NCBI GenBank assembly: GCA_016124735.1
Contig: WGMZ01000038.1
Span: 16,643 to 80,642, forward strand
Direction: 5' to 3'
DNA: 64,000 nucleotides
Source of the DNA: Bacteroidota bacterium
Lineage (GTDB): Bacteria; Bacteroidota; Bacteroidia; UBA8524
Under the pieces are notes generated by a model. It was not told the DNA's origin. It did not search any database and was given only the letters and a program-made list of their open reading frames with translations. Shown here one piece after another: positions 1 through 64,000 of the stretch; positions within the stretch are counted from its first letter, which is position 1, and each line of letters opens with the position of its first letter. Position numbers and translations under genes: made by a program.

Positions 1-510
1 CAATTCCTGAAAGTGCAGCAGGCCGTTCAAAGTTTCACGACCCAGATAATTTGTGACTTTATGCAAAGATTTACGGATAAACACCTTTTCCGTTAGTTCA
101 TGGATTCTTTTTGAATGAGAAAGAAATTTTTTTACTGCGTCCGCAGAGTCAGCGCCAGACGCCTCAACTCTTTTCGCAAATAATTGGATGTCTGATGGCG
201 CCTGGAGGTGATAGCCATCCTCCCAGAAATAATGCGTGAGCGTAGAAAGACGGGTGTAGGAGAAATAGTCTCTCGGATTTTTTCCGCAATAGCGAAAAAC
301 CTCATCTACATAATCGGGCAGTGTAAAAAGGCTGGGGCCGGTATCGAAGATGAAACCACCCTGATTGAGTATACCTGCTTTTCCACCAAAATCAGCCGAC
401 TTCTCGAAAACATCCACTTGAATACCGAGGGAAGAAAGCCTTGCCGCCACGGCTAAACCCGACAAACCAGCCCCTATTACCAGAGCTTTTTTATTTCCGG
501 ATTCGGACAT
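1..510 (-). CDS. Phytoene desaturase family protein (CrtI/CrtD-like), N-terminal part, cut by window edge
   Basis: The ORF track misses this gene because it runs off the window. Translating the minus strand from the ATG at 508-510 gives about 170 open residues. Near the start is an FAD-binding Rossmann motif (VIGAGLSGLAVAARL), then FEKSADFGGKAG and FDTGPSLFTLPDYVDEVF, as in carotenoid desaturases/isomerases. It overlaps the end of the lycopene cyclase gene by 20 bp, so it is the last visible gene of the carotenoid operon. A complete crtI lies at 2515-3996, so this second copy more likely performs a late step such as 3,4-desaturation (CrtD-like) or is a carotenoid oxygenase relative. The missing C-terminus prevents a choice. 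Family assignment is firm; exact reaction is inference. Confidence 0.85.
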   Translation of the reverse strand, partial: MSESGNKKALVIGAGLSGLAVAARLSSLGIQVDVFEKSADFGGKAGILNQGGFIFDTGPSLFTLPDYVDEVFRYCGKNPRDYFSYTRLSTLTHYFWEDGYHLQAPSDIQLFAKRVEASGADSADAVKKFLSHSKRIHELTEKVFIRKSLHKVTNYLGRETLNGLLHFQEL

Positions 511-1153
511 AGTTTGCAACAGGTATCAGGAGCATTCCCATATTGTAAAAAAAGTCATCTACTGGGATATTTAACAGGCGAATGCCCATGTTTTCTGCAT
601 CATTGTACTTAACCACAGGAAGATTAGTTAGTGCTCCGTTGAAGATGAAGAAAGGGATTATCAGAATCAGGTAACAGAGGAAAAACCTTCCAAGAAACTC
701 ACCTCTTCCCGAAAGCAAAACTATCAATAAGGCAAAGGACAGATACAAGCAATTCACGGCAGTATAGAGTTTTCCGGGATGCGTCAAATAAATGAGCAGG
801 CAAATAAAGATAATCGCCCAGGCAATAGGAGCGCGCCAGCGAAACAGATAATCTTTCGGAAAATAGACCTCGAGGCATCGATAGATAAAAAGGGCGGCAT
901 AAGGAACCACCAAAAAAAAGAAGTATTCCTCCAAGGGAAGATGGATCCAGTGCAAACCCAACAGATATTTTCCCTCAAAGGACCAAACACCCAGTTTACT
1001 GAAAGCAGCATCCCAAGGGATGAAAACCAACATATTCAAAAGTATCCCCTGCCAGATATAGCGCCATTGCTGGTAAAAGGCAACCTTCTTATCGAATGAC
1101 AGTGCCAGCGGAAAGGCGATGATAAGTAAATCGATTAACAGGTAAGTAAACAT
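491..1153 (-). CDS. crtYcd: Lycopene cyclase, two-domain CrtYcd/CarR-type membrane protein
   Basis: A 220-residue very hydrophobic protein with six to seven predicted membrane segments. It carries two copies of the signature of the heterodimeric-type lycopene cyclase domain (hPhEE): LPLEEYFFFLVVP near residue 75, and a weaker IPVDDFFYNM near residue 195 in which Asp replaces both Glu. In this family one copy of the pair may deviate. The enzyme cyclises the ends of lycopene to beta-rings in the membrane. The start codon overlaps the upstream stop (ATGA), so it is translationally coupled within the crt operon. The same superfamily includes Myxococcus CarR, a membrane anti-sigma factor, which is notable because this operon begins with an ECF sigma gene. 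Cyclase function is the more likely reading. Confidence 0.85.
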   Translation of the reverse strand: MFTYLLIDLLIIAFPLALSFDKKVAFYQQWRYIWQGILLNMLVFIPWDAAFSKLGVWSFEGKYLLGLHWIHLPLEEYFFFLVVPYAALFIYRCLEVYFPKDYLFRWRAPIAWAIIFICLLIYLTHPGKLYTAVNCLYLSFALLIVLLSGRGEFLGRFFLCYLILIIPFFIFNGALTNLPVVKYNDAENMGIRLLNIPVDDFFYNMGMLLIPVANYVRIRK

Positions 1154-1659
1154 CAGTTGAGCAGGTCTTCCAATTGATTCCGAATTTGGGAGTCAATTTG
1201 CGCATTTTTCAGCATATATGCCGCAAGTTCTTTTCTCAACCAGGGTTCAATCTCCTTAGAATGAACAGATAGCTCGTATAAAATTCTTCCCCGGTCCTGT
1301 TCGATATGCTTTCGATACGGAAGTATCGCAGGTAAATTAGATTCCACAGAATACCGAAGGTACCTTATTTCCAAATTGTTTGGCGCTTCTCGAACGGCTT
1401 CATCCAGGCATTCGGAACCCTGACGAACCAGTTCCAATTGTGAATACGGATTCAATCTGAATTTAGCCAGAACACAGTGCACTGCTCCTTTATACGCATA
1501 AATTACAGGAACCTCTTTGGTAATTTGTTTGAGTGATGCATCAAGTGCAACAGCCTTATCTTCCTTCTCAATGGCTTCACTAAAAGCACTTCTCACATTT
1601 CCCAATTCAGGTGTTGTCCAAAACAGACAGGCAGTTAGGAAGATGATGGCTACTCTCAT
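1153..1659 (-). CDS. Small exported helical protein of unknown function in the carotenoid operon
   Basis: 168 residues with a probable N-terminal signal peptide (MRVAIIFLTACLFWTTP). The remainder is helical and TPR-like in character, with segments such as CLDEAVREAPNNLEIRYLR that resemble one helix-turn-helix repeat. It overlaps crtB upstream and the cyclase downstream by 4 bp each, so it is co-translated with the pathway enzymes. No catalytic motif is visible. A periplasmic or membrane-attached scaffold role for carotenoid enzymes would fit the position, but that is speculation. I do not recognise a named family. Confidence 0.75.
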   Translation of the reverse strand: MRVAIIFLTACLFWTTPELGNVRSAFSEAIEKEDKAVALDASLKQITKEVPVIYAYKGAVHCVLAKFRLNPYSQLELVRQGSECLDEAVREAPNNLEIRYLRYSVESNLPAILPYRKHIEQDRGRILYELSVHSKEIEPWLRKELAAYMLKNAQIDSQIRNQLEDLLN

Positions 1660-2522
1660 AAAAGGTTCATTCTAAATTTAAACCAAGAGGAAAAAAACAA
1701 GGCGATTTTTTCTGGATTACTCACGCGAATCCGTTCCTGCATTACTTTTTTCGGTTCCATTTTGTGAATCTTCTGAAGGAGGCGATAAAAATATATATAG
1801 GCTATATAAACCCCGAAACGGCTGTCAGATGGTAATTTTCTGATTCCATTCAAGGCCTTCTCGAAATCCTTTTCAATATCCATTTCAATCTGTTTCTTAA
1901 CCTGAAGGTCAAAGTGTTCGAAAAATTTCACCTGAGGGAAATAGAGCCTTCCCCGATCCTGATAATCGCTTTTCAAGTCACGCAGAAAATTGATTTTTTG
2001 AAAAGCTGCACCCAAGGCTCGGGCCGAATCTTTTAGCTCATCATATTTACTTTGATCTCCTTCACAAAAAACTTTCAGGCACATCAAGCCCACAACTTCA
2101 GCCGATCCATATACATACTCCTGAAAGCCTTCGTCCTGGTAATTTTTATAATTCAAATCCATCTCCATACTGTGCAGGAACGCATCGATCAATTTGATCT
2201 CAATACGATATTGGCGCACCGTCCGTTGAAAAGCATGCATTACCGGATTGAAGCTCACCCCTTCTTCAATAGCCCGGTATGTATCTTCTTTGAATCGTTT
2301 CAGTAAAGATTTTTTGTCGTACGAATGAAAAGTGTCGACAATTTCATCTGCAAAACGCACGAAGCCATAGATGTTTCGAATAGCCACCCTCATTTCCGGG
2401 GCCAAAGCAAGGATGCCCAATGAAAATGAAGTGCTGTAAGCGCGCGTAATCATGGCACTGCAAGACTCGCAAACATTTTGAAACAGGTGCATGTCTGTTT
2501 CATTATTGGTTCTTCTATTCAT
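1656..2522 (-). CDS. crtB: Phytoene synthase
   Basis: 288 residues of the trans-isoprenyl diphosphate synthase (squalene/phytoene synthase) fold. Both Asp-rich motifs are present: FADEIVDTFH (DxxxD at about residues 59-63) and NFLRDLKSDYQDRGRLYFPQ further on, which coordinate Mg-diphosphate. The enzyme condenses two geranylgeranyl diphosphates head to head to phytoene, the first committed carotenoid step. The length is normal. It follows crtI with an 8-bp overlap and overlaps the small exported protein by 4 bp, so crtI-crtB and the downstream genes form one translationally coupled operon. Confidence 0.95.
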   Translation of the reverse strand: MNRRTNNETDMHLFQNVCESCSAMITRAYSTSFSLGILALAPEMRVAIRNIYGFVRFADEIVDTFHSYDKKSLLKRFKEDTYRAIEEGVSFNPVMHAFQRTVRQYRIEIKLIDAFLHSMEMDLNYKNYQDEGFQEYVYGSAEVVGLMCLKVFCEGDQSKYDELKDSARALGAAFQKINFLRDLKSDYQDRGRLYFPQVKFFEHFDLQVKKQIEMDIEKDFEKALNGIRKLPSDSRFGVYIAYIYFYRLLQKIHKMEPKKVMQERIRVSNPEKIALFFSSWFKFRMNLL

Positions 2523-3996
2523 AACTATAGATTGGATGATGATGGATTATTTCTTTACTAACCACTTCCCCGGATATCAGGGAAGGTGGAACCCCTGGCC
2601 CCGGCACAGTCAGTTGACCGGTATAGTACAGGTTGTCTAATTTTTTATTTTTTAGAGAGGGTTTGAGGATGGCCGTTTGACGCAGGGTGTTTGCCAGTCC
2701 GTAAGCATTTCCTTTAAACGAATGGTAATCGTTCACAAAATCCTTCATGGCATAACTTCTTTTCAGAATGACATGATCTCGAAGCGACTGTTTCAATTGA
2801 CTTTCCAGCCTTTTCATCACCACCCGATAGAACTTCTCTCTCATTTCCTCACTGTCTTCGAGACCCGGCGCCAAAGGAATAAGTACAAAGAGATTTTCCA
2901 TGCCTTCAGGAGCCACCGTTGAATCCGATTTGGAAGTACAAGACACATAGAATAATGGGTCTTCTGGCCATTTCGCCGTATCGTATATATCAGAGGCGTG
3001 CTGGTCGAAATCGGCATCGAAAAAGAGGTTGTGATGAAGCAAGCCGTCTACCTTTTTATTCAATCCCAGATAGAAAAGCAGGGAAGAAGGAGCCATCGTT
3101 CGGCTCTCCCAATACTTTTCGGAATAATTTCTTTTAGAAGGCTCCAGAATTTTTGATTCCATATGATGGTAGTCCGCCCCACTTATAACAATATCTGCAT
3201 CCATCATCCCCTGATTGGTTTGTACTTTTTTAATCTGTTTACCTTCTGAATGAACTTTCTGTACCTCTGTACCGAATCGAAAAGCAACCCCAAGATCCTG
3301 AGCAAGTGCATACATCCCTTCAACTATTCGGAACATGCCTCCTTCAGGATACCAGGTGCCCAATTCGATGTCAGCATAATTCATCAAACTGTACAGTGCC
3401 GGCGTTTCGCTTGGCTTGGCCCCTAGAAATAAAACGGGAAATTCAAGCAATTGAATAATCTTGGGATGATGAAAATATTTCCGGATATGTTGAGACATGG
3501 ATTTGAGTAAATCGAGCCGGAATAGCCCTTTTACTACATCAAGGTCTATGAATTCTGAGAGATGAAGACCAGGCTTGTATACCAGATTCTTCATTCCAGT
3601 TTCGTATTTATACTTTGCTTCCTTCAGGAATAGATTGAGTTTCTCTGCAGCCCCTCTTTCATACTTTTCAAGCAATTGTCCCAGTGCTTCAGTTCCTGCC
3701 GGAATGTCCCAGGTTTCCTGATCGAAAAAAACGCGGTAAGATGGATCCAGGCGTTTAAGCGTAAAATAATCGCCGGGCTTTTTTCCAAACTGCTGAAAAA
3801 AGCGCTCAAATACATCCGGCATCCAATACCAACTTGGACCCATGTCGAAACGAAAGCCTTCCGACTCCCAAACTCTGCAGCGACCTCCGGGCCCTTCGTT
3901 TTTCTCGAGCACCTCAACCTTATACCCCGCCTTGGCTAGAAAACAGGCTGTACTCAATCCCGAGAATCCAGATCCGATAATTAAGGCTTTTCTCAT
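2515..3996 (-). CDS. crtI: Phytoene desaturase
   Basis: 493 residues, the usual CrtI length. The N-terminus holds the FAD dinucleotide-binding motif IIGSGFSGLSTACFLAKAGY followed by GGRCR and FDMGPSWYWMPDVFE. The C-terminus carries the family signature LYYTGQLTVPGPGVPPSLISG. CrtI converts phytoene to lycopene in successive FAD-dependent desaturations at the membrane. It is the second gene of the operon, 6 bp downstream of the ECF sigma factor stop and overlapping crtB. The order sigma, crtI, crtB, cyclase suggests sigma-linked control of the whole pathway. Confidence 0.96.
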   Translation of the reverse strand: MRKALIIGSGFSGLSTACFLAKAGYKVEVLEKNEGPGGRCRVWESEGFRFDMGPSWYWMPDVFERFFQQFGKKPGDYFTLKRLDPSYRVFFDQETWDIPAGTEALGQLLEKYERGAAEKLNLFLKEAKYKYETGMKNLVYKPGLHLSEFIDLDVVKGLFRLDLLKSMSQHIRKYFHHPKIIQLLEFPVLFLGAKPSETPALYSLMNYADIELGTWYPEGGMFRIVEGMYALAQDLGVAFRFGTEVQKVHSEGKQIKKVQTNQGMMDADIVISGADYHHMESKILEPSKRNYSEKYWESRTMAPSSLLFYLGLNKKVDGLLHHNLFFDADFDQHASDIYDTAKWPEDPLFYVSCTSKSDSTVAPEGMENLFVLIPLAPGLEDSEEMREKFYRVVMKRLESQLKQSLRDHVILKRSYAMKDFVNDYHSFKGNAYGLANTLRQTAILKPSLKNKKLDNLYYTGQLTVPGPGVPPSLISGEVVSKEIIHHHPIYSYE

Positions 3997-4002
3997 TTCT
4001 GT

Positions 4003-4524
4003 TTATTGATTTTCAAATTCGGCACTGTACGCATGGAGGTATTTGCGCAATTGTCTTCTGGCGACAAAAATTCTCGTTTTCACAGTGCCAATTGGAATAC
4101 CGAGATCCTCTGCAATTTCATGGTATTTGAAACCCATCAGGTTCAATTTGAAGGTTCTTTTTAAGTCCTCCGGTAATTTGTCTATGGCCCGGTGAATATC
4201 CCGATTAATAAAGTAGCGTTCTCCTGCATTTTCTTCTTTACCGGGAGATTGATCCAGGTAAAACGAATTGTCGCTGGTATCGATGAATGTGTTTCGTTTC
4301 ACCATGCGTCGGTAGTTATTGATAAAACTATTCTTCATGATGGTATAGAGCCAACCTTTCAGGTTTGTTCCATCTTCAAATCGATTCCTGTATGTCAGCG
4401 CTTTCAGCATGGTTTCCTGCACCAAATCATTCGCGTCTTCAGGATTTCTGGTAAGCTGCAAGGCAAAATGGCGAAGGGGATATGATTCACTTTCTACCAC
4501 TTTACTAAATTCCATCTGCGTCAT
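4003..4524 (-). CDS. ECF-family RNA polymerase sigma factor heading the carotenoid operon
   Basis: 173 residues with sigma region 2 ([17 protein letters not shown], then [17 protein letters not shown]) and region 4 helix-turn-helix ([20 protein letters not shown]). It is the promoter-proximal gene of the carotenoid operon, with only 6 bp to crtI. No gene with an anti-sigma domain is adjacent, unlike the CarQ-CarR pair of Myxococcus. The upstream region has a candidate -7 element overlapped by a 13-bp palindrome, so transcription of the sigma gene itself is probably controlled. Family is certain; that it directs crt expression is inferred from operon position. Confidence 0.93.
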
Positions 4525-4842
4525 TGTTTTACTTTTTAAATAATTTGTTAAACAAAGTAAAGGATAAATTGGGAATCTACCGTCTGTTTTGTTTAATTAT
4601 TTTTTGTTTTTGTTAAACATTATTGAAAAAACTTGATTATCATGCTGATTTTCAGATGTCTAATCAAACTACTGCTGGATATGGCTTTTATCCATAGGCA
4701 TATACGAGATAAAGATTGCTGCGGTTTTAATACCTTTGCAGTCAGTAAATTCGTCGAGCAAATCCAACAGCGATTAAATTTGAAGGATGAACAGCATGTT
4801 TAACAAAATGATAAAAACCTTAAGCAAGGATTCGCTGTTAAG
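4525..4842. promoter_or_regulatory. Divergent control region between the carotenoid sigma gene and the pterin operon
   Basis: These 318 bp hold no gene. The 9-mer TGTTAAACA occurs three times: 4546-4554 and 4611-4619 on plus, and 4797-4805 in inverted orientation. The first copy sits inside the perfect inverted repeat TTTGTTAAACAAA (4544-4556), which overlaps a near-consensus minus-strand -7 element (TTACTTTG, 4560-4553) for the sigma gene. A plus-strand -7 element TACCTTTG lies at 4731-4738 for the pterin genes. The arrangement looks like operator sites for a repressor such as a MerR/LitR-type regulator, but the regulator is not in the window and its motif was not checked. Confidence 0.5.
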
Positions 4843-5265
4843 TTGATAATGAGAACACGTATTGGAAGGAAGTCGCACTTTAATGCGGCACATCGCTTGC
4901 ACAATCCAAATTGGTCTGATGAACAAAATCACTCCTTTTACGGTTTATGTAACTCACCGAACTATCATGGACATAATTATGAGCTTCATGTAAAGGTGAA
5001 AGGAGAAGTAGACGAAGAGTCTGGCTATCTGATGGATTTAAAGGACCTGAAAAAAATTATCAGGGAGGAAGTGGAAGAACCTTTCGACCATAAAAATTTA
5101 AATCTGGATGTTCCGGATTTTCAGACGCTGATACCGACAGCAGAGAATATTGCGGCAGTTATTTGGAGAAGAATAAAAAAGAAACTGCCGACAGAAAAAA
5201 ATTTAGAACTGACAGTATTACTTTATGAAACTGAACGAAACTACGTTGAATATACCGGTGAATAA
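4843..5265 (+). CDS. 6-pyruvoyl-tetrahydropterin synthase family protein (PTPS-II type motif)
   Basis: 140 residues, usual for the QueD/PTPS family. Zinc ligands are in HFNAAHR near residue 15 and in HGHNY near residue 47. The catalytic Cys precedes HGH by five residues (CNSPNYHGH), the C-x5-HGH pattern of true 6-pyruvoyl-tetrahydropterin synthases, rather than C-x3-HGH of QueD (queuosine) or E-x2-HGH of PTPS-III. It lies directly before and overlaps folE, which makes its likely substrate, dihydroneopterin triphosphate. The likely product is therefore a tetrahydropterin cofactor precursor, though automatic annotation may say QueD. A paralogue with the same motif is at 55178-55600. Confidence 0.88.
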   Translation: MIMRTRIGRKSHFNAAHRLHNPNWSDEQNHSFYGLCNSPNYHGHNYELHVKVKGEVDEESGYLMDLKDLKKIIREEVEEPFDHKNLNLDVPDFQTLIPTAENIAAVIWRRIKKKLPTEKNLELTVLLYETERNYVEYTGE

Positions 5266-5908
5266 CGATGACGCCGTTGGAGATGATCATGTTAGCTTCT
5301 CGAGTGAAACACCACTGCGCGAGGATGCCTTCGAGATGGATAATCAATTGAAAATCGAACTGATTGCCAAGCATTTCCGCGAAATCATGCACGTGCTTGG
5401 CTTGGATCTTACCGACGACAGCCTGAAAGGTACCCCTCAAAGAGTTGCAAAAATGTATGTGGAGGAAGTCTTCGCAGGTCTGAATCCCTCAAATAAACCC
5501 GAGGTGACCCTGTTCGAGAATAAATTCAACTACAAGCAAATGCTGGTAGAAAAGGATATTCAGTTCTACAGCAATTGCGAACACCATTTTGTACCCATTA
5601 TTGGCAAAGTTCATGTGGCCTATATCAGCAGTGGCAAGGTGGTAGGGCTGTCAAAAATTAATCGGGTGGTGCAGTACTTTGCTAAGAGACCCCAGGTACA
5701 GGAAAGAATGACAATGCAAATTGCCAGTGAATTAAAAGAAGTGTTGCAAACAGAAGATGTAGCTGTGGTAATTGACGCCGTGCACATGTGCGTCGCTTCC
5801 AGAGGAGTGAAAGATACCAGCTCGTCTACCCTCACCGCCGAATATTCAGGAGCTTTTTTAAATGCCACCACCAGAGAAGAATTTCTGAAGTATTTGAAAA
5901 TGAAGTAA
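5225..5908 (+). CDS. folE: GTP cyclohydrolase I
   Basis: 227 residues from the ATG at 5225, which overlaps the upstream PTPS gene by 41 bp. A GTG at 5258 is an alternative start with an 8-bp overlap. The conserved Bacteroidota N-terminal block GDDHVSFSSETPLREDAF must be included, so the internal ATG at 5336 is too late. Zinc and active-site motifs are NCEHHFVPIIGKVHVAY and DAVHMCVASRGVKD. The enzyme converts GTP to 7,8-dihydroneopterin triphosphate, feeding folate and, with the neighbouring PTPS, tetrahydropterin. The overlap implies translational coupling of the two steps. Confidence 0.95.
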   Translation: MKLNETTLNIPVNNDDAVGDDHVSFSSETPLREDAFEMDNQLKIELIAKHFREIMHVLGLDLTDDSLKGTPQRVAKMYVEEVFAGLNPSNKPEVTLFENKFNYKQMLVEKDIQFYSNCEHHFVPIIGKVHVAYISSGKVVGLSKINRVVQYFAKRPQVQERMTMQIASELKEVLQTEDVAVVIDAVHMCVASRGVKDTSSSTLTAEYSGAFLNATTREEFLKYLKMK

Positions 5909-5935
5909 CTGATTTTTAGTTCTCTCCCCATTCGG

Positions 5936-5943
5936 TATATTTG
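5936..5943 (+). promoter_or_regulatory. Bacteroidota -7 promoter element (TATATTTG) for the histidine kinase
   Basis: TATATTTG matches the TAnnTTTG consensus of the Bacteroidota primary sigma factor. Its last base is 6 nt before the ATG at 5950, so the predicted transcript begins at or almost at the start codon. No TTG is found at the expected -33 spacing. Confidence 0.55.
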
Positions 5944-5949
5944 TTTTTT

Positions 5950-8136
5950 ATGCTTAGGGGTGATTATGAAACAAATGCCGGTCTTGGTAGTGAGTTAGAT
6001 GCGCTTCCGATACCAGGTTTTATCGTTGATTCAGGCGGTGAATTACTGTCGTATAACCACTATTTCCAAGAGATTTGTAACGAGAAAAAACAAGAACCAA
6101 AATCTCTGGTAAATATTCTCACCCTTGCTACTGTTCAATTTCTGGACCTTGGCAAAAAAGTTTTTCGGTTTCAATTTCATGATTTCGAATCGGAAGGAGA
6201 AACCAGACGCAGTTATGTGTTATGGCCAATTCATGACGACCCCAAAATAGCCCGGGAAATCCGCACAGGCTCCAGGCAGAGAATGCAGCAAATGGAAGAC
6301 ATTCTTGCAGCTGTCCCGGATTTGATTTATGTAGTCAATGAGGAAGGAATTTACCTCGATTGCCGTGCCTTTGATGAAAAAGATTTACCCCGCCCCCTGG
6401 ATCAAATCGTTGGCTCTTCCTTCTGGGACATGCCGGAATCGGATGAGTTGAAGAAAAAAATCTGGCAATTGATTCTTGTGGCATTGCGCACCGGTCGAAC
6501 TCAAACCATCGAGTACGAAAGGAAAAACCGATTTGGACATCTGCATTTTTATGAAGCACGTATCAGTAAATCCAGCCAGGATACAGCAGTCTATATTGTT
6601 CGAAATATCACGGAGCGAATCGTTGCTCAAAAAGAACTCGCTTCAAGTGAGTTAAAGTGGAAAAGTATCGTAGAAAACGGATACGATAGCATTATCCTGT
6701 TGAATCGCGACGGCCGAATTCGTTACGCTTCCTCTCATTCTGCCTCATTCTTTGGAAAAACCCCAGGTGAGTTGATGGAAATGCAAGCCATCCGTTTATT
6801 GCCTCAATACAGCACCCGCCTAATTCGCTTGTACTACAAATTACTGGAAGGCAAGGAAAAAAGAGCCACCCTTCATGTAAGTATTCCCGACCCAAATGGC
6901 CATTTAATTCATCTGGAATCGGCCTGGATCTCAAGATTGGATGATTCAGAAATAAATGCCATCATCATCAACTTCAGAGATATCACCAAACAGGTAGAAT
7001 TCGAGAAAAACCTGAAAAGCAATCAGGAAACCATCCAGACCATACTGCGCACGACATCGGCAGGAATTGTTATCCTTGAAGGGACAAAAATCATCTTTAC
7101 GAATAACCAATTTGCTCAACTGCTTGAATATAAATCTCATCAGTTGTTAGGGAAAGATATCAGTACTCTTGCCCACTCCAACGACCGACTGGATGTAGTG
7201 CAGCGTGCGGCCAGAAGAAAACAGGGAGACACTTCTCAACTTCACTATAAAATCAGGGCATTGACTCAAAATGGCGAAACCAAATGGCTGGATTGTCATT
7301 CCGGAAGTATCCAGTACAAGGGGAAAAATGCAGTAATCGTAACAGTGAATGATATCACTGAACAACAAAATTTCGAACAAAAGTTAATAGAAGCAAAAGA
7401 GGGTGCCGAAGAATTGGCGAAACTCAAATCATCTTTCCTTGCCAACATGAGTCACGAAATCCGAACCCCCCTGAACGGTGTATTGGGCCTGGCTGAATTA
7501 ATCTCCATGAGCGAAGATTTGGATGAAATCAAAGAATATGTCGATCTGCAGAAAGATTCAGGAATGCGCCTTCTGAACACCCTGACCTCTATTTTAGATT
7601 TGTCGCGACTGGAAGCAGAAAACGCCACTCTTGAACTGATTCCCGTCGACATGAATAAGCTCGTCAGCGACACTTACAAAATTTTTAAGCTCCCCTTTGC
7701 CAAAAAAGAATTGGAACTCATTTGCGAATTACCTATCAACCAACTTGTTTGCATGGGAGATGAAACTATGCTGCAGCAGGTGATGACTAATTTGGTTGGA
7801 AACGCATTAAAATTCACAGAAGAAGGTTCTTGCACGCTACGTCTGTTCGAAGAGCACTCAAAAAAAGGACAAGATTGTATAATTGAAATTGAAGATTCCG
7901 GGGTTGGCATTTCTGAAGAGTTTCTCCCCTATGTTTTTGATACCTTCCGCCAGGAATTAAATGGAAGCAGCAGAAAATATGAGGGAAGCGGTTTGGGATT
8001 AGCTATTACACAAAAATATTTAACCTTACTAAAAGGAAGCATTTCAGTAAAAAGTGCTAAAAATACCGGAAGCTGTTTTACTTTGCGGATTCCTTTGAAG
8101 GAAAATAGCCAGCCAAAAAAGAAAAAATCTGCATGA
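5950..8136 (+). CDS. Cytoplasmic multi-PAS sensor histidine kinase
   Basis: 728 residues from the ATG at 5950; the ORF-track start is an upstream TTG inside the promoter element. About four PAS domains come in series (starting around residues 20, 115, 235 and 360), with PAC ends such as IVRNITERI, INFRDITKQ and VTVNDITEQ. Then come a HisKA domain with the phospho-acceptor His in NMSHEIRTPLNG and an HATPase domain with N box (NLVGNALKFTEEG), G1 (DSGVGIS), F box and G2 (GSGLGLAI). There are no membrane segments, so it senses an internal cue. The next gene, a lone receiver overlapping by 4 bp, is its probable partner. The ligand is unknown. Confidence 0.93.
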   Translation: MLRGDYETNAGLGSELDALPIPGFIVDSGGELLSYNHYFQEICNEKKQEPKSLVNILTLATVQFLDLGKKVFRFQFHDFESEGETRRSYVLWPIHDDPKIAREIRTGSRQRMQQMEDILAAVPDLIYVVNEEGIYLDCRAFDEKDLPRPLDQIVGSSFWDMPESDELKKKIWQLILVALRTGRTQTIEYERKNRFGHLHFYEARISKSSQDTAVYIVRNITERIVAQKELASSELKWKSIVENGYDSIILLNRDGRIRYASSHSASFFGKTPGELMEMQAIRLLPQYSTRLIRLYYKLLEGKEKRATLHVSIPDPNGHLIHLESAWISRLDDSEINAIIINFRDITKQVEFEKNLKSNQETIQTILRTTSAGIVILEGTKIIFTNNQFAQLLEYKSHQLLGKDISTLAHSNDRLDVVQRAARRKQGDTSQLHYKIRALTQNGETKWLDCHSGSIQYKGKNAVIVTVNDITEQQNFEQKLIEAKEGAEELAKLKSSFLANMSHEIRTPLNGVLGLAELISMSEDLDEIKEYVDLQKDSGMRLLNTLTSILDLSRLEAENATLELIPVDMNKLVSDTYKIFKLPFAKKELELICELPINQLVCMGDETMLQQVMTNLVGNALKFTEEGSCTLRLFEEHSKKGQDCIIEIEDSGVGISEEFLPYVFDTFRQELNGSSRKYEGSGLGLAITQKYLTLLKGSISVKSAKNTGSCFTLRIPLKENSQPKKKKSA

Positions 8137-8495
8137 AAACAATACTCTATGTAGAGGATGACAAGATCAATGCATTGGTCATCTCCAAATTTCTGGAGAA
8201 CGAATACCATGTACTTTTGGCTCGCAACCAGGAAGAAGCTTTGCAGACCATTCATTCCAATACAATCGATTTGTATATTCTCGATATTTCCTTGGGAAAT
8301 GAAGACGAAGACGGTGTGGATTTAATGAACAAAATCAAGGTTTTGCCACAGGAAAAGGGAAAAAACTTCATCGCCTTAACGGCGCATGCTCTGAAAGAAG
8401 ATCAGGAAAAATACCTTCAGTCGGGTTTTGACGCTTATCTGTCCAAACCCATTAACCGCAACCTGCTGCTCGATACGGTGGCGCGGTTTTTATAA
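8133..8495 (+). CDS. Single-domain response regulator (CheY-like receiver)
   Basis: 120 residues forming only a receiver domain: acidic pocket VEDDKIN, phospho-acceptor Asp in DLYILDISLG, conserved Thr in IALTAHA and Lys in LSKPIN. There is no output domain, so it must act by protein contact or pass phosphate onward. It overlaps the histidine kinase by 4 bp (ATGA), so the two are co-translated. This resembles a hybrid kinase split into two polypeptides. The 3' end overlaps the convergent mmcQ-like gene by 6 bp. Confidence 0.93.
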   Translation: MKTILYVEDDKINALVISKFLENEYHVLLARNQEEALQTIHSNTIDLYILDISLGNEDEDGVDLMNKIKVLPQEKGKNFIALTAHALKEDQEKYLQSGFDAYLSKPINRNLLLDTVARFL

Positions 8496-8843
8496 TCCGG
8501 CCTCTTTCCGGGTTTTCTTTGGCACTGAACCCAATACCAAATCATAGGAATCGTCCAACCATTCTTTTAATTGATCCAGGGAAATACTCCCATCCAAATG
8601 CACTGTATTCCAATGGGTCTTATTCATGTGAAAACCCGGTTGAACTGCAGGAAACTCTTCCCTTAACTGAATAGCTTTTTCGGGATGGCATTTCAAATTG
8701 ATGCTGGAGAAATCCCGCACGTCAGTTAGGGCAAATATTTTTCCCAAAACCTTAAATACCAAGATATGCTGATCGAACGGGAAGGTCTCCTCTACCCCTT
8801 CTTTGCTCAAGCAGTAAGATAGTAACCATTCGGGGTCCATCAA
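8490..8843 (-). CDS. MmcQ/YjbR family protein
   Basis: 117 residues matching the MmcQ/YjbR fold by its order of motifs: CLSKEGVEETFPFDQ at the N-terminus, KVLGKIFAL in the middle, INLKCHPEKA, then HMNKTHWNTVHLDG and a C-terminal SYDLVLGSVPKK. Family members are small cytoplasmic proteins with a double-wing DNA-binding-like fold and no established biochemical role. It is monocistronic here and convergent with the receiver gene. The second Met is an equally possible start. Confidence 0.85.
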   Translation of the reverse strand: MMDPEWLLSYCLSKEGVEETFPFDQHILVFKVLGKIFALTDVRDFSSINLKCHPEKAIQLREEFPAVQPGFHMNKTHWNTVHLDGSISLDQLKEWLDDSYDLVLGSVPKKTRKEAGL

Positions 8844-8895
8844 ACAAAGCTAATTGATTTTTATCAGAGGGATTTTAAGCAAGACCATAATTATT

Positions 8896-8903
8896 TAGCT
8901 TTG
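8896..8903 (+). promoter_or_regulatory. -7 promoter element (TAGCTTTG) for serS
   Basis: TAGCTTTG is an exact TAnnTTTG match located 15 nt before the serS ATG at 8919. It supports that start over the upstream TTG used in the ORF track, which lies inside the element. Confidence 0.6.
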
Positions 8904-8918
8904 CCCCTTTATACCCTT

Positions 8919-10187
8919 ATGATTCAGATTGCTTTTATACGCGACAACAAAGAAGAAGTAATTAGCCGTTTGGCAAAGAGAGGATTGAATGTTCAAAATG
9001 AAGTGGACCAAATTCTCCGTGCAGATGAGAACCGTCGTAAAACTCAACTTCAGCTTGACAATCTTTTGGCCGAAAGCAATCAATGGTCGAAGCAGGTTGG
9101 GGAGCTTTTTAAGCAGGGAAAAAAAGAAGAAGCAGAAGTTCTGCGCGTTAAAAGTTCCGCTGCCAAAGATCAAATCAAAACATTGGAATCTGCACTTGAT
9201 GAGGCCGGAAAAAACCTCGATTCTTTATTGGTTCAGCTTCCCAATATGCCGCATGCATCGGTTCCAACCGGCAAATCATCAGAAGATAATGAAGTAGTTT
9301 TGGAATGGGGCGAAAAGCCTACACTTTATGCTGGTGCTGTACCCCATTGGGATATTGCAGAAAAGTACAATCTCATCGACTTTGAATTGGGTGTAAAAAT
9401 TACCGGGGCCGGATTCCCTGTCTATCTGGGAAAAGGCGCAAGACTTCAAAGGGCCCTTATCAATTTCTTTTTGGATGAAGCACTGAAAGCCGGTTATCGT
9501 GAGGTACAACCCCCTATTGTGGTGAATGAGGACTCTGGGTTTGGAACCGGACAACTTCCCGACAAAGAAGGTCAGATGTATTATGTGAATGAGGACCAGA
9601 TTTATCTGATTCCAACAGCGGAAGTTCCAATAACGAATATCTACCGCAATGTAATCCTCAAAGAAAATGAACTGCCTTTGAGAAACGTTGGCTATACCCC
9701 TTGTTTTAGAAGAGAAGCGGGGAGTTATGGAAAGGATGTTCGCGGATTAAATCGTTTGCACCAATTCGACAAAGTGGAGATTGTCCATATTGCTCATCCG
9801 GAAAATTCATACGACGAATTGGAAAAAATGAGCCAATATGTACAAGGCCTGCTTCAAAAGCTGGAGCTACCTTACCGAGCGCTCCGTTTATGCGGGGGCG
9901 ACATGGGGTTTGCTTCTGCTTTGACATACGATATGGAAGTATGGAGTGCTGCACAACAACGCTGGTTGGAAGTCAGCTCCGTTTCTAATTTTGAAAGCTT
10001 TCAGAGCAATCGCCTGAAATGCCGGTTTAAACCCAATGAAGGAAAAAATGAACTGGTTCATACTTTAAATGGATCTGCCCTGGCACTACCGCGAATTGTT
10101 GCTTCCCTGCTCGAAAATCATCAGGACGAGAACGGAGTTCGTATTCCAAAAGCTTTGCAGGCTTATACCGGATTCGATCGGATTTAA
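8919..10187 (+). CDS. serS: Seryl-tRNA synthetase
   Basis: 422 residues from the ATG at 8919 (MIQIAFIRDNKEEV is the normal family start). The N-terminal two-helix coiled-coil arm that contacts the long variable arm of tRNA-Ser spans roughly residues 30-100. The class II catalytic core has motif 2 (CFRREAGSYGKDVRGLNRLHQFDKVE) and motif 3 (LNGSALALPRIVASLLENHQ). It activates serine and charges tRNA-Ser and tRNA-Sec-type acceptors. It is a single gene with its own promoter. Confidence 0.96.
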   Translation: MIQIAFIRDNKEEVISRLAKRGLNVQNEVDQILRADENRRKTQLQLDNLLAESNQWSKQVGELFKQGKKEEAEVLRVKSSAAKDQIKTLESALDEAGKNLDSLLVQLPNMPHASVPTGKSSEDNEVVLEWGEKPTLYAGAVPHWDIAEKYNLIDFELGVKITGAGFPVYLGKGARLQRALINFFLDEALKAGYREVQPPIVVNEDSGFGTGQLPDKEGQMYYVNEDQIYLIPTAEVPITNIYRNVILKENELPLRNVGYTPCFRREAGSYGKDVRGLNRLHQFDKVEIVHIAHPENSYDELEKMSQYVQGLLQKLELPYRALRLCGGDMGFASALTYDMEVWSAAQQRWLEVSSVSNFESFQSNRLKCRFKPNEGKNELVHTLNGSALALPRIVASLLENHQDENGVRIPKALQAYTGFDRI

Positions 10188-10239
10188 ACAGTATAAAAAT
10201 CACTGAATAGTCACTATCTTCATTAAAAAATGACGACCT

Positions 10240-10659
10240 ATGGGACTATTAAAAGAATTCAAAACATTTGCCGTTAAAGGCAATGTGGTAGATTTGGCTG
10301 TTGCCTTAATCATTGGAGCTGAGTTTGGAAAAATCATTTCCAGTCTGGTAAAGGATGTAATTATGCCGCCAATCGGGCAGCTTTTAAATGGTATCAACTT
10401 CACCAGTCTCTATGTCGCGCTGGATGGTAAATCTTATGAATCCCTAAGTGCAGCGCAGGAAGCAGGCGCCCCACTACTGCTCTATGGAAATTTTATTCAG
10501 GCCATCGTGAACTTTACGGTCATTGCATTTTCCGTCTTCCTGATCATCAGAAGTATCAATTCAATGAAGAAAAAAGAGGAAGAAAAACCAGCAGCGCCCG
10601 CTGTTACTCCCGAAGACATACAACTCTTGAGGGAAATTCGGGATAGTTTGAAAAAATAG
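10240..10659 (+). CDS. mscL: Large-conductance mechanosensitive channel
   Basis: 139 residues with the classical MscL layout: an amphipathic N-terminus (MGLLKEFKTFAVKGNVVDLAVALIIG), TM1 with GAEFGKIISSLVKDVIMPPIG, a periplasmic loop, TM2 (FIQAIVNFTVIAFSVFLIIRS) and a charged C-terminal helix ending in EDIQLLREIRDSLKK. The homopentamer opens under membrane tension to release solutes during osmotic down-shock. It lies between the two aminoacyl-tRNA synthetase genes without overlap. Confidence 0.97.
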   Translation: MGLLKEFKTFAVKGNVVDLAVALIIGAEFGKIISSLVKDVIMPPIGQLLNGINFTSLYVALDGKSYESLSAAQEAGAPLLLYGNFIQAIVNFTVIAFSVFLIIRSINSMKKKEEEKPAAPAVTPEDIQLLREIRDSLKK

Positions 10660-10699
10660 AGAAAAAAATATAGCGCCAATGCTTTGATAGCTTCTTTTT

Positions 10700-10707
10700 T
10701 ATATTTG
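10700..10707 (+). promoter_or_regulatory. -7 promoter element (TATATTTG) for tyrS
   Basis: TATATTTG ends only 4 nt before the tyrS ATG at 10712, so transcription should begin at or next to the start codon, giving a leaderless or near-leaderless mRNA. Confidence 0.55.
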
Positions 10708-10711
10708 TCGC

Positions 10712-11998
10712 ATGACAAAAAATGCATTGATTGAGGAGCTGAAATGGAGGAATTTGCTTCATGACCAAACGCCGGGACTGGAAGAACAATTAAATAAAGA
10801 AATGACTTCCGGTTATGTAGGCTTTGACCCCACAGCCGATTCCCTTCATATTGGTAATTTGGTACCCATCATGCTCCTGGTGCATTTACAAAGAGCCGGG
10901 CATAAGCCGGTAGCTCTGGTTGGCGGCGCTACAGGTATGGTGGGCGACCCTTCCGGGAAAACACAGGAAAGGCAATTGCTTTCCATCGATGATATCAACC
11001 ATAATCTGGAATGCCAGAAGGCCCAGCTTCAAAAGTTCCTTGACTTCAGCGACAAGCCCAATGGTGCCGAGCTGGTCAATAACTATGAATGGTTCAAAGA
11101 GCTTGGCTTTCTGAATTTCATCCGCGATGTGGGCAAGCACATCTCGGTGAATTATATGATGGCAAAGGACTCTGTAAAAAACCGGCTGGAAAACGGCATG
11201 TCTTTTACCGAGTTTAGCTACCAGTTAATTCAGGGCTACGACTTCGTCCATCTGTACAGAGAATTTGGAGTGCGCCTTCAGATGGGTGGCTCAGATCAGT
11301 GGGGCAATATCACTACCGGGACGGAGTTAATTCGCCGGATGACCGGCGGAGAGGCCTACGCACTAACCGCTCCACTTGTAAAGAAAGCAGATGGCACCAA
11401 ATTCGGTAAATCCGAAGGGGGCAATGTTTGGCTTGACCGCAATAAAACAAGTCCTTATAAGTTCTACCAATTCTGGCTGAATGTATCAGATGAGGATGCC
11501 TTGAACTGGTTTCGCATCTTCTCCCTGCGCGGCAAGGATGAAATTGAACGCATAGAAAATGAGTTGCGCGAAGCACCCCATTCTCGGGCGGTTCAGCATG
11601 CCTTGGCAGAAGAATTAACAACCCGTATCCATTCAGCAGATGATTTGGAACAAGCGAAAAATGCCAGCTCCGTCCTGTTTGGAAAAAATACATCGGAGCA
11701 GTTGAAAACCTTAGACGAAAGCCTCCTCCTTGATATTTTTGAAGGAGTTCCTCAGGCAGAGATTTCCCGTTCCCTCCTCGAGGCGGGTTGTCCGATTGCC
11801 GAGCTCTACTCCGACCACACGAATTTCTTCCCTTCCAGGGGTGAAGTCAGAAAAATGGTAAAAGGCGGGGGTGTCTCGCTGAACAAAGCCAAAGTTGACG
11901 ATACGGAATTGGTAGTAAACACCGCCGATTTACTCCAAAATAAGTACCTTTTAGCACAACGTGGCAAGAAAGACTATTGCCTGATAATCGTTAAATAA
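10712..11998 (+). CDS. tyrS: Tyrosyl-tRNA synthetase
   Basis: 428 residues, class I synthetase. The HIGH-type motif is HIGNLVP near residue 50, and the KMSKS-type motif is KFGKSEGG near residue 230. Tyrosine recognition elements YQLIQGYDF and [11 protein letters not shown] lie between them. A C-terminal S4-like RNA-binding domain covers the last 70 residues ([19 protein letters not shown]). It charges tRNA-Tyr in the cytoplasm. A TAnnTTTG promoter directly precedes the ATG. Confidence 0.97.
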
Positions 11999-12057
11999 TC
12001 TAAATAAAAGTCAAGCGGTTACTTAAAGGAAAAATTCGTATATTTACTTAACAAAAT

Positions 12058-12549
12058 ATGAAATATATGAAAAAATTAACTCTATTAATTTTCACCATGA
12101 TTATGGGGCAACTTATGCTTTCTGCGCAAACTTCTTGTCCTACCCCCCCCCCTCCTGGTTCTGATTGTTCGAACTGTCCGCGAATAAACGTGCTAGTTGA
12201 CCCAGATTGTTTCGGTTGTGACACCTTTAAATTTATTTGGGGCTATCAATATCCACATTGTAATGGGACTTTTGGGGCAGGCTTTGTTATTCCAGGATAT
12301 ACCCCAGTTCCTTCAAACCCTTGGGTAGCTCCATGTTTACAATTTTGTGACGATCCTTGTAAGTGCCCAGTAAGCTTTCAACTATTGGACCCAAATACAG
12401 GAACCCTAGTAGAGCCATGGGGACCTGTTACCACTTGGAGTACTACACATATAACGTATTACAACATCACCGTTTGCGGATCAAATAATGCACAGGTAGA
12501 TATAACATATTCTGGAGGAATATGGACCTTTCATTTTAGTTGTCCTTGA
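12058..12549 (+). CDS. Cys-rich secreted protein with a 10-C homopolymer near the 5' end
   Basis: 163 residues beginning with a signal peptide (MKKLTLLIFTMIMGQLMLSAQ; an ATG at 12067 is an alternative start). The mature part is rich in Cys, Pro, Gly and aromatic residues, for example CPTPPPPGSDCSNCP, and probably forms several disulfides. No sorting domain or known family is visible. A run of ten C at 12143-12152 encodes the Pro stretch right after the signal peptide; losing or gaining one base would frameshift nearly the whole protein. The gene is AT-rich and precedes a large T9SS substrate, with which it may be co-transcribed. Function unknown. Confidence 0.7.
   Translation: MKYMKKLTLLIFTMIMGQLMLSAQTSCPTPPPPGSDCSNCPRINVLVDPDCFGCDTFKFIWGYQYPHCNGTFGAGFVIPGYTPVPSNPWVAPCLQFCDDPCKCPVSFQLLDPNTGTLVEPWGPVTTWSTTHITYYNITVCGSNNAQVDITYSGGIWTFHFSCP
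12143..12152 (+). repeat. Poly-C tract (10 C) inside a coding region
   Basis: Ten consecutive C residues near codon 30 of the Cys-rich secreted protein. Homopolymers of this length are prone to slipped-strand mispairing. In this assembly the tract is in frame. It could be a phase-variation switch or a place where the assembly is unreliable. Confidence 0.9.
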
Positions 12550-12572
12550 CTACAAATTCAATATGTGTTAAC

Positions 12573-15311
12573 ATGTCTCGAATCCCAATCCTATTCGTTT
12601 TAATGCTTCTATTCCCTCATTTAGGAAATGGTCAGAAAGAATTCGAAAAATGGTATTTTGGAAATGGTCAGGGTATTGATTTTCACAATAATCAACCTTT
12701 GACCATTTCCGATTCGAGTACTTTTAATTCACCTTCATACATACCAGCAACTATTTGCGATTCACTTGGTAATGAAATATTGTACTCGAATGGGTTTTCG
12801 ATTCATAACAGAAAGAGAAGAAATCAAAGATTAGACGGAGTTTTCCTACCTACCCAATATACATCCATCTTAAATAATTATGTCATCCCATTCCCTTCAG
12901 GTACAAATGATTATTTCGTGTTCTCCTCAGGCACATATCCCGTCACTGACTCAATTGGTAACACTCTATACGAAAAAGGCACCAGCCGTTACCAGCATTT
13001 GGCGTTTACAGGTAATTCAAATGACTCGCTTGTCCGAGTAGGAGTAACTCAAGAGATTATTGACAAAGAAAGCCTAATTGCATCGTATAAAAACTTGACC
13101 AGTAACTTCATCTGGGTGACATTTTATACCCCCCAAGCTGGGCACTTAATTATCTATAAGCTTTCACAAAATGGCTTAAGCAATATTATTCGGGAATACT
13201 GGATTGATACAACTGGAATTAACCCTAATATACCGACCGCCACGTATAATTGGAACGCAATAACTTTTTCCAGTGATGGTAAAATATTGGCATTTACTAA
13301 TGCCCTTAATCAATCTATCGCTATTTGTGATTTCAATTCGTCAAATGGAACTGTTTCAAATGTTCGGAAAATTAAAAATGTGGATTTTCCATTTTTAGAG
13401 TTTTCGTATTCAGGAAAGTATATCTATGCGATTGAAAAAGGGAGTTATGGTAGTATTTATCAAATAGCGACATCATTTGCTAATACAATTGACATTTCGG
13501 ATTCAACCTATTCGACATTGATTGTAAAAAGCGCAGGTTACGGTACCGCATTAATTGGACCTGATAAAAAAATTTATCTGGGTTCTGGTCCACCTAAAAA
13601 AGGAATAAGCGTAATTAATAATCCTGATAAATTGGGTATTTCCTGCAATATTGACACTTCTGGACCTATTAGCTCACGTGGTGGATTACCTCGCTATATG
13701 TTAAGTACAACATTTAGCCCCAAAATATGGTCAAAAGGATTCTGTCTTGGGGATTCAACCCAAATTGATTTATTTAATCTGGAAGCTGATTCAGCCATAC
13801 TTGATTGGGGTGATGGCATTTTCGAGCTGGCCTTTAATAATGACAAGTATAAACACTATTACACCAATTCTGGAAACTATACAATTCGGTATGTGTATTA
13901 CAGATCTGGTGTTCCCGACACATTTCTCCAACCCGTTTCCATATATAATATAGATCCATTTGATATTGGAGCTGATACACTTCTGTGTGTAAATAGTAGC
14001 ATAATTCTGGATGCATCTAAATCAAATGCGACAGGGTATTTATGGAATACAGGAGACACTACGTCAACCTTGGAAGTAGTAAAGTCAGGGAAATACTCAG
14101 TAACAGTCGAAAATGGCAAGTGTAAGCAGCTTGATTCTATTGAAGTGCTTACCATTGAATGTGAAATAGAATTTAAAAATTTATGCTTTGGCGACAGCAC
14201 GGAATTTAAATTAAATAATTTCTCAGGTGATTCTATCCTTTGGCAATTTCAGGATGACACTTTAACAACGAAGAATGAACTTTCCATTAAGTATCAATTC
14301 GCGGACTCGGGTCAATTTGAAGTCTACGTATCTTTATTCAAGGAAGGAATTCAACATCCCAAATTAATCCCTGTCAATATTATCAGACTTCCAAAACCAG
14401 ATTTAGGACCGGACACTCTGATTTGTTCAAAAGAAAAGTATCTAATTGATGTCAATAACAAGGCTTTCACTCGTTACAAATGGAGCAATGGGGACACTAC
14501 AACTTCCCTTTCAATTGCTAAAACAGATACAATTATTCTGAAGGCAGAAGGGTTTGGTTGCTCTGTCTCGGATACTGTCTCCGTATATTTTATAAATTGC
14601 GAAATTGGTATGGACGGTTTGTGCCTTCATGATACTACGGTATTTGAGGTCTATGATCCAAAAATGGACTCAGTACTTTGGGAGTTGGGAGATGGGAGCA
14701 CCCAGAGAGGGAATCAAATAAAACATAAATATCTACATGAGAGCAACTATTCTGTTGTTGCTAACTTTTATGCATTTTCACATCATACAACCAAGCAAAT
14801 CACAGCAAGTATCATCAAACTAAGCAATCCAATAGACAGTTCAAAAATAAATCAGTGTGCAGGCGTAATATTTAAAATAGACGACTACAATCCTGACTAT
14901 TCATATACATGGAATACCGGAATAAAAGGCCCTGAAATTCAATTTGATTCAAGTGGAATTTATATTATCCAAATAAAATCAAAAACCTGCGAGTTGTTAG
15001 ATAGTGTTCGTGTAGAATTAATAGATTGTTCCTGTAGTATTTTAATTCCTAATGCATTCACTCCTGATAAAAACGGTTTGAATGAAACATTTCGACCATT
15101 AGTCTACTGTCCTATAAACAAGTATTCAATGCAAATTTTCAATCGCTGGGGGCAACTTATTTATGAAACGACAGACGCATTCGACACATGGGATGGAACT
15201 TACAATGGCACTATATGCGAATCCGGCGTATACTTTTACATCATTCAATATTCATCTCAAATTAGCGGGCGGCAATCTCCATTGAAGGGAACCGTTAATT
15301 TAATCAGATAA
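12573..15311 (+). CDS. Large secreted PKD-repeat protein with T9SS type B (gliding-motility) C-terminal sorting domain
   Basis: 912 residues from the ATG at 12573; the ORF-track start is an upstream TTG. A signal peptide (MSRIPILFVLMLLFPHLGNGQ) is followed by a Bacteroidota surface-protein N-terminus (KWYFGNGQGIDF) and a propeller-like region with SSDGKILAFTN. From about residue 390, PKD-like modules (DWGDGIFEL, WELGDGSTQRG) alternate with Ig-like modules bearing LWNTGDTTS, KWSNGDTTT or TWNTGIKG. The C-terminus has the type B signature IPNAFTPDKNGLNETF, FNRWGQLIYE, WDGTYNG and GVYFYII. It should cross the outer membrane through the T9SS encoded in this window and act at the cell surface, perhaps as an adhesin. 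Confidence 0.9.
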   Translation: MSRIPILFVLMLLFPHLGNGQKEFEKWYFGNGQGIDFHNNQPLTISDSSTFNSPSYIPATICDSLGNEILYSNGFSIHNRKRRNQRLDGVFLPTQYTSILNNYVIPFPSGTNDYFVFSSGTYPVTDSIGNTLYEKGTSRYQHLAFTGNSNDSLVRVGVTQEIIDKESLIASYKNLTSNFIWVTFYTPQAGHLIIYKLSQNGLSNIIREYWIDTTGINPNIPTATYNWNAITFSSDGKILAFTNALNQSIAICDFNSSNGTVSNVRKIKNVDFPFLEFSYSGKYIYAIEKGSYGSIYQIATSFANTIDISDSTYSTLIVKSAGYGTALIGPDKKIYLGSGPPKKGISVINNPDKLGISCNIDTSGPISSRGGLPRYMLSTTFSPKIWSKGFCLGDSTQIDLFNLEADSAILDWGDGIFELAFNNDKYKHYYTNSGNYTIRYVYYRSGVPDTFLQPVSIYNIDPFDIGADTLLCVNSSIILDASKSNATGYLWNTGDTTSTLEVVKSGKYSVTVENGKCKQLDSIEVLTIECEIEFKNLCFGDSTEFKLNNFSGDSILWQFQDDTLTTKNELSIKYQFADSGQFEVYVSLFKEGIQHPKLIPVNIIRLPKPDLGPDTLICSKEKYLIDVNNKAFTRYKWSNGDTTTSLSIAKTDTIILKAEGFGCSVSDTVSVYFINCEIGMDGLCLHDTTVFEVYDPKMDSVLWELGDGSTQRGNQIKHKYLHESNYSVVANFYAFSHHTTKQITASIIKLSNPIDSSKINQCAGVIFKIDDYNPDYSYTWNTGIKGPEIQFDSSGIYIIQIKSKTCELLDSVRVELIDCSCSILIPNAFTPDKNGLNETFRPLVYCPINKYSMQIFNRWGQLIYETTDAFDTWDGTYNGTICESGVYFYIIQYSSQISGRQSPLKGTVNLIR

Positions 15312-15347
15312 TCTAAAGGTGATTTTCAAGATTGTTAATTTCTCAAT

Positions 15348-15355
15348 TAAATTTG
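15348..15355 (+). promoter_or_regulatory. -7 promoter element (TAAATTTG) for cinA
   Basis: TAAATTTG is an exact TAnnTTTG match ending 6 nt before the cinA ATG at 15362, implying a very short or absent leader and supporting that start. Confidence 0.5.
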
Positions 15356-15361
15356 TCAGAC

Positions 15362-16615
15362 ATGAAACAGGTACTGGCAGAAATAATCACCATTGGCGAC
15401 GAATTGCTCATCGGACAGGTGGTCGATACCAATTCTGCCTGGCTGGGTCAAAATCTCAATCCTGCCGGAGTCGAGATTAAACAAATCACTTCGGTTTCGG
15501 ATAACCGGGAGCATATTCTGGAAGCCATCGAAGCCGCGCGGAAAAGAGCAGATATCATCCTCTTAACAGGAGGCCTCGGCCCAACACGAGATGACATTAC
15601 CAAAGACACTCTGGCAGATTATTTTGGCGTAGGCCTAAAAGTAGATGAAACGGCCTTGGCCCACGTGCGTCAATTGTTTACCCGACTCAATCGACCGATG
15701 CTCGATATCAACGAACAACAGGCTCTGATTCCGGAAAATTGCACGCCAATATACAACGACCGTGGTACTGCGCCGGGAATGTGGTTTGAAGACAAAGGAC
15801 AAATAATCGTCTCACTTCCTGGTGTTCCCTACGAGATGAAGAACATGGTAAGCACTTTTGTTATCCCACGACTGAAGGAGCATTTCCAAATGCCCGTCAT
15901 TCGGCATCGTACCCTCTTAACTTCTGGTATTGGAGAATCTTATCTGAGTAAAAAAATCGAAACAATTGAACTCGGACTCCCTGCTCATATCCGACTGGCC
16001 TACCTGCCGAATTTTAGCACGGTTCGCTTACGCTTTACCGGCAGAGGAAGCAATTCAGACCAGCTGGACAAAGAGCTGGAAGACATAGTGGAACTGGTTA
16101 AAAAGGAAATCGGAATATTTCTGGCTGCCGACAGCGATGGTAGTTTACAAGAGATTATCGGCAAACGATTGATAGAATTGAATGCCAGCGTTTCCACAGC
16201 AGAAAGCTGCACCGGTGGATACATTGCGCATCTGATTACATCCATCTCAGGAAGCAGCCGTTATTTCCAGGGAAGTATTGTATCCTATGCCAATGAAGTC
16301 AAAGAATCCACACTTGGCGTATCTGCTCATCATCTTGAAAAGTTCGGCGCAGTGAGCGAAGAAGTGGTCACAGAAATGGCGGAAGGAGTCCGAAATAAGA
16401 TCGGAACGACCTATTCCATGGCTACTTCCGGAATTGCCGGGCCTGATGGAGGTACCGAAGAAAAACCCGTGGGAACTGTATGGATTGCAGTTTCAGGTCC
16501 AAATGGAACCCTGGCAAAATGCCATCATTTGCATGGAGGAAGAGAACAAATAATTGAAAGATCAGCTTTCCTTGCTTTGGATATGTTGCGGAGATATTTG
16601 CCGGAAGCCGAATAG
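15362..16615 (+). CDS. cinA: CinA family protein (competence/damage-inducible, NMN amidohydrolase/ADP-ribose pyrophosphatase type)
   Basis: 417 residues from the ATG at 15362. The N-terminal half is the MoaB/MogA-like COG1058 domain (AEIITIGDELLIGQVVDTNS, LTGGLGPTRDDITK), linked to pyrophosphatase activity. The C-terminal half is the CinA/PncC domain (VSTAESCTGGYIAHLIT, GSIVSYANEVK, ATSGIAGPDGGTEEKPVGTVWIA), linked to nicotinamide mononucleotide deamidation in pyridine nucleotide salvage. Both domains look intact. It is a single gene; the frequent recA neighbour is not present here. Confidence 0.93.
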   Translation: MKQVLAEIITIGDELLIGQVVDTNSAWLGQNLNPAGVEIKQITSVSDNREHILEAIEAARKRADIILLTGGLGPTRDDITKDTLADYFGVGLKVDETALAHVRQLFTRLNRPMLDINEQQALIPENCTPIYNDRGTAPGMWFEDKGQIIVSLPGVPYEMKNMVSTFVIPRLKEHFQMPVIRHRTLLTSGIGESYLSKKIETIELGLPAHIRLAYLPNFSTVRLRFTGRGSNSDQLDKELEDIVELVKKEIGIFLAADSDGSLQEIIGKRLIELNASVSTAESCTGGYIAHLITSISGSSRYFQGSIVSYANEVKESTLGVSAHHLEKFGAVSEEVVTEMAEGVRNKIGTTYSMATSGIAGPDGGTEEKPVGTVWIAVSGPNGTLAKCHHLHGGREQIIERSAFLALDMLRRYLPEAE

Positions 16616-16693
16616 CTTTCCCGCATAGATATTTTCAAATGACCCAATAAAATTGCATTTTTGCAGCCCCGTTTAATACGAAAAAATTAAGGA

Positions 16694-18013
16694 ATGGCTG
16701 AGTTTCAATTGATCATGCCCAAAATGGGCGAAAGTATTGCCGAAGCAACTGTAATTCGCTGGCTGAAGGAAGAAGGTGAGACCATCGAAGCAGATGAGTC
16801 CGTATTGGAAATTGCCACTGATAAAGTGGATTCTGAAGTTCCTTCTCCAAAAGGCGGTGTCTTAAAGAAAAAGTTGTACGGCGAAAACGATGTGGTAAAA
16901 GTTGGTGAACCCGTAGCCATCATTGAACTGGAGGGTTCAGAAGCTGCGAGTGCCCCTGCTGCCCCCGAGCCTGTTGAAAACAAAGCTCCGGCTGTTGTTG
17001 CTGAAAAAATGGTAAGCGACGCACAGGAAACTGCGGCTCCAGCAGCGGCTAACCTTAGCGGTGGAAGTCGTTTCTATTCCCCATTGGTATTGAATATTGC
17101 CCGAACTGAAGGCATCAGCATGACTGAACTAGAAGGAATCACTGGTTCTGGAAATGAAGGTCGTGTAACCAAAAAAGATATTCTGGCTTATGTGAATAAC
17201 AGAGGTGCTGCTCCAATTGCACCAGCTGTTCCAGCTCAGGAAGTAAAATCTACCCCAGCTGCTCCGGCCAAAGAAATCAAAGCTCCTGCAGTATCTGTAA
17301 ATGCAGGCGACGAAATCATCGAAATGGATCGTATGCGCAAACTCATCTCCGAACACATGGTGATGTCCAAGCATACTTCTCCGCACGTCACTTCTTTTGT
17401 AGAAGCGGACGTGACGAATATTGTGATGTGGCGTGATAAAGTGAAGGATGCATTCCTGAAAAAAGAGGGCGAAAAACTGACTTTCACCCCCATCTTTATT
17501 GAAGCGCTTACGAAAGCCATCAAGGATTTTCCAATGATTAATATTTCCGTAGATGGAGATAAAATCATCAAAAGAAAAGACATCAATATTGGAATGGCTG
17601 CCGCACTCCCAAGCGGAAATCTCATCGTTCCCGTTATTAAAAATGCAGACCGTAAAAACCTGCTGGGAATAACCAAAGAGGTAAATGATTTAGCCAATCG
17701 CGCTCGTGCGGGTAAGTTGAATCCAGATGAAATTCAGGGTGGCACGTATACCCTGACCAATGTCGGAAGCTTTGGCAACGTGATGGGAACCCCTATCATC
17801 AACCAGCCACAAGTAGCCATTATGGCTGTTGGCGCTATCAAGAAGAAACCAGCAGTGATTGAAACTCCTCAAGGCGACTTGATTGGTATCCGTCATTTCA
17901 TGTACCTGTCGCATTCCTACGACCACCGTGTAGTTGATGGTGCAATGGGCGGCATGTTCGTTCGTCGCGTTGCCGACTACCTGGAACAATGGGATCTGAA
18001 TCGAGAGATTTAA
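16694..18013 (+). CDS. Dihydrolipoamide acyltransferase, E2 component of a 2-oxoacid dehydrogenase complex
   Basis: 439 residues in the E2 order. One lipoyl domain (residues 1-80, lipoyl-Lys in EIATDKVDSEVP) is followed by an Ala/Pro-rich linker, a peripheral subunit-binding domain (YSPLVLNIARTEGISMTEL to GRVTKKDILAYV), a second linker, and a catalytic acyltransferase domain with HSYDHRVVDGAMGG, the HxxxDG active site. It passes acyl groups from E1 to CoA. A single lipoyl domain and stand-alone position fit a branched-chain or general 2-oxoacid complex as well as pyruvate, so no symbol is given. A terminator follows. Confidence 0.92.
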   Translation: MAEFQLIMPKMGESIAEATVIRWLKEEGETIEADESVLEIATDKVDSEVPSPKGGVLKKKLYGENDVVKVGEPVAIIELEGSEAASAPAAPEPVENKAPAVVAEKMVSDAQETAAPAAANLSGGSRFYSPLVLNIARTEGISMTELEGITGSGNEGRVTKKDILAYVNNRGAAPIAPAVPAQEVKSTPAAPAKEIKAPAVSVNAGDEIIEMDRMRKLISEHMVMSKHTSPHVTSFVEADVTNIVMWRDKVKDAFLKKEGEKLTFTPIFIEALTKAIKDFPMINISVDGDKIIKRKDINIGMAAALPSGNLIVPVIKNADRKNLLGITKEVNDLANRARAGKLNPDEIQGGTYTLTNVGSFGNVMGTPIINQPQVAIMAVGAIKKKPAVIETPQGDLIGIRHFMYLSHSYDHRVVDGAMGGMFVRRVADYLEQWDLNREI

Positions 18014-18034
18014 TAGTAGAATTTGATGATACCC

Positions 18035-18063
18035 AAAGACCGGCATTTGTCGGTCTTTTTTTG
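18035..18063 (+). terminator. Rho-independent terminator after the E2 gene
   Basis: Stem AAAGACCG / CGGTCTTT with an 8-nt loop, followed by a run of T. It ends the E2 transcript. Confidence 0.85.
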
Positions 18064-18168
18064 TTTAGGTCATCTTCCATTTGTCTTTGATTCGCCAAGT
18101 CCCAAATATCCGATAAAATGGATTCTCATATTTACACACTAACTTAGTGGCAGTTACGTTACGCTGTC

Positions 18169-19191
18169 ATGAAACAAAAAATTCTATTCTCTCTTATTTT
18201 CCTATCCATCGTCATTGTAACCAACGGGCAATCCTATTTGGGAAATCCACATGATTTTAACCGCAGTCTGATTAATTGGGTGAATCAGGATAAAGACAGG
18301 GCTATGAAAGCTGGGATTGCCAGTCGTAGCCTGGTAATTCATGAAAATAAAAAGGATGGACAACTGAATTCATCTCGAATAAAAGCCCGTTACTTCTATA
18401 ACGAATACGGTCAAATTATTCGAGAAGAATATTTTTCAAAAAACGGGAAAATTGACAGCAGATTGGAATACGACTACAACGAGCTGCATCAGGTAATTGC
18501 CAAACGTCATTATTCCGGATTATCAACCCTACCCTCTTATTCTTGGAAGATAGCCTATCATAATGATACACTCATTTCTTCCATCTCCAGTTTGAGCTCA
18601 AAAGGGAAACAGTATTGGGGCTATCACTACTTCTATAATAACAACAACCAAATTATTGAACAGAGGGAGTATAAAAAAGCAAAGTTAAAAGGTCGAATTG
18701 AGTACGATTATTATGGTGACATGACCAAAAAGGAAGTGCGTTATTATACTGACAGTTTGAAGCTAAAAAAAACCTTTCGTTATGATTGCGGTATTGGAAA
18801 TTCATTATTAAAAGAGAAGCAGAAAGATACCCTCACTCAGTGTACGCGAAAGGAAGAATTAGCAGACAGTACATTTCGGGAAATTCGGGAAATCAGAGAT
18901 AGCAAGGGCCGCATCCTGCGTTCAGTGTACGATTACAATCCCAAATTCCATTGGACAGAATCCCGCCATTACGATGCGCATAACAATTTAAAATATGTTA
19001 TCCGGAGGGAAATGCAGGATGACGGGAAAGAAAAAGTTACCTATACCCGCTTTTGGAGAAAAAATAATAAGCGAACTTATGTAACACGCTTATCGAAAGA
19101 CAATTTTGGATTTGAAATTTATGAAATTGAAAAAAAAGGAAAAGTAAGACGCAGCTATTCCAACGCTTTTACTCTCTTTACAAAAAAATAA
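18169..19191 (+). CDS. Exported protein with YD-like tyrosine-rich repeats
   Basis: 340 residues with a clear signal peptide (MKQKILFSLIFLSIVIVTNGQ). The mature protein is a series of degenerate beta-hairpin repeats of the type YFYNEYGQIIREEYFSKNGK, YDYNELHQVIAKRHYS, YHYFYNNNNQIIEQREYK and YDYYGDMTKKEVRYY, similar in style to YD/RHS or MORN-like wrap repeats. There is no toxin domain and no T9SS sorting domain. The C-terminus is strongly basic. It is probably periplasmic or surface-associated; function unknown. It precedes the ECF sigma gene by 101 bp with no clear terminator. Confidence 0.7.
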   Translation: MKQKILFSLIFLSIVIVTNGQSYLGNPHDFNRSLINWVNQDKDRAMKAGIASRSLVIHENKKDGQLNSSRIKARYFYNEYGQIIREEYFSKNGKIDSRLEYDYNELHQVIAKRHYSGLSTLPSYSWKIAYHNDTLISSISSLSSKGKQYWGYHYFYNNNNQIIEQREYKKAKLKGRIEYDYYGDMTKKEVRYYTDSLKLKKTFRYDCGIGNSLLKEKQKDTLTQCTRKEELADSTFREIREIRDSKGRILRSVYDYNPKFHWTESRHYDAHNNLKYVIRREMQDDGKEKVTYTRFWRKNNKRTYVTRLSKDNFGFEIYEIEKKGKVRRSYSNAFTLFTKK

Positions 19192-19292
19192 TTTCCTCCT
19201 ATCCAACCATGGGTCAGGTTTTTGCGTTTGATACAACGAAAATGCATTGACAAGCGTCTTAGGATAAAAGGGAACGACCAAAACCAGTCCGC

Positions 19293-19862
19293 ATGCGTGA
19301 CGAAATCTCATTGATAAAAGCCTGCATCAAGCAGAATCGGGCAGCTCAGCAAAAATTGTATGAGTTGTACGCCCCAAAAATGTTAGGGGTTTGTTTCCGG
19401 TATGCCTCATCAAGAGAAGAAGCAGAAGACATGCTTCAGGAAGGTTTTATTCGGGTCTTCTCTAAACTGGATTCATTTCGATTCCAGGGATCCTTCGAAG
19501 GATGGTTACGGCGTATTATCGTCAACACTGCCATCAACATCATCCGCAAATACCAGAATCTGAAATACGAATGCGATATAGATGATGCAGAATATACTCC
19601 CGCAGCTTCGGGGGATGTGATTGCGTCCATGTACAGTAGAGAGGTAATTGACATGGTAAGAGATTTACCAAATGGTTACCGAACCGTTTTAAATCTATAC
19701 GCAATCGAAGGCTACTCGCACAAGGAGATTGCGGAAATGTTAGGAATTAATGAAAGCAGTTCTCGATCTCAGTACACCCGCGCTAAAGCCTTGTTGGCTA
19801 AACGATTGGAGAAGATCGAGTCGTTTGGTTTAACAAATAATGTCAAAGTTTCGCATCCATAG
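19293..19862 (+). CDS. ECF-family RNA polymerase sigma factor
   Basis: 189 residues with sigma region 2 (EEAEDMLQEGFIRVFSKLDSFRFQGSFEGWLRRIIVNTAIN) and region 4 (GYSHKEIAEMLGINESSSRSQYTRAKALL). This sequence style is typical of the ECF factors abundant in Bacteroidota. Its last 23 bp overlap the start of the next gene, which encodes a membrane protein with an anti-sigma-like cytoplasmic head. The two almost certainly act together as a sigma/anti-sigma pair responding to the envelope. Confidence 0.93.
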   Translation: MRDEISLIKACIKQNRAAQQKLYELYAPKMLGVCFRYASSREEAEDMLQEGFIRVFSKLDSFRFQGSFEGWLRRIIVNTAINIIRKYQNLKYECDIDDAEYTPAASGDVIASMYSREVIDMVRDLPNGYRTVLNLYAIEGYSHKEIAEMLGINESSSRSQYTRAKALLAKRLEKIESFGLTNNVKVSHP

Positions 19863-21093
19863 ATCTTTTGAGGAAGAGTTGGCTAAGAAAGCCAATGAAT
19901 TTTCCATGCAGCCAAGCGCAGGAAGCTGGTCTCGCATTGATCAGGGTGTGCAAGAAACTATCTTCACCAAACGCTTATGGAAGTTTACCGGATTGGGAAG
20001 TGGTTTGGCTCTGGTCATTGCATTCTTCGTTTACAGCACTTATTTCAACAGTGAAGAATCATTACGGGCAGAAGACGATCAAGAGATTACTTCTCTCTTT
20101 ACAAATCCGGTTCCGGCATCTGTCGCTACGCCTGTAAATCCGGTTCCGGCAGAATTAGATAAATCTCAAAACCGGGAAGAACGGTTGAACATTTCTTCAG
20201 ATAAGAACATTAGCCAGTATACAAGGAGCCTGCCCTCTTTTAACAGACCCGAAAAAGTCGTGGAAGAGCATTTGGATCAAGCTAAAACCATTGGAATAGC
20301 TCCGAAGAATTTGAGAATCAATCTTGATAAAAAAGAAGAAAACCTGATTCTGAAAAAACGGGTAAAAACTCCATTGCTTCCAAAAGATGGATGGAACATT
20401 CAGGCTTCGTTTACTCCAGTTTATGCCTACCGTAGTTTAAATGCCAAGATTGATGAAGCCAAGCCACTTGAAAACAAGAAAAACGAACTGGATAAGGGCA
20501 TTACGTCTTTCAATGCCAGTGTAATGGCCCGATACCATTTTACAAACAAATTCTCTGTGGCCTTTGGAGTAACTTATAGCCAATTTGGTGAAGTGATTGG
20601 CATAGGTCCTAAGCGTCAGAATCCGGTTTACGATGCCATGGCTCTTGAATACGGTTATAACCCGAACAACATGCGCACACCCGGAAACGCCAACAGCTAT
20701 ACCAATCGCTACCACTATTTGCAGGTTCCTGTCATGGTTTATATGAAAAATCCTTTGGGAAACTCCCGGTTTAGTTTAAGCAGCGGGCTCGGTATTTCTC
20801 TCGGATATTTATTGTCTCAAAAAAGCATGGTATACGACTACCGTGTAGAGCATTATGTGGAAAACAAGAATTTCCTGAGGAACTACAATGCAATGGCTCA
20901 TGCTCAGGCTCTGCTGGAATATAGTGTCAATACTCGTTGGACTGTCCAAGCCGGTCCTCAGTTAAATTATAGCTTAGTCTCTACCTATCAGAACTATTAC
21001 ACCATCAGTCAACATCAATACAGCGTCGGGATGAGTTTCGGCCTTCAATGGAAGGTATTCCGCTTCGATAAAAGAAGAGGCGTGAAGCTCTGA
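19840..21093 (+). CDS. Predicted membrane-anchored anti-sigma-like protein with a C-terminal beta-barrel-like domain
   Basis: 417 residues. Residues 1-46 form a soluble head (FEEELAKKANEFSMQPSAGSWSRID) of the kind found at the start of many Bacteroidota anti-sigma proteins, followed by one membrane helix at about 50-69. A polar linker of roughly 110 residues follows. From about residue 185 come alternating beta-strands with aromatic girdles (WNIQASFTPVYAYRSL, FSVAFGVTYSQFGE, YHYLQVPVMVYMKN, WTVQAGPQLNYSLVS), like PorT/OmpW-type small barrels. The ATG lies within the sigma gene, so expression is coupled. If correct, one chain could span both membranes. The anti-sigma role is inferred from position and the head motif. 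Confidence 0.75.
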   Translation: MSKFRIHRSFEEELAKKANEFSMQPSAGSWSRIDQGVQETIFTKRLWKFTGLGSGLALVIAFFVYSTYFNSEESLRAEDDQEITSLFTNPVPASVATPVNPVPAELDKSQNREERLNISSDKNISQYTRSLPSFNRPEKVVEEHLDQAKTIGIAPKNLRINLDKKEENLILKKRVKTPLLPKDGWNIQASFTPVYAYRSLNAKIDEAKPLENKKNELDKGITSFNASVMARYHFTNKFSVAFGVTYSQFGEVIGIGPKRQNPVYDAMALEYGYNPNNMRTPGNANSYTNRYHYLQVPVMVYMKNPLGNSRFSLSSGLGISLGYLLSQKSMVYDYRVEHYVENKNFLRNYNAMAHAQALLEYSVNTRWTVQAGPQLNYSLVSTYQNYYTISQHQYSVGMSFGLQWKVFRFDKRRGVKL

Positions 21094-21144
21094 AACTTTT
21101 TATTTTTAATTATACACAAGTCCCGACAGGACCCAATTAATCCC

Positions 21145-21152
21145 TACCTTTG
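21145..21152 (+). promoter_or_regulatory. -7 promoter element (TACCTTTG) for pyrG
   Basis: TACCTTTG matches TAnnTTTG exactly and lies 26 nt before the pyrG ATG at 21179. Confidence 0.6.
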
Positions 21153-21178
21153 CGTCCCGTAGGCGAACAAAGGTCATC

Positions 21179-22798
21179 ATGTCAAAAACCAAGTATGTTT
21201 TCGTTACGGGAGGGGTTACTTCTTCCCTCGGAAAAGGAATTATTTCAGCTTCACTGGCAAAGCTTCTTCAAGCCAGAGGATATCGTGTCACTATTCAGAA
21301 ATTCGATCCCTATATCAATGTGGATCCAGGCACAATGAATCCATACGAGCACGGAGAATGTTACGTAACCGACGATGGAGCCGAAACAGATCTTGACCTC
21401 GGTCACTACGAGCGTTTTCTGGGCATCCGTACCTCGCAGGCGAACAATGTAACAACGGGTAGAATATATCAAACTGTTATTGACCTCGAGCGCCAGGGAC
21501 ATTATCTGGGAAAAACGGTTCAGGTGGTTCCTCACATCACAGATGAGATAAAAAGGAGAATATTATTGCTTGGAGATACCGGCGATTACGATATCGTAAT
21601 TACCGAGTTAGGCGGAACAGTTGGCGACATAGAATCTCTGCCTTTCATTGAGGCCGTTCGTCAAATCATTTGGGAAAAAGAAGAACAAGAATGTGCGGTA
21701 ATTCACCTGACGCTGGTGCCCTACCTCAATGCGGCCAAAGAATTAAAAACTAAGCCTACCCAACACTCTGTTAAAACGATGTTGGAATATGGTGTGCAGC
21801 CGGATGTACTGGTTTGTCGCACCGAACATGCATTGGGGACTGAATTGCGTAAAAAAATTGCTCTTTTCTGTAATATCAAGTCTACTGCGGTGATTGAATC
21901 CATTGACGTAGAAACGATTTATGATGTGCCATTGAAAATGCAAAAGGAAAAGCTCGATAAAGTGGTACTGGCCCATTTGAAGCTTTCTTCGAAAGTAGAT
22001 CCGGATCTCGAAAGTTGGAAAGAATTCCTATGGCGATTGAAAAATCCAAAACAGGAAGTCAATATTGGAATCGTAGGAAAATATGTGGAATTGCCCGATG
22101 CATATAAGTCCATTGCTGAAGCATTCATTCATGCCGGCTCCGAAAATGAAACCAAGGTAAAAGTGCATTATATCCATTCCGAAATGTTGAATGAGGACAA
22201 TGTAGAAGCCAAAATTAAGGGCATGGATGGCATTTTGGTTGCGCCAGGTTTTGGAGAACGAGGGATTGAAGGGAAAATTGCTACCATTAAATATGTTCGT
22301 GAAAACAATATTCCTTTCTTCGGAATTTGTCTGGGGATGCAATGCGCCGTGGTAGAGTTCGCCAGGAATATGGTGAATTTACCCGATGCTGCTTCGACTG
22401 AAATGAATCCGGAGACAAGCAACCCCGTTATTGACATGATGGAAGAACAAAAATCCATCACAAAAAAAGGAGGAACCATGCGTCTGGGTGCCTATCCATG
22501 TCAACTGAGCAAAGGCAGCAAAGCCTATCAGGCCTATGGGAAAACTAAAATCGATGAGCGCCATCGCCATCGTTACGAGTTCAATAACCATTACAAAGAG
22601 GCATTTGAAAATGCAGGGATGAATTGTACGGGTATCAACCCTGAATCGCATTTGGTTGAGATTGTCGAGATTCCTTCACATCCATGGTTCGTTGGAGTTC
22701 AATTCCATCCGGAATACCGTTCTACTGTTGATAACCCTCATCCATTGTTCGTTCGTTTCGTGAAAGCTTCTGCCGAATACGCTGCGAAAAACAATTAA
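21179..22798 (+). CDS. pyrG: CTP synthase
   Basis: 539 residues with both domains. The N-terminal amidoligase has [14 protein letters not shown] (P-loop) and the UTP/ATP region [25 protein letters not shown]. The C-terminal class I glutamine amidotransferase has the catalytic Cys in [14 protein letters not shown] and His/Glu in [10 protein letters not shown]. It makes CTP from UTP and glutamine in pyrimidine synthesis. It has its own promoter and is convergent with rodA; the two genes meet end to end without a gap. Confidence 0.97.
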
Positions 22799-24073
22799 TT
22801 AATCATTCAGACTCTGCATTTCATTTACCCTGTTGGAATCCAGCTTCAACAGGGTAAATAGAAGTATGGTGAATCCTAACAGGCTCGACCCGCCATAACT
22901 GAAAAATGGCAATGGAATGCCTATCACTGGCATTAAGCCTATGGTCATGCCTATATTGATGGTAAAATGAATAAATAAGATGCAAGCGACGCTATAGGCA
23001 TAAATCCGACTGAACTTATTCTTCTGTCGCTCGGCAATGCGCACCAGGCGAATCATCAGAATCACAAACATCAATACCACGCCTCCTGCCCCGATAAAAC
23101 CATATTCCTCCCCAACAGTGCAGTAGATAAAATCTGTAGATTGTTCCGGAACATAGTCGTAACGTGTCTGGGTTCCGTTCAGAAAACCTTGTCCGAATAA
23201 GCCCCCGGATCCAATAGCAATTTTCGACTGCCGAACATTGTAATCATCTCCGCCCTTTCCAAAAAGTACATTTATCCTGGCCCTTTGATGATCCTGCAGC
23301 ACTTCATTGAACACATAGTCGACCGATACAACAACGAGGATAGAAAAAATCAAAGCTCCGATAATAACGATCAAAAACTGACGGTTCTTCCAGGTAAAAA
23401 TGCTCAACAATGCCGCAATACCGCACAAGATATAGATGATTAATATTTTGTCTACCAGAAGTGCCAGAATAAACAAGATGGCCACATGAAATCCCAATGC
23501 TATGATCCAACTTGGCAATCCCTCCCTGTACAATACCAGAAAAAATGCCAGAAACACCAAAGCCGAGCCTGTATCGTTTTGAAGGAGAACCAACAACATG
23601 GGTAATCCAATGATTCCAAAGGATATTAGTTTGACGCGCAGTTCCTTAAAATTGACGCCGTATCTGCTCAGGTATTTTGCCAGGGTTAATGCAGTGGCAT
23701 ACTTTGCCAACTCTACCGGTTGAAATTTAAAACCACCGATAGCAAACCAGGATTTTGCACCTTTTGTTTCTGCCCCGATAAATATTACGACAATGCAAAG
23801 GAAAATTGCCATTCCATAGAAACCATAAGCGAATGCTGAATAAAACTTGGCATCAATAATCAGTATGGCAATTCCTATCACCAGGCTGAGTCCAATAAAC
23901 ATCATCTGACGTCCATAGCTCTGGCTTAAATCAAACATACTAGCATTGCTTGGGTTGAATACCGCAGAATAAATGGCCATCCAGCCAAATAGTACCATGG
24001 CCAGGTATTGCAGAATGGTTAACCAGTCCAATCCGCCAGTTTCAAAGGATTCCTTAGTGCGATACCGGCTCAT
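22799..24073 (-). CDS. rodA: Rod-shape determining protein RodA (SEDS peptidoglycan glycosyltransferase)
   Basis: 424 residues with about ten membrane segments. The SEDS signatures are present: GFKFQPVELAKYATAL, LLQNDTGSALVFLAFF, RIAERQKNK and the C-terminal GIPLPFFSYGGSSLLGF. RodA polymerises glycan strands together with the transpeptidase encoded just upstream (mrdA), with which it overlaps by 20 bp. It is the last gene of the purH-mreBCD-mrdA-rodA series. Confidence 0.95.
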   Translation of the reverse strand: MSRYRTKESFETGGLDWLTILQYLAMVLFGWMAIYSAVFNPSNASMFDLSQSYGRQMMFIGLSLVIGIAILIIDAKFYSAFAYGFYGMAIFLCIVVIFIGAETKGAKSWFAIGGFKFQPVELAKYATALTLAKYLSRYGVNFKELRVKLISFGIIGLPMLLVLLQNDTGSALVFLAFFLVLYREGLPSWIIALGFHVAILFILALLVDKILIIYILCGIAALLSIFTWKNRQFLIVIIGALIFSILVVVSVDYVFNEVLQDHQRARINVLFGKGGDDYNVRQSKIAIGSGGLFGQGFLNGTQTRYDYVPEQSTDFIYCTVGEEYGFIGAGGVVLMFVILMIRLVRIAERQKNKFSRIYAYSVACILFIHFTINIGMTIGLMPVIGIPLPFFSYGGSSLLGFTILLFTLLKLDSNRVNEMQSLND

Positions 24074-25898
24074 TTGTCGTTTTCTGGTGTACTAAATCTG
24101 CATTAAGCATTCGGTCTTCCAAATACTTTCTTTTGATCTGCTCTCTTTCCGGGAACAGATACCTTTCTATCATTAAACTGGCAATAGGGGCTGCCCATTG
24201 AGAGCCATAGCCTGAATTTTCTACTACCACGGCAATGGCGATTTTGGGGTTCTCTTTGGGGGCAAAGGCAAAGAAAATAGAATGGTCTTTTCCATGAGGG
24301 TTCTGAGCCGTACCGGTTTTACCACATACTTCAACGCTGTCTATTTGAGCCACCCGCGCCGTTCCACTTTTCACTACATCTGCCATACCTTCAATCACAA
24401 TTGGAAAATATTTCGGATCTACTGAACAATTATGGCTTTCAAAACGAGGGCCTGTCTTTCCCAAAGAGTCAACATATTTCAATACATGAGGCGTGATATA
24501 ATATCCTCTGTTGGCTATGATTGCCATTACATTGGCCATTTGAAGTGGTGTTACACCCAATTCTCCCTGACCAATAGCCAGAGAGATGATGGTTGAGCCT
24601 TTCCATCCTCCCTTTCCATAAATCCTGTTGTAGTAATCCGATTTTTTCAGAATCCCTTTGGCTTCGCCGTACAGATCGATTCCTAACTTAGTTCCAATGC
24701 CAAATGATTGCAGGTGTTTGTACCAGTTGTTATAACTCTCTTCGAACGTGCTGAACTTTCTTTGATCCACTATGCTGCGAAAAACATAGCAGAAATATGG
24801 GTTACAGGAATGCATCAAGGCTCCCCGCAATTCCAAGGGTGACGGATGTCCGTGGCTGCATTTCACAGTATGTCCTCCTACCCGGTAGCCACCTCCGCAA
24901 GGATATCTGGTGCCGGGATGCAACACCCCTTCTTGCTGAGCTATTAATGAACTTATCGCTTTGAAAATAGAACCAGGAGGATAGGGTGCATTCAAGGGCC
25001 TGTTGAACATGGGCTTCAGCGGATCATGCATCAATTCAACAAAATTATTTCCGCGCTCCCTGCCAATAAGCAGGTTTGGATCATAAGATGGTGAAGAAAT
25101 CAGAGCGAGTATTTCTCCCGTGGCCGGCTCGATAGCCACCACACTTCCAATTTTTCCACCCATTAGTGCCTCACCGTAATGCTGCAAATCAGCGTCCAGA
25201 GTCGTATAGATGCTGGAACCGGTAATGGCGGCCGTGTCATATGCTCCATCGAAATATGGACCCACTGTTCGGTTTCTTACATCGACTATGATGTTTTTCA
25301 CTCCTTTGGTGCCTCGCAACAATTCTTCGTAGCTTCTTTCAATCCCGGAAATCCCCGTGTATTCACCTTGCCGGTAATACCCATTTGAGTTGGCGATGAT
25401 TTGGTCGTTTACCTCTCCAATGCTTCCAAGAATATGTGCTGCACTTTTCGTCTTATACCTTCGGTCCGTTCGAACCTCCACATAAAAGCCAGAAAATTCA
25501 AACAGATGTTCCTGAAATCGCGAATAAGTCAGGGCCGAGATTTGTTTTTCGAATACGGAGCTTCTGTAAGGATTGACCTTACAGGCTTCCATCTTCCGGT
25601 TAAAGGATTCTTTGTCAATCTTTAAAAGACGACAGAACTCAGCAGTATCCAGGTCTTTTACCTGCCGGGGTACAACCATTAAATCGAAGGTGGCATCGTT
25701 GTATACCAGCAATTTCCCGCTCCGGTCGTATATCAATCCCCGGGGAGGAAACTGAACAACCTTTTTCAGAAAGTTATCCTTAGACAGGCTTTTGTATCGA
25801 TCGTCCAATACCTGTATCGAAAACAGCCTTCCGATAAAGGCCACTCCGACCAACGAAAAAAGTATATAATAAAACCACTGTCTCTTTCTGTTTCCCAT
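24054..25898 (-). CDS. mrdA: Penicillin-binding protein 2 (class B transpeptidase of the elongasome)
   Basis: 614 residues: a short cytoplasmic N-terminus, one membrane helix (FYYILFSLVGVAFIGRLFSIQVL), a dimerisation/pedestal domain (VQFPPRGLIYDRSGKLLVYN), and a transpeptidase domain with SxxK in YPPGSIFKAISSL, the SxN motif in HSCNPYF and KTG in VCGKTGTAQNP. It cross-links side-wall peptidoglycan as partner of RodA. Its start shares one base with the mreD stop. Confidence 0.95.
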   Translation of the reverse strand: MGNRKRQWFYYILFSLVGVAFIGRLFSIQVLDDRYKSLSKDNFLKKVVQFPPRGLIYDRSGKLLVYNDATFDLMVVPRQVKDLDTAEFCRLLKIDKESFNRKMEACKVNPYRSSVFEKQISALTYSRFQEHLFEFSGFYVEVRTDRRYKTKSAAHILGSIGEVNDQIIANSNGYYRQGEYTGISGIERSYEELLRGTKGVKNIIVDVRNRTVGPYFDGAYDTAAITGSSIYTTLDADLQHYGEALMGGKIGSVVAIEPATGEILALISSPSYDPNLLIGRERGNNFVELMHDPLKPMFNRPLNAPYPPGSIFKAISSLIAQQEGVLHPGTRYPCGGGYRVGGHTVKCSHGHPSPLELRGALMHSCNPYFCYVFRSIVDQRKFSTFEESYNNWYKHLQSFGIGTKLGIDLYGEAKGILKKSDYYNRIYGKGGWKGSTIISLAIGQGELGVTPLQMANVMAIIANRGYYITPHVLKYVDSLGKTGPRFESHNCSVDPKYFPIVIEGMADVVKSGTARVAQIDSVEVCGKTGTAQNPHGKDHSIFFAFAPKENPKIAIAVVVENSGYGSQWAAPIASLMIERYLFPEREQIKRKYLEDRMLNADLVHQKTTNEPVSH

Positions 25899-26422
25899 TA
25901 TTCCCCCTTCCTCGTCCGGTAAAACAAAAGTTGGAACAACAAAATTAAGCTAAGTGAGACAGCTCCGCTCAAAACAGCAGATAAGATATTTTGAATTATG
26001 TAGCGAAAACTGAAACTTTCAATGAATGCATAAAGCAAATGATAACTCAGGCACATAATGGCTGCATAGAGAATAAACCATCGATATCCCATGGTAATAA
26101 GTCCCGGCTCTACCCCTGATTCAATCACGTCTATATGAGCAAAAGCCCGGATATAATAAATCCGCACAAAAGACATTGTCAATAATGCGGTGCTATTAAA
26201 GCCCGCTGAATTATTAAACATGTCGAGCATCAATCCTCCCAAAAACGCTATCAGCATTGTTGGGAACGGCTTCATGTTGATTGGCAGGGTTATGAAAAAC
26301 AGAATCAGAATATTTGGCTGAATCAAAGTGTCAATATTCAATTTGCCAATCACGAATACCTGAAGCAACAAGAGGAATAAGAATCGAAAGATATACCTGA
26401 TAATACTAAGGAGCATTTTCAT
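25898..26422 (-). CDS. mreD: Rod-shape determining protein MreD
   Basis: 174 residues, almost entirely hydrophobic, with five to six membrane segments, between mreC and mrdA and overlapping mreC by 17 bp. MreD sequences diverge strongly, so the call rests on position, size and topology plus typical patches such as LGGLMLDMFNNSAGFNSTALLTM. It is part of the inner-membrane complex linking MreB filaments to PBP2/RodA. Confidence 0.9.
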   Translation of the reverse strand: MKMLLSIIRYIFRFLFLLLLQVFVIGKLNIDTLIQPNILILFFITLPINMKPFPTMLIAFLGGLMLDMFNNSAGFNSTALLTMSFVRIYYIRAFAHIDVIESGVEPGLITMGYRWFILYAAIMCLSYHLLYAFIESFSFRYIIQNILSAVLSGAVSLSLILLFQLLFYRTRKGE

Positions 26423-27251
26423 CCTCCTTTCTTGTATCCTCTTCCAATCCTAATATTTCATCTTTCATGAGATTTTGGACGATATAAACAGACCTCAATT
26501 GAGTAAAATCTGTCGCCAGTGAAAGTTCAATATCATAGAAATTATTGCCGGGTTCCAGATGGATACTCTCAATGGTTCCGATAGGAATATTTTCGGGGTA
26601 ATATTCGGTATATCCGGAAGTGTATACTTTCTGACCCACATTCACGGGAACAAACTGGTTCACCGTAGTCAGTTGGGCCCGTTTAAAGGATTCACCATTC
26701 CACATCACCGTTCCAAAATAGATTGAGGTATCAATCTTTGGAGATATTTTGGTATTTCTGTTCAAGAGGCTCATTACTGTACAGAAATGATCCGAAACTT
26801 CTACTACCACTCCTACCACCCCTGAATCGCAAATTACTCCCTGATCCTTTCGCACACCATGCCGCGAGCCGCGATTGAGCGTAATATAATTGTATTTTTT
26901 ATCGACCGAATTGTTTATTACCTGCGCATCAATGTACTGGTATTGTTGCTTGTAAATGGAATCATCCACCTGTACGGCAGAAATCGTATCCACATAATAC
27001 GAATCGCGCATCCGGTTTTTAAGCATGGCATTTTCGGCGAGCAAGGCTTCATTTTCATCTTTTAGATGGAAATAATCTCTGATTCCGCTCACAAGGGTGA
27101 AAAGTTCCCCGGAAATATTGTTCGCCGAATTAATGAATGCAGAACGCTGATAGCGGTTATTGCTTATGAGAATAAAAACCGAGAAAGCAAAAAATAACAG
27201 GAATACAAAAAAGACATAGTAACGCTGAATGAAAATAATTAGGTTACGCAT
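26406..27251 (-). CDS. mreC: Rod-shape determining protein MreC
   Basis: 281 residues: a short N-terminal cytoplasmic tail, one membrane helix (YYVFFVFLLFFAFSVFILIS), a coiled coil (LKDENEALLAENAMLKNRM), then the periplasmic beta-domain with GSRHGVRKDQGVICDSGVVGVVVEV, typical of MreC. It connects MreB to the periplasmic peptidoglycan synthases. It begins 11 bp after mreB. Confidence 0.95.
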   Translation of the reverse strand: MRNLIIFIQRYYVFFVFLLFFAFSVFILISNNRYQRSAFINSANNISGELFTLVSGIRDYFHLKDENEALLAENAMLKNRMRDSYYVDTISAVQVDDSIYKQQYQYIDAQVINNSVDKKYNYITLNRGSRHGVRKDQGVICDSGVVGVVVEVSDHFCTVMSLLNRNTKISPKIDTSIYFGTVMWNGESFKRAQLTTVNQFVPVNVGQKVYTSGYTEYYPENIPIGTIESIHLEPGNNFYDIELSLATDFTQLRSVYIVQNLMKDEILGLEEDTRKEDENAP

Positions 27252-27262
27252 GTGCTTCTAAA

Positions 27263-28285
27263 TCATGTCATGAGGAATTTGAAATTATGGATGTTTTTCA
27301 ACGCAATACCTGTACCACGCACTACTGCTCTAAGGGGATCATCGGCCACATAAACCGGCAACTTTGTTTTGGCTGAAATTCGTTTATCCAATCCTCTCAG
27401 CAAAGCTCCACCCCCAGTCAGATACAGACCTGTTTGATAAATATCAGCAGATAATTCGGGAGGCGTCAATTCCAATGCACGCAGGATGGCTTCTTCTATT
27501 TTAGAGATGGATTTATCCAGAGCCAATGCAATTTCTGAATAGGAAACTGTAATTTGTTTCGGAATTCCTGTCATGAGATCGCGACCGTTTACTGCATAAT
27601 CTTCCGGAGGATTATCCAAATCAGGCAAGGCCGCTCCCACTTCAATCTTGATTCTTTCAGCCGAACGCTCGCCAATCAACAGGTTGTGTTGACGACGCAT
27701 GTATTCCAGAATATCCAGGGTAAATTCATCCCCAGCCACACGAATGGATTCATCGCAAACAATACCGCCCAGGGCTATAACTGCAATTTCCGTTGTACCG
27801 CCGCCTATGTCGATGATCATGTTACCCATCGGTTCACTTACATCGATACCGATACCGATAGCTGCCGCCATCGGCTCGTGGATAAGGTATACTTCTTTGG
27901 AACCTGCACGCTCTGCCGAATCGCGAACGGCACGTTTTTCTACTTCTGTAATTCCGGATGGGATACAAATTACCATCCGAAGCTGCGGGGAAAATAGTCG
28001 TTTACCGGGATTGATCATGCGGATCATTCCACGAATCATCTGCTCTGCTGCGTTAAAATCAGCAATTACACCATCTTTAAGCGGACGAATGGTTTTGATG
28101 TCTTCATGCACTTTCCCGTGCATTTGCATGGCCTGATGACCAATAGCAATAACCTGATTGGTGGTTCTGTTAATCGCAATGATGGACGGCTGATCCACTA
28201 CTACTTTGTCTTTATGAATGATTAACGTGTTGGCGGTTCCCAAATCTATCGCCAACTCCTGCACCAAAAAATTGAACATTCCCAT
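27263..28285 (-). CDS. mreB: Rod-shape determining actin-like protein MreB
   Basis: 340 residues of the actin/Hsp70 ATPase fold: phosphate 1 motif AIDLGTANTLI, phosphate 2 motif MIIDIGGGTTEIAVIALGGIV and adenosine motif LYLTGGGALLRGLDK. The N-terminal MGMFNFLVQE forms the membrane-binding helix. MreB filaments direct side-wall synthesis. A 158-bp structured gap containing a long inverted repeat separates it from purH upstream, so it may also have its own promoter. Confidence 0.97.
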   Translation of the reverse strand: MGMFNFLVQELAIDLGTANTLIIHKDKVVVDQPSIIAINRTTNQVIAIGHQAMQMHGKVHEDIKTIRPLKDGVIADFNAAEQMIRGMIRMINPGKRLFSPQLRMVICIPSGITEVEKRAVRDSAERAGSKEVYLIHEPMAAAIGIGIDVSEPMGNMIIDIGGGTTEIAVIALGGIVCDESIRVAGDEFTLDILEYMRRQHNLLIGERSAERIKIEVGAALPDLDNPPEDYAVNGRDLMTGIPKQITVSYSEIALALDKSISKIEEAILRALELTPPELSADIYQTGLYLTGGGALLRGLDKRISAKTKLPVYVADDPLRAVVRGTGIALKNIHNFKFLMT

Positions 28286-28334
28286 TATCCGTTCCCCAGT
28301 AAAATGAAGGTCTACCTATATTTCCCGCAAAATA

Positions 28335-28417
28335 CCAATAGTTTACAATCTAATTCCACTGCCCGTGGATTTTTTTTCACGATTTAAAAGGAAATCCCCA
28401 TGGATGTAAACTACTGG
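28335..28417. repeat. Long interrupted inverted repeat in the purH-mreB gap
   Basis: CCAATAGTTTACA (28335-28347) and TGTAAACTACTGG (28405-28417) are complementary except for one mismatch and enclose 57 nt. Inside them lie a smaller hairpin (CCAC/GTGG, 28356-28368) and a further GGATTT/AAATCC pair. On the transcribed minus strand this would fold as a multi-branched leader before mreB. No known riboswitch class is recognised. Confidence 0.55.
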
Positions 28418-28443
28418 GTAGGCCAAAACCGACCACTGAAAGT

Positions 28444-29946
28444 TTAGTGGCGGAAATGACGCTGACCAGTCAGCACCATAACCAATTCATTTTTAACACA
28501 ATAATCGATCGAATCCTGATCGCGAATTGAACCTCCCGGTTGGATGAAGGCAACGATTCCTGCCTCATCTCCGAGTTTCACGCAATCGTCAAAAGGAAAG
28601 AATGCATCCGATGCCATCACGGCACCTTTAAGGTCAAATTCAAATTGCTTCGCCTTATCAACCGCATGGCGCAATGCATCGATCCGACTGGTTTGTCCAC
28701 AGCCTTTTCCCACCAATTGTTTGTTTTTAATCAATGCAATCGCATTTGATTTCAAGTGTTTGCAAACAATATTGGCGAATTCAAGATCGCTTCTTTCTGC
28801 CTTCGATGAGGTACGTGCACCCACTTCTTTCCAATCCTGATAATTACCCACATCGCTGCGCTGTATCAGGGTACCATTGAGCATGGAACGGTATTGCATC
28901 CCGGGTTCCAGATTCTTTTTCTGAAGAAGAATGATACGGTTTTTTTTGCTTTTCAATAGTTGCAAAGCTTCCTCTTCGTATGATGGAGCAATCAAAACTT
29001 CGAAAAAGATTTCGTTGATTGCATTCGCGGTAGCCACATCAACTTTTTCATTGGTTATCAGAACTCCTCCGAATGCAGACTCCGGATCTCCGGCCAATGC
29101 CGCATCCCAGCTATCTTTTACCGTAGCTCTTTGTGCTATTCCACAAACATTGGTATGCTTGAAAATAGCAAAAGTGGTGGTAGAAAATTCGGCAATGAGT
29201 TGCAGCGCTGCATCCACATCTACCAGGTTGTTATAAGACAATTCTTTGCCGTTTAACTGGTCGAACAACTCGCTGAGATCGCCGAAATAGCCAGAATCCT
29301 GATGCGGATTTTCTCCGTAACGCAGACTTCTCTTGTTGCGAAGTGGACGGAACACATCCCCATTAAAATAATTGTTGATGGCGATGTCGTAATTCATCAC
29401 AACCTCAAACGCTTTGGCAGCAAATTCTTTGCGCTGCTCCAAATACGTCATTCCTTTTTGCTCCTTCAACAAAGCGAGTAGAGCGGGGTAATCATTTTTA
29501 TCAGCCAACACGAGCAAATCCCGGAAATTCTTCGCCGCAGCGCGAATCATGGATGGACCGCCAATATCAATCTTTTCAATAATCGCAGCCTCTTCAGACG
29601 TGTTTGCCAACGTTTCTTCAAAGGGATAGAGGTCCACAATAACCAAATCCAATTCCGGAATTTCGTACTGCTTCATCTCCTGCAAATCACTCTCCACATA
29701 ACGACGACCTAGAATACCTCCAAATACGGATGGATGAAGTGTTTTAACACGTCCACCCAAAATAGATGGGTAACCCGTCACCGATTCCACCGCAATGCAG
29801 GGTATGTTCAAATTCTCCAAATAGGTTTGCGTTCCCCCGGTAGAATAAATGCTTACTCCCTGGGCATGCAGTTCCTTTGCAATTTCATCCAGTCCGTCTT
29901 TGTAAAAGACAGATATAAGTGCTGATCCAATCCGTTTTTCGTTCAT
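28444..29946 (-). CDS. purH: Bifunctional AICAR transformylase / IMP cyclohydrolase
   Basis: 500 residues from the ATG at 29946, which overlaps the rnc stop as ATGA; the ORF-track start lies upstream inside rnc. The N-terminal MGS-like cyclohydrolase domain has [19 protein letters not shown] and [15 protein letters not shown]. The C-terminal transformylase has [24 protein letters not shown] and AFGGVLITN. It carries out the last two steps of IMP synthesis. Confidence 0.96.
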
Positions 29947-30695
29947 GATGTAATTATTTTCAGTTGGAGGCAAGCCTTTCTAGCTGCCTCCTGTTCTGCT
30001 TTTTTCTTTGAAAATTCCTCGCCCCGGCCCAATTCCTCTCCATCCACCTTCACGCTCATCACATAGGTGCGAGCCCTTCCTTTTTGCTTTTCTTCAACCA
30101 TCTCAAAGGCTACCTCCTTTTTCATCTTTTGCGACCATTCAATCAGCCGGCTTTTGAAATTGAGCTCAACATTTGCCAGTTCGTCAATATCCAGGTAATT
30201 CTTAAGTACCTTCTTTAAAATGTATTTACGGGTAAATCTATAGCCTTTATCCAAATAAATTGCACCGAGTAATGCCTCTAAGGCATTGCCGCTCAGTGAT
30301 CTCATTACCTGTCGGTTGTTGCCCAACCCTTTGCCGTACTGAATCATCTCGTCGATTCCCATTTTAACAGCCAGTTCTCCGAGCATAGCGCGACTTACGA
30401 TCTTTGCTCTTGTTTCTGTAAGGAATCCCTCGCCTCTGTTTGGATAGGTTAGGAAAAGTATCTCGGCTACTACGCAATCCAACACAGCATCTCCCAGGTA
30501 TTCGAGCCGTTCATTGCTAAGCACGCCCTCCTCCTCTGCAAGATGCTGATTAACATACGAATTATGACGAAATGCCTGCTCGTATAGTGCATAATTACCA
30601 GGCGTAAAACCCAGTAAATGTTTTAGATTTTTTAATTTGGGGTTTGTTGTTTTATTGCTCTTGCCGAATAGTCGATTCAGGATAGCCGATTTCAA
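29943..30695 (-). CDS. rnc: Ribonuclease III
   Basis: 250 residues. The catalytic domain has the RNase III signature NERLEYLGDAVLD and the second acidic site LEALLGAIYLDKGY. A C-terminal double-stranded RNA-binding domain (ELNFKSRLIEWSQKMKKEVAFEM to GRGEEFSKKKAEQEAARKACLQL) follows. It processes rRNA and structured transcripts. Position between fabF and purH is usual in Bacteroidota; spacing to fabF is 11 bp. Confidence 0.96.
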   Translation of the reverse strand: MKSAILNRLFGKSNKTTNPKLKNLKHLLGFTPGNYALYEQAFRHNSYVNQHLAEEEGVLSNERLEYLGDAVLDCVVAEILFLTYPNRGEGFLTETRAKIVSRAMLGELAVKMGIDEMIQYGKGLGNNRQVMRSLSGNALEALLGAIYLDKGYRFTRKYILKKVLKNYLDIDELANVELNFKSRLIEWSQKMKKEVAFEMVEEKQKGRARTYVMSVKVDGEELGRGEEFSKKKAEQEAARKACLQLKIITS

Positions 30696-30706
30696 AACAA
30701 AGGCTT

Positions 30707-31954
30707 TTAATCGATTTTACGGAAGATAACAGAAACATTATGTCCTCCGAAACCGAAGGTATTGCTCAATACTGCCCGAACCTCTCTGTGTTGTGCCTTA
30801 TTGAATGTGAAATTCAATTTCGGATCAAATTCAGGATCATCGGTAAAGTGATTGATCGTTGGAGGGATAACTTGATTTTGAATGGCCAGAATACCCGCCA
30901 ATGCCTCTACAGCTCCGGCAGCACCCAATAAATGGCCTGTCATGGACTTTGTAGAGCTGATATTCAGTTTGTAAGCCTGTTCGCCAAATACATTTTGAAT
31001 AGCCTTGGATTCACTAATATCGCCCAAAGGTGTTGAGGTGCCATGTACGTTTACATAGTCAATATCAGAAGCTTCCATTCCTGCATCCTTCAGCGCATTT
31101 TGCATTACCATCGTGGCTCCCAATCCATCCGGATGTGGTGCCGTGATATGGTATGCATCAGCAGAGAGTCCGCCACCGGCAAGCTCTGCATAAATCTTTG
31201 CTCCACGTGCCTTCGCATGTTCGTATTCTTCCAATACAAGGCAAGCAGCTCCTTCACCCAATACAAAACCATCCCTGTCCAAATCAAATGGCCGGGACGC
31301 CGTTTTGAAGTCATCGTTTCTTTCGGATAAGGCTTTCATGGCATTGAAGCCGCCCATGGCTGCTTCATTCACACAAGCTTCAGAGCCTCCGGAAACAATC
31401 ACATCCGCCATTCCCAGACGGATATAGTTAAAGGCATCTACAATGGCATTATTGGAAGATGCACAAGCAGAAACGGTGGTGAAATTCGGACCGCGGAAAC
31501 CATATTTAATAGATATATAGCCCCCGGCAATATCAGAAATCATCTTTGGAATAAAGAAAGGATTGAATCGGGGAGTTCCATCCCCCTGAGCAAAATTAAT
31601 TGCCTCGTCCAGAAAACTTCTTAATCCTCCAATTCCTGATCCCCAAATCACTCCAACACGATTTTGATCCACCCCTTCAGCAATCCCCGCATCTTTTACG
31701 GCTTCTTCAGCCACTACCAAAGCATAATGAGTATACGGATCCATCTTCCGGGCTTCTTTCCGGTCGATGTAATCCTGTACATCAAAATCTTTTACCTCGC
31801 AGGCGAATTGAGTACGAAATTTACTCGCATCAAACTTGGTAATCAAGTTAGCGCCGCTTACACCATTAGTGAGACCGTTCCAGTATTCTGAAACATTGTT
31901 CCCTATTGGTGTAAGGGCACCTAAACCAGTAACAACAACTCTTCTAAGTTGCAT
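30707..31954 (-). CDS. fabF: 3-oxoacyl-ACP synthase II
   Basis: 415 residues, thiolase fold. The Cys-His-His triad is visible: TVSACASSNNAI, VHGTSTPLGD and SMTGHLLGAAGAVEA. The C-terminal NTFGFGGHNVSVIFRK is also conserved. It elongates acyl-ACP with malonyl-ACP in fatty-acid synthesis and is temperature-sensitive in many bacteria. It follows acpP by 13 bp in the same operon. Confidence 0.97.
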   Translation of the reverse strand: MQLRRVVVTGLGALTPIGNNVSEYWNGLTNGVSGANLITKFDASKFRTQFACEVKDFDVQDYIDRKEARKMDPYTHYALVVAEEAVKDAGIAEGVDQNRVGVIWGSGIGGLRSFLDEAINFAQGDGTPRFNPFFIPKMISDIAGGYISIKYGFRGPNFTTVSACASSNNAIVDAFNYIRLGMADVIVSGGSEACVNEAAMGGFNAMKALSERNDDFKTASRPFDLDRDGFVLGEGAACLVLEEYEHAKARGAKIYAELAGGGLSADAYHITAPHPDGLGATMVMQNALKDAGMEASDIDYVNVHGTSTPLGDISESKAIQNVFGEQAYKLNISSTKSMTGHLLGAAGAVEALAGILAIQNQVIPPTINHFTDDPEFDPKLNFTFNKAQHREVRAVLSNTFGFGGHNVSVIFRKID

Positions 31955-31967
31955 ACAGGATACCTAA

Positions 31968-32204
31968 TTACTTCGCGTTTTGTTCGATATAGGAAATTGC
32001 TTGACCTACCGTGCCGATTTTTTCAGCTTGGTCGTCCGGAATTGCAATATTGAATTCTTTTTCGAATTCCATAATCAATTCAACGGTGTCTAAAGAGTCA
32101 GCTCCCAAATCATTCGTGAAGCTTGCCTCCGTTGTTACTTCGCTTTCTTCAACACCGAGTTTATCGATGATGATAGATTTTACTCTAGATGAAATATCAG
32201 ACAT
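31968..32204 (-). CDS. acpP: Acyl carrier protein
   Basis: 78 residues from the ATG at 32204; the ORF-track version has an extra 11 residues from a non-standard upstream start. The phosphopantetheine Ser is in [21 protein letters not shown]. Four-helix acidic carrier of fatty-acid synthesis. It heads the acpP-fabF-rnc operon and is divergent from the IPExxxVDY gene. Confidence 0.97.
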
Positions 32205-32313
32205 TTGTTCGGTTTTTTTATTGGGTGCAAATAACAACCTTTTAGCGCTAAATCACAAACAAAAAGTTTTCCCGGCTATTCTTGTAACTTGCGCGGGGCA
32301 TAAGGCCTTCGAG

Positions 32314-32739
32314 GTGAAAAGGACTACACTGGAAATAGAACCCGACTACAATTTTAAGCTTATTGCCATGGTCAACACATTGCCTGCATATACCCTGGGG
32401 TGGTGGCTGGAGCAAAAGTTTAAGATTCCTTTAAAGATGGATAAAGATTTGGAACTTATTTTGAGGAAAGGTAGTGCAGAAAGCAATTTCCCGGTCTATT
32501 GCAATACCAATGAAGAGGATATTTACCAGCGTTGGATTCTGGTGGGGAATAAATCTGGAAATGGCTTCTTAATTCCAGAACAAAAAGTGGTAGACTATTA
32601 TTTGAAACTTGAAGGAGAAATAGAACGAAACTATTACCTTAGTGTTTTAAATACACTTAAAGAAATCCCTGGAATGCAGCATTACTTCGACGTTAAACCG
32701 GAAACACTTAAATCAAGAATAAATCTCAGCGAACTGTGA
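32314..32739 (+). CDS. IPExxxVDY family protein (GTG start)
   Basis: 141 residues. The ORF-track reading begins far upstream, antisense to acpP; the real start is most likely GTG at 32314, because the family usually begins with K-x-T-x-L-x-I-E just before EPDYNFKLIAMV. The name-giving motif is FLIPEQKVVDYYL. It is found only in Bacteroidota, next to acpP/pyk, and its function is not known. It overlaps pyk by 4 bp (GTGA), so it is co-translated with pyruvate kinase. Confidence 0.82.
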   Translation: MKRTTLEIEPDYNFKLIAMVNTLPAYTLGWWLEQKFKIPLKMDKDLELILRKGSAESNFPVYCNTNEEDIYQRWILVGNKSGNGFLIPEQKVVDYYLKLEGEIERNYYLSVLNTLKEIPGMQHYFDVKPETLKSRINLSEL

Positions 32740-34172
32740 GTTATAAATCGAATTTCAACAAAACAAAAATCGTGGCAACCATTGGACCAGCCACGTCTTC
32801 TTACGAAATCCTAAAAGAAATCATTGAAACAGGTGTCGATGTATGCCGGATCAATGGCTCGCATGGGAAGCACGAAGATCATATTCAGGTAATTGAAAAC
32901 GTACGTAAAATCAATGCAGAGCTTCGCTCAAATGTGTGCATCCTTTTTGACCTGCAGGGTCCAAAACTCCGCATCGGAGAGGTTGAAAACAATGCAATCG
33001 AACTGAAACGTGGAAATGAAATCCTGTTGACTTCGGAAAAATGCATTGGCACAGCCGAAAAGATTTTTGTGAGCTATGATAAGCTGGCAAAAGATGTAAA
33101 ACCTGGAGAAAAAGTCTTGCTGGATGATGGAAAACTGGAATTGGTTTTCGAAGAAATTGTAGATGATCACACCGTAAAAGCACGGGTGATCCATGGTGGA
33201 GTTCTTTCCTCAAAAAAAGGTTTTAACCTTCCCAACTCAGATTTATCCATCCCTGCATTGACAGAGAAAGATTACGTCGATTTGGAATTCGCTTTGCAAA
33301 ATGAAGTGGAATGGGTCGGTCTTTCTTTTGTAAGAAAAGCAGATGACATCAGGCTGCTAAGAAAAATCATGAAAGAGCAGGATGCATACTCCCGCATCAT
33401 CGCTAAAATCGAAAAACCGGAGGCGGTCAAAAATATAGATGAAATCCTTGACGTAACAGACGGCATCATGGTGGCTCGTGGCGATTTGGGAGTGGAACTA
33501 CCGATGGAAGAGGTTCCTATAATCCAAAAAGAAATAGTGAAAAAATGCATTATTGCGAGCAAACCCGTCATCATTGCAACCCAGATGATGGAAAGCATGA
33601 TTCAGAGTCCAACACCTACACGCGCAGAAGCAAATGATGTGGCCAATGCGGTAATGGATGGAGCGGATGCCGTTATGCTAAGTGCCGAAACTTCGGTAGG
33701 AGCCTACCCGCTGAAAGTTGTGCAAGCCATGGAGCGCATCGTTCGGAATGTCGAATCGAGAGGAGATGTTTATTACAAAGGTCAAAGACCAAGCGAAAAC
33801 TCCGAAACCTTCCTCTCGGATGAGGTCTGTTTTACAGCCGTTCGCATGTCATCTCACCTGAAGGCCAGGGCCATTGTCTCCATGACTCGTTCAGGGTACA
33901 CTGGTTTCAAAATTGCCAGTTTCCGCCCGGAAGCCAACATTTTCATTTTTACTAATAATCTTCCCCTGCTCAACACCCTCAATCTTGTTTGGGGAGTGCG
34001 TGGCTTCTTCTACGATAAATATTCCTCCACTGATGAAACCTTTAATGATGTACTGGAAATATTGAGGGAAAATGATTTTGTGTTTAAAGATGATATTGTC
34101 ATCAACACAGCCAGCATGCCGATTCATAAAAAGTCGCGTACCAATGCGATTAAAGTGAGTAAGGTAGATTGA
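32736..34172 (+). CDS. pyk: Pyruvate kinase
   Basis: 478 residues from a GTG start that overlaps the previous stop codon. Landmarks are KIVATIGPATSS at the N-terminus, RINGSHG, the catalytic stretch IIAKIEKPEAVKNIDEIL with the active Lys, then VARGDLGVELP and TQMMESMIQSPTPTRAEANDVANAV. The C-terminal domain holds AIVSMTRSGYTGFKIASFRP. It converts phosphoenolpyruvate and ADP to pyruvate and ATP. Confidence 0.96.
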   Translation: MSYKSNFNKTKIVATIGPATSSYEILKEIIETGVDVCRINGSHGKHEDHIQVIENVRKINAELRSNVCILFDLQGPKLRIGEVENNAIELKRGNEILLTSEKCIGTAEKIFVSYDKLAKDVKPGEKVLLDDGKLELVFEEIVDDHTVKARVIHGGVLSSKKGFNLPNSDLSIPALTEKDYVDLEFALQNEVEWVGLSFVRKADDIRLLRKIMKEQDAYSRIIAKIEKPEAVKNIDEILDVTDGIMVARGDLGVELPMEEVPIIQKEIVKKCIIASKPVIIATQMMESMIQSPTPTRAEANDVANAVMDGADAVMLSAETSVGAYPLKVVQAMERIVRNVESRGDVYYKGQRPSENSETFLSDEVCFTAVRMSSHLKARAIVSMTRSGYTGFKIASFRPEANIFIFTNNLPLLNTLNLVWGVRGFFYDKYSSTDETFNDVLEILRENDFVFKDDIVINTASMPIHKKSRTNAIKVSKVD

Positions 34173-34385
34173 TTTGACAACATACTTGTAAATTATGCTT
34201 CTTCATTCCTGGCAATGGAGCCGGAGCTACCATTGATGTTCCTCATTCAAATTTTGTTGCGGAGACACTAAGAAAATAGGCTGACGCGCAACGAAGACGC
34301 AGTGGATTTTGCTCGCTTAAATTCTGACTCACAACGCACTCCGCTCCACACTCTCGGCTTGGCCGAACATGAGGGCAATCATGCG

Positions 34386-34422
34386 GATTCTATTTAGAAT
34401 CATTCCAGTTTGGCTATCTTTG
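34386..34422 (+). promoter_or_regulatory. Palindrome plus -7 element (TATCTTTG) before the DUF2480 gene
   Basis: TATCTTTG at 34415-34422 is a consensus -7 element ending 4 nt before the ATG at 34427. The 16-bp palindrome GATTCTATTTAGAATC at 34386-34401 occupies the region where a -33 element would lie, and could be an operator. The rest of the 254-bp gap after pyk shows no gene. Confidence 0.5.
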
Positions 34423-34426
34423 CACT

Positions 34427-34939
34427 ATGGCTGAAGAAATCATCAACAGAGTTGCAAGTAGTCCTTTAATAACTATTAATCTGGAAGAGTATTATCCGGA
34501 AGGTGAACGGGTTCAATTTGATATGAAGAATCAGCTCTTTCAGGGATTGATATTGCGGGAGAAGGATTTTCGTGAGTTTGTTAAAACACACGATTGGTCG
34601 AGTTACGAGGGGAAATATGTTTCCGTCATCTGCTCAGCCGATGCCATTGTTCCAACCTGGGCGTACATGCTCGTTGCGCAAAAGCTTGGTAATACAGCGA
34701 AAGGCTTTGTATTTGGCGACTTGGAAGACCTGGAGAGTCACCTTTTCGCAGAATCTATGAAGGATTTTCATCCGGAAGAGTTTGAAGGGAAGCCGGTGGT
34801 AATTAAAGGGTGCTTCGATAAACCCATTCCGGTAAACGCCTATATGGAGATTACCCGAAGACTCAGTCCCTTTGTGAAAAGTCTGATGTACGGAGAGCCA
34901 TGTTCTACCGTTCCGATATTTAAAAGAAAAGCCGGCTAA
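34427..34939 (+). CDS. DUF2480 family protein
   Basis: 170 residues matching the Bacteroidota-restricted DUF2480 family: EEIINRVASSPLITINLEEYYPEGER at the start, FREFVKTHDWSSYEGKYVSVICSADAIVPTWAYML in the middle, and a Cys- and Gly-containing end (VVIKGCFDKPIPVNAYMEITRRLSPFVKSLMYGEPCSTVPIFKRK). The conserved Cys residues suggest metal or redox chemistry, and the family is often near Fe-S or phosphate metabolism genes; this is only suggestive. Function unknown. It has its own promoter and a terminator that overlaps its stop codon. Confidence 0.85.
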   Translation: MAEEIINRVASSPLITINLEEYYPEGERVQFDMKNQLFQGLILREKDFREFVKTHDWSSYEGKYVSVICSADAIVPTWAYMLVAQKLGNTAKGFVFGDLEDLESHLFAESMKDFHPEEFEGKPVVIKGCFDKPIPVNAYMEITRRLSPFVKSLMYGEPCSTVPIFKRKAG

Positions 34940-34953
34940 TACCGGCTTTTTTT
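34927..34953. terminator. Bidirectional terminator between DUF2480 and ftcD
   Basis: Stem AAAAGCCGG / CCGGCTTTT with a 6-nt loop and T-runs in both directions. It serves the two convergent genes and contains the DUF2480 stop codon. Confidence 0.85.
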
Positions 34954-34958
34954 ATGCT

Positions 34959-36641
34959 TTAGATTTTCGCTTCAACTTCCTTCTGAAGCTCCACGACTGT
35001 TTTCTCCGTATCCTGATAAATGGTCTCAGCCTCATCCAATATCGATTGTATCGCCGACTTGTCTTTAAGTCCTCCTGCATTCACTTTAACATTCAAATAA
35101 GCTCCGGCAACGGCAGTGCGTACACATAAGGCCCCTACTCCGGCATCCGTTACCGAATTCGGATTTCCTTCGCGAATCATAGAAGCCAACATTGGCAATA
35201 CAGCATGCGCCGTTTTCATCACTTCAAATGGCACACGGCAGGCATTGATTGTTGCCTCTCTAATGGCATTCGAGCGAATGGCCTTTTCTTCATCCGTCCC
35301 TTTTGGCAAGGCAAAACTTTCCATGATTGCATTAAATGCCCGGGTATCCTCATCCACCTGAGCCAACATTTTCTTGAGAATATGCTGTCCTTCCGTAGCT
35401 TTTTGAGAAAAGAAATCGGTTTTATCCTCCCAACCTCTTTTTCCTGCCGACAAATTTGCAACCATGGTACCGAGTGCGGTTCCCAGGGCACCGGCATAGG
35501 CAGATACGGATCCACCACCAGGTGCCGGGCTTTCAGAAGCCGTTTCGTATGCCAGTTGTTTTGCGGTCATTGAAATCAGGTGTTCATCTTCCGAATCTCT
35601 CAATTGATATTCTATGATCTTTTTGTTTGGATCAAAGGGCGCCAATTCATCGAGCCCCAAAGATTTCACAGCGATGTGAATCAGTTCATCCTCGCTTACC
35701 CCCAAGGAACGGCCCTGTTTTTTCAGAAAATATTCCCCCGCATCGAGCATGGCTTTCAACGGAATTAATCCAACAAGTTCGGATCCGGTTACCCGCAATC
35801 CGCGACTTTGAGCAGACTCGCAAACGGCATCAAAGGCCACGTGAACAGGTGTAATAAGGTAATTGGTCAGGTTCATGGAAATCTGAGCCACACCATATTC
35901 CTCAATGTACCAGCCGATGGCTTTTGTAGACTTAAGCTTTCCCGGAATACGAATGGGTTCTCCATTTTCATCCAATACAGTCTCTCCCAATACTGGATGA
36001 CCCGCTCTTTTTACCCGTCCTGCCTCGCGCACATCAAAGGCCACTGAATTTGCCAGGCGGGTGGATTTTGTGTTGAGATTGATATTGTAAGCAATCAGAA
36101 ATTCGCGGGCACCAATAACAGTTGCTCCCGAACGCGCCGGAAATTCCGATGGACCGAAGTCGGGTTTCCATTTCGGCTCTTTGATTTTCTTAAAGAAGCC
36201 TTCGTATTCGCCCGCGCGAATCACTGAAAGATTGCTGCGCTCCATATTGGGTTGTGCCTGTTCATATAAATACACAGGAATTGCTAATTCTTCTCCTACG
36301 CGCTTTGCAAGTTTCACTGCATACTCAGCCGTTTCCTCCATGCTGATGCCAGCGACAGGAATCAAAGGACATACATCGGTCGCACCCATGCGCGGATGCT
36401 CGCCCTGATGTTTGCTCATATCGATCAGTTCAGAAGCTTTTTTAATTCCCTGAAAAGCCGCCTCAATCACTTGTTTGGGTTCTCCAACCAATGTAACAAC
36501 CGTGCGATTGGTTGCTTTACCCGGATCCACGTCCAAAAGTTTCACTCCTTCAACCTTCTCAATCTCCGCTGTTATTTGCTTGATTATATTCAGGTCGTTC
36601 CCTTCACTGAAATTGGGTACACATTCGATGATTTGTTTCAT
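34959..36641 (-). CDS. ftcD: Bifunctional glutamate formimidoyltransferase / formimidoyltetrahydrofolate cyclodeaminase
   Basis: 560 residues from the ATG at 36641 (MKQIIECVPNFSEGND is the family start); the longer ORF-track version reads through the upstream terminator. Residues 1-330 form the formiminotransferase with KHQGEHPRMGATDVCPLIPV. The last 210 residues form the FTCD_C cyclodeaminase (SESPAPGGGSVSAYAGALGTALGTMVANLS). Together they move the formimino group from histidine breakdown to tetrahydrofolate and release ammonia. Other hut genes are not adjacent here. Confidence 0.95.
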   Translation of the reverse strand: MKQIIECVPNFSEGNDLNIIKQITAEIEKVEGVKLLDVDPGKATNRTVVTLVGEPKQVIEAAFQGIKKASELIDMSKHQGEHPRMGATDVCPLIPVAGISMEETAEYAVKLAKRVGEELAIPVYLYEQAQPNMERSNLSVIRAGEYEGFFKKIKEPKWKPDFGPSEFPARSGATVIGAREFLIAYNINLNTKSTRLANSVAFDVREAGRVKRAGHPVLGETVLDENGEPIRIPGKLKSTKAIGWYIEEYGVAQISMNLTNYLITPVHVAFDAVCESAQSRGLRVTGSELVGLIPLKAMLDAGEYFLKKQGRSLGVSEDELIHIAVKSLGLDELAPFDPNKKIIEYQLRDSEDEHLISMTAKQLAYETASESPAPGGGSVSAYAGALGTALGTMVANLSAGKRGWEDKTDFFSQKATEGQHILKKMLAQVDEDTRAFNAIMESFALPKGTDEEKAIRSNAIREATINACRVPFEVMKTAHAVLPMLASMIREGNPNSVTDAGVGALCVRTAVAGAYLNVKVNAGGLKDKSAIQSILDEAETIYQDTEKTVVELQKEVEAKI

Positions 36642-36685
36642 GCTTCTGAAATTAGTTTGGCAAAAATGGGAGGCCGCGGCAGGAA

Positions 36686-36718
36686 AAACAAAAAAGCCGG
36701 GAAAAATTTCCCGGCTCC
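36686..36718 (-). terminator. Terminator after the second gldN copy
   Basis: On the minus strand, GCCGGGAAA / TTTCCCGGC forms a strong stem, followed by TTTTTTG. It lies between the gldN-like gene and ftcD, so ftcD is transcribed separately. Confidence 0.8.
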
Positions 36719-36739
36719 TATAATCCAACAATGAAATAA

Positions 36740-37657
36740 TTAGTATTCCCAGAGGTCGTGTTCCATCACAAAGAGGTCATTTTTAATCTCTTCGCTCTTC
36801 AATAAAGCAGCCAAACCATTGTCTTCGAATTCCGGATAATATTTCAAGGGAGCATCCATCACGTTCGGTTCCTTGATGATTTGAGAATCGAACATACGTG
36901 CCTGAAAATAATGATCCATAGAGATTCGATGCGCCAAATTTTTGTTGAACACTTCTGCATTAACGAAGAAAGGACGGATATCATTGTACTTCATCCAAAA
37001 TAAAGGCTGCTCATTTAACTCTACCGAGCCTCCTGCCACGACAGGTCTGTATACAATAGCTATGCCTACAATCCTGGGATACATTCGGCTCTGGACATTA
37101 TCAAAAACCCAGTCTTCCATGATCTGAAGTTTTACGAGAGACTCAAACGGCACGGCCCCTTTGACCGGCACTGTCATAGTACCTCCGTTGATTGTGTCAG
37201 GCACGTCAACATATTCAACATAGGTCAAACGATCTTTCATTTCCTGATCGCTCAATTCCTGTTTAAAATCCCGGTCGCTGTACATTTTCGGGCCATCTGA
37301 TTGCAGAGCCAATTTAAGCATCAAATCAAAGACACTCAATTTGGGATAGCGAAGCACTATATTCATTTTTTGCCTAGTGTCGATAATTCGCTCATAGCGC
37401 GTCATCCAGCTCACATCGCCTTCGCGCAGATTAGGATACTCCCACATCACCTGCTTTGGGATATCCGCTTTGGGATATTCGGGCACCGCTTCAAAGTTGA
37501 TCCGATATGGATCAAATTCATCCAGCCAGGTTTGGACATTTCCTGTCAAGCTGGTAGCGGTGGTTTCAAAAAAGTCATATGGCTCGGTTTGGGCCAGTAC
37601 TGGGTTCTTCTGGGTCGCGAGAATGACCATGAACAGAACTATGCTTAAATTTTTCAT
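36740..37657 (-). CDS. GldN-like protein, second copy (T9SS/gliding ring component)
   Basis: 305 residues with a signal peptide (MKNLSIVLFMVILATQKNPVLAQ). It aligns by eye to the GldN at 39392-40237: YPNLREGDVSWMTRYERIIDTRQKMN parallels YPYLREADVAYSKRIWRTIDTRQKQN, MEDWVFD parallels MEDWIFD, and both end in FEDNG..LLKS.EI.N.LF.MEHDLWEY. GldN forms a periplasmic ring with lipoprotein GldK at the outer membrane. This copy has a different middle section (INGGTMTVPVKGAVPFESL). It overlaps the second gldM by 4 bp. It may be an alternative ring subunit comparable with F. johnsoniae GldO. Confidence 0.88.
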   Translation of the reverse strand: MKNLSIVLFMVILATQKNPVLAQTEPYDFFETTATSLTGNVQTWLDEFDPYRINFEAVPEYPKADIPKQVMWEYPNLREGDVSWMTRYERIIDTRQKMNIVLRYPKLSVFDLMLKLALQSDGPKMYSDRDFKQELSDQEMKDRLTYVEYVDVPDTINGGTMTVPVKGAVPFESLVKLQIMEDWVFDNVQSRMYPRIVGIAIVYRPVVAGGSVELNEQPLFWMKYNDIRPFFVNAEVFNKNLAHRISMDHYFQARMFDSQIIKEPNVMDAPLKYYPEFEDNGLAALLKSEEIKNDLFVMEHDLWEY

Positions 37658-39177
37658 CTTCTTGTATTTAGGGTGAGACTAAAGATTTGATCCGGGAATT
37701 TATCCACCATAACATTGTCGAAGTAAACGGTGGAACCAGTGGCCATTGCATTCAATGCTTGTCTGGCCTCCGGGCTTATTCTTTGCCCCGTTAGATGAAA
37801 AATCCGGCTCATATTTCCTCTCGGGTCAACAATTCGCATCTCAGAGGAAAGCACTTTATACTGTAAATCCCTGATATATACCCCTCCAAGTCCGGCTACC
37901 ATTAAGTTTTGAGCCAGAATAGCCTGCTTGCTGTAGGTTTTTGTTCCATCCAATGCTCCAAAGCTGATTTCCGGGTTAGGAACGCGGCGCACCAGGAAAG
38001 TTTCAGAGCCCATGGGCTTCCAGTTTCCATAGTCGTCTTTGACCATTACCCTTACAGTAACCTTACCCGTGCCGGTCAATTTTGCGATATATTCACTTTC
38101 TCCCCGTTTGGTCAATGTACCACCGGTAATTTCGGCTTTGACATGGGATGGAGCCACACCCGGCACCGTGATAGTTAGTGGGTTGTCGTATTTGGTATAC
38201 AAAATCTTCGTGTTGTCTGCCGAGATATTCGCCCCACCATTGAAGACATTATACGAAGTGGTAAAGGGATATTTTCTCAGTGAATCCGATTCCCGTACCC
38301 AGATTTCACCATTCACCGTGTGTACACCAGGGCCTCCTGCCGGTACATTGTAGGTGAATTTTCCATTTTCCTCAGCCACTTTCTCGCCATTGATATAAAT
38401 CTCATGTTTCTGTTTGGTGGAAAATGCCGTTAAGTAAATGTCTGCTTTGAATTGATCACCGGCCATCAAATAACTCGAATTCGGTACCACCGCGGCTTCA
38501 ATCTTATCTATAGGCAGACTGCTTGAACCAACATGCCGGTAAAGATTTCGCAAAACATCGTTCGTTGTCACTTTGCAATCATTTTGAATCTTGGACATCA
38601 TGGCAACCACGGCCGCTAAAGGACTATGCTCAAAATGGAAGGAAGCCCATGATTGGGTGCCATAATCCTGTGCATTTAAATCGCTGCGAACATTTTTCAC
38701 ATCTTCCTTCGGCAGGAGTGCCAACAGCTGATCATGGGTATTATTGATCTTATCCATCAATTCTTTGCCCTTTCCTTCATTGATCAAATAGTTCGCATGC
38801 TTTTCAATATCATCTCTGCCCACAAGCTCTGTTTTAGAACCATCTTCACTCTCTTCCCTTCCACCGGTTTCATCAATCAAAATATTCTTCAGGTTTTCTA
38901 CATATTGATTGAATTCATTATTTAGTCTTTCAGCCTCCATGGCCTTGTCATAATAAGGACGCGTCAGGTCAGGCTGAGTAATCAGAAGCCGGTCAAATGC
39001 AGAAAGGATTTCATCATTTTTTGCTGTCATGTTGACCCCGGTTTGATCCATTGAGGTTTCCATGAGAAAAAATGCTTTTAAGATTTCGGCGGAAACGTTG
39101 AGTGCCAACATCGCCGTTAGGATGAGATACATTACGTTGATCATCCTCTGCCTGGGAGTTATTTTAGCTACAGTCAT
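37654..39177 (-). CDS. GldM-like protein, second copy (T9SS motor component)
   Basis: 507 residues. The single N-terminal membrane helix RMINVMYLILTAMLALNVSAEILKAF keeps the Glu (residue 31) that in GldM helps proton-driven rotation inside the GldL ring. Four periplasmic domains follow, with landmarks shared with the main GldM: SSLPIDKIEAAVVPNSSYLMAGDQF, ISADNTKILYTKYDNPLTITVPGVAPSHVKA and PEISFGALDGTKTYSKQAILAQ. It lies after the gldN terminator and has no gldL beside it. It may form an alternative or mixed motor with the one GldL. Confidence 0.9.
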   Translation of the reverse strand: MTVAKITPRQRMINVMYLILTAMLALNVSAEILKAFFLMETSMDQTGVNMTAKNDEILSAFDRLLITQPDLTRPYYDKAMEAERLNNEFNQYVENLKNILIDETGGREESEDGSKTELVGRDDIEKHANYLINEGKGKELMDKINNTHDQLLALLPKEDVKNVRSDLNAQDYGTQSWASFHFEHSPLAAVVAMMSKIQNDCKVTTNDVLRNLYRHVGSSSLPIDKIEAAVVPNSSYLMAGDQFKADIYLTAFSTKQKHEIYINGEKVAEENGKFTYNVPAGGPGVHTVNGEIWVRESDSLRKYPFTTSYNVFNGGANISADNTKILYTKYDNPLTITVPGVAPSHVKAEITGGTLTKRGESEYIAKLTGTGKVTVRVMVKDDYGNWKPMGSETFLVRRVPNPEISFGALDGTKTYSKQAILAQNLMVAGLGGVYIRDLQYKVLSSEMRIVDPRGNMSRIFHLTGQRISPEARQALNAMATGSTVYFDNVMVDKFPDQIFSLTLNTRR

Positions 39178-39341
39178 AGAATTTAGGTTAGTGAAAGTAG
39201 CTTTAGGGCATAGGCAATTACATAGTGGAGAGCGGAGAACGTCAAGCGAATGTATTAATCACAGTACCCAGATTCTCAGCAGATTAGTTTATAATTAAAA
39301 AACGAAAAGCCCATTGAGGATATTGTACGTACACAAAAAAA

Positions 39342-39366
39342 CCCTGACTCTCAAGGAGAATCAGGG
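39342..39366 (-). terminator. Terminator between gldN and the second gldM-gldN pair
   Basis: On the minus strand, GCCCTGATTCTC / GAGAGTCAGGG is followed by TTTTTTTG. It separates porP-gldKLMN from the second gldMN pair, so the pair likely has its own promoter in 39178-39340, although no exact TAnnTTTG was found there. Confidence 0.85.
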
Positions 39367-39391
39367 CTTTTAGTTTTCTTATCAGGAATGG

Positions 39392-40237
39392 TTAATATTC
39401 CCAAAGATCATGTTCCATGATGAAGAGATTGTTTTCGATTTCATCTGATTTCAGAAGAAGTCCGATCCCATTGTCTTCAAACTCCGGAAAATCTTTTAAA
39501 CGGTAATCGTATTCATTCGATTCTTTGTAGATATAGCTGGCGAACATCCTCGACTCAAACCAATGATCATAGGATATGCGCGCTGCGTCATTTCTACGGT
39601 TGAACAATTCCCAGTTAATCATTACACTCCTCAATTCCGGATAATATATCCAAAATAGTGCCTGCTCAGGTAATTCTACTCCACCTGCAATTGGCTGGTA
39701 AGCCGGAGCAATGGCAATAATTCTTGCAAAAAATACTGCATGCTTCTTGTCAAAAATCCAATCTTCCATCAAATAGAACTTCTCAATCTTGAGTGGATCA
39801 AATGGAGTAGTAATGACCGTATCTATCAAATCATACGGATCATCCGGATTTTCCGGATTGATGATTTGTTGGTTCTCTCTGTATACACCCAAATCAAGAA
39901 CTTCCTCAGGAGTATAGATTGAAACCAACGAATCGGAACGATATGGAGTAAGAATACCATCATTTACTGCTTTGTAAATCATGTTACCGAAATGGCTTTT
40001 AGGCCATTTCATCACCAGATTTTGCTTTTGGCGGGTATCAATAGTTCTCCAGATACGTTTGCTGTATGCTACATCCGCTTCTCTTAAATATGGATACGGT
40101 ACAGCTTTGCGCTGTTTCACAGCAGCCTTTTCGTAAGTCCAGTCTTCGTAAACGGTTGCATCGTAATCAGGCTGCGCGTATGCTGCACCAGCCAGCGCAA
40201 CCAAAGCAAACAATGATGCTATTCTTAATCCTTTCAT
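39392..40237 (-). CDS. gldN: Gliding motility / T9SS ring protein GldN (PorN)
   Basis: 281 residues with a signal peptide (MKGLRIASLFALVALAGAAYAQ). Family motifs include YPYLREADVAYSKRIWRTIDTRQKQNLVM, IEKFYLMEDWIFD, HWFESRMFASYIYKESNEYDYRLKDF and the C-terminal MEHDLWEY. GldN and lipoprotein GldK form the periplasmic ring that couples to GldM. It begins 3 bp after gldM in the canonical KLMN order. Confidence 0.95.
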   Translation of the reverse strand: MKGLRIASLFALVALAGAAYAQPDYDATVYEDWTYEKAAVKQRKAVPYPYLREADVAYSKRIWRTIDTRQKQNLVMKWPKSHFGNMIYKAVNDGILTPYRSDSLVSIYTPEEVLDLGVYRENQQIINPENPDDPYDLIDTVITTPFDPLKIEKFYLMEDWIFDKKHAVFFARIIAIAPAYQPIAGGVELPEQALFWIYYPELRSVMINWELFNRRNDAARISYDHWFESRMFASYIYKESNEYDYRLKDFPEFEDNGIGLLLKSDEIENNLFIMEHDLWEY

Positions 40238-40239
40238 GA

Positions 40240-41805
40240 TTATCTACATGTAATTACAAGCGGAGAAAGGTTACGTTTTCCATCCGGGCCGGTAGCCTGA
40301 ATGTTATCGATAATTATCCTGTCGCCACTTCTGATTCTTCCAACAATACTTCTCGCCTGGCCTGGCAATGCGGTACCTTGTCCCTGAACCATGATCGCAT
40401 CCCCTCTTTTAGGAGAGTATACAAACAGGTAAGAGTTAATGGAATACTTCACACCTTCGTATGCAAAACCTTCGCCCAAGGTTCCATATACGCCCGGTTG
40501 AGCTTTGATGGCACCTGCGGAGTGTGTTCCACTTTCCAGGGTTCCTAAGGTAGCCTCTGGTTTTGGGATAGAACGAACACGGAATGGTGATTGGTATGTT
40601 TTTGATTTGCCATTTTCGGTTACGCTCACCACGATTTTGCAATCGCCACGTTTGCTCACTCTGGCAATATATTTACCGCCACCCTTGTTAATCAGGGAGC
40701 CAGCTCCACTCAATGAAGCCTTCACATCATTTGGATTTTTACCCGGAATCGCAATGGTGATAGGGTTATCCAAACCAATGTACAATACGTTCATTTTATC
40801 GGCGGAGATTGAAGCCTCCCCTTTAAATACGGAGTATTCTTTTTCAAAGTCGTATTTCTTCACTCCATCTTTGGAGTTAACTTCGATATACCCTTTGATT
40901 TTATAGTCCCCAGGAGTAGATGTTGATTTTTTATATTTAACCACACCATTCTCCATTTGATATTCTTCGCCATTGATAAACACTTTATTGTTTTGCTTGG
41001 AATCGTAAGCCGTCAGAATAACATCAGCAGTAAATTCTTCCCCTGCAGAAACTGCAGCTTTGTCTGGAATAAATTTAGCTACCAACATATCGAAAGAAAC
41101 ATCTTCGGCGGTGATACCAGAGAACAGCGCTGTTAACACTTCTGCTTCTGTGTTTTTTGCGTCGTTCTGAATCTTTGTTAACAGTGTGACAACAGCTGCC
41201 TGAGGTGAATGTTCGAACAATTCTGATTCCCAGGTTGCTGCCGTTCCTTCTGGATTCTCCGCCCGCAAATCAGTTTGCTGATCAATACGTTTTGCTTCCG
41301 ATGCCAATGGTTTGAATGGCTTCAACACAGACAACAATGAATTGCGCGTTGCATTTACCTTTTCATGCAATTCCTTACCTTTTTCCGGTCCCTCAGGAGA
41401 GATCATAATAAAGGCATGTGTTTCAATATCCGTTCTGTGTACCAATTGACCATCCGGATCACGTATTTCATTTTGATCGGTGATCTTTCCTCCGTCTGTA
41501 ATGATCTCTTGTTTAAGATCTTCCACATATTTAACAAAATCTGCAGTGATTTTCTCAGCATCCTTTGCTTTATCGTAGAATGGTTTTGTTTTCTCTGGCT
41601 GATTTTTCATCTGTTTTGCAAAAGCACGCATGATGTCTTCGTTCTTTGCATCGATGTTTTTACCCGCCTTAACCATGCTTTCTTCCACAAGGTAGAAAGC
41701 CTTCAAGATTTCTGCAGAAACGTTCAACGCGAGCATCGCCGTTAATACGAGATACATCATGTTGATCATCTTCTGCCGTGGTGATATTTTACCTCCTCCT
41801 GCCAT
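40240..41805 (-). CDS. gldM: Gliding motility / T9SS motor protein GldM (PorM)
   Basis: 521 residues. The single N-terminal membrane helix QKMINMMYLVLTAMLALNVSAEILKAF (Glu at residue 32) inserts in the GldL pentamer. The large periplasmic part has four domains (D1-D4) with LVAKFIPDKAAVSAGEEFTADVILTAYD and ISADKMNVLYIGLDNPITIAIPG. The protein transmits rotation across the periplasm to the GldKN ring. A divergent second copy is at 37654-39177. Confidence 0.95.
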   Translation of the reverse strand: MAGGGKISPRQKMINMMYLVLTAMLALNVSAEILKAFYLVEESMVKAGKNIDAKNEDIMRAFAKQMKNQPEKTKPFYDKAKDAEKITADFVKYVEDLKQEIITDGGKITDQNEIRDPDGQLVHRTDIETHAFIMISPEGPEKGKELHEKVNATRNSLLSVLKPFKPLASEAKRIDQQTDLRAENPEGTAATWESELFEHSPQAAVVTLLTKIQNDAKNTEAEVLTALFSGITAEDVSFDMLVAKFIPDKAAVSAGEEFTADVILTAYDSKQNNKVFINGEEYQMENGVVKYKKSTSTPGDYKIKGYIEVNSKDGVKKYDFEKEYSVFKGEASISADKMNVLYIGLDNPITIAIPGKNPNDVKASLSGAGSLINKGGGKYIARVSKRGDCKIVVSVTENGKSKTYQSPFRVRSIPKPEATLGTLESGTHSAGAIKAQPGVYGTLGEGFAYEGVKYSINSYLFVYSPKRGDAIMVQGQGTALPGQARSIVGRIRSGDRIIIDNIQATGPDGKRNLSPLVITCR

Positions 41806-41846
41806 TTTTAATCCTTTCTTCTTTTTAGGTTAAATAATGCAGTGGA

Positions 41847-42491
41847 TTATGCTTTGTTTCCACCCATTGCAGTCAGCATGTTGCCGTACACTGAGTTCAA
41901 GCTGGAAATATTGGAAGCCAATTTTTTCATTTCGCTGCTGATTTGCTCAACTTGCGACTGGTATTCTTTTGTACCAGAAGAAATTTCAGCAAGTGAGTTC
42001 ATTGCGTCCATTGCTTTGTTGTAAGAAGCAGAAACTCCTTCCAAAGACTTGGAAGCTTTTTGAACACTTTCCGTGTATTCGCTGGTAGCTACAGTAGCGC
42101 TGGAGATATCAGACATACCTCTTACGTTTTCGCTCAAGCTTTTCAATCCGCTTCCCAAGCTGCTGATCAATTCAGGACCAACTTTTGCTTCTTCCAACAT
42201 TTTATCAAGCTGTTGTGAAACAGTTCCTTTGTTTTCAGATTTCTTTTCGTTTGGTTCCATTCCTGCCAATTCAGGATAAACCAATGACCAGTCTACCTCC
42301 TGGTGAATTGGTTCGAAGGCAGAAATACAGAAAATCACAGCCTCTGTACCCATACCGATAATGAGCATGGTGTTAGCACCTGGCCAGTGCATAATTTTGA
42401 ACAATGCACCAACAATTACAACTGCCGCACCGAGACCATAGGCCATTCCCATGAGTTTCTTGCCCGTTTTACTTTCAAAAAAGTTTGCCAT
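41847..42491 (-). CDS. gldL: Gliding motility / T9SS motor protein GldL (PorL)
   Basis: 214 residues with two membrane helices near the N-terminus (about 13-32 and 40-59). The conserved Glu in TM2 (IGMGTEAVIFCISAFEP, residue 50) is the proton-carrying residue of the GldL5-GldM2 motor. The FKIMHWPGANTM turn lies between the helices. The cytoplasmic C-terminus is a long Ser/Ala-rich coiled coil. It is the only gldL in the window although gldM is present twice. Confidence 0.95.
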   Translation of the reverse strand: MANFFESKTGKKLMGMAYGLGAAVVIVGALFKIMHWPGANTMLIIGMGTEAVIFCISAFEPIHQEVDWSLVYPELAGMEPNEKKSENKGTVSQQLDKMLEEAKVGPELISSLGSGLKSLSENVRGMSDISSATVATSEYTESVQKASKSLEGVSASYNKAMDAMNSLAEISSGTKEYQSQVEQISSEMKKLASNISSLNSVYGNMLTAMGGNKA

Positions 42492-42573
42492 GTTAAGTTA
42501 AATTAAAATTTGGGTTAGTAAATGTGTGAAATATTAATGTGAAATGATTACTAGTTGAGCAAGGATCCACGGC

Positions 42574-43890
42574 CTAAGGCTCGCGGTCCTTGTTAGATCT
42601 ACCCATGAAGGACATTACACAACGGAAGCCCACGTAAGATTTTGCTGTATCCTGGTACTCATAAGTACGGGTACCGTTTTGAATATAATAGGCAATATCT
42701 TTCCAGGATCCACCACGAATCACTTTGCGGCGAGCCGTGTAAGGTAAGTCAGGGTTTGGACGACTCAAATACTTGTCTTCTGCCGGATAAATATTGGCAT
42801 CAAATTGATAGTCTGAGTTCAAGTCATCTGTAAATGTATGCGACTCGTCATCGTAAGCTGAACTTGTCCACTCTGCCACGTTTCCAGCCATATTATACAG
42901 ACCATAATCGTTCGGGAAATAAGAGTATGCACGAACAGGGTAAACACCACCATCGGCCTGGTAATCTCCGCGACCCGGTTTGAAGTTAGCAAGGAAACAT
43001 CCTTTGGAGTTCCGTGTATACGGACCACCCCATGGATACATATTTCCATCCCGTCCACCACGCGCTGCGTATTCCCATTCGTATTCCGTTGGAAGGCGGA
43101 AAGGATTGACGATTGGCTCCTCCATGGACTCATAGTATTCGTTCAGGTGACCTGTTCTCCAGGCGCAGAATGCTTTGGCCTGATCCCAGTCTACTCCTAC
43201 TACAGGATAGTTGTCATATTTTGGATGCCAGAAGTACATCTGAGTCATGGGCTCATTGAATGAGTAAGCGTAATCGCGAACGAAAGTCAAAGTATCCGGA
43301 TACACGCGCACATTTTCGCGACGGATAAACTGAGAACGATCTGCATCTTCATCTGCAAAAGCCGCGGCCTTGATATCAATCCACTCATAGTAATATACGA
43401 GCTTACGGGTATCGATTGCGCGTTTCTTGTAGTAACGCTCGCTTTCCTTTAACATAATAGGCGCCAGGGCGTCTTCAATGTTTTCTTTCTCATCTTCGTA
43501 ACCCCAGGGAATTTCCTCATCGTAGTTGATGTGCATGTCGCCATACTCATCTTCCATGATATAGGGTTCGGCCATAAGATAACGGGCCATGGAGTCTATC
43601 ACGTGGTTCACAAACTGACGGTATTCGTTGTTTGTGATTTCGGTGTCGTCCATGTAAAAGGAAGTAACCGTAATCTGCTTATTCGGTGAGATATGTGTTT
43701 GGAATACGTCATTATCCGCCTGGCCGGCATGGTAGGTACCCGTAGGTACATACACCGTTCCAAGAGGCTGTGGATGAAACCAGGGTCTCCGTCCACGTAC
43801 TCCCACAAGCTCACCGCGATCGTTGTTCAACCCACATCCGAACAACGTCATTACGGAAACTATTAACAGTACACTTTTTATGTTTTTCAT
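42574..43890 (-). CDS. gldK: Gliding motility / T9SS lipoprotein GldK (PorK)
   Basis: 438 residues from the ATG at 43890; the ORF-track TTG is three codons upstream. It has a lipoprotein signal (VSVMTLFGCGLN, lipobox Cys at about residue 20). The rest is a formylglycine-generating-enzyme-like (SUMF1) domain with VPTGTYHAGQ, YMDDTEITNNEYRQF, PVVGVDWDQAKAFCAWR, RLPTEYEWEYAARGG, GNVAEWTSSAYD and IRGGSWKD, repurposed for structure. GldK joins GldN in the outer-membrane-associated ring. Confidence 0.95.
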   Translation of the reverse strand: MKNIKSVLLIVSVMTLFGCGLNNDRGELVGVRGRRPWFHPQPLGTVYVPTGTYHAGQADNDVFQTHISPNKQITVTSFYMDDTEITNNEYRQFVNHVIDSMARYLMAEPYIMEDEYGDMHINYDEEIPWGYEDEKENIEDALAPIMLKESERYYKKRAIDTRKLVYYYEWIDIKAAAFADEDADRSQFIRRENVRVYPDTLTFVRDYAYSFNEPMTQMYFWHPKYDNYPVVGVDWDQAKAFCAWRTGHLNEYYESMEEPIVNPFRLPTEYEWEYAARGGRDGNMYPWGGPYTRNSKGCFLANFKPGRGDYQADGGVYPVRAYSYFPNDYGLYNMAGNVAEWTSSAYDDESHTFTDDLNSDYQFDANIYPAEDKYLSRPNPDLPYTARRKVIRGGSWKDIAYYIQNGTRTYEYQDTAKSYVGFRCVMSFMGRSNKDREP

Positions 43891-43931
43891 ATCAAGCAAT
43901 ATGAATTGAATTTACAAGTTTATTCTTTTGA

Positions 43932-43956
43932 CCCAATAATGCAAAGCAATATTGGG
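43932..43956 (-). other. Hairpin between porP and gldK
   Basis: CCCAATA / TATTGGG with an 11-nt loop in the 129-bp gap between porP and gldK. On the transcribed strand it is not followed by a T-run, so it may be a processing or stabilising stem setting relative levels of porP and gldKLMN mRNA rather than a terminator. Confidence 0.4.
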
Positions 43957-44019
43957 CTTTGTTAACTATAACGCAATCTTTTTCCGCATTAGTATATGTA
44001 AAGAGGAATCTAATCACGA

Positions 44020-45057
44020 TTAATACAGGGTATAGCCCTCCAGGTAACGGACATTGTAACGAGGCCTTAAAGTCTTTTCTGGCTTAGGGTTAATGTCGAA
44101 ACAATAACTAGCAAATATCTCGTGAGTTCCTGTATGGGTGTATTGATTGACTTTTGAAAAGGCCGTGAAGTCATAAGAATACCCCACATAGAGGTTCGGT
44201 TGAACATAGTAACCGAGCAAAAGACTCAAGGCATCTCTGCTTCGGATATTGATTCCGCCCACTATTTTGTCGTTCAGCATCGCCCGAACTCCGAGGTCAA
44301 CCTGTGTAGGGGCTCCGAGTGACTTTATCATAATGCTGGGCATGATGGCCAGATTTCCAAAATCATGGCGACTGCCCGCAATCATATATAAGTATCGGCT
44401 TGCAGTAAGGTTAAAGGCAGTTGGAATATTTACCGACGGAGCCGTAATATGAGTCATGGATATACCTGCATAAAATCCATCAAACAAACTTTGATGCGTA
44501 TAATATAATCCGGCACCCATGTCAAACTTCCCTCCACTCACCAAACTACTAGGGATTTTAGGGTCGCCTGACTGTAATGGATTGTATTTTGTACCGTCCA
44601 ATTGAATTTGAATCATTCCAAAATCCGCTCCTATTGCGAGGGTCTGATCCGTTGAGCCATCGGGAAGTTTGCGTCCCATCCGAAACTTATAGGAAAGTGA
44701 CCCGCGAAAATATGTGTCTTTGGTATACCCCAGCTTATCGGTAATAACCTGAAAACCCACTCCTACCTGATTATTCAGAATAGGTGCCGTGATGCTAAAG
44801 CTGTTGGTTGCCGGGTTTACCGGATCGTTCCACTGACCAACACCAGGTTTGTATATTCCATCCTGCGCTTTCTGCCCCAACCATTGCTGATGGGAAAGTC
44901 CGTTGACGCAAATGGCGTCTTTTTCACCAGCCACCGCAGGATTATACGCCAGCTTGTTCAGCATATAGTGCGTATAGTACGGATCCAGCTGTGCAGAAGA
45001 GTGTACAGAGAATAATACAGTGCCCAGAACGATTAGTTTCGTAAAGTTTTTTCGCAT
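44020..45057 (-). CDS. T9SS outer membrane protein PorP/SprF family
   Basis: 345 residues with a signal peptide (MRKNFTKLIVLGTVLFSVHSSAQ), then DPYYTHYMLNKLAYNPAVAGEKDAICVNGLSHQQWLG, the hallmark PorP/SprF start. A beta-barrel of amphipathic strands follows (ADFGMIQIQLDGTKYNPL, GAGLYYTHQSLFDGFYAGISMTHI). PorP/SprF proteins help deliver or anchor T9SS substrates at the surface, including type B CTD proteins such as the one at 12573. It directly precedes gldK. Confidence 0.93.
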   Translation of the reverse strand: MRKNFTKLIVLGTVLFSVHSSAQLDPYYTHYMLNKLAYNPAVAGEKDAICVNGLSHQQWLGQKAQDGIYKPGVGQWNDPVNPATNSFSITAPILNNQVGVGFQVITDKLGYTKDTYFRGSLSYKFRMGRKLPDGSTDQTLAIGADFGMIQIQLDGTKYNPLQSGDPKIPSSLVSGGKFDMGAGLYYTHQSLFDGFYAGISMTHITAPSVNIPTAFNLTASRYLYMIAGSRHDFGNLAIMPSIMIKSLGAPTQVDLGVRAMLNDKIVGGINIRSRDALSLLLGYYVQPNLYVGYSYDFTAFSKVNQYTHTGTHEIFASYCFDINPKPEKTLRPRYNVRYLEGYTLY

Positions 45058-45098
45058 GCAGCGTGAGTTTTAGAGGTTAGTCATTCGCAAATATTAGG

Positions 45099-45112
45099 TA
45101 TTGTTAACAATA
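45099..45112. promoter_or_regulatory. Perfect 14-bp palindrome upstream of porP
   Basis: TATTGTTAACAATA is a perfect palindrome 42 bp upstream of the porP start, just upstream (in the minus direction) of a -7-like AATATTTG (45096-45089). This is a good position for a transcription-factor dimer controlling the T9SS operon. No binding protein is known from the sequence. Confidence 0.5.
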
Positions 45113-45173
45113 TTACAACACAAGTTGTCGAAAAGTTAACGACCATTTTCTCCCCAATATTGCGGGACACCCC

Positions 45174-45920
45174 TTACTTGTTTGCCTGCAGAATGTAATT
45201 CTCCAAGGCCATGGTCATGGAGGGAGCGTCAGAAGTTGGCGCCGGAATGTCCAGTTTCAGGTCTGCTTCATCAATTGCGGCGGCCGTGGAAGTACCCCAG
45301 GCAGCTATTCTGGTATTGTTCTGCTTAAAATCAGGGAAATTCTCGAACAAGGACTTGATATCTGCAGGACTGTAGAACACAATGATATCATAGAATACTT
45401 CTTCCAGATCAGACAAATCAGCGGACACGGTCCGGTATAGAATCGCTTCCTTGAATTTAATTTTATTCTTCGTCAGGAAATCAGGAATGCTGGGCTTACG
45501 GATATCACTGCATGGATAGAGATAATTTTCTCCGGAGTGATTTTTAATGATGGTCAGTAATTCGGACTCAGAACCATTACCATAAAATATCTTACGCTTG
45601 CGCATCACGATATATTTTTGGAGGTAATAGGCCATTCCCTCATTGATACAGAAGTATTTCATTTCTGGTGGCATCTCAATCTTCAGCTCCTCGCAGGCTC
45701 TGAAGAAATGATCCACTGCATTTCGTGAATTAAATATAACTGCCGTATGGTCAAGGAAATTGATTCGTTCTGTTTTCCTGAATTCTTTACCAGGGATTGC
45801 ATCCACCTGAATAAAAGGCCGAAAATCCACTTTCAGGTTCAACTTTTCTGCCAGGTCGTAAAACGGACTTTTGGCTCCCTCTGGTTGCGGTTGGGATACC
45901 AGGATTGTTTTAACTTTCAA
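45174..45920 (-). CDS. hemD: Uroporphyrinogen-III synthase
   Basis: 248 residues. HemD sequences are weakly conserved, but this one has the pattern of the Bacteroidota form: ILVSQPQPEGAKSPFYDLAEK, AVIFNSRNAVDHFFRACEE, YLYPCSDIRKPSIPDFL, EAILYRTVSADL, DIIVFYSPADIKSLFENFP and AAWGTSTAAAIDEADLKLDIPAPTSDAPSM. It closes hydroxymethylbilane to uroporphyrinogen III in haem synthesis. It follows the DUF4271 gene by 23 bp in the same operon. Confidence 0.88.
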   Translation of the reverse strand: MKVKTILVSQPQPEGAKSPFYDLAEKLNLKVDFRPFIQVDAIPGKEFRKTERINFLDHTAVIFNSRNAVDHFFRACEELKIEMPPEMKYFCINEGMAYYLQKYIVMRKRKIFYGNGSESELLTIIKNHSGENYLYPCSDIRKPSIPDFLTKNKIKFKEAILYRTVSADLSDLEEVFYDIIVFYSPADIKSLFENFPDFKQNNTRIAAWGTSTAAAIDEADLKLDIPAPTSDAPSMTMALENYILQANK

Positions 45921-45943
45921 GGCTCTCTTCTCTTTTTATCAGG

Positions 45944-46840
45944 TTAGTATTCCAACAATATATAGACCCATGACCATGGGCCTAATTCCAAGGCGCAAAG
46001 ATATAAAATTAAATAGAACCTTGAATAGGGGAAACTATCGGCTGCTTGTGAAAGGGAGCGCAGTATTTTCAATAAGGTAATGAAGGCGATGGAAATGAAA
46101 ACCGTCCACAAGGTCTGATTCAGATCCGGAACCCACTGATTTAACATCAAGGTTAAAAAGGCCGGAATGGATAATGCCGCCAGAAAAAAATTAAGAAAAA
46201 CACTTGTATAAATGGAGGTAGCCACATAATACCGGGCCTCAAATATTCGACCGACTATACTTGCCAATACAAAACGGGCAACGATGAAAAAGAAGATGAA
46301 TAGTCCAATCAGCAGGTAATCCGCAAATGGATAATCTGTCATTTCTCTCCCTAAACTCCATTGAATCCACTGAGCGGGAAGCGCATACATCAACGAGGTA
46401 ATGAGGCTAATCAGTATCGATATACTGCTGATTTCAGAGTTTTGGTCTTCCAACACTTCCTCCAGCAATTTTGGTTTGAGGAAAGAACGGAAATACATGA
46501 CAATCACCCCCGGGCTGAGCAGACGCACCAAACCAATGAATGTCATCAAACTAAGAATAACACTATAGCGCCATGTGTTAGAAAGATGTTTTCTTATTAC
46601 CGGCTCCCCCAATCGGTCCAGGTAGGGTTCCATAGGCAGGAAAACCGATTCCTGATGGAAGAAATGCCGCGCTTGAAACGAATCATTGGCCAGAGTATCC
46701 CGATAAAATGGCTTCTTTTGCCAGGACGATTTATATGAAATGCCTGTATCTGCCAGTCCGGGCGACAGCAACATGCTGTCCTGCCCCGACACGAGGGTAT
46801 TCCAGGCCAGCAAGAATACAAGCAAAGTAAATCGGTTCAT
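45944..46840 (-). CDS. DUF4271 domain membrane protein
   Basis: 298 residues. After a probable signal peptide (MNRFTLLVFLLAWNTLVSGQ) and a periplasmic stretch with FHQESVFLPMEPYLDRLGEPVIR come five or six membrane helices spread from residue ~95 to the end, the DUF4271 layout of Bacteroidota. It is in one operon with hemD and only one gene away from porP. Function unknown. The promoter face overlaps that of hemW. Confidence 0.85.
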   Translation of the reverse strand: MNRFTLLVFLLAWNTLVSGQDSMLLSPGLADTGISYKSSWQKKPFYRDTLANDSFQARHFFHQESVFLPMEPYLDRLGEPVIRKHLSNTWRYSVILSLMTFIGLVRLLSPGVIVMYFRSFLKPKLLEEVLEDQNSEISSISILISLITSLMYALPAQWIQWSLGREMTDYPFADYLLIGLFIFFFIVARFVLASIVGRIFEARYYVATSIYTSVFLNFFLAALSIPAFLTLMLNQWVPDLNQTLWTVFISIAFITLLKILRSLSQAADSFPYSRFYLILYLCALELGPWSWVYILLEY

Positions 46841-46844
46841 TCGT

Positions 46845-46863
46845 TAAATTTGCCCCAAAGATA
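46845..46863. promoter_or_regulatory. Overlapping divergent -7 elements for hemW and the DUF4271-hemD operon
   Basis: On plus, TAAATTTG (46845-46852) precedes hemW. On minus, TATCTTTG (46863-46856) precedes the DUF4271 gene (start 46840). Both match TAnnTTTG, and they sit face to face within 19 bp, so RNA polymerase cannot use both at once. Confidence 0.55.
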
Positions 46864-46869
46864 TTGGCT

Positions 46870-48009
46870 TTGTCAGGAATTTATTTTCATATCCCATTTT
46901 GCAGCAAAGCCTGTGCGTATTGCGACTTTCACTTTTCAACATCATTGAAGCTGAAAAGTGAGGTTCTTTCTGCCATGAAGGCTGAGCTGGAGCACCGTTT
47001 GGCCCATTGCAATTGGCAATCCATTCAGAGTATCTATTTTGGAGGTGGTACTCCCAGTCTTCTCAATGCTTCAGAGATAGATGATCTTCTAAAACCCATA
47101 TGGAAGCGTTTCGGAAAGGAAATTCAGGAATTCACGCTCGAAGCCAATCCTGATGATCTCAGTCCGGAAAAACTTCATGCCCTTCGAAAGATTGGTGTAA
47201 ACCGCTTGAGCATCGGAATTCAATCCTTCTTCCAGGAAGATTTGGAATGGATGAACCGAAGCCACAATGCAGAACAAGCAGAACAATGTTTGAGGGACGC
47301 CAAACAGGCCGGGTTTAAGTCATTCAATACAGACCTGATATTCGGTTACCCTTTACTAAGCGACGCGAAACTTCATCAAAATCTGGAGAAGATGATAGCC
47401 TTTGGTGTCAATCATCTGTCTACTTATAGCATGACTGTAGAACCGGGTACAGCCCTCGATTTCGCCATTCGGGAAAAAGGACAGGAAGCCATGGAAGAAG
47501 GGCAAGCGGAAAATCAATACCGCTATATCATGAAGTTTCTGAAAGAACGCGGATGGAATCATTACGAAGTCAGTAATTTTTGCAAGGTGGGAAATCCATC
47601 TTTGCATAACTCCTCGTATTGGAGTGGTCGGCCATACCTGGGAATCGGTCCATCCGCCCATGGTTACGACGGAAAGGAAAGGTATTGGAATGTAGCGAAC
47701 AATGCGGCGTATGTGAGGCAGATGAACGATAACATTCTTCCCGAAGAAAGGGAATCTTTGCGCCCTTCCGACCAATACAATGAATTTCTGATGACACGTT
47801 TGCGCACCTCCGGAGGTATTTCACGAGATGAAATGGGACAATTCTTTCGTCCTCAAATGTTTGATGACCTTAAAAAACAACTGGAGCAAGCGGAGATGGA
47901 AAAGTACTTTGTTCTGTCCAAGGATCTGGTTCATATGAACGAAGAAGGATTCCTGATTGCCGATCATCTGATTTCAGAATTGTTCATAGTGCCGGAGGAT
48001 AAGTTCTAG
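46870..48009 (+). CDS. hemW: HemW-like radical SAM protein (coproporphyrinogen III oxidase-like), TTG start
   Basis: 379 residues if started at the TTG at 46870, giving (M)SGIYFHIPFCSKACAYCDF, the usual HemW start; TTG 46864 adds two residues. No ATG is possible without losing the cluster motif. CxxxCxxC (CSKACAYC) binds the radical SAM cluster. YFGGGTPSLL, TLEANPDDLSPEKL and LSIGIQSFFQEDLEWMNRSH are typical. HemW proteins mostly act as haem chaperones rather than oxidases. It is divergent from the hemD operon, in keeping with a haem role. Confidence 0.92.
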   Translation: MSGIYFHIPFCSKACAYCDFHFSTSLKLKSEVLSAMKAELEHRLAHCNWQSIQSIYFGGGTPSLLNASEIDDLLKPIWKRFGKEIQEFTLEANPDDLSPEKLHALRKIGVNRLSIGIQSFFQEDLEWMNRSHNAEQAEQCLRDAKQAGFKSFNTDLIFGYPLLSDAKLHQNLEKMIAFGVNHLSTYSMTVEPGTALDFAIREKGQEAMEEGQAENQYRYIMKFLKERGWNHYEVSNFCKVGNPSLHNSSYWSGRPYLGIGPSAHGYDGKERYWNVANNAAYVRQMNDNILPEERESLRPSDQYNEFLMTRLRTSGGISRDEMGQFFRPQMFDDLKKQLEQAEMEKYFVLSKDLVHMNEEGFLIADHLISELFIVPEDKF

Positions 48010-48222
48010 ACTAAGAAATTGTCAAGTGCTTACAGCTTGAAGTCAACAATTCTGTCATTTAGCGATGGTCGTAACCCTGAATTAATAAGCTAAACGCCGG
48101 GTTGGCACACCATGCTTTATTTCAGATTAACACACCCTGCAATGTATGCCTATCTGTCTTTAAGCATAAAAAAAGCCGGAACAATGTCCGGCCTATCGTT
48201 TTTTCTTAAATGAGCTCTCTGT
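48010..48222. other. Intergenic gap after hemW with the nfu terminator
   Basis: 213 bp between convergent hemW and nfu. No ORF is convincing. A minus-strand terminator with stem GCCGGA / TCCGGC is at 48173-48194, followed on minus by TTTTTTT; it ends the nfu transcript. Nothing else stands out. Confidence 0.6.
48173..48194 (-). terminator. Terminator after the nfu gene
   Basis: GCCGGACATTGTTCCGGC on the minus strand, followed by a run of seven T. Confidence 0.8.
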
Positions 48223-48795
48223 TTATTCTGCCTCTGCTTCAACGGCTTCCACTTCAGGGACCATTCGTTTCAGGAGGTTTTCAATTCCTGCTTTCAAAGT
48301 AATGGTAGATGAAGGACAACCGCTGCAAGCGCCTTTCAACACAACCTTCACAACACCTTCATCAAAGCTTTTAAAGCTGATTGCTCCTCCATCCATTTCT
48401 ACGGCAGGCTTTACATGCATATCCAGAAGTTCTTTAATCTTCTGTTCCACCTCAGACACTTCTTCGTGACTGAGTTTCTCTTCTCTCGGATTGACGATCG
48501 GTGCATTGCTCTCCAGATAAGTTTTTACAAACTCCCGAAGTTCTTGCATGATATCGCTCCAATCGTAAGTGGAAAGCTTCGTTACCGTTACAAAATTATT
48601 CATGATGAATACCGCATTCACATAAGGTTTTTCAAAAAGCGCAGTAGCCATTGGAGAGCGCAGTGCAGCTTCTCTGGATTGGAAATCGGCACTGTCATTG
48701 GGAAGAATCATGAGGTTCGCCACAAATTTCATGGTCTCCGGATTCGGAGTTGCTTCCGCATATATATTAACAAGTTCTTGTTTTGTAGGCTCCAT
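48223..48795 (-). CDS. NifU/Nfu-type iron-sulfur cluster scaffold protein
   Basis: 190 residues with an N-terminal Nfu_N domain (YAEATPNPETMKFVANLMILP, SPMATALFEKPYVNAVFIMNNFVTVTK) and a C-terminal NifU domain with CxxC (VLKGACSGCPSSTITLKAGIE). It can hold and transfer 4Fe-4S clusters to apo-proteins. It is divergent from hscA, the Hsp70 of Fe-S assembly, with both promoters in a 113-bp gap: minus-strand -7 element TACCTTTG at 48822-48815. Confidence 0.93.
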   Translation of the reverse strand: MEPTKQELVNIYAEATPNPETMKFVANLMILPNDSADFQSREAALRSPMATALFEKPYVNAVFIMNNFVTVTKLSTYDWSDIMQELREFVKTYLESNAPIVNPREEKLSHEEVSEVEQKIKELLDMHVKPAVEMDGGAISFKSFDEGVVKVVLKGACSGCPSSTITLKAGIENLLKRMVPEVEAVEAEAE

Positions 48796-48814
48796 ATTAT
48801 TTAGAATCGTTCTA

Positions 48815-48885
48815 CAAAGGTAACAAAATTCCTGCCGTAAATCAGGTTTCTATTCCGGCCCTTCTTTTTTATTTCCCTAGCTTTG
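48815..48885. promoter_or_regulatory. Divergent promoters for nfu and hscA
   Basis: Minus-strand TACCTTTG (48822-48815) lies 20 nt before the nfu start. Plus-strand TAGCTTTG (48878-48885) lies 23 nt before the hscA start. Both are exact TAnnTTTG matches. Confidence 0.55.
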
Positions 48886-48908
48886 CGGGCGCAATTTCAA
48901 AGAGTGTT

Positions 48909-50774
48909 ATGGCAAAGATTTCCATTAATTTAAAATCCGGAAACCTGCAGAAAGAAGAGCCCATTGTTGGGATAGATTTAGGGACAACCAATTCTTTGGT
49001 TGCAATCATTGATCAGGAAACAGGTAAAGCGAAAGCTTTGAAAGGAAAAGCACAGTCGGTGATTGTTCCATCGCTGCTTCATTTTGGGGATGCAGAACAA
49101 GTTATTGTTGGGCAGGCCGCCCGGGACTTTTTAGTGGACGCCCCGGAAAGAACTGTGTATTCAGTCAAAAGGCTGATGGGCAAATCGTACAATGATGTAA
49201 GCGACAACGAGAATTATTTCAGCTATAAAATTATCGACCAGGATCAGGATGCCTTGGTGAAAATTCGCATGGGAGATCGTTTCTATTCTCCAATTGAACT
49301 TTCATCCTTTATCCTCAAAGAATTGAAATACCGTGCCGAGCAGGAATTGGGGACAGAAGTCAGAAAGGCAGTGATTACCGTACCCGCCTATTTCAACGAC
49401 GCTCAAAGGCAGGCAACCCGAGATGCCGGAAAATTGGCCGGTTTAGAAGTACTTCGTATAGTGAATGAGCCCACTGCGGCAAGTCTGGCTTATGGCATTG
49501 GATTGGATAAAGAAGCGACCAAACATGTGGCTGTATATGATTTGGGTGGCGGAACATTCGACGTATCCATTTTACGCATCAGCCAGGGAATTTTTGAAGT
49601 GCTTTCGACGCATGGCGACACCTACCTGGGCGGAGACGATTTTGACCGAGCTATTTGTGATTTCTGGAGAGAAAAATACCAATTACCTGCCCTGACCGGC
49701 GGACAAATACAGCTTCTGCGGCTCATGGCAGAAGATGCGAAGAAAACTCTGAGTAGTGAATCAAACTATTCAGCTATACTGTCATTCGACGGTAATGATT
49801 GGACCCTTGAATTGAGTTTCGATGAATTAAGCTCTTGTGTCGAGCCGGTATTGCATAGAACGAAAGCGGCCTGTGAATTAGCGCTCAAAGACTCGGGCCT
49901 CCAATTGGGGGAATTAGATGAGGTGGTTTTGGTTGGAGGGTCTACCCGATCCAAGGTGGTTAAAGATGCCGTCAAAACATATTTCCCCGGAATCCATATC
50001 AACGATATGTTGAATCCGGATGAAGTAGTGGCATTGGGTGCAGCCGTAGAAGCAGACATTCTTGCCGGTAACCGTAAAGATTTGTTGTTGCTCGATGTTA
50101 CGCCCTTGTCACTTGGAATTGAAACCCTCGGAGGATTGATGGATGTGATTATTCCCAGAAATAGCAAGGTACCCAGCAAGGTGGGGAAAAGTTATACTAC
50201 CTCTGTCGATGGACAAGTCAATCTTAAAATCAGTGTCTACCAGGGTGAACGGGAGCTTGTGGGTGAAAACCGCAAACTGGCTGAATTTATTCTATCGGGC
50301 ATACCTGCAATGCCTGCAGGCTTCCCGAAAATACAAGTGAATTTCATACTCAATGCAGACGGCATTTTAAAAGTCGAAGCATTAGAAGAGCGTTCCGTTG
50401 TTAAAACGGACATTGAAGTGAAACCTCAATATGGATTGACCGATGAGGAAGTGGAGGAAATGCTTTTGTCATCTCTTAAAAATGCGGAAAGCGATGTACA
50501 AACACGCATGATTTTAGAGGCAAAAAACGAGGCCAATCAAATCATCTATCTGACGGAAAGATTCCTTGAAAAGAATGCGGCTTTGCTTAGTGACAAGGAG
50601 ATTCAGCGTAGTTCATTGCTGGTAAATGATTTAAAAAATTCTCTCGAAAGCAACGATAAAGATATAATATTGAGTCTTATTGATGAGTTAAATGCATATA
50701 CAAGACCATTTGCCGAAAGGCTGATGGACTTGAGCATTTCCCAAGCTCTCAAAGGAAAAAGTCTTGAAACGTAA
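48909..50774 (+). CDS. hscA: Hsp70-family chaperone HscA (Fe-S assembly)
   Basis: 621 residues. Hsp70 ATPase motifs are VGIDLGTTNSLVAII, VYDLGGGTFDVSIL and VVLVGGSTRSKVV. The substrate-binding domain begins near residue 390 and is shorter than in DnaK. The N-terminal extension MAKISINLKSGNLQKEEPI is typical for Bacteroidota HscA. Divergent position next to the Nfu scaffold supports HscA over DnaK. It assists release of Fe-S clusters from scaffold proteins. The stop overlaps the next gene. Confidence 0.9.
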   Translation: MAKISINLKSGNLQKEEPIVGIDLGTTNSLVAIIDQETGKAKALKGKAQSVIVPSLLHFGDAEQVIVGQAARDFLVDAPERTVYSVKRLMGKSYNDVSDNENYFSYKIIDQDQDALVKIRMGDRFYSPIELSSFILKELKYRAEQELGTEVRKAVITVPAYFNDAQRQATRDAGKLAGLEVLRIVNEPTAASLAYGIGLDKEATKHVAVYDLGGGTFDVSILRISQGIFEVLSTHGDTYLGGDDFDRAICDFWREKYQLPALTGGQIQLLRLMAEDAKKTLSSESNYSAILSFDGNDWTLELSFDELSSCVEPVLHRTKAACELALKDSGLQLGELDEVVLVGGSTRSKVVKDAVKTYFPGIHINDMLNPDEVVALGAAVEADILAGNRKDLLLLDVTPLSLGIETLGGLMDVIIPRNSKVPSKVGKSYTTSVDGQVNLKISVYQGERELVGENRKLAEFILSGIPAMPAGFPKIQVNFILNADGILKVEALEERSVVKTDIEVKPQYGLTDEEVEEMLLSSLKNAESDVQTRMILEAKNEANQIIYLTERFLEKNAALLSDKEIQRSSLLVNDLKNSLESNDKDIILSLIDELNAYTRPFAERLMDLSISQALKGKSLET

Positions 50775-51468
50775 ACTAGTACTTCTCACGTTATTTTGTC
50801 TTCTGTTCAGCGGATTGTCTGCACAGCAGTACCGCAGAGACGAAGAAAGCGATCCCGACAAAAGGCCTCAAAAGCTGGGGGTTCGTATTGGCTTTGGCGA
50901 CTACTGGCTAAAAGCCCCTGAAATGCGCAAAGGACAAGCTCAACTTGGAGTAGAAGGTGCTATTTATTACCGCATGGCCTTTGGCAAACGCTTCGATCTG
51001 AATCTGGAACTGGGTGCCTGTTACCGGGGCAGCAAATTCCCCTGGAGTAGTGCAGATACCGGTGAGTATTATACTCGGTTGGGTTTGTTTTACATGGAGA
51101 TGCCTTTGTTGGGAATGATCTCTCTGGACAAGGCGAAAAAACATATTCTCCTGTTCGGGCCGGATGTATCCTATTTGGTTAAACCTGCACTGTTTATCCG
51201 CAACGGTTATTATCCGGATTTTACGCAGATGCCTCTGAAAAAATGGGAATTGAGCGCCTGTATTGGATACATGATCAGTACGGAATACGTTGGGATATAC
51301 ATTGGGTACAAACACGGGATTACCAATATTGCCGGTAACTTTACCGGCACAGATTACCCACGCGATTCCGGCAATGCTGCTCCCCGCAGCCTTCAAGAGG
51401 TGAGTCCGCCCATGGCCAACATTAAATCCATCTTTAACCGAACTTTTGAAATAAGCCTGTATTTCTAA
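50764..51468 (+). CDS. Small outer-membrane barrel-like protein with TTG start
   Basis: 234 residues from the TTG at 50764, which overlaps the hscA stop; no ATG fits, and this start gives a signal peptide (MKRKLVLLTLFCLLFSGLSAQ). The mature protein has alternating beta-strands and ends in an aromatic residue (FEISLYF), as outer membrane barrels do: KLGVRIGFGDYWLKA, FDLNLELGACYRGS and WELSACIGYMISTEYVGIYIGYKHG. It is translationally coupled to hscA and immediately followed by an OmpA-family gene. Role unknown. Confidence 0.75.
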   Translation: MKRKLVLLTLFCLLFSGLSAQQYRRDEESDPDKRPQKLGVRIGFGDYWLKAPEMRKGQAQLGVEGAIYYRMAFGKRFDLNLELGACYRGSKFPWSSADTGEYYTRLGLFYMEMPLLGMISLDKAKKHILLFGPDVSYLVKPALFIRNGYYPDFTQMPLKKWELSACIGYMISTEYVGIYIGYKHGITNIAGNFTGTDYPRDSGNAAPRSLQEVSPPMANIKSIFNRTFEISLYF

Positions 51469-52685
51469 TGCGCTTATTCAGCGGGCTAATTCTTCTTCTT
51501 CCTTTATTAAGTCTTGGCCAGAGTTTTCTGCCCAATACTGATTTTTCGAACCTGAATATTTGTTGCGAATACCGGGTAAGCTGCGCTCCCATGGGCTGGT
51601 GGACTACTTCCGGTGGAACCTTTAATTTCAAGCGGCTTCAATACGACAAATACAAACGCCCCATTCCCATGCCTGCTTATATTAAGATGATGGGCAAAAA
51701 GGAGTTCAACGAACGCAGCTATATCCAGGGACCATTGCTTTGTCCGTTAGAAGCCGGCAAAGAATACATTCTGAGCATCGAATACAGCTTTCCGGATCAG
51801 ATTTTTCAAGAACTTGGGGTCTACTTCTCGGATAGTTTTATACACGTTCCCAGAAAAGTCTTTTACCAGGTAGATAGCCTGACGGGAAGTTTTCGAAAAT
51901 TTGAGATTGACAGCTTATTGGACCGGGAGCCACAAGTGCTCTTCACATTGAATAAAGGCTGGATTCGTTCGGGAATCTACAAGGCAGAGATACATTATCG
52001 TGCAAGGGGAAACGAACGTTTCCTGGTGCTTGGGAATTTTTATTCAGATGATCAGAGTTTACCACAAAAGGGCCCATTCAATAAGAACGATGGAAAGCAA
52101 GACTTGCTGGCCATTCATTCTATCAATCTGCAGGCAGTATCTGGTGTGAAATGCAATTGTCAGGATCAATTGAAAATTCTGGAAACCTTGAACAGACGCC
52201 ACAGTTTTTATGGTGCATGTCGCGATAGCCTGCCCAGAAATATGAATCAACTTTTTTCGATGATTCCGCAATGGTTCGCTCGTCAATCTTCTCCTGACAC
52301 TTCAGAGAAACTCCGGAGTTTGCAACTGAATCAGGCTTACCGTATTCACAATATTTATTTCGATTTCGACCTTAGCATACTGAAACCTACAAGCTTTCCG
52401 GCTCTTGATTCACTCGCAACAGTGCTTTTGCCGATGGAAGTATTAATTGAAATAACCGGGCATACCGATTCGCTTGGGGAAGCCGCTTATAACGACAGTC
52501 TTTCCCTGCACCGGGCTCAATCCGTAAAAGAATACCTCATCCAAAAAGGCATAGCAGCGAAAAGAATCACCGCGATTGGTATGGGTAGTCGTTTACCCAT
52601 ATCATCCAATAGCAATGAAAATGGGCGGCAGATGAATCGACGGGTGGAATTTATTCTTCGCGAGGTTTCAGCGCATACACACTGA
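51468..52685 (+). CDS. OmpA-family peptidoglycan-binding outer membrane protein
   Basis: 405 residues, with the start sharing one base with the previous stop. It has a signal peptide (MRLFSGLILLLPLLSLGQ), then a beta-rich domain of about 230 residues containing CCEYRVSCAPMGWWTTSGGT, similar to the jelly-roll-like region before OmpA domains in Bacteroidota. The C-terminal OmpA domain (IYFDFDLSILKPTSFPALDSL, EITGHTDSLGEAAYNDSLSLHRAQSVKEYL, GRQMNRRVEFIL) binds peptidoglycan. It overlaps the convergent glycosyltransferase gene by 35 bp. Confidence 0.9.
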   Translation: MRLFSGLILLLPLLSLGQSFLPNTDFSNLNICCEYRVSCAPMGWWTTSGGTFNFKRLQYDKYKRPIPMPAYIKMMGKKEFNERSYIQGPLLCPLEAGKEYILSIEYSFPDQIFQELGVYFSDSFIHVPRKVFYQVDSLTGSFRKFEIDSLLDREPQVLFTLNKGWIRSGIYKAEIHYRARGNERFLVLGNFYSDDQSLPQKGPFNKNDGKQDLLAIHSINLQAVSGVKCNCQDQLKILETLNRRHSFYGACRDSLPRNMNQLFSMIPQWFARQSSPDTSEKLRSLQLNQAYRIHNIYFDFDLSILKPTSFPALDSLATVLLPMEVLIEITGHTDSLGEAAYNDSLSLHRAQSVKEYLIQKGIAAKRITAIGMGSRLPISSNSNENGRQMNRRVEFILREVSAHTH

Positions 52686-54141
52686 ATCCATCTGTATAAT
52701 AAATCTGATCCTTGAGGTAAGGCTGAACGCCGAGATCCATCAAATCCTGATGCGAATCTGAGGTAATCAAATACTTGCACCCACGGTTTATAGCGTCTTC
52801 GATATTGGGCTTACCACTTCCATAAAGTGTATCCATGATCATGGATTTATTGTTGTAGCCCCATCCCTTTTTATGAAGAAAGAAAAGATTGATGGTGATG
52901 GATTCGTCAGGTCCCGTCATGATCAATGCATCGTCAGGAACAGCCCGCCGCAGAGCTTCTCTTGATTCTGTATTCCAGAATGCATCCGGAATCATCTTGT
53001 CGTCATTGGCAAAACGCGATGGCAGGATGCGGGCGGTCGCGAGAATAATTTGCAGTCCGAGAAATAATCCCAAAAACTTCCACTGATTGCGCGCCAAAAG
53101 ATCAATTCCTCTGGCAGCTACTGGCACCAGCAAAATCAGGTAAGGTAGCATGTAGTATTGATGGTGTTCCAGCACCTGAATTTCCATGAGATGATAGCCC
53201 CAAAAGCCCAGAACGAAAAACAAGAACGGCCAAAACAAAGGATGTCTATGTCCTGCGCCCTTTCTTAAAAAGAGAAATCCAAGAAACAAGAATCCTGCTG
53301 TTCCAACATAGCCCAGGAGTAATTCAGGCAGGTCAGACAGCAAATTCTTTTTCAACACATAAAGCAGCTGACTCAGGTTCTCTGCTGGCTTTGTATCCAG
53401 TCCGAAGTCGTACAAACCATTCATCTGAATGAGTGTTGCCGAATACCGGTACCATTGAATCGGTATCAAAGCCACCAAGCCTCCAAACAGAATAAGTCGG
53501 AGCCAAATTCGCAGATGGAGATTTTTCCAATCCCTGACAATCATGCCCAGGACCAAAAACCCGATGCCCAGATACTGCAGCTTAATGGTGCCGCCAAGGA
53601 TAAAAAAGAAAGCGGAAGGGATGAGAAGCCGGTCCTTTCTGGTTTCCCACCATCGATCAAAATAATAGAATCCAGTAAGTACCAAAGCGAGCGCCATGGG
53701 ATCAGGCAGGGCAATCCATCCATCGTAAAACAACTCTGGTGAAAAGAGATAGAAAACAAATGCCAGCAGTGCAGATGCCTGCGATTTCCACCATCGCCTG
53801 CTGATCTGCGCAATGGCCCAGGCACCCAAGACCGTCCAGAGAAAGGACCATATCCGATGAACCCACCAGGCTTTACCTGTTACCTGGTAAGTGGCTGCGA
53901 TCAGCCATTCATACAGCGGAAATTCGGAGCCGGTAATACCGTTTCCTTCGTAGCGCTGGTTCACGCGTGGGAGGAAAATGTTCATGTCTTCCTCGTAAAA
54001 ATTTTCCGCAACGGTGAGGGTTGTACATTGTCGCCAGGTATGCTGACTGTAGGGTGGTAAATTTAAAAAAGGCAGATGCAGCAGAATGGAAATCGCCACT
54101 GCAATTCCCATCCCCCAGGCCACCTGCCTTTTTGTAATCAT
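52651..54141 (-). CDS. GT39-like membrane glycosyltransferase (ArnT/PMT superfamily)
   Basis: 496 residues with about eleven membrane helices. The first loop has HTWRQCTTLTVAENFYEEDMNIFLPRVNQRY, typical of polyprenyl-phosphate-sugar-dependent transferases of the PMT_2/ArnT superfamily. PDPMALALVLTGFYYFDRWW and QVLEHHQYYMLPYLILLVP are also characteristic. The likely donor is a lipid-linked sugar and the acceptor a cell-surface glycan or protein, which cannot be told from sequence. It is the last gene of the PTPS-fabD cluster, 5 bp after fabD. Confidence 0.85.
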   Translation of the reverse strand: MITKRQVAWGMGIAVAISILLHLPFLNLPPYSQHTWRQCTTLTVAENFYEEDMNIFLPRVNQRYEGNGITGSEFPLYEWLIAATYQVTGKAWWVHRIWSFLWTVLGAWAIAQISRRWWKSQASALLAFVFYLFSPELFYDGWIALPDPMALALVLTGFYYFDRWWETRKDRLLIPSAFFFILGGTIKLQYLGIGFLVLGMIVRDWKNLHLRIWLRLILFGGLVALIPIQWYRYSATLIQMNGLYDFGLDTKPAENLSQLLYVLKKNLLSDLPELLLGYVGTAGFLFLGFLFLRKGAGHRHPLFWPFLFFVLGFWGYHLMEIQVLEHHQYYMLPYLILLVPVAARGIDLLARNQWKFLGLFLGLQIILATARILPSRFANDDKMIPDAFWNTESREALRRAVPDDALIMTGPDESITINLFFLHKKGWGYNNKSMIMDTLYGSGKPNIEDAINRGCKYLITSDSHQDLMDLGVQPYLKDQIYYTDGFSVYALKPREE

Positions 54142-54146
54142 CTTAA

Positions 54147-55028
54147 CTAGATTAGCGCACTGGAAGCTTCCACTTCAGGTGCAATTTTCTTCACAAGGCC
54201 CTGCAATACTTTTCCAGGACCCACTTCAATAAATTCGGTTGCTCCATCTTTCACCATGGCTTGTACAGACTGCGTCCAGCGTACCGGAGCAGTGAGCTGA
54301 GTAACCAAATTCGCTTTGATTTCCGACGGATCGGAAACGGCAGAGGCGGTAACGTTCTGATAGACCGGACAAGAAGGCGTGCTAAAATGGGTCGCTTGTA
54401 TTGCCGCTTCCAATTCCTGACGGGCTGGTTCCATTAACGGAGAATGGAAAGCGCCACCAACGGGAAGTACCAGTGCACGTTTAGCTCCTGCTTCCTTCAT
54501 TTTTTCGCATGCTTCATTGACTGCGTCGATAGCTCCGGAAATAACCAATTGTCCGGGACAATTATAATTCGCTGCTACCACCACCCCATTGATCGAAGCA
54601 CATATTTCCTCAACTTTTTGGTCGTCGAGCGCCAAAACCGCTGCCATGGTAGAAGGTTCAATCTCACAGGCTTTTTGCATGGCCATGGCTCTTTTGGAAA
54701 CAAGAACCAGCGCATCTTCGAACGACAATGTATTGTTGGCTACCAAAGCAGAAAACTCTCCCAATGAATGTCCGGCTACCATGTCGGGGCGAAATGTATC
54801 TCCCATCACTTTGGCCATGGCTACTGAATGTAAAAATATAGCGGGTTGGGTAACTTTTGTTTCTTTTAATGACTCGGGTGTGCCTTCGAACATTTCTTTG
54901 CTCAAAGAAAATCCCAGAATATCATCTGCCTGATTAAATAGTTTGCGGGCTATCTCATGTTGATCGTAAAGATCCTTGCCCATCCCAACGAATTGGGAAC
55001 CCTGTCCCGGAAATACGTATGCTTTCAT
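54147..55028 (-). CDS. fabD: Malonyl-CoA:ACP transacylase
   Basis: 293 residues: FPGQGSQFVGMG at the N-terminus, catalytic Ser in AGHSLGEFSAL, Arg in SKRAMAMQKA, His in GGAFHSPLMEPA, and VGPGKVLQGLVKKI at the end. It loads malonate on ACP for fatty-acid synthesis. Its first 74 bp overlap the previous small gene. Separation from acpP-fabF is not unusual in this phylum. Confidence 0.96.
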   Translation of the reverse strand: MKAYVFPGQGSQFVGMGKDLYDQHEIARKLFNQADDILGFSLSKEMFEGTPESLKETKVTQPAIFLHSVAMAKVMGDTFRPDMVAGHSLGEFSALVANNTLSFEDALVLVSKRAMAMQKACEIEPSTMAAVLALDDQKVEEICASINGVVVAANYNCPGQLVISGAIDAVNEACEKMKEAGAKRALVLPVGGAFHSPLMEPARQELEAAIQATHFSTPSCPVYQNVTASAVSDPSEIKANLVTQLTAPVRWTQSVQAMVKDGATEFIEVGPGKVLQGLVKKIAPEVEASSALI

Positions 55029-55185
55029 GTTGATCTATTTGAACGCTTGGTTTCTTGGGAGTCATGGATTTCTCCTTCTCTTCTCTTCTTTTGATGATGA
55101 GAATTGCCATTAGTACCATGAAGACCATGGAAATGATAAAGATACGCCAAAAGCGTTTCGGGTCTGGTTCGTAAGGGCTAGCCAT
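54955..55185 (-). CDS. Small single-pass membrane protein overlapping fabD
   Basis: 76 residues. The start overlaps the PTPS stop by 8 bp, suggesting translational coupling. The sequence has a proline-rich start (MASPYEPDPKRFW), one membrane helix (IFIISMVFMVLMAILII), and a basic tail (KRREEKEKSMTPKKP). Its last 25 codons run within fabD in another frame. The first 50 residues look like a genuine small membrane protein; the remainder may just be readthrough sequence constrained by fabD. Function unknown. Confidence 0.55.
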   Translation of the reverse strand: MASPYEPDPKRFWRIFIISMVFMVLMAILIIKRREEKEKSMTPKKPSVQIDQHESIRISGTGFPIRWDGQGSLRST

Positions 55186-55600
55186 AATACTCCACGTAAT
55201 TGCTTTCTGTTTCGTACAATTTTATGCAATGCAGATGACAGTTGTGCAGTTCCGGCTCAATCTGTTTCCAAATCTCTACCGCGAGGTTCTCGATGGAAGC
55301 CATCTTTCCCTGCATAAAATCAACATCTTCATTGAGGTTTCTGTGGTCCAGTTTCTCAATCACTTTGTCGCCAATGATTCGTTTTAAAATTTTCAGATCG
55401 ATGACAAAGCCGGTATCCGGGTTGGGATGCCCTTTTACCGTAACATAAAGATTGAAATTGTGACCGTGCCAGTTTTTGTTGGCACATTTCCCAAATACAG
55501 CATCGTTCTCTTCTTCCGTCCAATTCGGGTTGTAGAGCTTGTGCGCCGCGTTAAAATGTTCTTTACGGGTAATGTAAAGCAAGTGAGGTTTCTCAGCCAT
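55178..55600 (-). CDS. 6-pyruvoyl-tetrahydropterin synthase family protein, second copy
   Basis: 140 residues, same length and same ending (SNYVEYYG) as the copy at 4843. Zinc motifs are HFNAAHKLYN and HGHNF. The catalytic Cys is in CANKNWHGH, again C-x5-HGH. It differs at many other positions, so it is an old duplicate. It heads an operon with a small membrane protein, fabD and a glycosyltransferase. It could be the queuosine-pathway enzyme (QueD) if motif rules are relaxed, or a second pterin enzyme. Confidence 0.85.
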   Translation of the reverse strand: MAEKPHLLYITRKEHFNAAHKLYNPNWTEEENDAVFGKCANKNWHGHNFNLYVTVKGHPNPDTGFVIDLKILKRIIGDKVIEKLDHRNLNEDVDFMQGKMASIENLAVEIWKQIEPELHNCHLHCIKLYETESNYVEYYG

Positions 55601-55628
55601 TCCTGTAGGTTTACCGTTGTTGCAGGCG

Positions 55629-55636
55629 CAAAGGTA
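55629..55636 (-). promoter_or_regulatory. -7 promoter element (TACCTTTG) for the PTPS-fabD operon
   Basis: On the minus strand TACCTTTG matches the consensus and lies 28 nt upstream of the start at 55600. The rest of the gap to 55883 is AT-rich with no gene. Confidence 0.55.
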
Positions 55637-55883
55637 AAGAAAGAGTTTTGATTTAGACGTCAGATAACCTGTGTCTGCTTATCGTGGTTAACAGGCAGGG
55701 AAAAGACCAAAAATGCTAAAGACGCCAATCCCACTAAAATCTTTAAACATGCTAATTCCTCTAATTCCTCAAAACACTCCAAAACAAAAAACTACCGTTT
55801 CATCCACGCAAAAATTTTTTTCGTCGAACTAAGTAACATTCTCTTCATTCCTTACGTCATCTTTGTACATCACTATTACGAAA

Positions 55884-56930
55884 ATGAAAAGAATATTACT
55901 TGCAGCAGGCATCGTTGGATTTGTATCCAATGCTTTTGCCCAAACAAAGGACGTGGAAATTCTTCGTCCAGACATGAGTTACCCAGGTCAAAGTTTTCAG
56001 TACAAGACCGATACTTCCTTCACTCCCCCTTCGGGATTTTTGGATGCAGGAAAAGGCCAGCACTGGGACTTACGCAACCTCGATGATAATGGAGGTTACA
56101 CTACCAAATTTCTGGCTCCTGATGCCAGCAATGGTGGCGATCAATACAGCGATTGCAATCTGGTAATTCAGGATGACGATCAACAACCAACCTATACCCA
56201 TCTCGACGTATCTGGAGATTACGTCAAAGCAGTGGATATGGGCGGAGACAGTTCAGGTATTGACCCGAATTTCAAACCAAGAATGTTGATTTTCCCTTTG
56301 AAATATGGCATGGCATGGTCTGATTCCACAAATTCCGACAAAACCTATCCAGGCTCAGATTTTGGTGCTCCATTCGACAGTGTTCGGGTGAAATTGTTTA
56401 TTCAAATTTCCAGCTTCGTAGATGGACAAGGAACCATCATGCTCCCAATCGACAGCATTGAGGCACTCCGCCTGAAACAAGACATCTATTATAAAGCGGA
56501 AATTTCCGGATACAGCAGTACGCTCAATTCCTGGTTTCCAATTACTACCCAGGAGGATGATCAGGTTTCCTACAATTTCTACAATACCCAAGGGGGTTAC
56601 TACACTGCCAGAATACGGATGAAATCAGATCAACCCGGTGTGGCAGACGTAGATTACCGCAGCGCAAGTTTGTTGAGTGTACAAAACCCATCCAAAATGG
56701 AAACTACGCTCCTTTATCCGAACCCGGCACAAAACCATGTCTACTTCCAAACAGAAAAGGCAGGAAGCATGCAGATATATAATCTTCAGGGCCAAATGGT
56801 AGGAGAACCTGTTCCGGTGGTTTCAGGAAGCAATGAGATTAGTATCAATCATCTGGAATTGGGTCGCTATATCATCCGTATTCAATATGCTGATGGAAGC
56901 TATTCCACCTCCAAACTTATCAAGCAATAA
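55884..56930 (+). CDS. Secreted protein with T9SS type A sorting domain
   Basis: 348 residues from the ATG at 55884 (MKRILLAAGIVGFVSNAFAQ is the signal peptide). The body has beta-rich, Asp/Gly-rich sequence with no known enzyme motif. The last 80 residues are a type A C-terminal sorting domain: LLYPNPAQNHVYF, MQIYNLQGQMVGEPV and GRYIIRIQYADGSYSTSKLIKQ. It should be exported by the T9SS and attached to or released from the surface. A strong terminator follows. Confidence 0.88.
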   Translation: MKRILLAAGIVGFVSNAFAQTKDVEILRPDMSYPGQSFQYKTDTSFTPPSGFLDAGKGQHWDLRNLDDNGGYTTKFLAPDASNGGDQYSDCNLVIQDDDQQPTYTHLDVSGDYVKAVDMGGDSSGIDPNFKPRMLIFPLKYGMAWSDSTNSDKTYPGSDFGAPFDSVRVKLFIQISSFVDGQGTIMLPIDSIEALRLKQDIYYKAEISGYSSTLNSWFPITTQEDDQVSYNFYNTQGGYYTARIRMKSDQPGVADVDYRSASLLSVQNPSKMETTLLYPNPAQNHVYFQTEKAGSMQIYNLQGQMVGEPVPVVSGSNEISINHLELGRYIIRIQYADGSYSTSKLIKQ

Positions 56931-56956
56931 TTTTCCTAATTATACTTAGAATGAAG

Positions 56957-56979
56957 AAGGGGCCTCGGCCCCTTTTTTT
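56957..56979 (+). terminator. Terminator after the T9SS type A substrate
   Basis: AAGGGGC / GCCCCTT stem with a 4-nt loop, followed by TTTTTTTG. Confidence 0.9.
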
Positions 56980-56997
56980 GTTTTGTTTCATTCCGCG

Positions 56998-57005
56998 TAG
57001 CTTTG
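56998..57005 (+). promoter_or_regulatory. -7 promoter element (TAGCTTTG) for the hldD-like gene
   Basis: Exact TAnnTTTG match located 13 nt before the ATG at 57019. Confidence 0.55.
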
Positions 57006-57018
57006 CCACTGAAGTATC

Positions 57019-57984
57019 ATGATAGTAGTAACAGGAGCCGCAGGATTTATTGGCAGTTGTTTGGTTAAACGACTCAACCAGGATCGTTTCTTCGATTTGG
57101 TATTGGTAGATGATTTTTCAAAGACTGAAAAAGATTCCAATCTGGAAGGAAAAATATACAAGGAAAAAGTCGACCGGAAAGAATTCTTTTCCTGGTTGGA
57201 TGTGAATGAGAATCAGGTGCAATTCATCTTTCATATCGGCGCCCGTACGGATACGACCGAATTCGATGTTTCCATTTTCAACGAGCTCAATCTGAACTAT
57301 ACGAAACAGATGTGGAATAAATGCGTGGAATATGGTCTTCCCCTGGTCTATGCTTCCTCTGCTGCCACCTACGGACTTGGAGAATTGGGTTATAAAGATG
57401 ATGAATCACTTGTCGGCCAACTCAAGCCTTTAAATCCTTATGGTGATTCCAAAAATGATTTCGATATCTGGGCTTTGAAACAGGAAAGAAAACCCTATTT
57501 CTGGGCAGGATTGAAATTCTTCAATGTATACGGCCCGAATGAATACCATAAAGGACGCATGGCTTCTGTGATATTTCACGGTTACAACCAAATTCGTGAT
57601 ACCGGAAAGATGAAACTCTTCCGTTCCCATAACCCGGACTACCCCGACGGCGGACAAAAACGCGACTTTGTCTATGTAAAAGATGTGATCGAAGTCTGCT
57701 ATTGGCTCATGAATAACCGGAAGCACTCCGGACTTTACAATTTAGGTTCCGGCAAAGCCCGCACCTTCCTCAATCTGGCCAATGCCACTTTTGCCGCATT
57801 GGGAAAAGAACCAGTGATTGAGTTCATCGACACGCCGATTGATATCCGCGACAAATACCAATATTTTACCGAAGCCGATATGAGGAAACTGAAAAGCATC
57901 GGCTACCCATATGAATTTACTTCCCTGGAAGAGGGAGTGAAAGATTATGTGCAAGGGTATTTGATGGAAGGGAAGAGGTTTTGA
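57019..57984 (+). CDS. hldD: ADP-L-glycero-D-manno-heptose 6-epimerase (HldD/RfaD-like)
   Basis: 321 residues, extended SDR fold. The NAD-binding motif GAAGFIGSCL, then FHIGARTDTTEFD, the catalytic YASSAATYG and Y-x-x-x-K-like PYGDSKNDFD, and FFNVYGPNEYHKGRMASVIFHGYNQI, are as in HldD. The enzyme epimerises ADP-heptose for lipopolysaccharide inner core synthesis. A related GDP/UDP-sugar epimerase is less likely because of the NEYHKGRMASV motif. Single gene with its own promoter. Confidence 0.9.
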   Translation: MIVVTGAAGFIGSCLVKRLNQDRFFDLVLVDDFSKTEKDSNLEGKIYKEKVDRKEFFSWLDVNENQVQFIFHIGARTDTTEFDVSIFNELNLNYTKQMWNKCVEYGLPLVYASSAATYGLGELGYKDDESLVGQLKPLNPYGDSKNDFDIWALKQERKPYFWAGLKFFNVYGPNEYHKGRMASVIFHGYNQIRDTGKMKLFRSHNPDYPDGGQKRDFVYVKDVIEVCYWLMNNRKHSGLYNLGSGKARTFLNLANATFAALGKEPVIEFIDTPIDIRDKYQYFTEADMRKLKSIGYPYEFTSLEEGVKDYVQGYLMEGKRF

Positions 57985-58101
57985 AGCACTTGAGTACTGA
58001 GTAGAGATTACCAAAGACAATTTTTCAGACACCGAAAGGGTTTAGTGGTTTATCGTTTAGCAATTATCTGGTCCAGATTTTCTAAATAGTCCATCTGGTC
58101 C

Positions 58102-58147
58102 AAAGACTCTAAAATCTCTAAAAACTCTAAAAACTCTAAACCCTCTA
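58102..58147. repeat. Imperfect CTCTAAAAA tandem repeat
   Basis: About five units of 9-10 bp (GACTCTAAAAT, CTCTAAAAA, CTCTAAAAA, CTCTAAACC, CTCTAAATA) in the 204-bp gap before the VOC gene. Similar short C/T/A-rich repeats occur near 55750 and 58670, so this may be a genome-wide low-complexity intergenic feature. Confidence 0.55.
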
Positions 58148-58188
58148 AATAATTTTCGTCATCTTTACCTTATTCAATTCAGTAAACG

Positions 58189-58584
58189 ATGGCCACAAAC
58201 AACAATCCCCCAAAAGTAACCGGTATCGGAGGGATATTTTTCTTCTCTGAAGACCCGGATAAATCAAGAGCCTGGTATGCGAAGCATTTGGGTATGGAAC
58301 CCAATGATTGGGGAAGTGTCGGTTTCGAAACACGGAATATCGACAACCCGGATACCGTTCAATCTTTGCAATGGACTCCCTTTAAACAGGGAAGCGATTA
58401 TTTTTCTCCATCCAGGAAAGATTTCATGATCAATTATACGGTACAAAACATTGAAGGGCTGGTCGAGAAGCTTCGCGCAGAAGGTATCACAATCTTAGAT
58501 GATATTGTGAGCTACGACTTTGGTAAGTTCGTTCACATCCTGGATGCGGAGGGGACCAAAATTGAATTGTGGGAGCCGGCGTGA
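58189..58584 (+). CDS. VOC-superfamily (glyoxalase/bleomycin-resistance-like) protein
   Basis: 131 residues with a single beta-alpha-beta-beta-beta module pair: VTGIGGIFFFSEDPDKSRAWYAKHLGM at the start and FGKFVHILDAEGTKIELWEPA at the end, the vicinal-oxygen-chelate pattern in which the terminal Glu is a metal ligand. Members act as lyases, isomerases or binding proteins, and the substrate cannot be assigned. It stands alone between hldD and the minus-strand operon. Confidence 0.85.
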   Translation: MATNNNPPKVTGIGGIFFFSEDPDKSRAWYAKHLGMEPNDWGSVGFETRNIDNPDTVQSLQWTPFKQGSDYFSPSRKDFMINYTVQNIEGLVEKLRAEGITILDDIVSYDFGKFVHILDAEGTKIELWEPA

Positions 58585-58698
58585 ACAACCTGCTGAAATC
58601 TATGCCGCTTGAAAGAGTAATTAGACAACTTAACTGTCAACCTATTCCAGGACAAGACAGCTTAAACTCTCAACCCTACACTCTCCACCCTACACCAA

Positions 58699-59490
58699 TC
58701 AATACCCCTCATTCTCTCCCAACGAGAACAAGGCATAATCGTATTTCACCGGATCCATTGGGTCCAATTCCCGTAAGAACCCGGTGAGTTCGAGCGCCGT
58801 TTGCCAATCGGCTTGTTTGCGATTTATCATCCCCAATCCCGAAGCTACCCGGTGTACATGGGTATCCAATGGGCAAATCAATTGAGAAACAGGAATATGC
58901 TTCCAGATGCCAAAGTCCACTCCATTTTCTGAACTTCGAACCATCCATCTCAGAAACATGTTCAAACGCTTGCAGGCACTTTTTTTGGCCGGGCTAGCCA
59001 CATGTTTCTGCGTGCGTTGTGGTGCATCTGGCAGGGAGAAAAATCGCTGATGGAAAAGAATCAGAGAGGATTCAATTGATAGAAAAGCGCCCTCATCATC
59101 CAGAAAAGCTTCTTCCAGACTTTCATGTTTTCGATAGAATTGCTGTAAGTATTCAAGAAAATACAGGAGATCGGTATCATTGAAGGTTCGATGAACAAAT
59201 CCCAAAAAGCGGCTTCTCTCTATTTCCTCGTGCTGCAGGATAAACTCATGAGGAGAGTGATCCATCCATTCAGCGAGCTTCAGGCAATTTCGAATGATGG
59301 TGGTTCGTTGTCCCCAGGCCAGTGTCGCGGCAAATAAACCCATGATTTCCTGATCTTGTTTTTTCGAAAAACGATGCGGCACCGAAACGGGGTCATTGGT
59401 AATAAATTCAGGACGTTCATAATATTCGACCCTCTGATCCAGAAAATTTTTAAGCTTATTCCGGTTCATGAGGATTGAAGGGTGAAACAA
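58699..59490 (-). CDS. TIGR02757 (DUF2400) family protein
   Basis: 263 residues (or 256 from the internal ATG at 59469, which gives MNRNKLKNFLDQRVEYY). The Bacteroidota/Proteobacteria family TIGR02757 is recognised by GLFAATLAWGQRTTIIRNC, FVHRTFNDTDLLYFLEYLQ, KRLNMFLRWMVRSSENGVDFGIWKHI and LICPLDTHVHRVASGLGM. The helix-hairpin-helix style pattern LDTHVHRVA suggests kinship with DNA glycosylases of the endonuclease III type, but function is unproven. It overlaps the PrsW-like gene, forming one operon. Confidence 0.88.
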   Translation of the reverse strand: MFHPSILMNRNKLKNFLDQRVEYYERPEFITNDPVSVPHRFSKKQDQEIMGLFAATLAWGQRTTIIRNCLKLAEWMDHSPHEFILQHEEIERSRFLGFVHRTFNDTDLLYFLEYLQQFYRKHESLEEAFLDDEGAFLSIESSLILFHQRFFSLPDAPQRTQKHVASPAKKSACKRLNMFLRWMVRSSENGVDFGIWKHIPVSQLICPLDTHVHRVASGLGMINRKQADWQTALELTGFLRELDPMDPVKYDYALFSLGENEGY

Positions 59491-60163
59491 GCTGGTTGTA
59501 AGCTATTGCTTTGCGGGCATACCGCACACCAATTACCAAAGAAAGAGCCGCTCCGATAGACATGCCCGGAATATTTTGAATAAAAAGAAAGAAATCATAC
59601 GCCCCATGCATCAATGATGCGGTCAGAAACCCAAGCCCAATGTACATTTTCCTGTATGAATTAAATTTTGCATGGCCGATAAAAAAGCCCATGAGAATAG
59701 CAAAAGTGGCATGAGCAGGCACCGCAGTAAACATGCGCATTAGTGCAATCCAGGTGGCTTCCGACGGGTCGCTGTTTACATAGACGTATAATAGATTTTC
59801 GGCGGTGGCAAAGCCCATGGCTACGGCCGTGCAATAAACAATTCCATCGAAAGGTTCATTGAATTCTTTTCTAGGGAACAGAAATATCAATACCACCAGC
59901 AGTTTGAATATTTCTTCAGTTGCTCCAACAGAAACGAAGGCATAAAAAGCAGTTGCAATTACATTCGTTGGAGACACTCCGAATCCCTGCCTCACCCACC
60001 ATTCGCTGGCATGCAATACCTGCAGAGCGGATACTGCTCCCGCCAAAAAAGCAAAAAGGAGCAATGATAACGGCTCCTTTTCGTATTTGTCTTTTATGTA
60101 AATCCATCCCAGAACAAAAAGCCCGGGACCAAGTGTCAAGGCCAGAAGACCTAAAGTACTCAT
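59456..60163 (-). CDS. PrsW-family intramembrane metalloprotease
   Basis: 235 residues with seven or eight membrane helices. The PrsW motifs are visible: ATEEIFKLLVV (EExxK), MGFATAENLLYVYV (FExxE-like GFAxxEN) and AVPAHATFAILMGFFIG (HxxxG-type). In Bacillus PrsW cleaves an anti-sigma factor; here the substrate is unknown, but the window contains two ECF sigma genes. It overlaps metB by 4 bp and TIGR02757 by 14-35 bp. Confidence 0.9.
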   Translation of the reverse strand: MSTLGLLALTLGPGLFVLGWIYIKDKYEKEPLSLLLFAFLAGAVSALQVLHASEWWVRQGFGVSPTNVIATAFYAFVSVGATEEIFKLLVVLIFLFPRKEFNEPFDGIVYCTAVAMGFATAENLLYVYVNSDPSEATWIALMRMFTAVPAHATFAILMGFFIGHAKFNSYRKMYIGLGFLTASLMHGAYDFFLFIQNIPGMSIGAALSLVIGVRYARKAIAYNQLVSPFNPHEPE

Positions 60164-61299
60164 CCAATCGCTTGTTCCAGGTCAGCAATCAGGTCGTCTA
60201 CATCTTCAATTCCCACGCTCAAACGAATCAAGGAATCGCGCAAGCCTGCCTTTTCTCTTTCTGCCTTTGGAATTGCTGCATGCGTCATCGATGCAGGATG
60301 GCCAAGCAATGATTCTACTCCACCGAGAGATTCTGCACAGGCAAACAAATGAGTAGAGGATGCCAGTTTCATGGCTGCTTCTACGGAATCTTCCTTTAAT
60401 TCGAAAGAAATCATTCCGCCGAAATCGCGCATTTGTTTTTTCGCCACTTCATGATTTGGATGATCGGTGAACCCTGGCCAGAATACCTGTCCTACTTTTG
60501 GATGATCTTTCAAGTACCGAGCGATTTTCGCTCCGTTTTCGCAATGGCGCTGCATGCGGATATGTAGCGTTTTAATGCCCCGAAGCGCCAGGAAGCAATC
60601 CATAGGACCAGGCGTGGCACCGGAGGAATTTTGGATGAATTCCAAACGGGTTTTCAATTCGTCGTCATTCACAATCAACGCGCCCATCACCACATCCGAA
60701 TGGCCTGCAATGTATTTGGTGATGGAATGCATGATGATATCTGCTCCCTGATCCATTGGATTCTGAAGATACGGAGAGGCAAACGTGTTATCTACCGCCA
60801 ACAGCAGATTGTGCTTTTTGGCTACGGCCGACATAGCAGCAATATCAATTATTTTTAAGGTTGGATTGGTCGGAGTTTCCGCCCAAAGCAATTTCGTTTT
60901 ATCGGTAATGGCCGCCTCAACCAATTCGGGTTTGGTCATATCCACAAATTTGAATTTGATTCCAAATGGCTGATACATCTTCGTAAAGATTCGGAAAGTG
61001 CCACCGTATAAATCATTTGTTGCGATGATCTCGTCTCCGGGAGCAAAAAGTTTACATACCGCATCGATTGCACCTAAACCGGTAGAGAAACACAAACCAT
61101 ATTTGGCATTTTCCAATGCGGCCAACTGATCCTGCAACTGGGTGCGGGTAGGGTTATGCGTGCGACTGTATTCGTAGCCTTTGTGTTGTCCGGGGCCGGA
61201 CTGCACATAGGTTGACGTCTGATAAATGGGAGTCATGATCGCGCCGGTAGTTGGATCGGGATGCACACCGGCATGCAAGGCTTTTGTTCCAAATTTCAT
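60160..61299 (-). CDS. Cystathionine gamma-synthase / gamma-lyase-type PLP enzyme
   Basis: 379 residues from the ATG at 61299 (MKFGTKALHAGVHPDPTTGAIMTPIYQTSTY is the family start). The pyridoxal-phosphate Lys is in HSITKYIAGHSDVVMGA. YEYSRTHNPTR and EPTNP-like AETPTNPTLKIIDI are family features. It belongs to Cys/Met metabolism; synthase and lyase cannot be separated by eye, so metB is only one possibility. It heads a three-gene operon. Near-consensus minus-strand -7 element TATCTTCG is just upstream. Confidence 0.9.
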   Translation of the reverse strand: MKFGTKALHAGVHPDPTTGAIMTPIYQTSTYVQSGPGQHKGYEYSRTHNPTRTQLQDQLAALENAKYGLCFSTGLGAIDAVCKLFAPGDEIIATNDLYGGTFRIFTKMYQPFGIKFKFVDMTKPELVEAAITDKTKLLWAETPTNPTLKIIDIAAMSAVAKKHNLLLAVDNTFASPYLQNPMDQGADIIMHSITKYIAGHSDVVMGALIVNDDELKTRLEFIQNSSGATPGPMDCFLALRGIKTLHIRMQRHCENGAKIARYLKDHPKVGQVFWPGFTDHPNHEVAKKQMRDFGGMISFELKEDSVEAAMKLASSTHLFACAESLGGVESLLGHPASMTHAAIPKAEREKAGLRDSLIRLSVGIEDVDDLIADLEQAIG

Positions 61300-61416
61300 G
61301 CAGCGAAGATACATAGGAAGCCCACAATTTCGCAGATTGAAACTGCCCCATTATGCATTTGATTTCAACCATTTTTTGCCATCGGAATATTTTTTTCGGA
61401 AAATTTTTCACGACTC

Positions 61417-61446
61417 TTGCTTTTGTCTGAACCGATATTATCTTTG
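61417..61446 (+). promoter_or_regulatory. Full Bacteroidota promoter for tRNA-Val
   Basis: TTG (61417-61419), exactly 19 bp, then TATCTTTG (61439-61446). Both -33 and -7 elements match the Bacteroidota consensus; this is the best promoter in the window. It is divergent from the metB-like gene. Confidence 0.75.
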
Positions 61447-61508
61447 CACTCCCTTTGAAGAACAGCGTAAGGCTCAGGCCCCGCTATCAAAGAGGAAATT
61501 GAAAGATT

Positions 61509-61583
61509 GGGAGTTTAGCTCAGTTGGTTCAGAGCATCTGCCTTACAAGCAGAGGGTCGGGGGTTCGAATCCCTCAACTCCCA
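61509..61583 (+). tRNA. tRNA-Val (anticodon TAC)
   Basis: 75 nt. The acceptor GGGAGTT pairs with AACTCCC, followed by discriminator A. The D-arm contains TAGCTCAGTTGGT, the anticodon stem-loop is TCTGC-CTTACAA-GCAGA with anticodon TAC, and the T-arm is GGGGGTTCGAATCCCTC. CCA is not encoded. It reads valine codons GUA and, by wobble, GUG. A terminator with G-U pairs follows. Confidence 0.97.
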
Positions 61584-61593
61584 CAATAATAGC

Positions 61594-61630
61594 AAGGGTT
61601 TTAAGTCGAAAAGATTTAAGGCCCTTTTTT
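61594..61630 (+). terminator. Terminator after tRNA-Val
   Basis: AAGGGTTTTAA pairs with TTAAGGCCCTT (including two G-U pairs) around an 11-nt loop, followed by six T. Confidence 0.7.
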
Positions 61631-61652
61631 ATTTGCATACAATTTGCATACA
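61631..61652 (+). repeat. Two tandem copies of ATTTGCATACA after tRNA-Val; possible integrase attachment region
   Basis: ATTTGCATACA occurs at 61631-61641 and again at 61642-61652, directly after the tRNA terminator. tRNA 3' ends are common integration sites, and the sequence after this point is AT-rich and accessory. The paired repeat could be an integrase arm or core site. No duplicate of the tRNA 3' end is visible before the window ends, so an att site is not proven. Confidence 0.4.
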
Positions 61653-61713
61653 AATACACTGTAAAGTTTTTTTTTTCATTTTGAATTAGAGAATTGTAAA
61701 GCTAATTTTCAAC

Positions 61714-62757
61714 ATGGATAAAGAAACCTATGTTGCTAATAATAGATGGCAGTTTAGTTACCAAGAAGACACTGGTTATTCAATAATTCCATCAGAGCCA
61801 GAACTTCAAAAGCTACCCGAAACACTTTTCAAATATTATTCAGTTAGTGATAATTCACTGAGTGCCCTAACTGAATTCTATTTGTATGGTTCACACCCAG
61901 AACAATTAAACGACCCTTTAGATTGCAGTTATGAGTTATTAAAATTCGATAACGCCTCCTTCATCTATAACCTTATGAATCATGGCAACTTTAGTAATCC
62001 TGATTACCCAATGCATCAAATTGAAATGGAAATTGAATGCCAAAAGAATAATCAATATAGTCACTTTATCAAGTCAGCAAAGAATCTGTTTAAAGACTTG
62101 ATTTTCGAAAAACTTGGAATACTAAGCCTAACCTCTTCGGTTAAGAATGAGTTAATGTGGTCTTACTATTCAAATCATGCTGGCTTTTGTTTGGAATATG
62201 ACTATTATCAATTTGGACTTAATGCTCATGGGCCATTTCCTATTAATTATAGTGATGACTTCAGTCCAATTTCAGTTAATAACAATTACACTTCAGTCCT
62301 TTACATGACAACATTGAAGACAAAAAGTTGGAAACATGAAAAAGAATGGCGCTTTCTCCTTGAATCTGAACAGTTGATGGAATTGCCGATGGTCAACAGA
62401 ATGAAACGTTCAAACTCAACGACAAGGAAATTCAGAATAAATCCTCACGCATTAAAGTCAGTTACCTTTGGAGCAAACTTTTTTAACAAGGAATTTGAAT
62501 GGGAAACGTCTTTAGAGAGACCAAAAGCGGTTACGGTTAAAATGGATTTAAAAAAATTCCCACTCAAACTATCCGAACACCTTGAAAGGATAATTGATTT
62601 CAGCTTAAAACTCGGAATCCCAATTTATTTAATGCTCTTGATACCTCAACAGGCACAATTATACAGATGCCCAATTGAGATAGTTAAATTAGCAAGATTC
62701 AATTATGAAATTCTCCTAAGTCCAACTTGCTTAAATCATGAAAATGAAGAAATTTAA
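61714..62757 (+). CDS. DUF2971 domain protein
   Basis: 347 residues. The DUF2971 pattern is visible: LFKYYSVSDNSLSALTEFYLYGSHPEQLNDPLDCSYE near residue 35, LGILSLTSSVKNELMWSYYSNHAGFCLEYDY near residue 135, and LKTKSWKHEKEWRFLLES near residue 205. DUF2971 proteins are widespread, often on mobile or defence-rich islands, with no firm biochemical role. The gene is AT-rich and overlaps the next gene by 20 bp. First gene after the tRNA, in line with horizontal acquisition. Confidence 0.8.
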   Translation: MDKETYVANNRWQFSYQEDTGYSIIPSEPELQKLPETLFKYYSVSDNSLSALTEFYLYGSHPEQLNDPLDCSYELLKFDNASFIYNLMNHGNFSNPDYPMHQIEMEIECQKNNQYSHFIKSAKNLFKDLIFEKLGILSLTSSVKNELMWSYYSNHAGFCLEYDYYQFGLNAHGPFPINYSDDFSPISVNNNYTSVLYMTTLKTKSWKHEKEWRFLLESEQLMELPMVNRMKRSNSTTRKFRINPHALKSVTFGANFFNKEFEWETSLERPKAVTVKMDLKKFPLKLSEHLERIIDFSLKLGIPIYLMLLIPQQAQLYRCPIEIVKLARFNYEILLSPTCLNHENEEI

Positions 62758-63328
62758 AGCATTTGCATTCGCATCCTTAGTTGTGTTATCCTTCAACTTC
62801 ACAATAAATGGAAATGAAAACGACCCTTGCAAAAAGGCTTTTGTCAAACAAAAGAAAAGCAAAGAAAATTCCGAGCTATTTGCCGACACTTCATTTCTTC
62901 AAACTAAGTATTGCAATTTCTACAGCGACATGAAGAGAAGCCTTGCGATTTCTTTTGTCCGCACCGATTCGTTGAATTATCTTGAGTTTGCTAGTGTTTA
63001 CATGGGTAAGGACGGATTTAAACGCAAATTCGTATTGGGGCCGAACGTTGCAATTGGTTTCATATTCAAGGATGGAACAAGCCAGATTATTCGATTCGAA
63101 GGATCTGAACAATTATTAACAAATCTTTCAAATGCAACCACAAACCGAATCATATTATCAAAAGAAATGCTTGATAAACTTATGTCTGTGCCAATTTCGA
63201 AGTTTGAAATGCAGAACCCTTTTGGGCTTTTGAATCAAAGTAAAGTAATAGCTGAAATACTATCCTCTAAGCAAAGCGAAAGAGTTATTAAAATTGCCCA
63301 CTGTTTTCATGATAGAGTTGCAGAGTAG
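62738..63328 (+). CDS. Small exported protein of unknown function
   Basis: 196 residues with a signal peptide (MKMKKFKAFAFASLVVLSFNFTING). The mature protein shows a beta-rich sequence with FKDGTSQIIRFEGSEQLLTN and no known motif. It overlaps the DUF2971 gene by 20 bp, so the two are co-expressed. It is AT-rich like its neighbour. Function unknown. Confidence 0.6.
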   Translation: MKMKKFKAFAFASLVVLSFNFTINGNENDPCKKAFVKQKKSKENSELFADTSFLQTKYCNFYSDMKRSLAISFVRTDSLNYLEFASVYMGKDGFKRKFVLGPNVAIGFIFKDGTSQIIRFEGSEQLLTNLSNATTNRIILSKEMLDKLMSVPISKFEMQNPFGLLNQSKVIAEILSSKQSERVIKIAHCFHDRVAE

Positions 63329-63862
63329 AGGTCAAGAATTGTAAATACATTTCATTCTTAAAATAGACCACTGACTCACTGTCACAAAGTAATGTTGCAC
63401 TTTCTGTGACACCATTTGAAATACACCTATTGAGGCAAACAAACGCAGATTTTCATTCTCTGAAGAGCTTATAAGAAGCCTTTAAAGTACCTATTGAAAA
63501 AGCCCTCGCCTCGCGTGCGCCTGCGCGTATTGTTGTTGAAAGACGAAATCTGTCAATGTTTATGGCTATCCTGAGGCATTTCAGTGATATTAAAAAAGAA
63601 CAAGGAAGTGCATCCGCACATTCCGCGCGCGTGCGCGTATTGGGCTCATTAATATCTCATTTTGATTCTGCGTGCGTGGTGATAGGGAGAAAACCTTCAC
63701 ACGCGTGATGACCTCCGAAAAACCTTCCTTATTTGTGACACTTATTTACCCTTTATCTAAACGGTCAAAAGGTGTCGTTTGAATTCGTCGCTTATTGACC
63801 TTTTCAACTTTTCATGGACATTCCCACAATACGCAAATCCCAATTTCCTAAGTCGGTCTTTT
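63329..63862. other. Intergenic stretch between the exported protein and the insertion sequence
   Basis: 534 bp with no confident gene. It has a hairpin (TGTCACAAAGT at 63380-63390 with ACTTTCTGTGACA at 63399-63411), a 78-codon open frame at 63475-63708 whose first ATG is at 63556, an 11-bp direct repeat TGCGCGTATTG (63522-63532, 63632-63642), and an alternating purine-pyrimidine run CGCGCGCGTGCGCGTA (63623-63638). The region looks like remnants between mobile DNA. Confidence 0.5.
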
Positions 63863-64000
63863 TGTAACACTCCCCTAATTTAAGACCATCGGGTTAGTTA
63901 AGAAATCGAAATTAAATTTGACTAACCATGACAACAAAAAGAACGCGTCGGAAATTTTCGGCAGAATTCAAGACCAAGGTCGCATTGGATGCGATTCGTG
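63863..64000 (+). mobile_element. Left end of an IS3-like insertion sequence, cut by window edge
   Basis: The candidate left terminal repeat starts with TGTAACACTCCCCTAA at 63863. A -7 promoter element TAAATTTG lies at 63913-63920, and the transposase OrfA begins at 63928. The right end is outside the window, so the terminal repeat and target duplication cannot be checked. Confidence 0.65.
63928..64000 (+). CDS. IS3-family transposase OrfA, N-terminal fragment
   Basis: The reading frame from the ATG at 63928 gives MTTKRTRRKFSAEFKTKVAL then DAIR at the window end. This is the usual N-terminus of IS3/IS150-type OrfA helix-turn-helix proteins. It is truncated by the window, not by mutation, and missed by the ORF track because it is short. 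The ATG is 7 nt after a TAnnTTTG element. Confidence 0.85.
   Translation, partial: MTTKRTRRKFSAEFKTKVALDAIR

Follow-up and report, generated by a model that had tools for sequence, protein, structure and literature searches.

GldM is the shaft of the proton-driven GldLM/PorLM motor of type IX secretion and gliding, which acts together with a GldKN/PorKN ring or track. In a study from 2025, GldK, GldN and GldJ were placed in one moving track, in which GldK is disulfide-linked to SprF and PorG (PMC12635249). The track is driven from the inner membrane by GldM, which meets it via the D4 domain and GldN. PorN docks on PorK by both terminal helices, and a cross-link between D4 of PorM and PorN was obtained at S460-A241 (PMC12421860). 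In F. johnsoniae a partly redundant gldN paralogue, gldO, adjoins gldN (PMC9127263). The field has yet to settle how the motor is coupled to secretion on the one hand and gliding on the other. In the open-access papers searched, neither a second gldM nor a surplus of gldM over gldL was found to be described.

Layout and gene content of the locus

The window, i.e. the whole stretch of 64,000 nucleotides that was analysed and whose coordinates are used throughout, carries the cluster entirely on the minus strand in the order porP, gldK, gldL, gldM1, gldN1, terminator, gldM2 and gldN2. All seven proteins exceeded their NCBIfam cut-offs and are full members of the known families. The first five genes follow the canonical porP-gldK-L-M-N order: porP (44020..45057; TIGR03519, 187 bits, cut-off 90.6), which leads the cluster and encodes an outer-membrane protein of the PorP/SprF family; gldK (42574..43899; TIGR03525, 551 bits, cut-off 350) for the ring/track lipoprotein; gldL (41847..42491; TIGR03513, 202 bits, cut-off 68.3); gldM1 (40240..41805; TIGR03517, 370 bits, cut-off 180) for the canonical shaft; and gldN1 (39392..40237; TIGR03523, 159 bits, cut-off 85.9) for the canonical ring/track subunit. 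They are followed by gldM2 (37654..39177; TIGR03517, 322 bits) for a second shaft and gldN2 (36740..37657; TIGR03523, 124 bits) for a second ring/track subunit, which overlap by the four bases ATGA, an overlap that is not kept among relatives. Unlike the described systems, the window has two GldM and two GldN per one GldL and one GldK, and the extra pair sits past a terminator. This confirms the preliminary description, which had reported a second, divergent gldM-gldN pair behind a terminator with a 4-bp overlap in a span (36740-40237) that runs from gldN1 to gldN2; both genes of the second pair are intact. Downstream (3′) of gldN2, positions 34959-36731 encode a 590-residue protein which, by its translation, resembles a glutamate formimidoyltransferase and cyclodeaminase-like fusion.

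GldM2 comprises all four GldM domains and GldN2 the GldN domain (Pfam, above cut-off), and GldM2 has the GldM/PorM architecture of a single membrane helix with Arg9 and Tyr17 followed by D1-D4. In the AlphaFold2 model of GldM2 the pLDDT averaged 83; D4 mostly reached 82-92, with one block at 64, and the best Foldseek matches of the model were PorM/GldM. For GldN2 (pLDDT 78) PorN chains were matched best (E 1.6e-11). Judged by these models, neither GldM2 nor GldN2 looks like a decaying protein.

In the gap between gldN1 and gldM2 an intrinsic terminator was located at 39337..39373 (minus strand), with a stem-loop of -22.1 kcal/mol (z -7.2) and a U run, so that the strong terminator previously noted ahead of the second pair was borne out. 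A terminator at this position was present in 5/5 family members, the hairpins of the four relatives differing in sequence, each being followed by T residues and ranging from -18.3 to -24.8 kcal/mol. Moreover, the block AGCTACTTTCACTAACC (39186..39202, minus strand), just 5′ of gldM2, is conserved inside the genus, judging by the intergenic stretches of the window, L039 and L040, and is a possible promoter or leader element. A sigma-70 promoter scan was uninformative (20 sites versus 21 expected). Based on the terminator and the conserved block, gldM2-gldN2 is likely transcribed separately from the first pair. A terminator-like hairpin with a 12-pair stem and a T-rich tail follows 3′ of gldN2 (36692..36719, minus strand).

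A search of the genome (3.1 Mb, 53 contigs, 98.6% complete) yielded two GldM, two GldN, one SprA and one GldL over cut-off, as well as one GldK and one GldJ-like protein. No second GldL over cut-off, and hence no second complete GldLM motor, was found across the 98.6%-complete genome, in which the earlier claim of only one gldL holds. The GldJ-like protein (425 bits, cut-off 458) adjoins a PorP-family gene, PorU and PorV, and the gliding-track protein GldJ is therefore probably present. Two GldL_N-like membrane proteins of 195 and 213 residues are encoded on contig C35 (L045, 8094-8681 and 10301-10942); they are short and multi-helix, with a KIMHWP or KVMHWP motif resembling GldL_N. They were rejected as GldL substitutes because the proton-carrying Glu of helix 2, the cytoplasmic domain and a gldM neighbour are all lacking. 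Plasmid records contained just two distant GldM, none related to the gldM2-gldN2 pair.

Age and recurrence of the duplication

Within the family, the K-L-M-N-M-N order of the window was also found in G001 (contig DQHT01000111.1, UBA8524) and G004, and a K-L-M-N-N-M order in G003. GldM1 and GldM2 of the family formed two sister clades (support 98); the careful tree supported this sisterhood moderately (82/77), and the GldN tree gave the same two-clade picture (support 90). These trees are most simply explained if the M-N pair was duplicated once, in the ancestor of the family; this supplies the dating by GldM and GldN trees that had been proposed beforehand. M2 and N2 have been kept across three genera. 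In the congener QJ.21 (G002; locus L040, 2527-3609), gldM2 is interrupted by a stop codon, and its 5′ portion continues in frame with the 3′ portion of gldN2, as though a deletion had joined the two genes; this represents either a real loss or an error of the MAG. At L139 there is no second tandem copy, just a 297-residue fragment elsewhere, and the single GldM at L142 falls on the side of M2 (97/95; AU p 0.026 for the other placement). Taken together, these three cases point to differential sorting of the copies among lineages, and the broken QJ.21 copy and L139 indicate that the pair can be dispensable.

According to the trees, an extra gldM 3′ of gldKLMN without an extra gldL has at least five independent origins in Bacteroidia, three of which are duplications of the full M-N pair. 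The K-L-M-N-M-N order occurs in clade B (L088, L090, L102, L109, L112, L117 and L131) and as a tandem cluster in G070 (L162), and K-L-M-N with one extra gldM downstream was found at L149 and in G090 and G144 (L163, L164). In each recurrence the second copies clustered with the first copies of their own lineage in the careful tree, and one ancient duplication common to the window's family and clade B was rejected (AU p 6e-5). The clade B genomes examined have one GldL, and in the L149 genome a further, partial GldL-like match exceeded the cut-off. At least 28 of the 149 sampled Bacteroidia genomes had GldM over cut-off at two places, a lower bound counted by hand among the matches listed, and among these matches only G050 of the at least 28 has a clear second full-length GldL. 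Hence, extra GldM without extra GldL seems to be common in Bacteroidia.

Divergence of GldM2 and GldN2 and possible roles of the second pair

Synonymous sites were near saturation; therefore, dN/dS ratios were dropped and raw proportions of non-synonymous difference between the window and G001 were compared. These were 0.16 for GldM2 and 0.15 for GldM1 in TM-D2, 0.24 versus 0.05 in D3, and 0.33 versus 0.13 in D4. In M2 of the window's family, 15/31 canonically conserved D3-D4 columns were altered versus 5/54 in TM-D2 (p 1e-4); no such concentration in D3-D4 was seen for the altered conserved columns of clade B. Counting changes against outgroups, the downstream GldM2 was the faster-evolving copy in 5/5 independent cases, with an acceleration of 2.2 to 3.2 fold in D4 (5/5 cases) and of 1.3 to 2.3 fold in TM-D2. 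The excess of D4 over TM-D2 was clear when the five cases were pooled; case by case it was clear in the window's family and in f9 but less so in clade B (0.033), and it did not reach significance in L162 or L149. The acceleration of D4 could be due to relaxed constraint. These comparisons showed, at the level of sequence, that the motor-facing half of GldM2 (TM, D1, D2) is as constrained as that of GldM1, and that D3-D4, the GldN-touching end, has been remodelled, GldN having been duplicated and remodelled alongside. Non-synonymous change far below synonymous change indicates purifying selection on both GldM2 and GldN2.

The GldL-facing residues Arg9 and Tyr17 were invariant in 49/49 GldM; loss of key contact residues in the second GldM, which had been named as a point against the proposed alternative shaft, was looked for and both residues were found to be kept. 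The preliminary description had pointed instead to a membrane-helix Glu retained in both copies. This Glu (E31) is indeed kept, but it lies only near the membrane helix, and an E31A exchange in GldM had no phenotype in F. johnsoniae (PMC8986121). It was therefore discarded as evidence in favour of the informative Arg9 and Tyr17.

In GldN2 the N-terminal and middle regions are accelerated and the C-terminal part keeps to the rate of GldN1; an extra stretch close to the N-terminus was modelled with low confidence. Alignment to the solved chains, with numbering offsets inferred by matching the residues named in the paper, placed Lys in M1 and Pro in M2 at the S460-equivalent, and Arg in N1 and Pro in N2 at the A241-equivalent, differences that are no more than suggestive. 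Like gldO, gldN2 is a tandem gldN duplicate 3′ of the cluster. In contrast to gldO, it is accompanied by a duplicated gldM, and in the tree GldN2 groups with the GldN1 of its own family, as expected of an independent event.

The reading favoured here, with middling confidence, is that gldM2-gldN2 is a functional and probably separately transcribed pair which shares the GldL motor with the first pair. After tandem duplication of gldM-gldN in the family ancestor, dimers of the paralogous GldM2 would be seated in the same GldL pentamer and would pass motion to GldN2, which would dock on a GldK ring or track common to both pairs, so that one proton motor could serve two interchangeable sets of shaft and ring subunit. 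A shared GldL motor with a second, alternative output is in keeping with the unchanged motor end of the GldM2-GldN2 set. The proposal, made on first description, that the pair could form another type of shaft running on one GldL found partial support in the missing second true gldL, the slow motor end, the changes in D3-D4 and the co-duplication of GldN, and the pattern recurs in independent duplications; the purpose of the second set stays conjectural, be it the specialisation for substrates or for motility versus secretion that had been proposed, or different loads. More tentatively, one pool of GldL motors may carry two exchangeable shafts, each with its own ring/track subunit, and so power two tracks that differ mechanically, e.g. 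one for secretion and one with GldJ for gliding. Such a division would have evolved repeatedly by duplication of just the downstream half of the motor cluster.

Under a somewhat unlikely alternative, the second pair is a gldO-like, partly redundant back-up providing dosage, with its tip drifting under relaxed constraint. The partial redundancy of the adjoining gldO with gldN in F. johnsoniae (PMC9127263), the frequency of tandem gldN duplicates and the broken or lost second pair of some members are in line with it; however, M2 and N2 have been held in three genera with non-synonymous far below synonymous change, constraint was lifted in one half of GldM2 only, the same half across independent duplications, and D4 of GldM2 is still modelled with high confidence. 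It is less probable that mixed assemblies are formed, GldM1 pairing with GldM2 inside a single GldL pentamer and both GldN copies sharing a ring or track, which would tune the contact instead of yielding two distinct machines: the TM, D1 and D2 parts of both GldM are alike and could co-dimerise, and there is a single GldK, GldJ-like protein and SprA, whereas the intervening terminator suggests that the two pairs are expressed independently of each other, perhaps at unequal levels. That the second pair is a relic, or that GldM2 is paired with the C35 proteins instead of GldL, could be argued from the broken gldM2 of QJ.21 and from the two GldL_N-like proteins in the genome, but appears very improbable in view of the intact frames, the strong purifying selection and the features that the C35 proteins lack.

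If the favoured reading of a shared GldL motor is correct, the locus may be likened to flagellar systems, in which alternative MotAB-type stators replace both subunits: in both cases a 5:2 ion-driven motor would have alternative components within one cell, with the difference that only the shaft is doubled in the window. A natural system with a doubled shaft could help to find out whether separate tracks are driven by one motor. Moreover, motor and shaft varying independently in unrelated lineages provide matched pairs for mapping the GldM-GldN contact.

Other gldL, gldM and gldN arrangements in Bacteroidia

Several further arrangements were observed. Solitary gldM genes with gldL, gldK and gldN absent nearby were found at L047, L051, L056, L059, L061, L063, L064 and L067; they form one clade (98) from several Bacteroidia families that also retain the canonical gldKLMN cluster, and comparison of their loci by eye revealed no evident common neighbours. 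Tandem gldN duplicates without a gldM duplicate occur at L046, L055, L068, L075, L113, L129 and L148 and have several independent origins; in those tested, the second copy was more changed overall. In G003, a 434-residue secreted-looking protein combines the third GldM domain with a MORN repeat (L044, 9351-10655). Additionally, the same genome carries a second, very divergent gldL-gldM pair (L043, 8463-10552) between bshC and a DUF6089 gene and without gldK or gldN, which retains, as judged by eye, the helix-2 Glu of GldL and the Arg and Tyr of GldM and is a possible complete extra motor.
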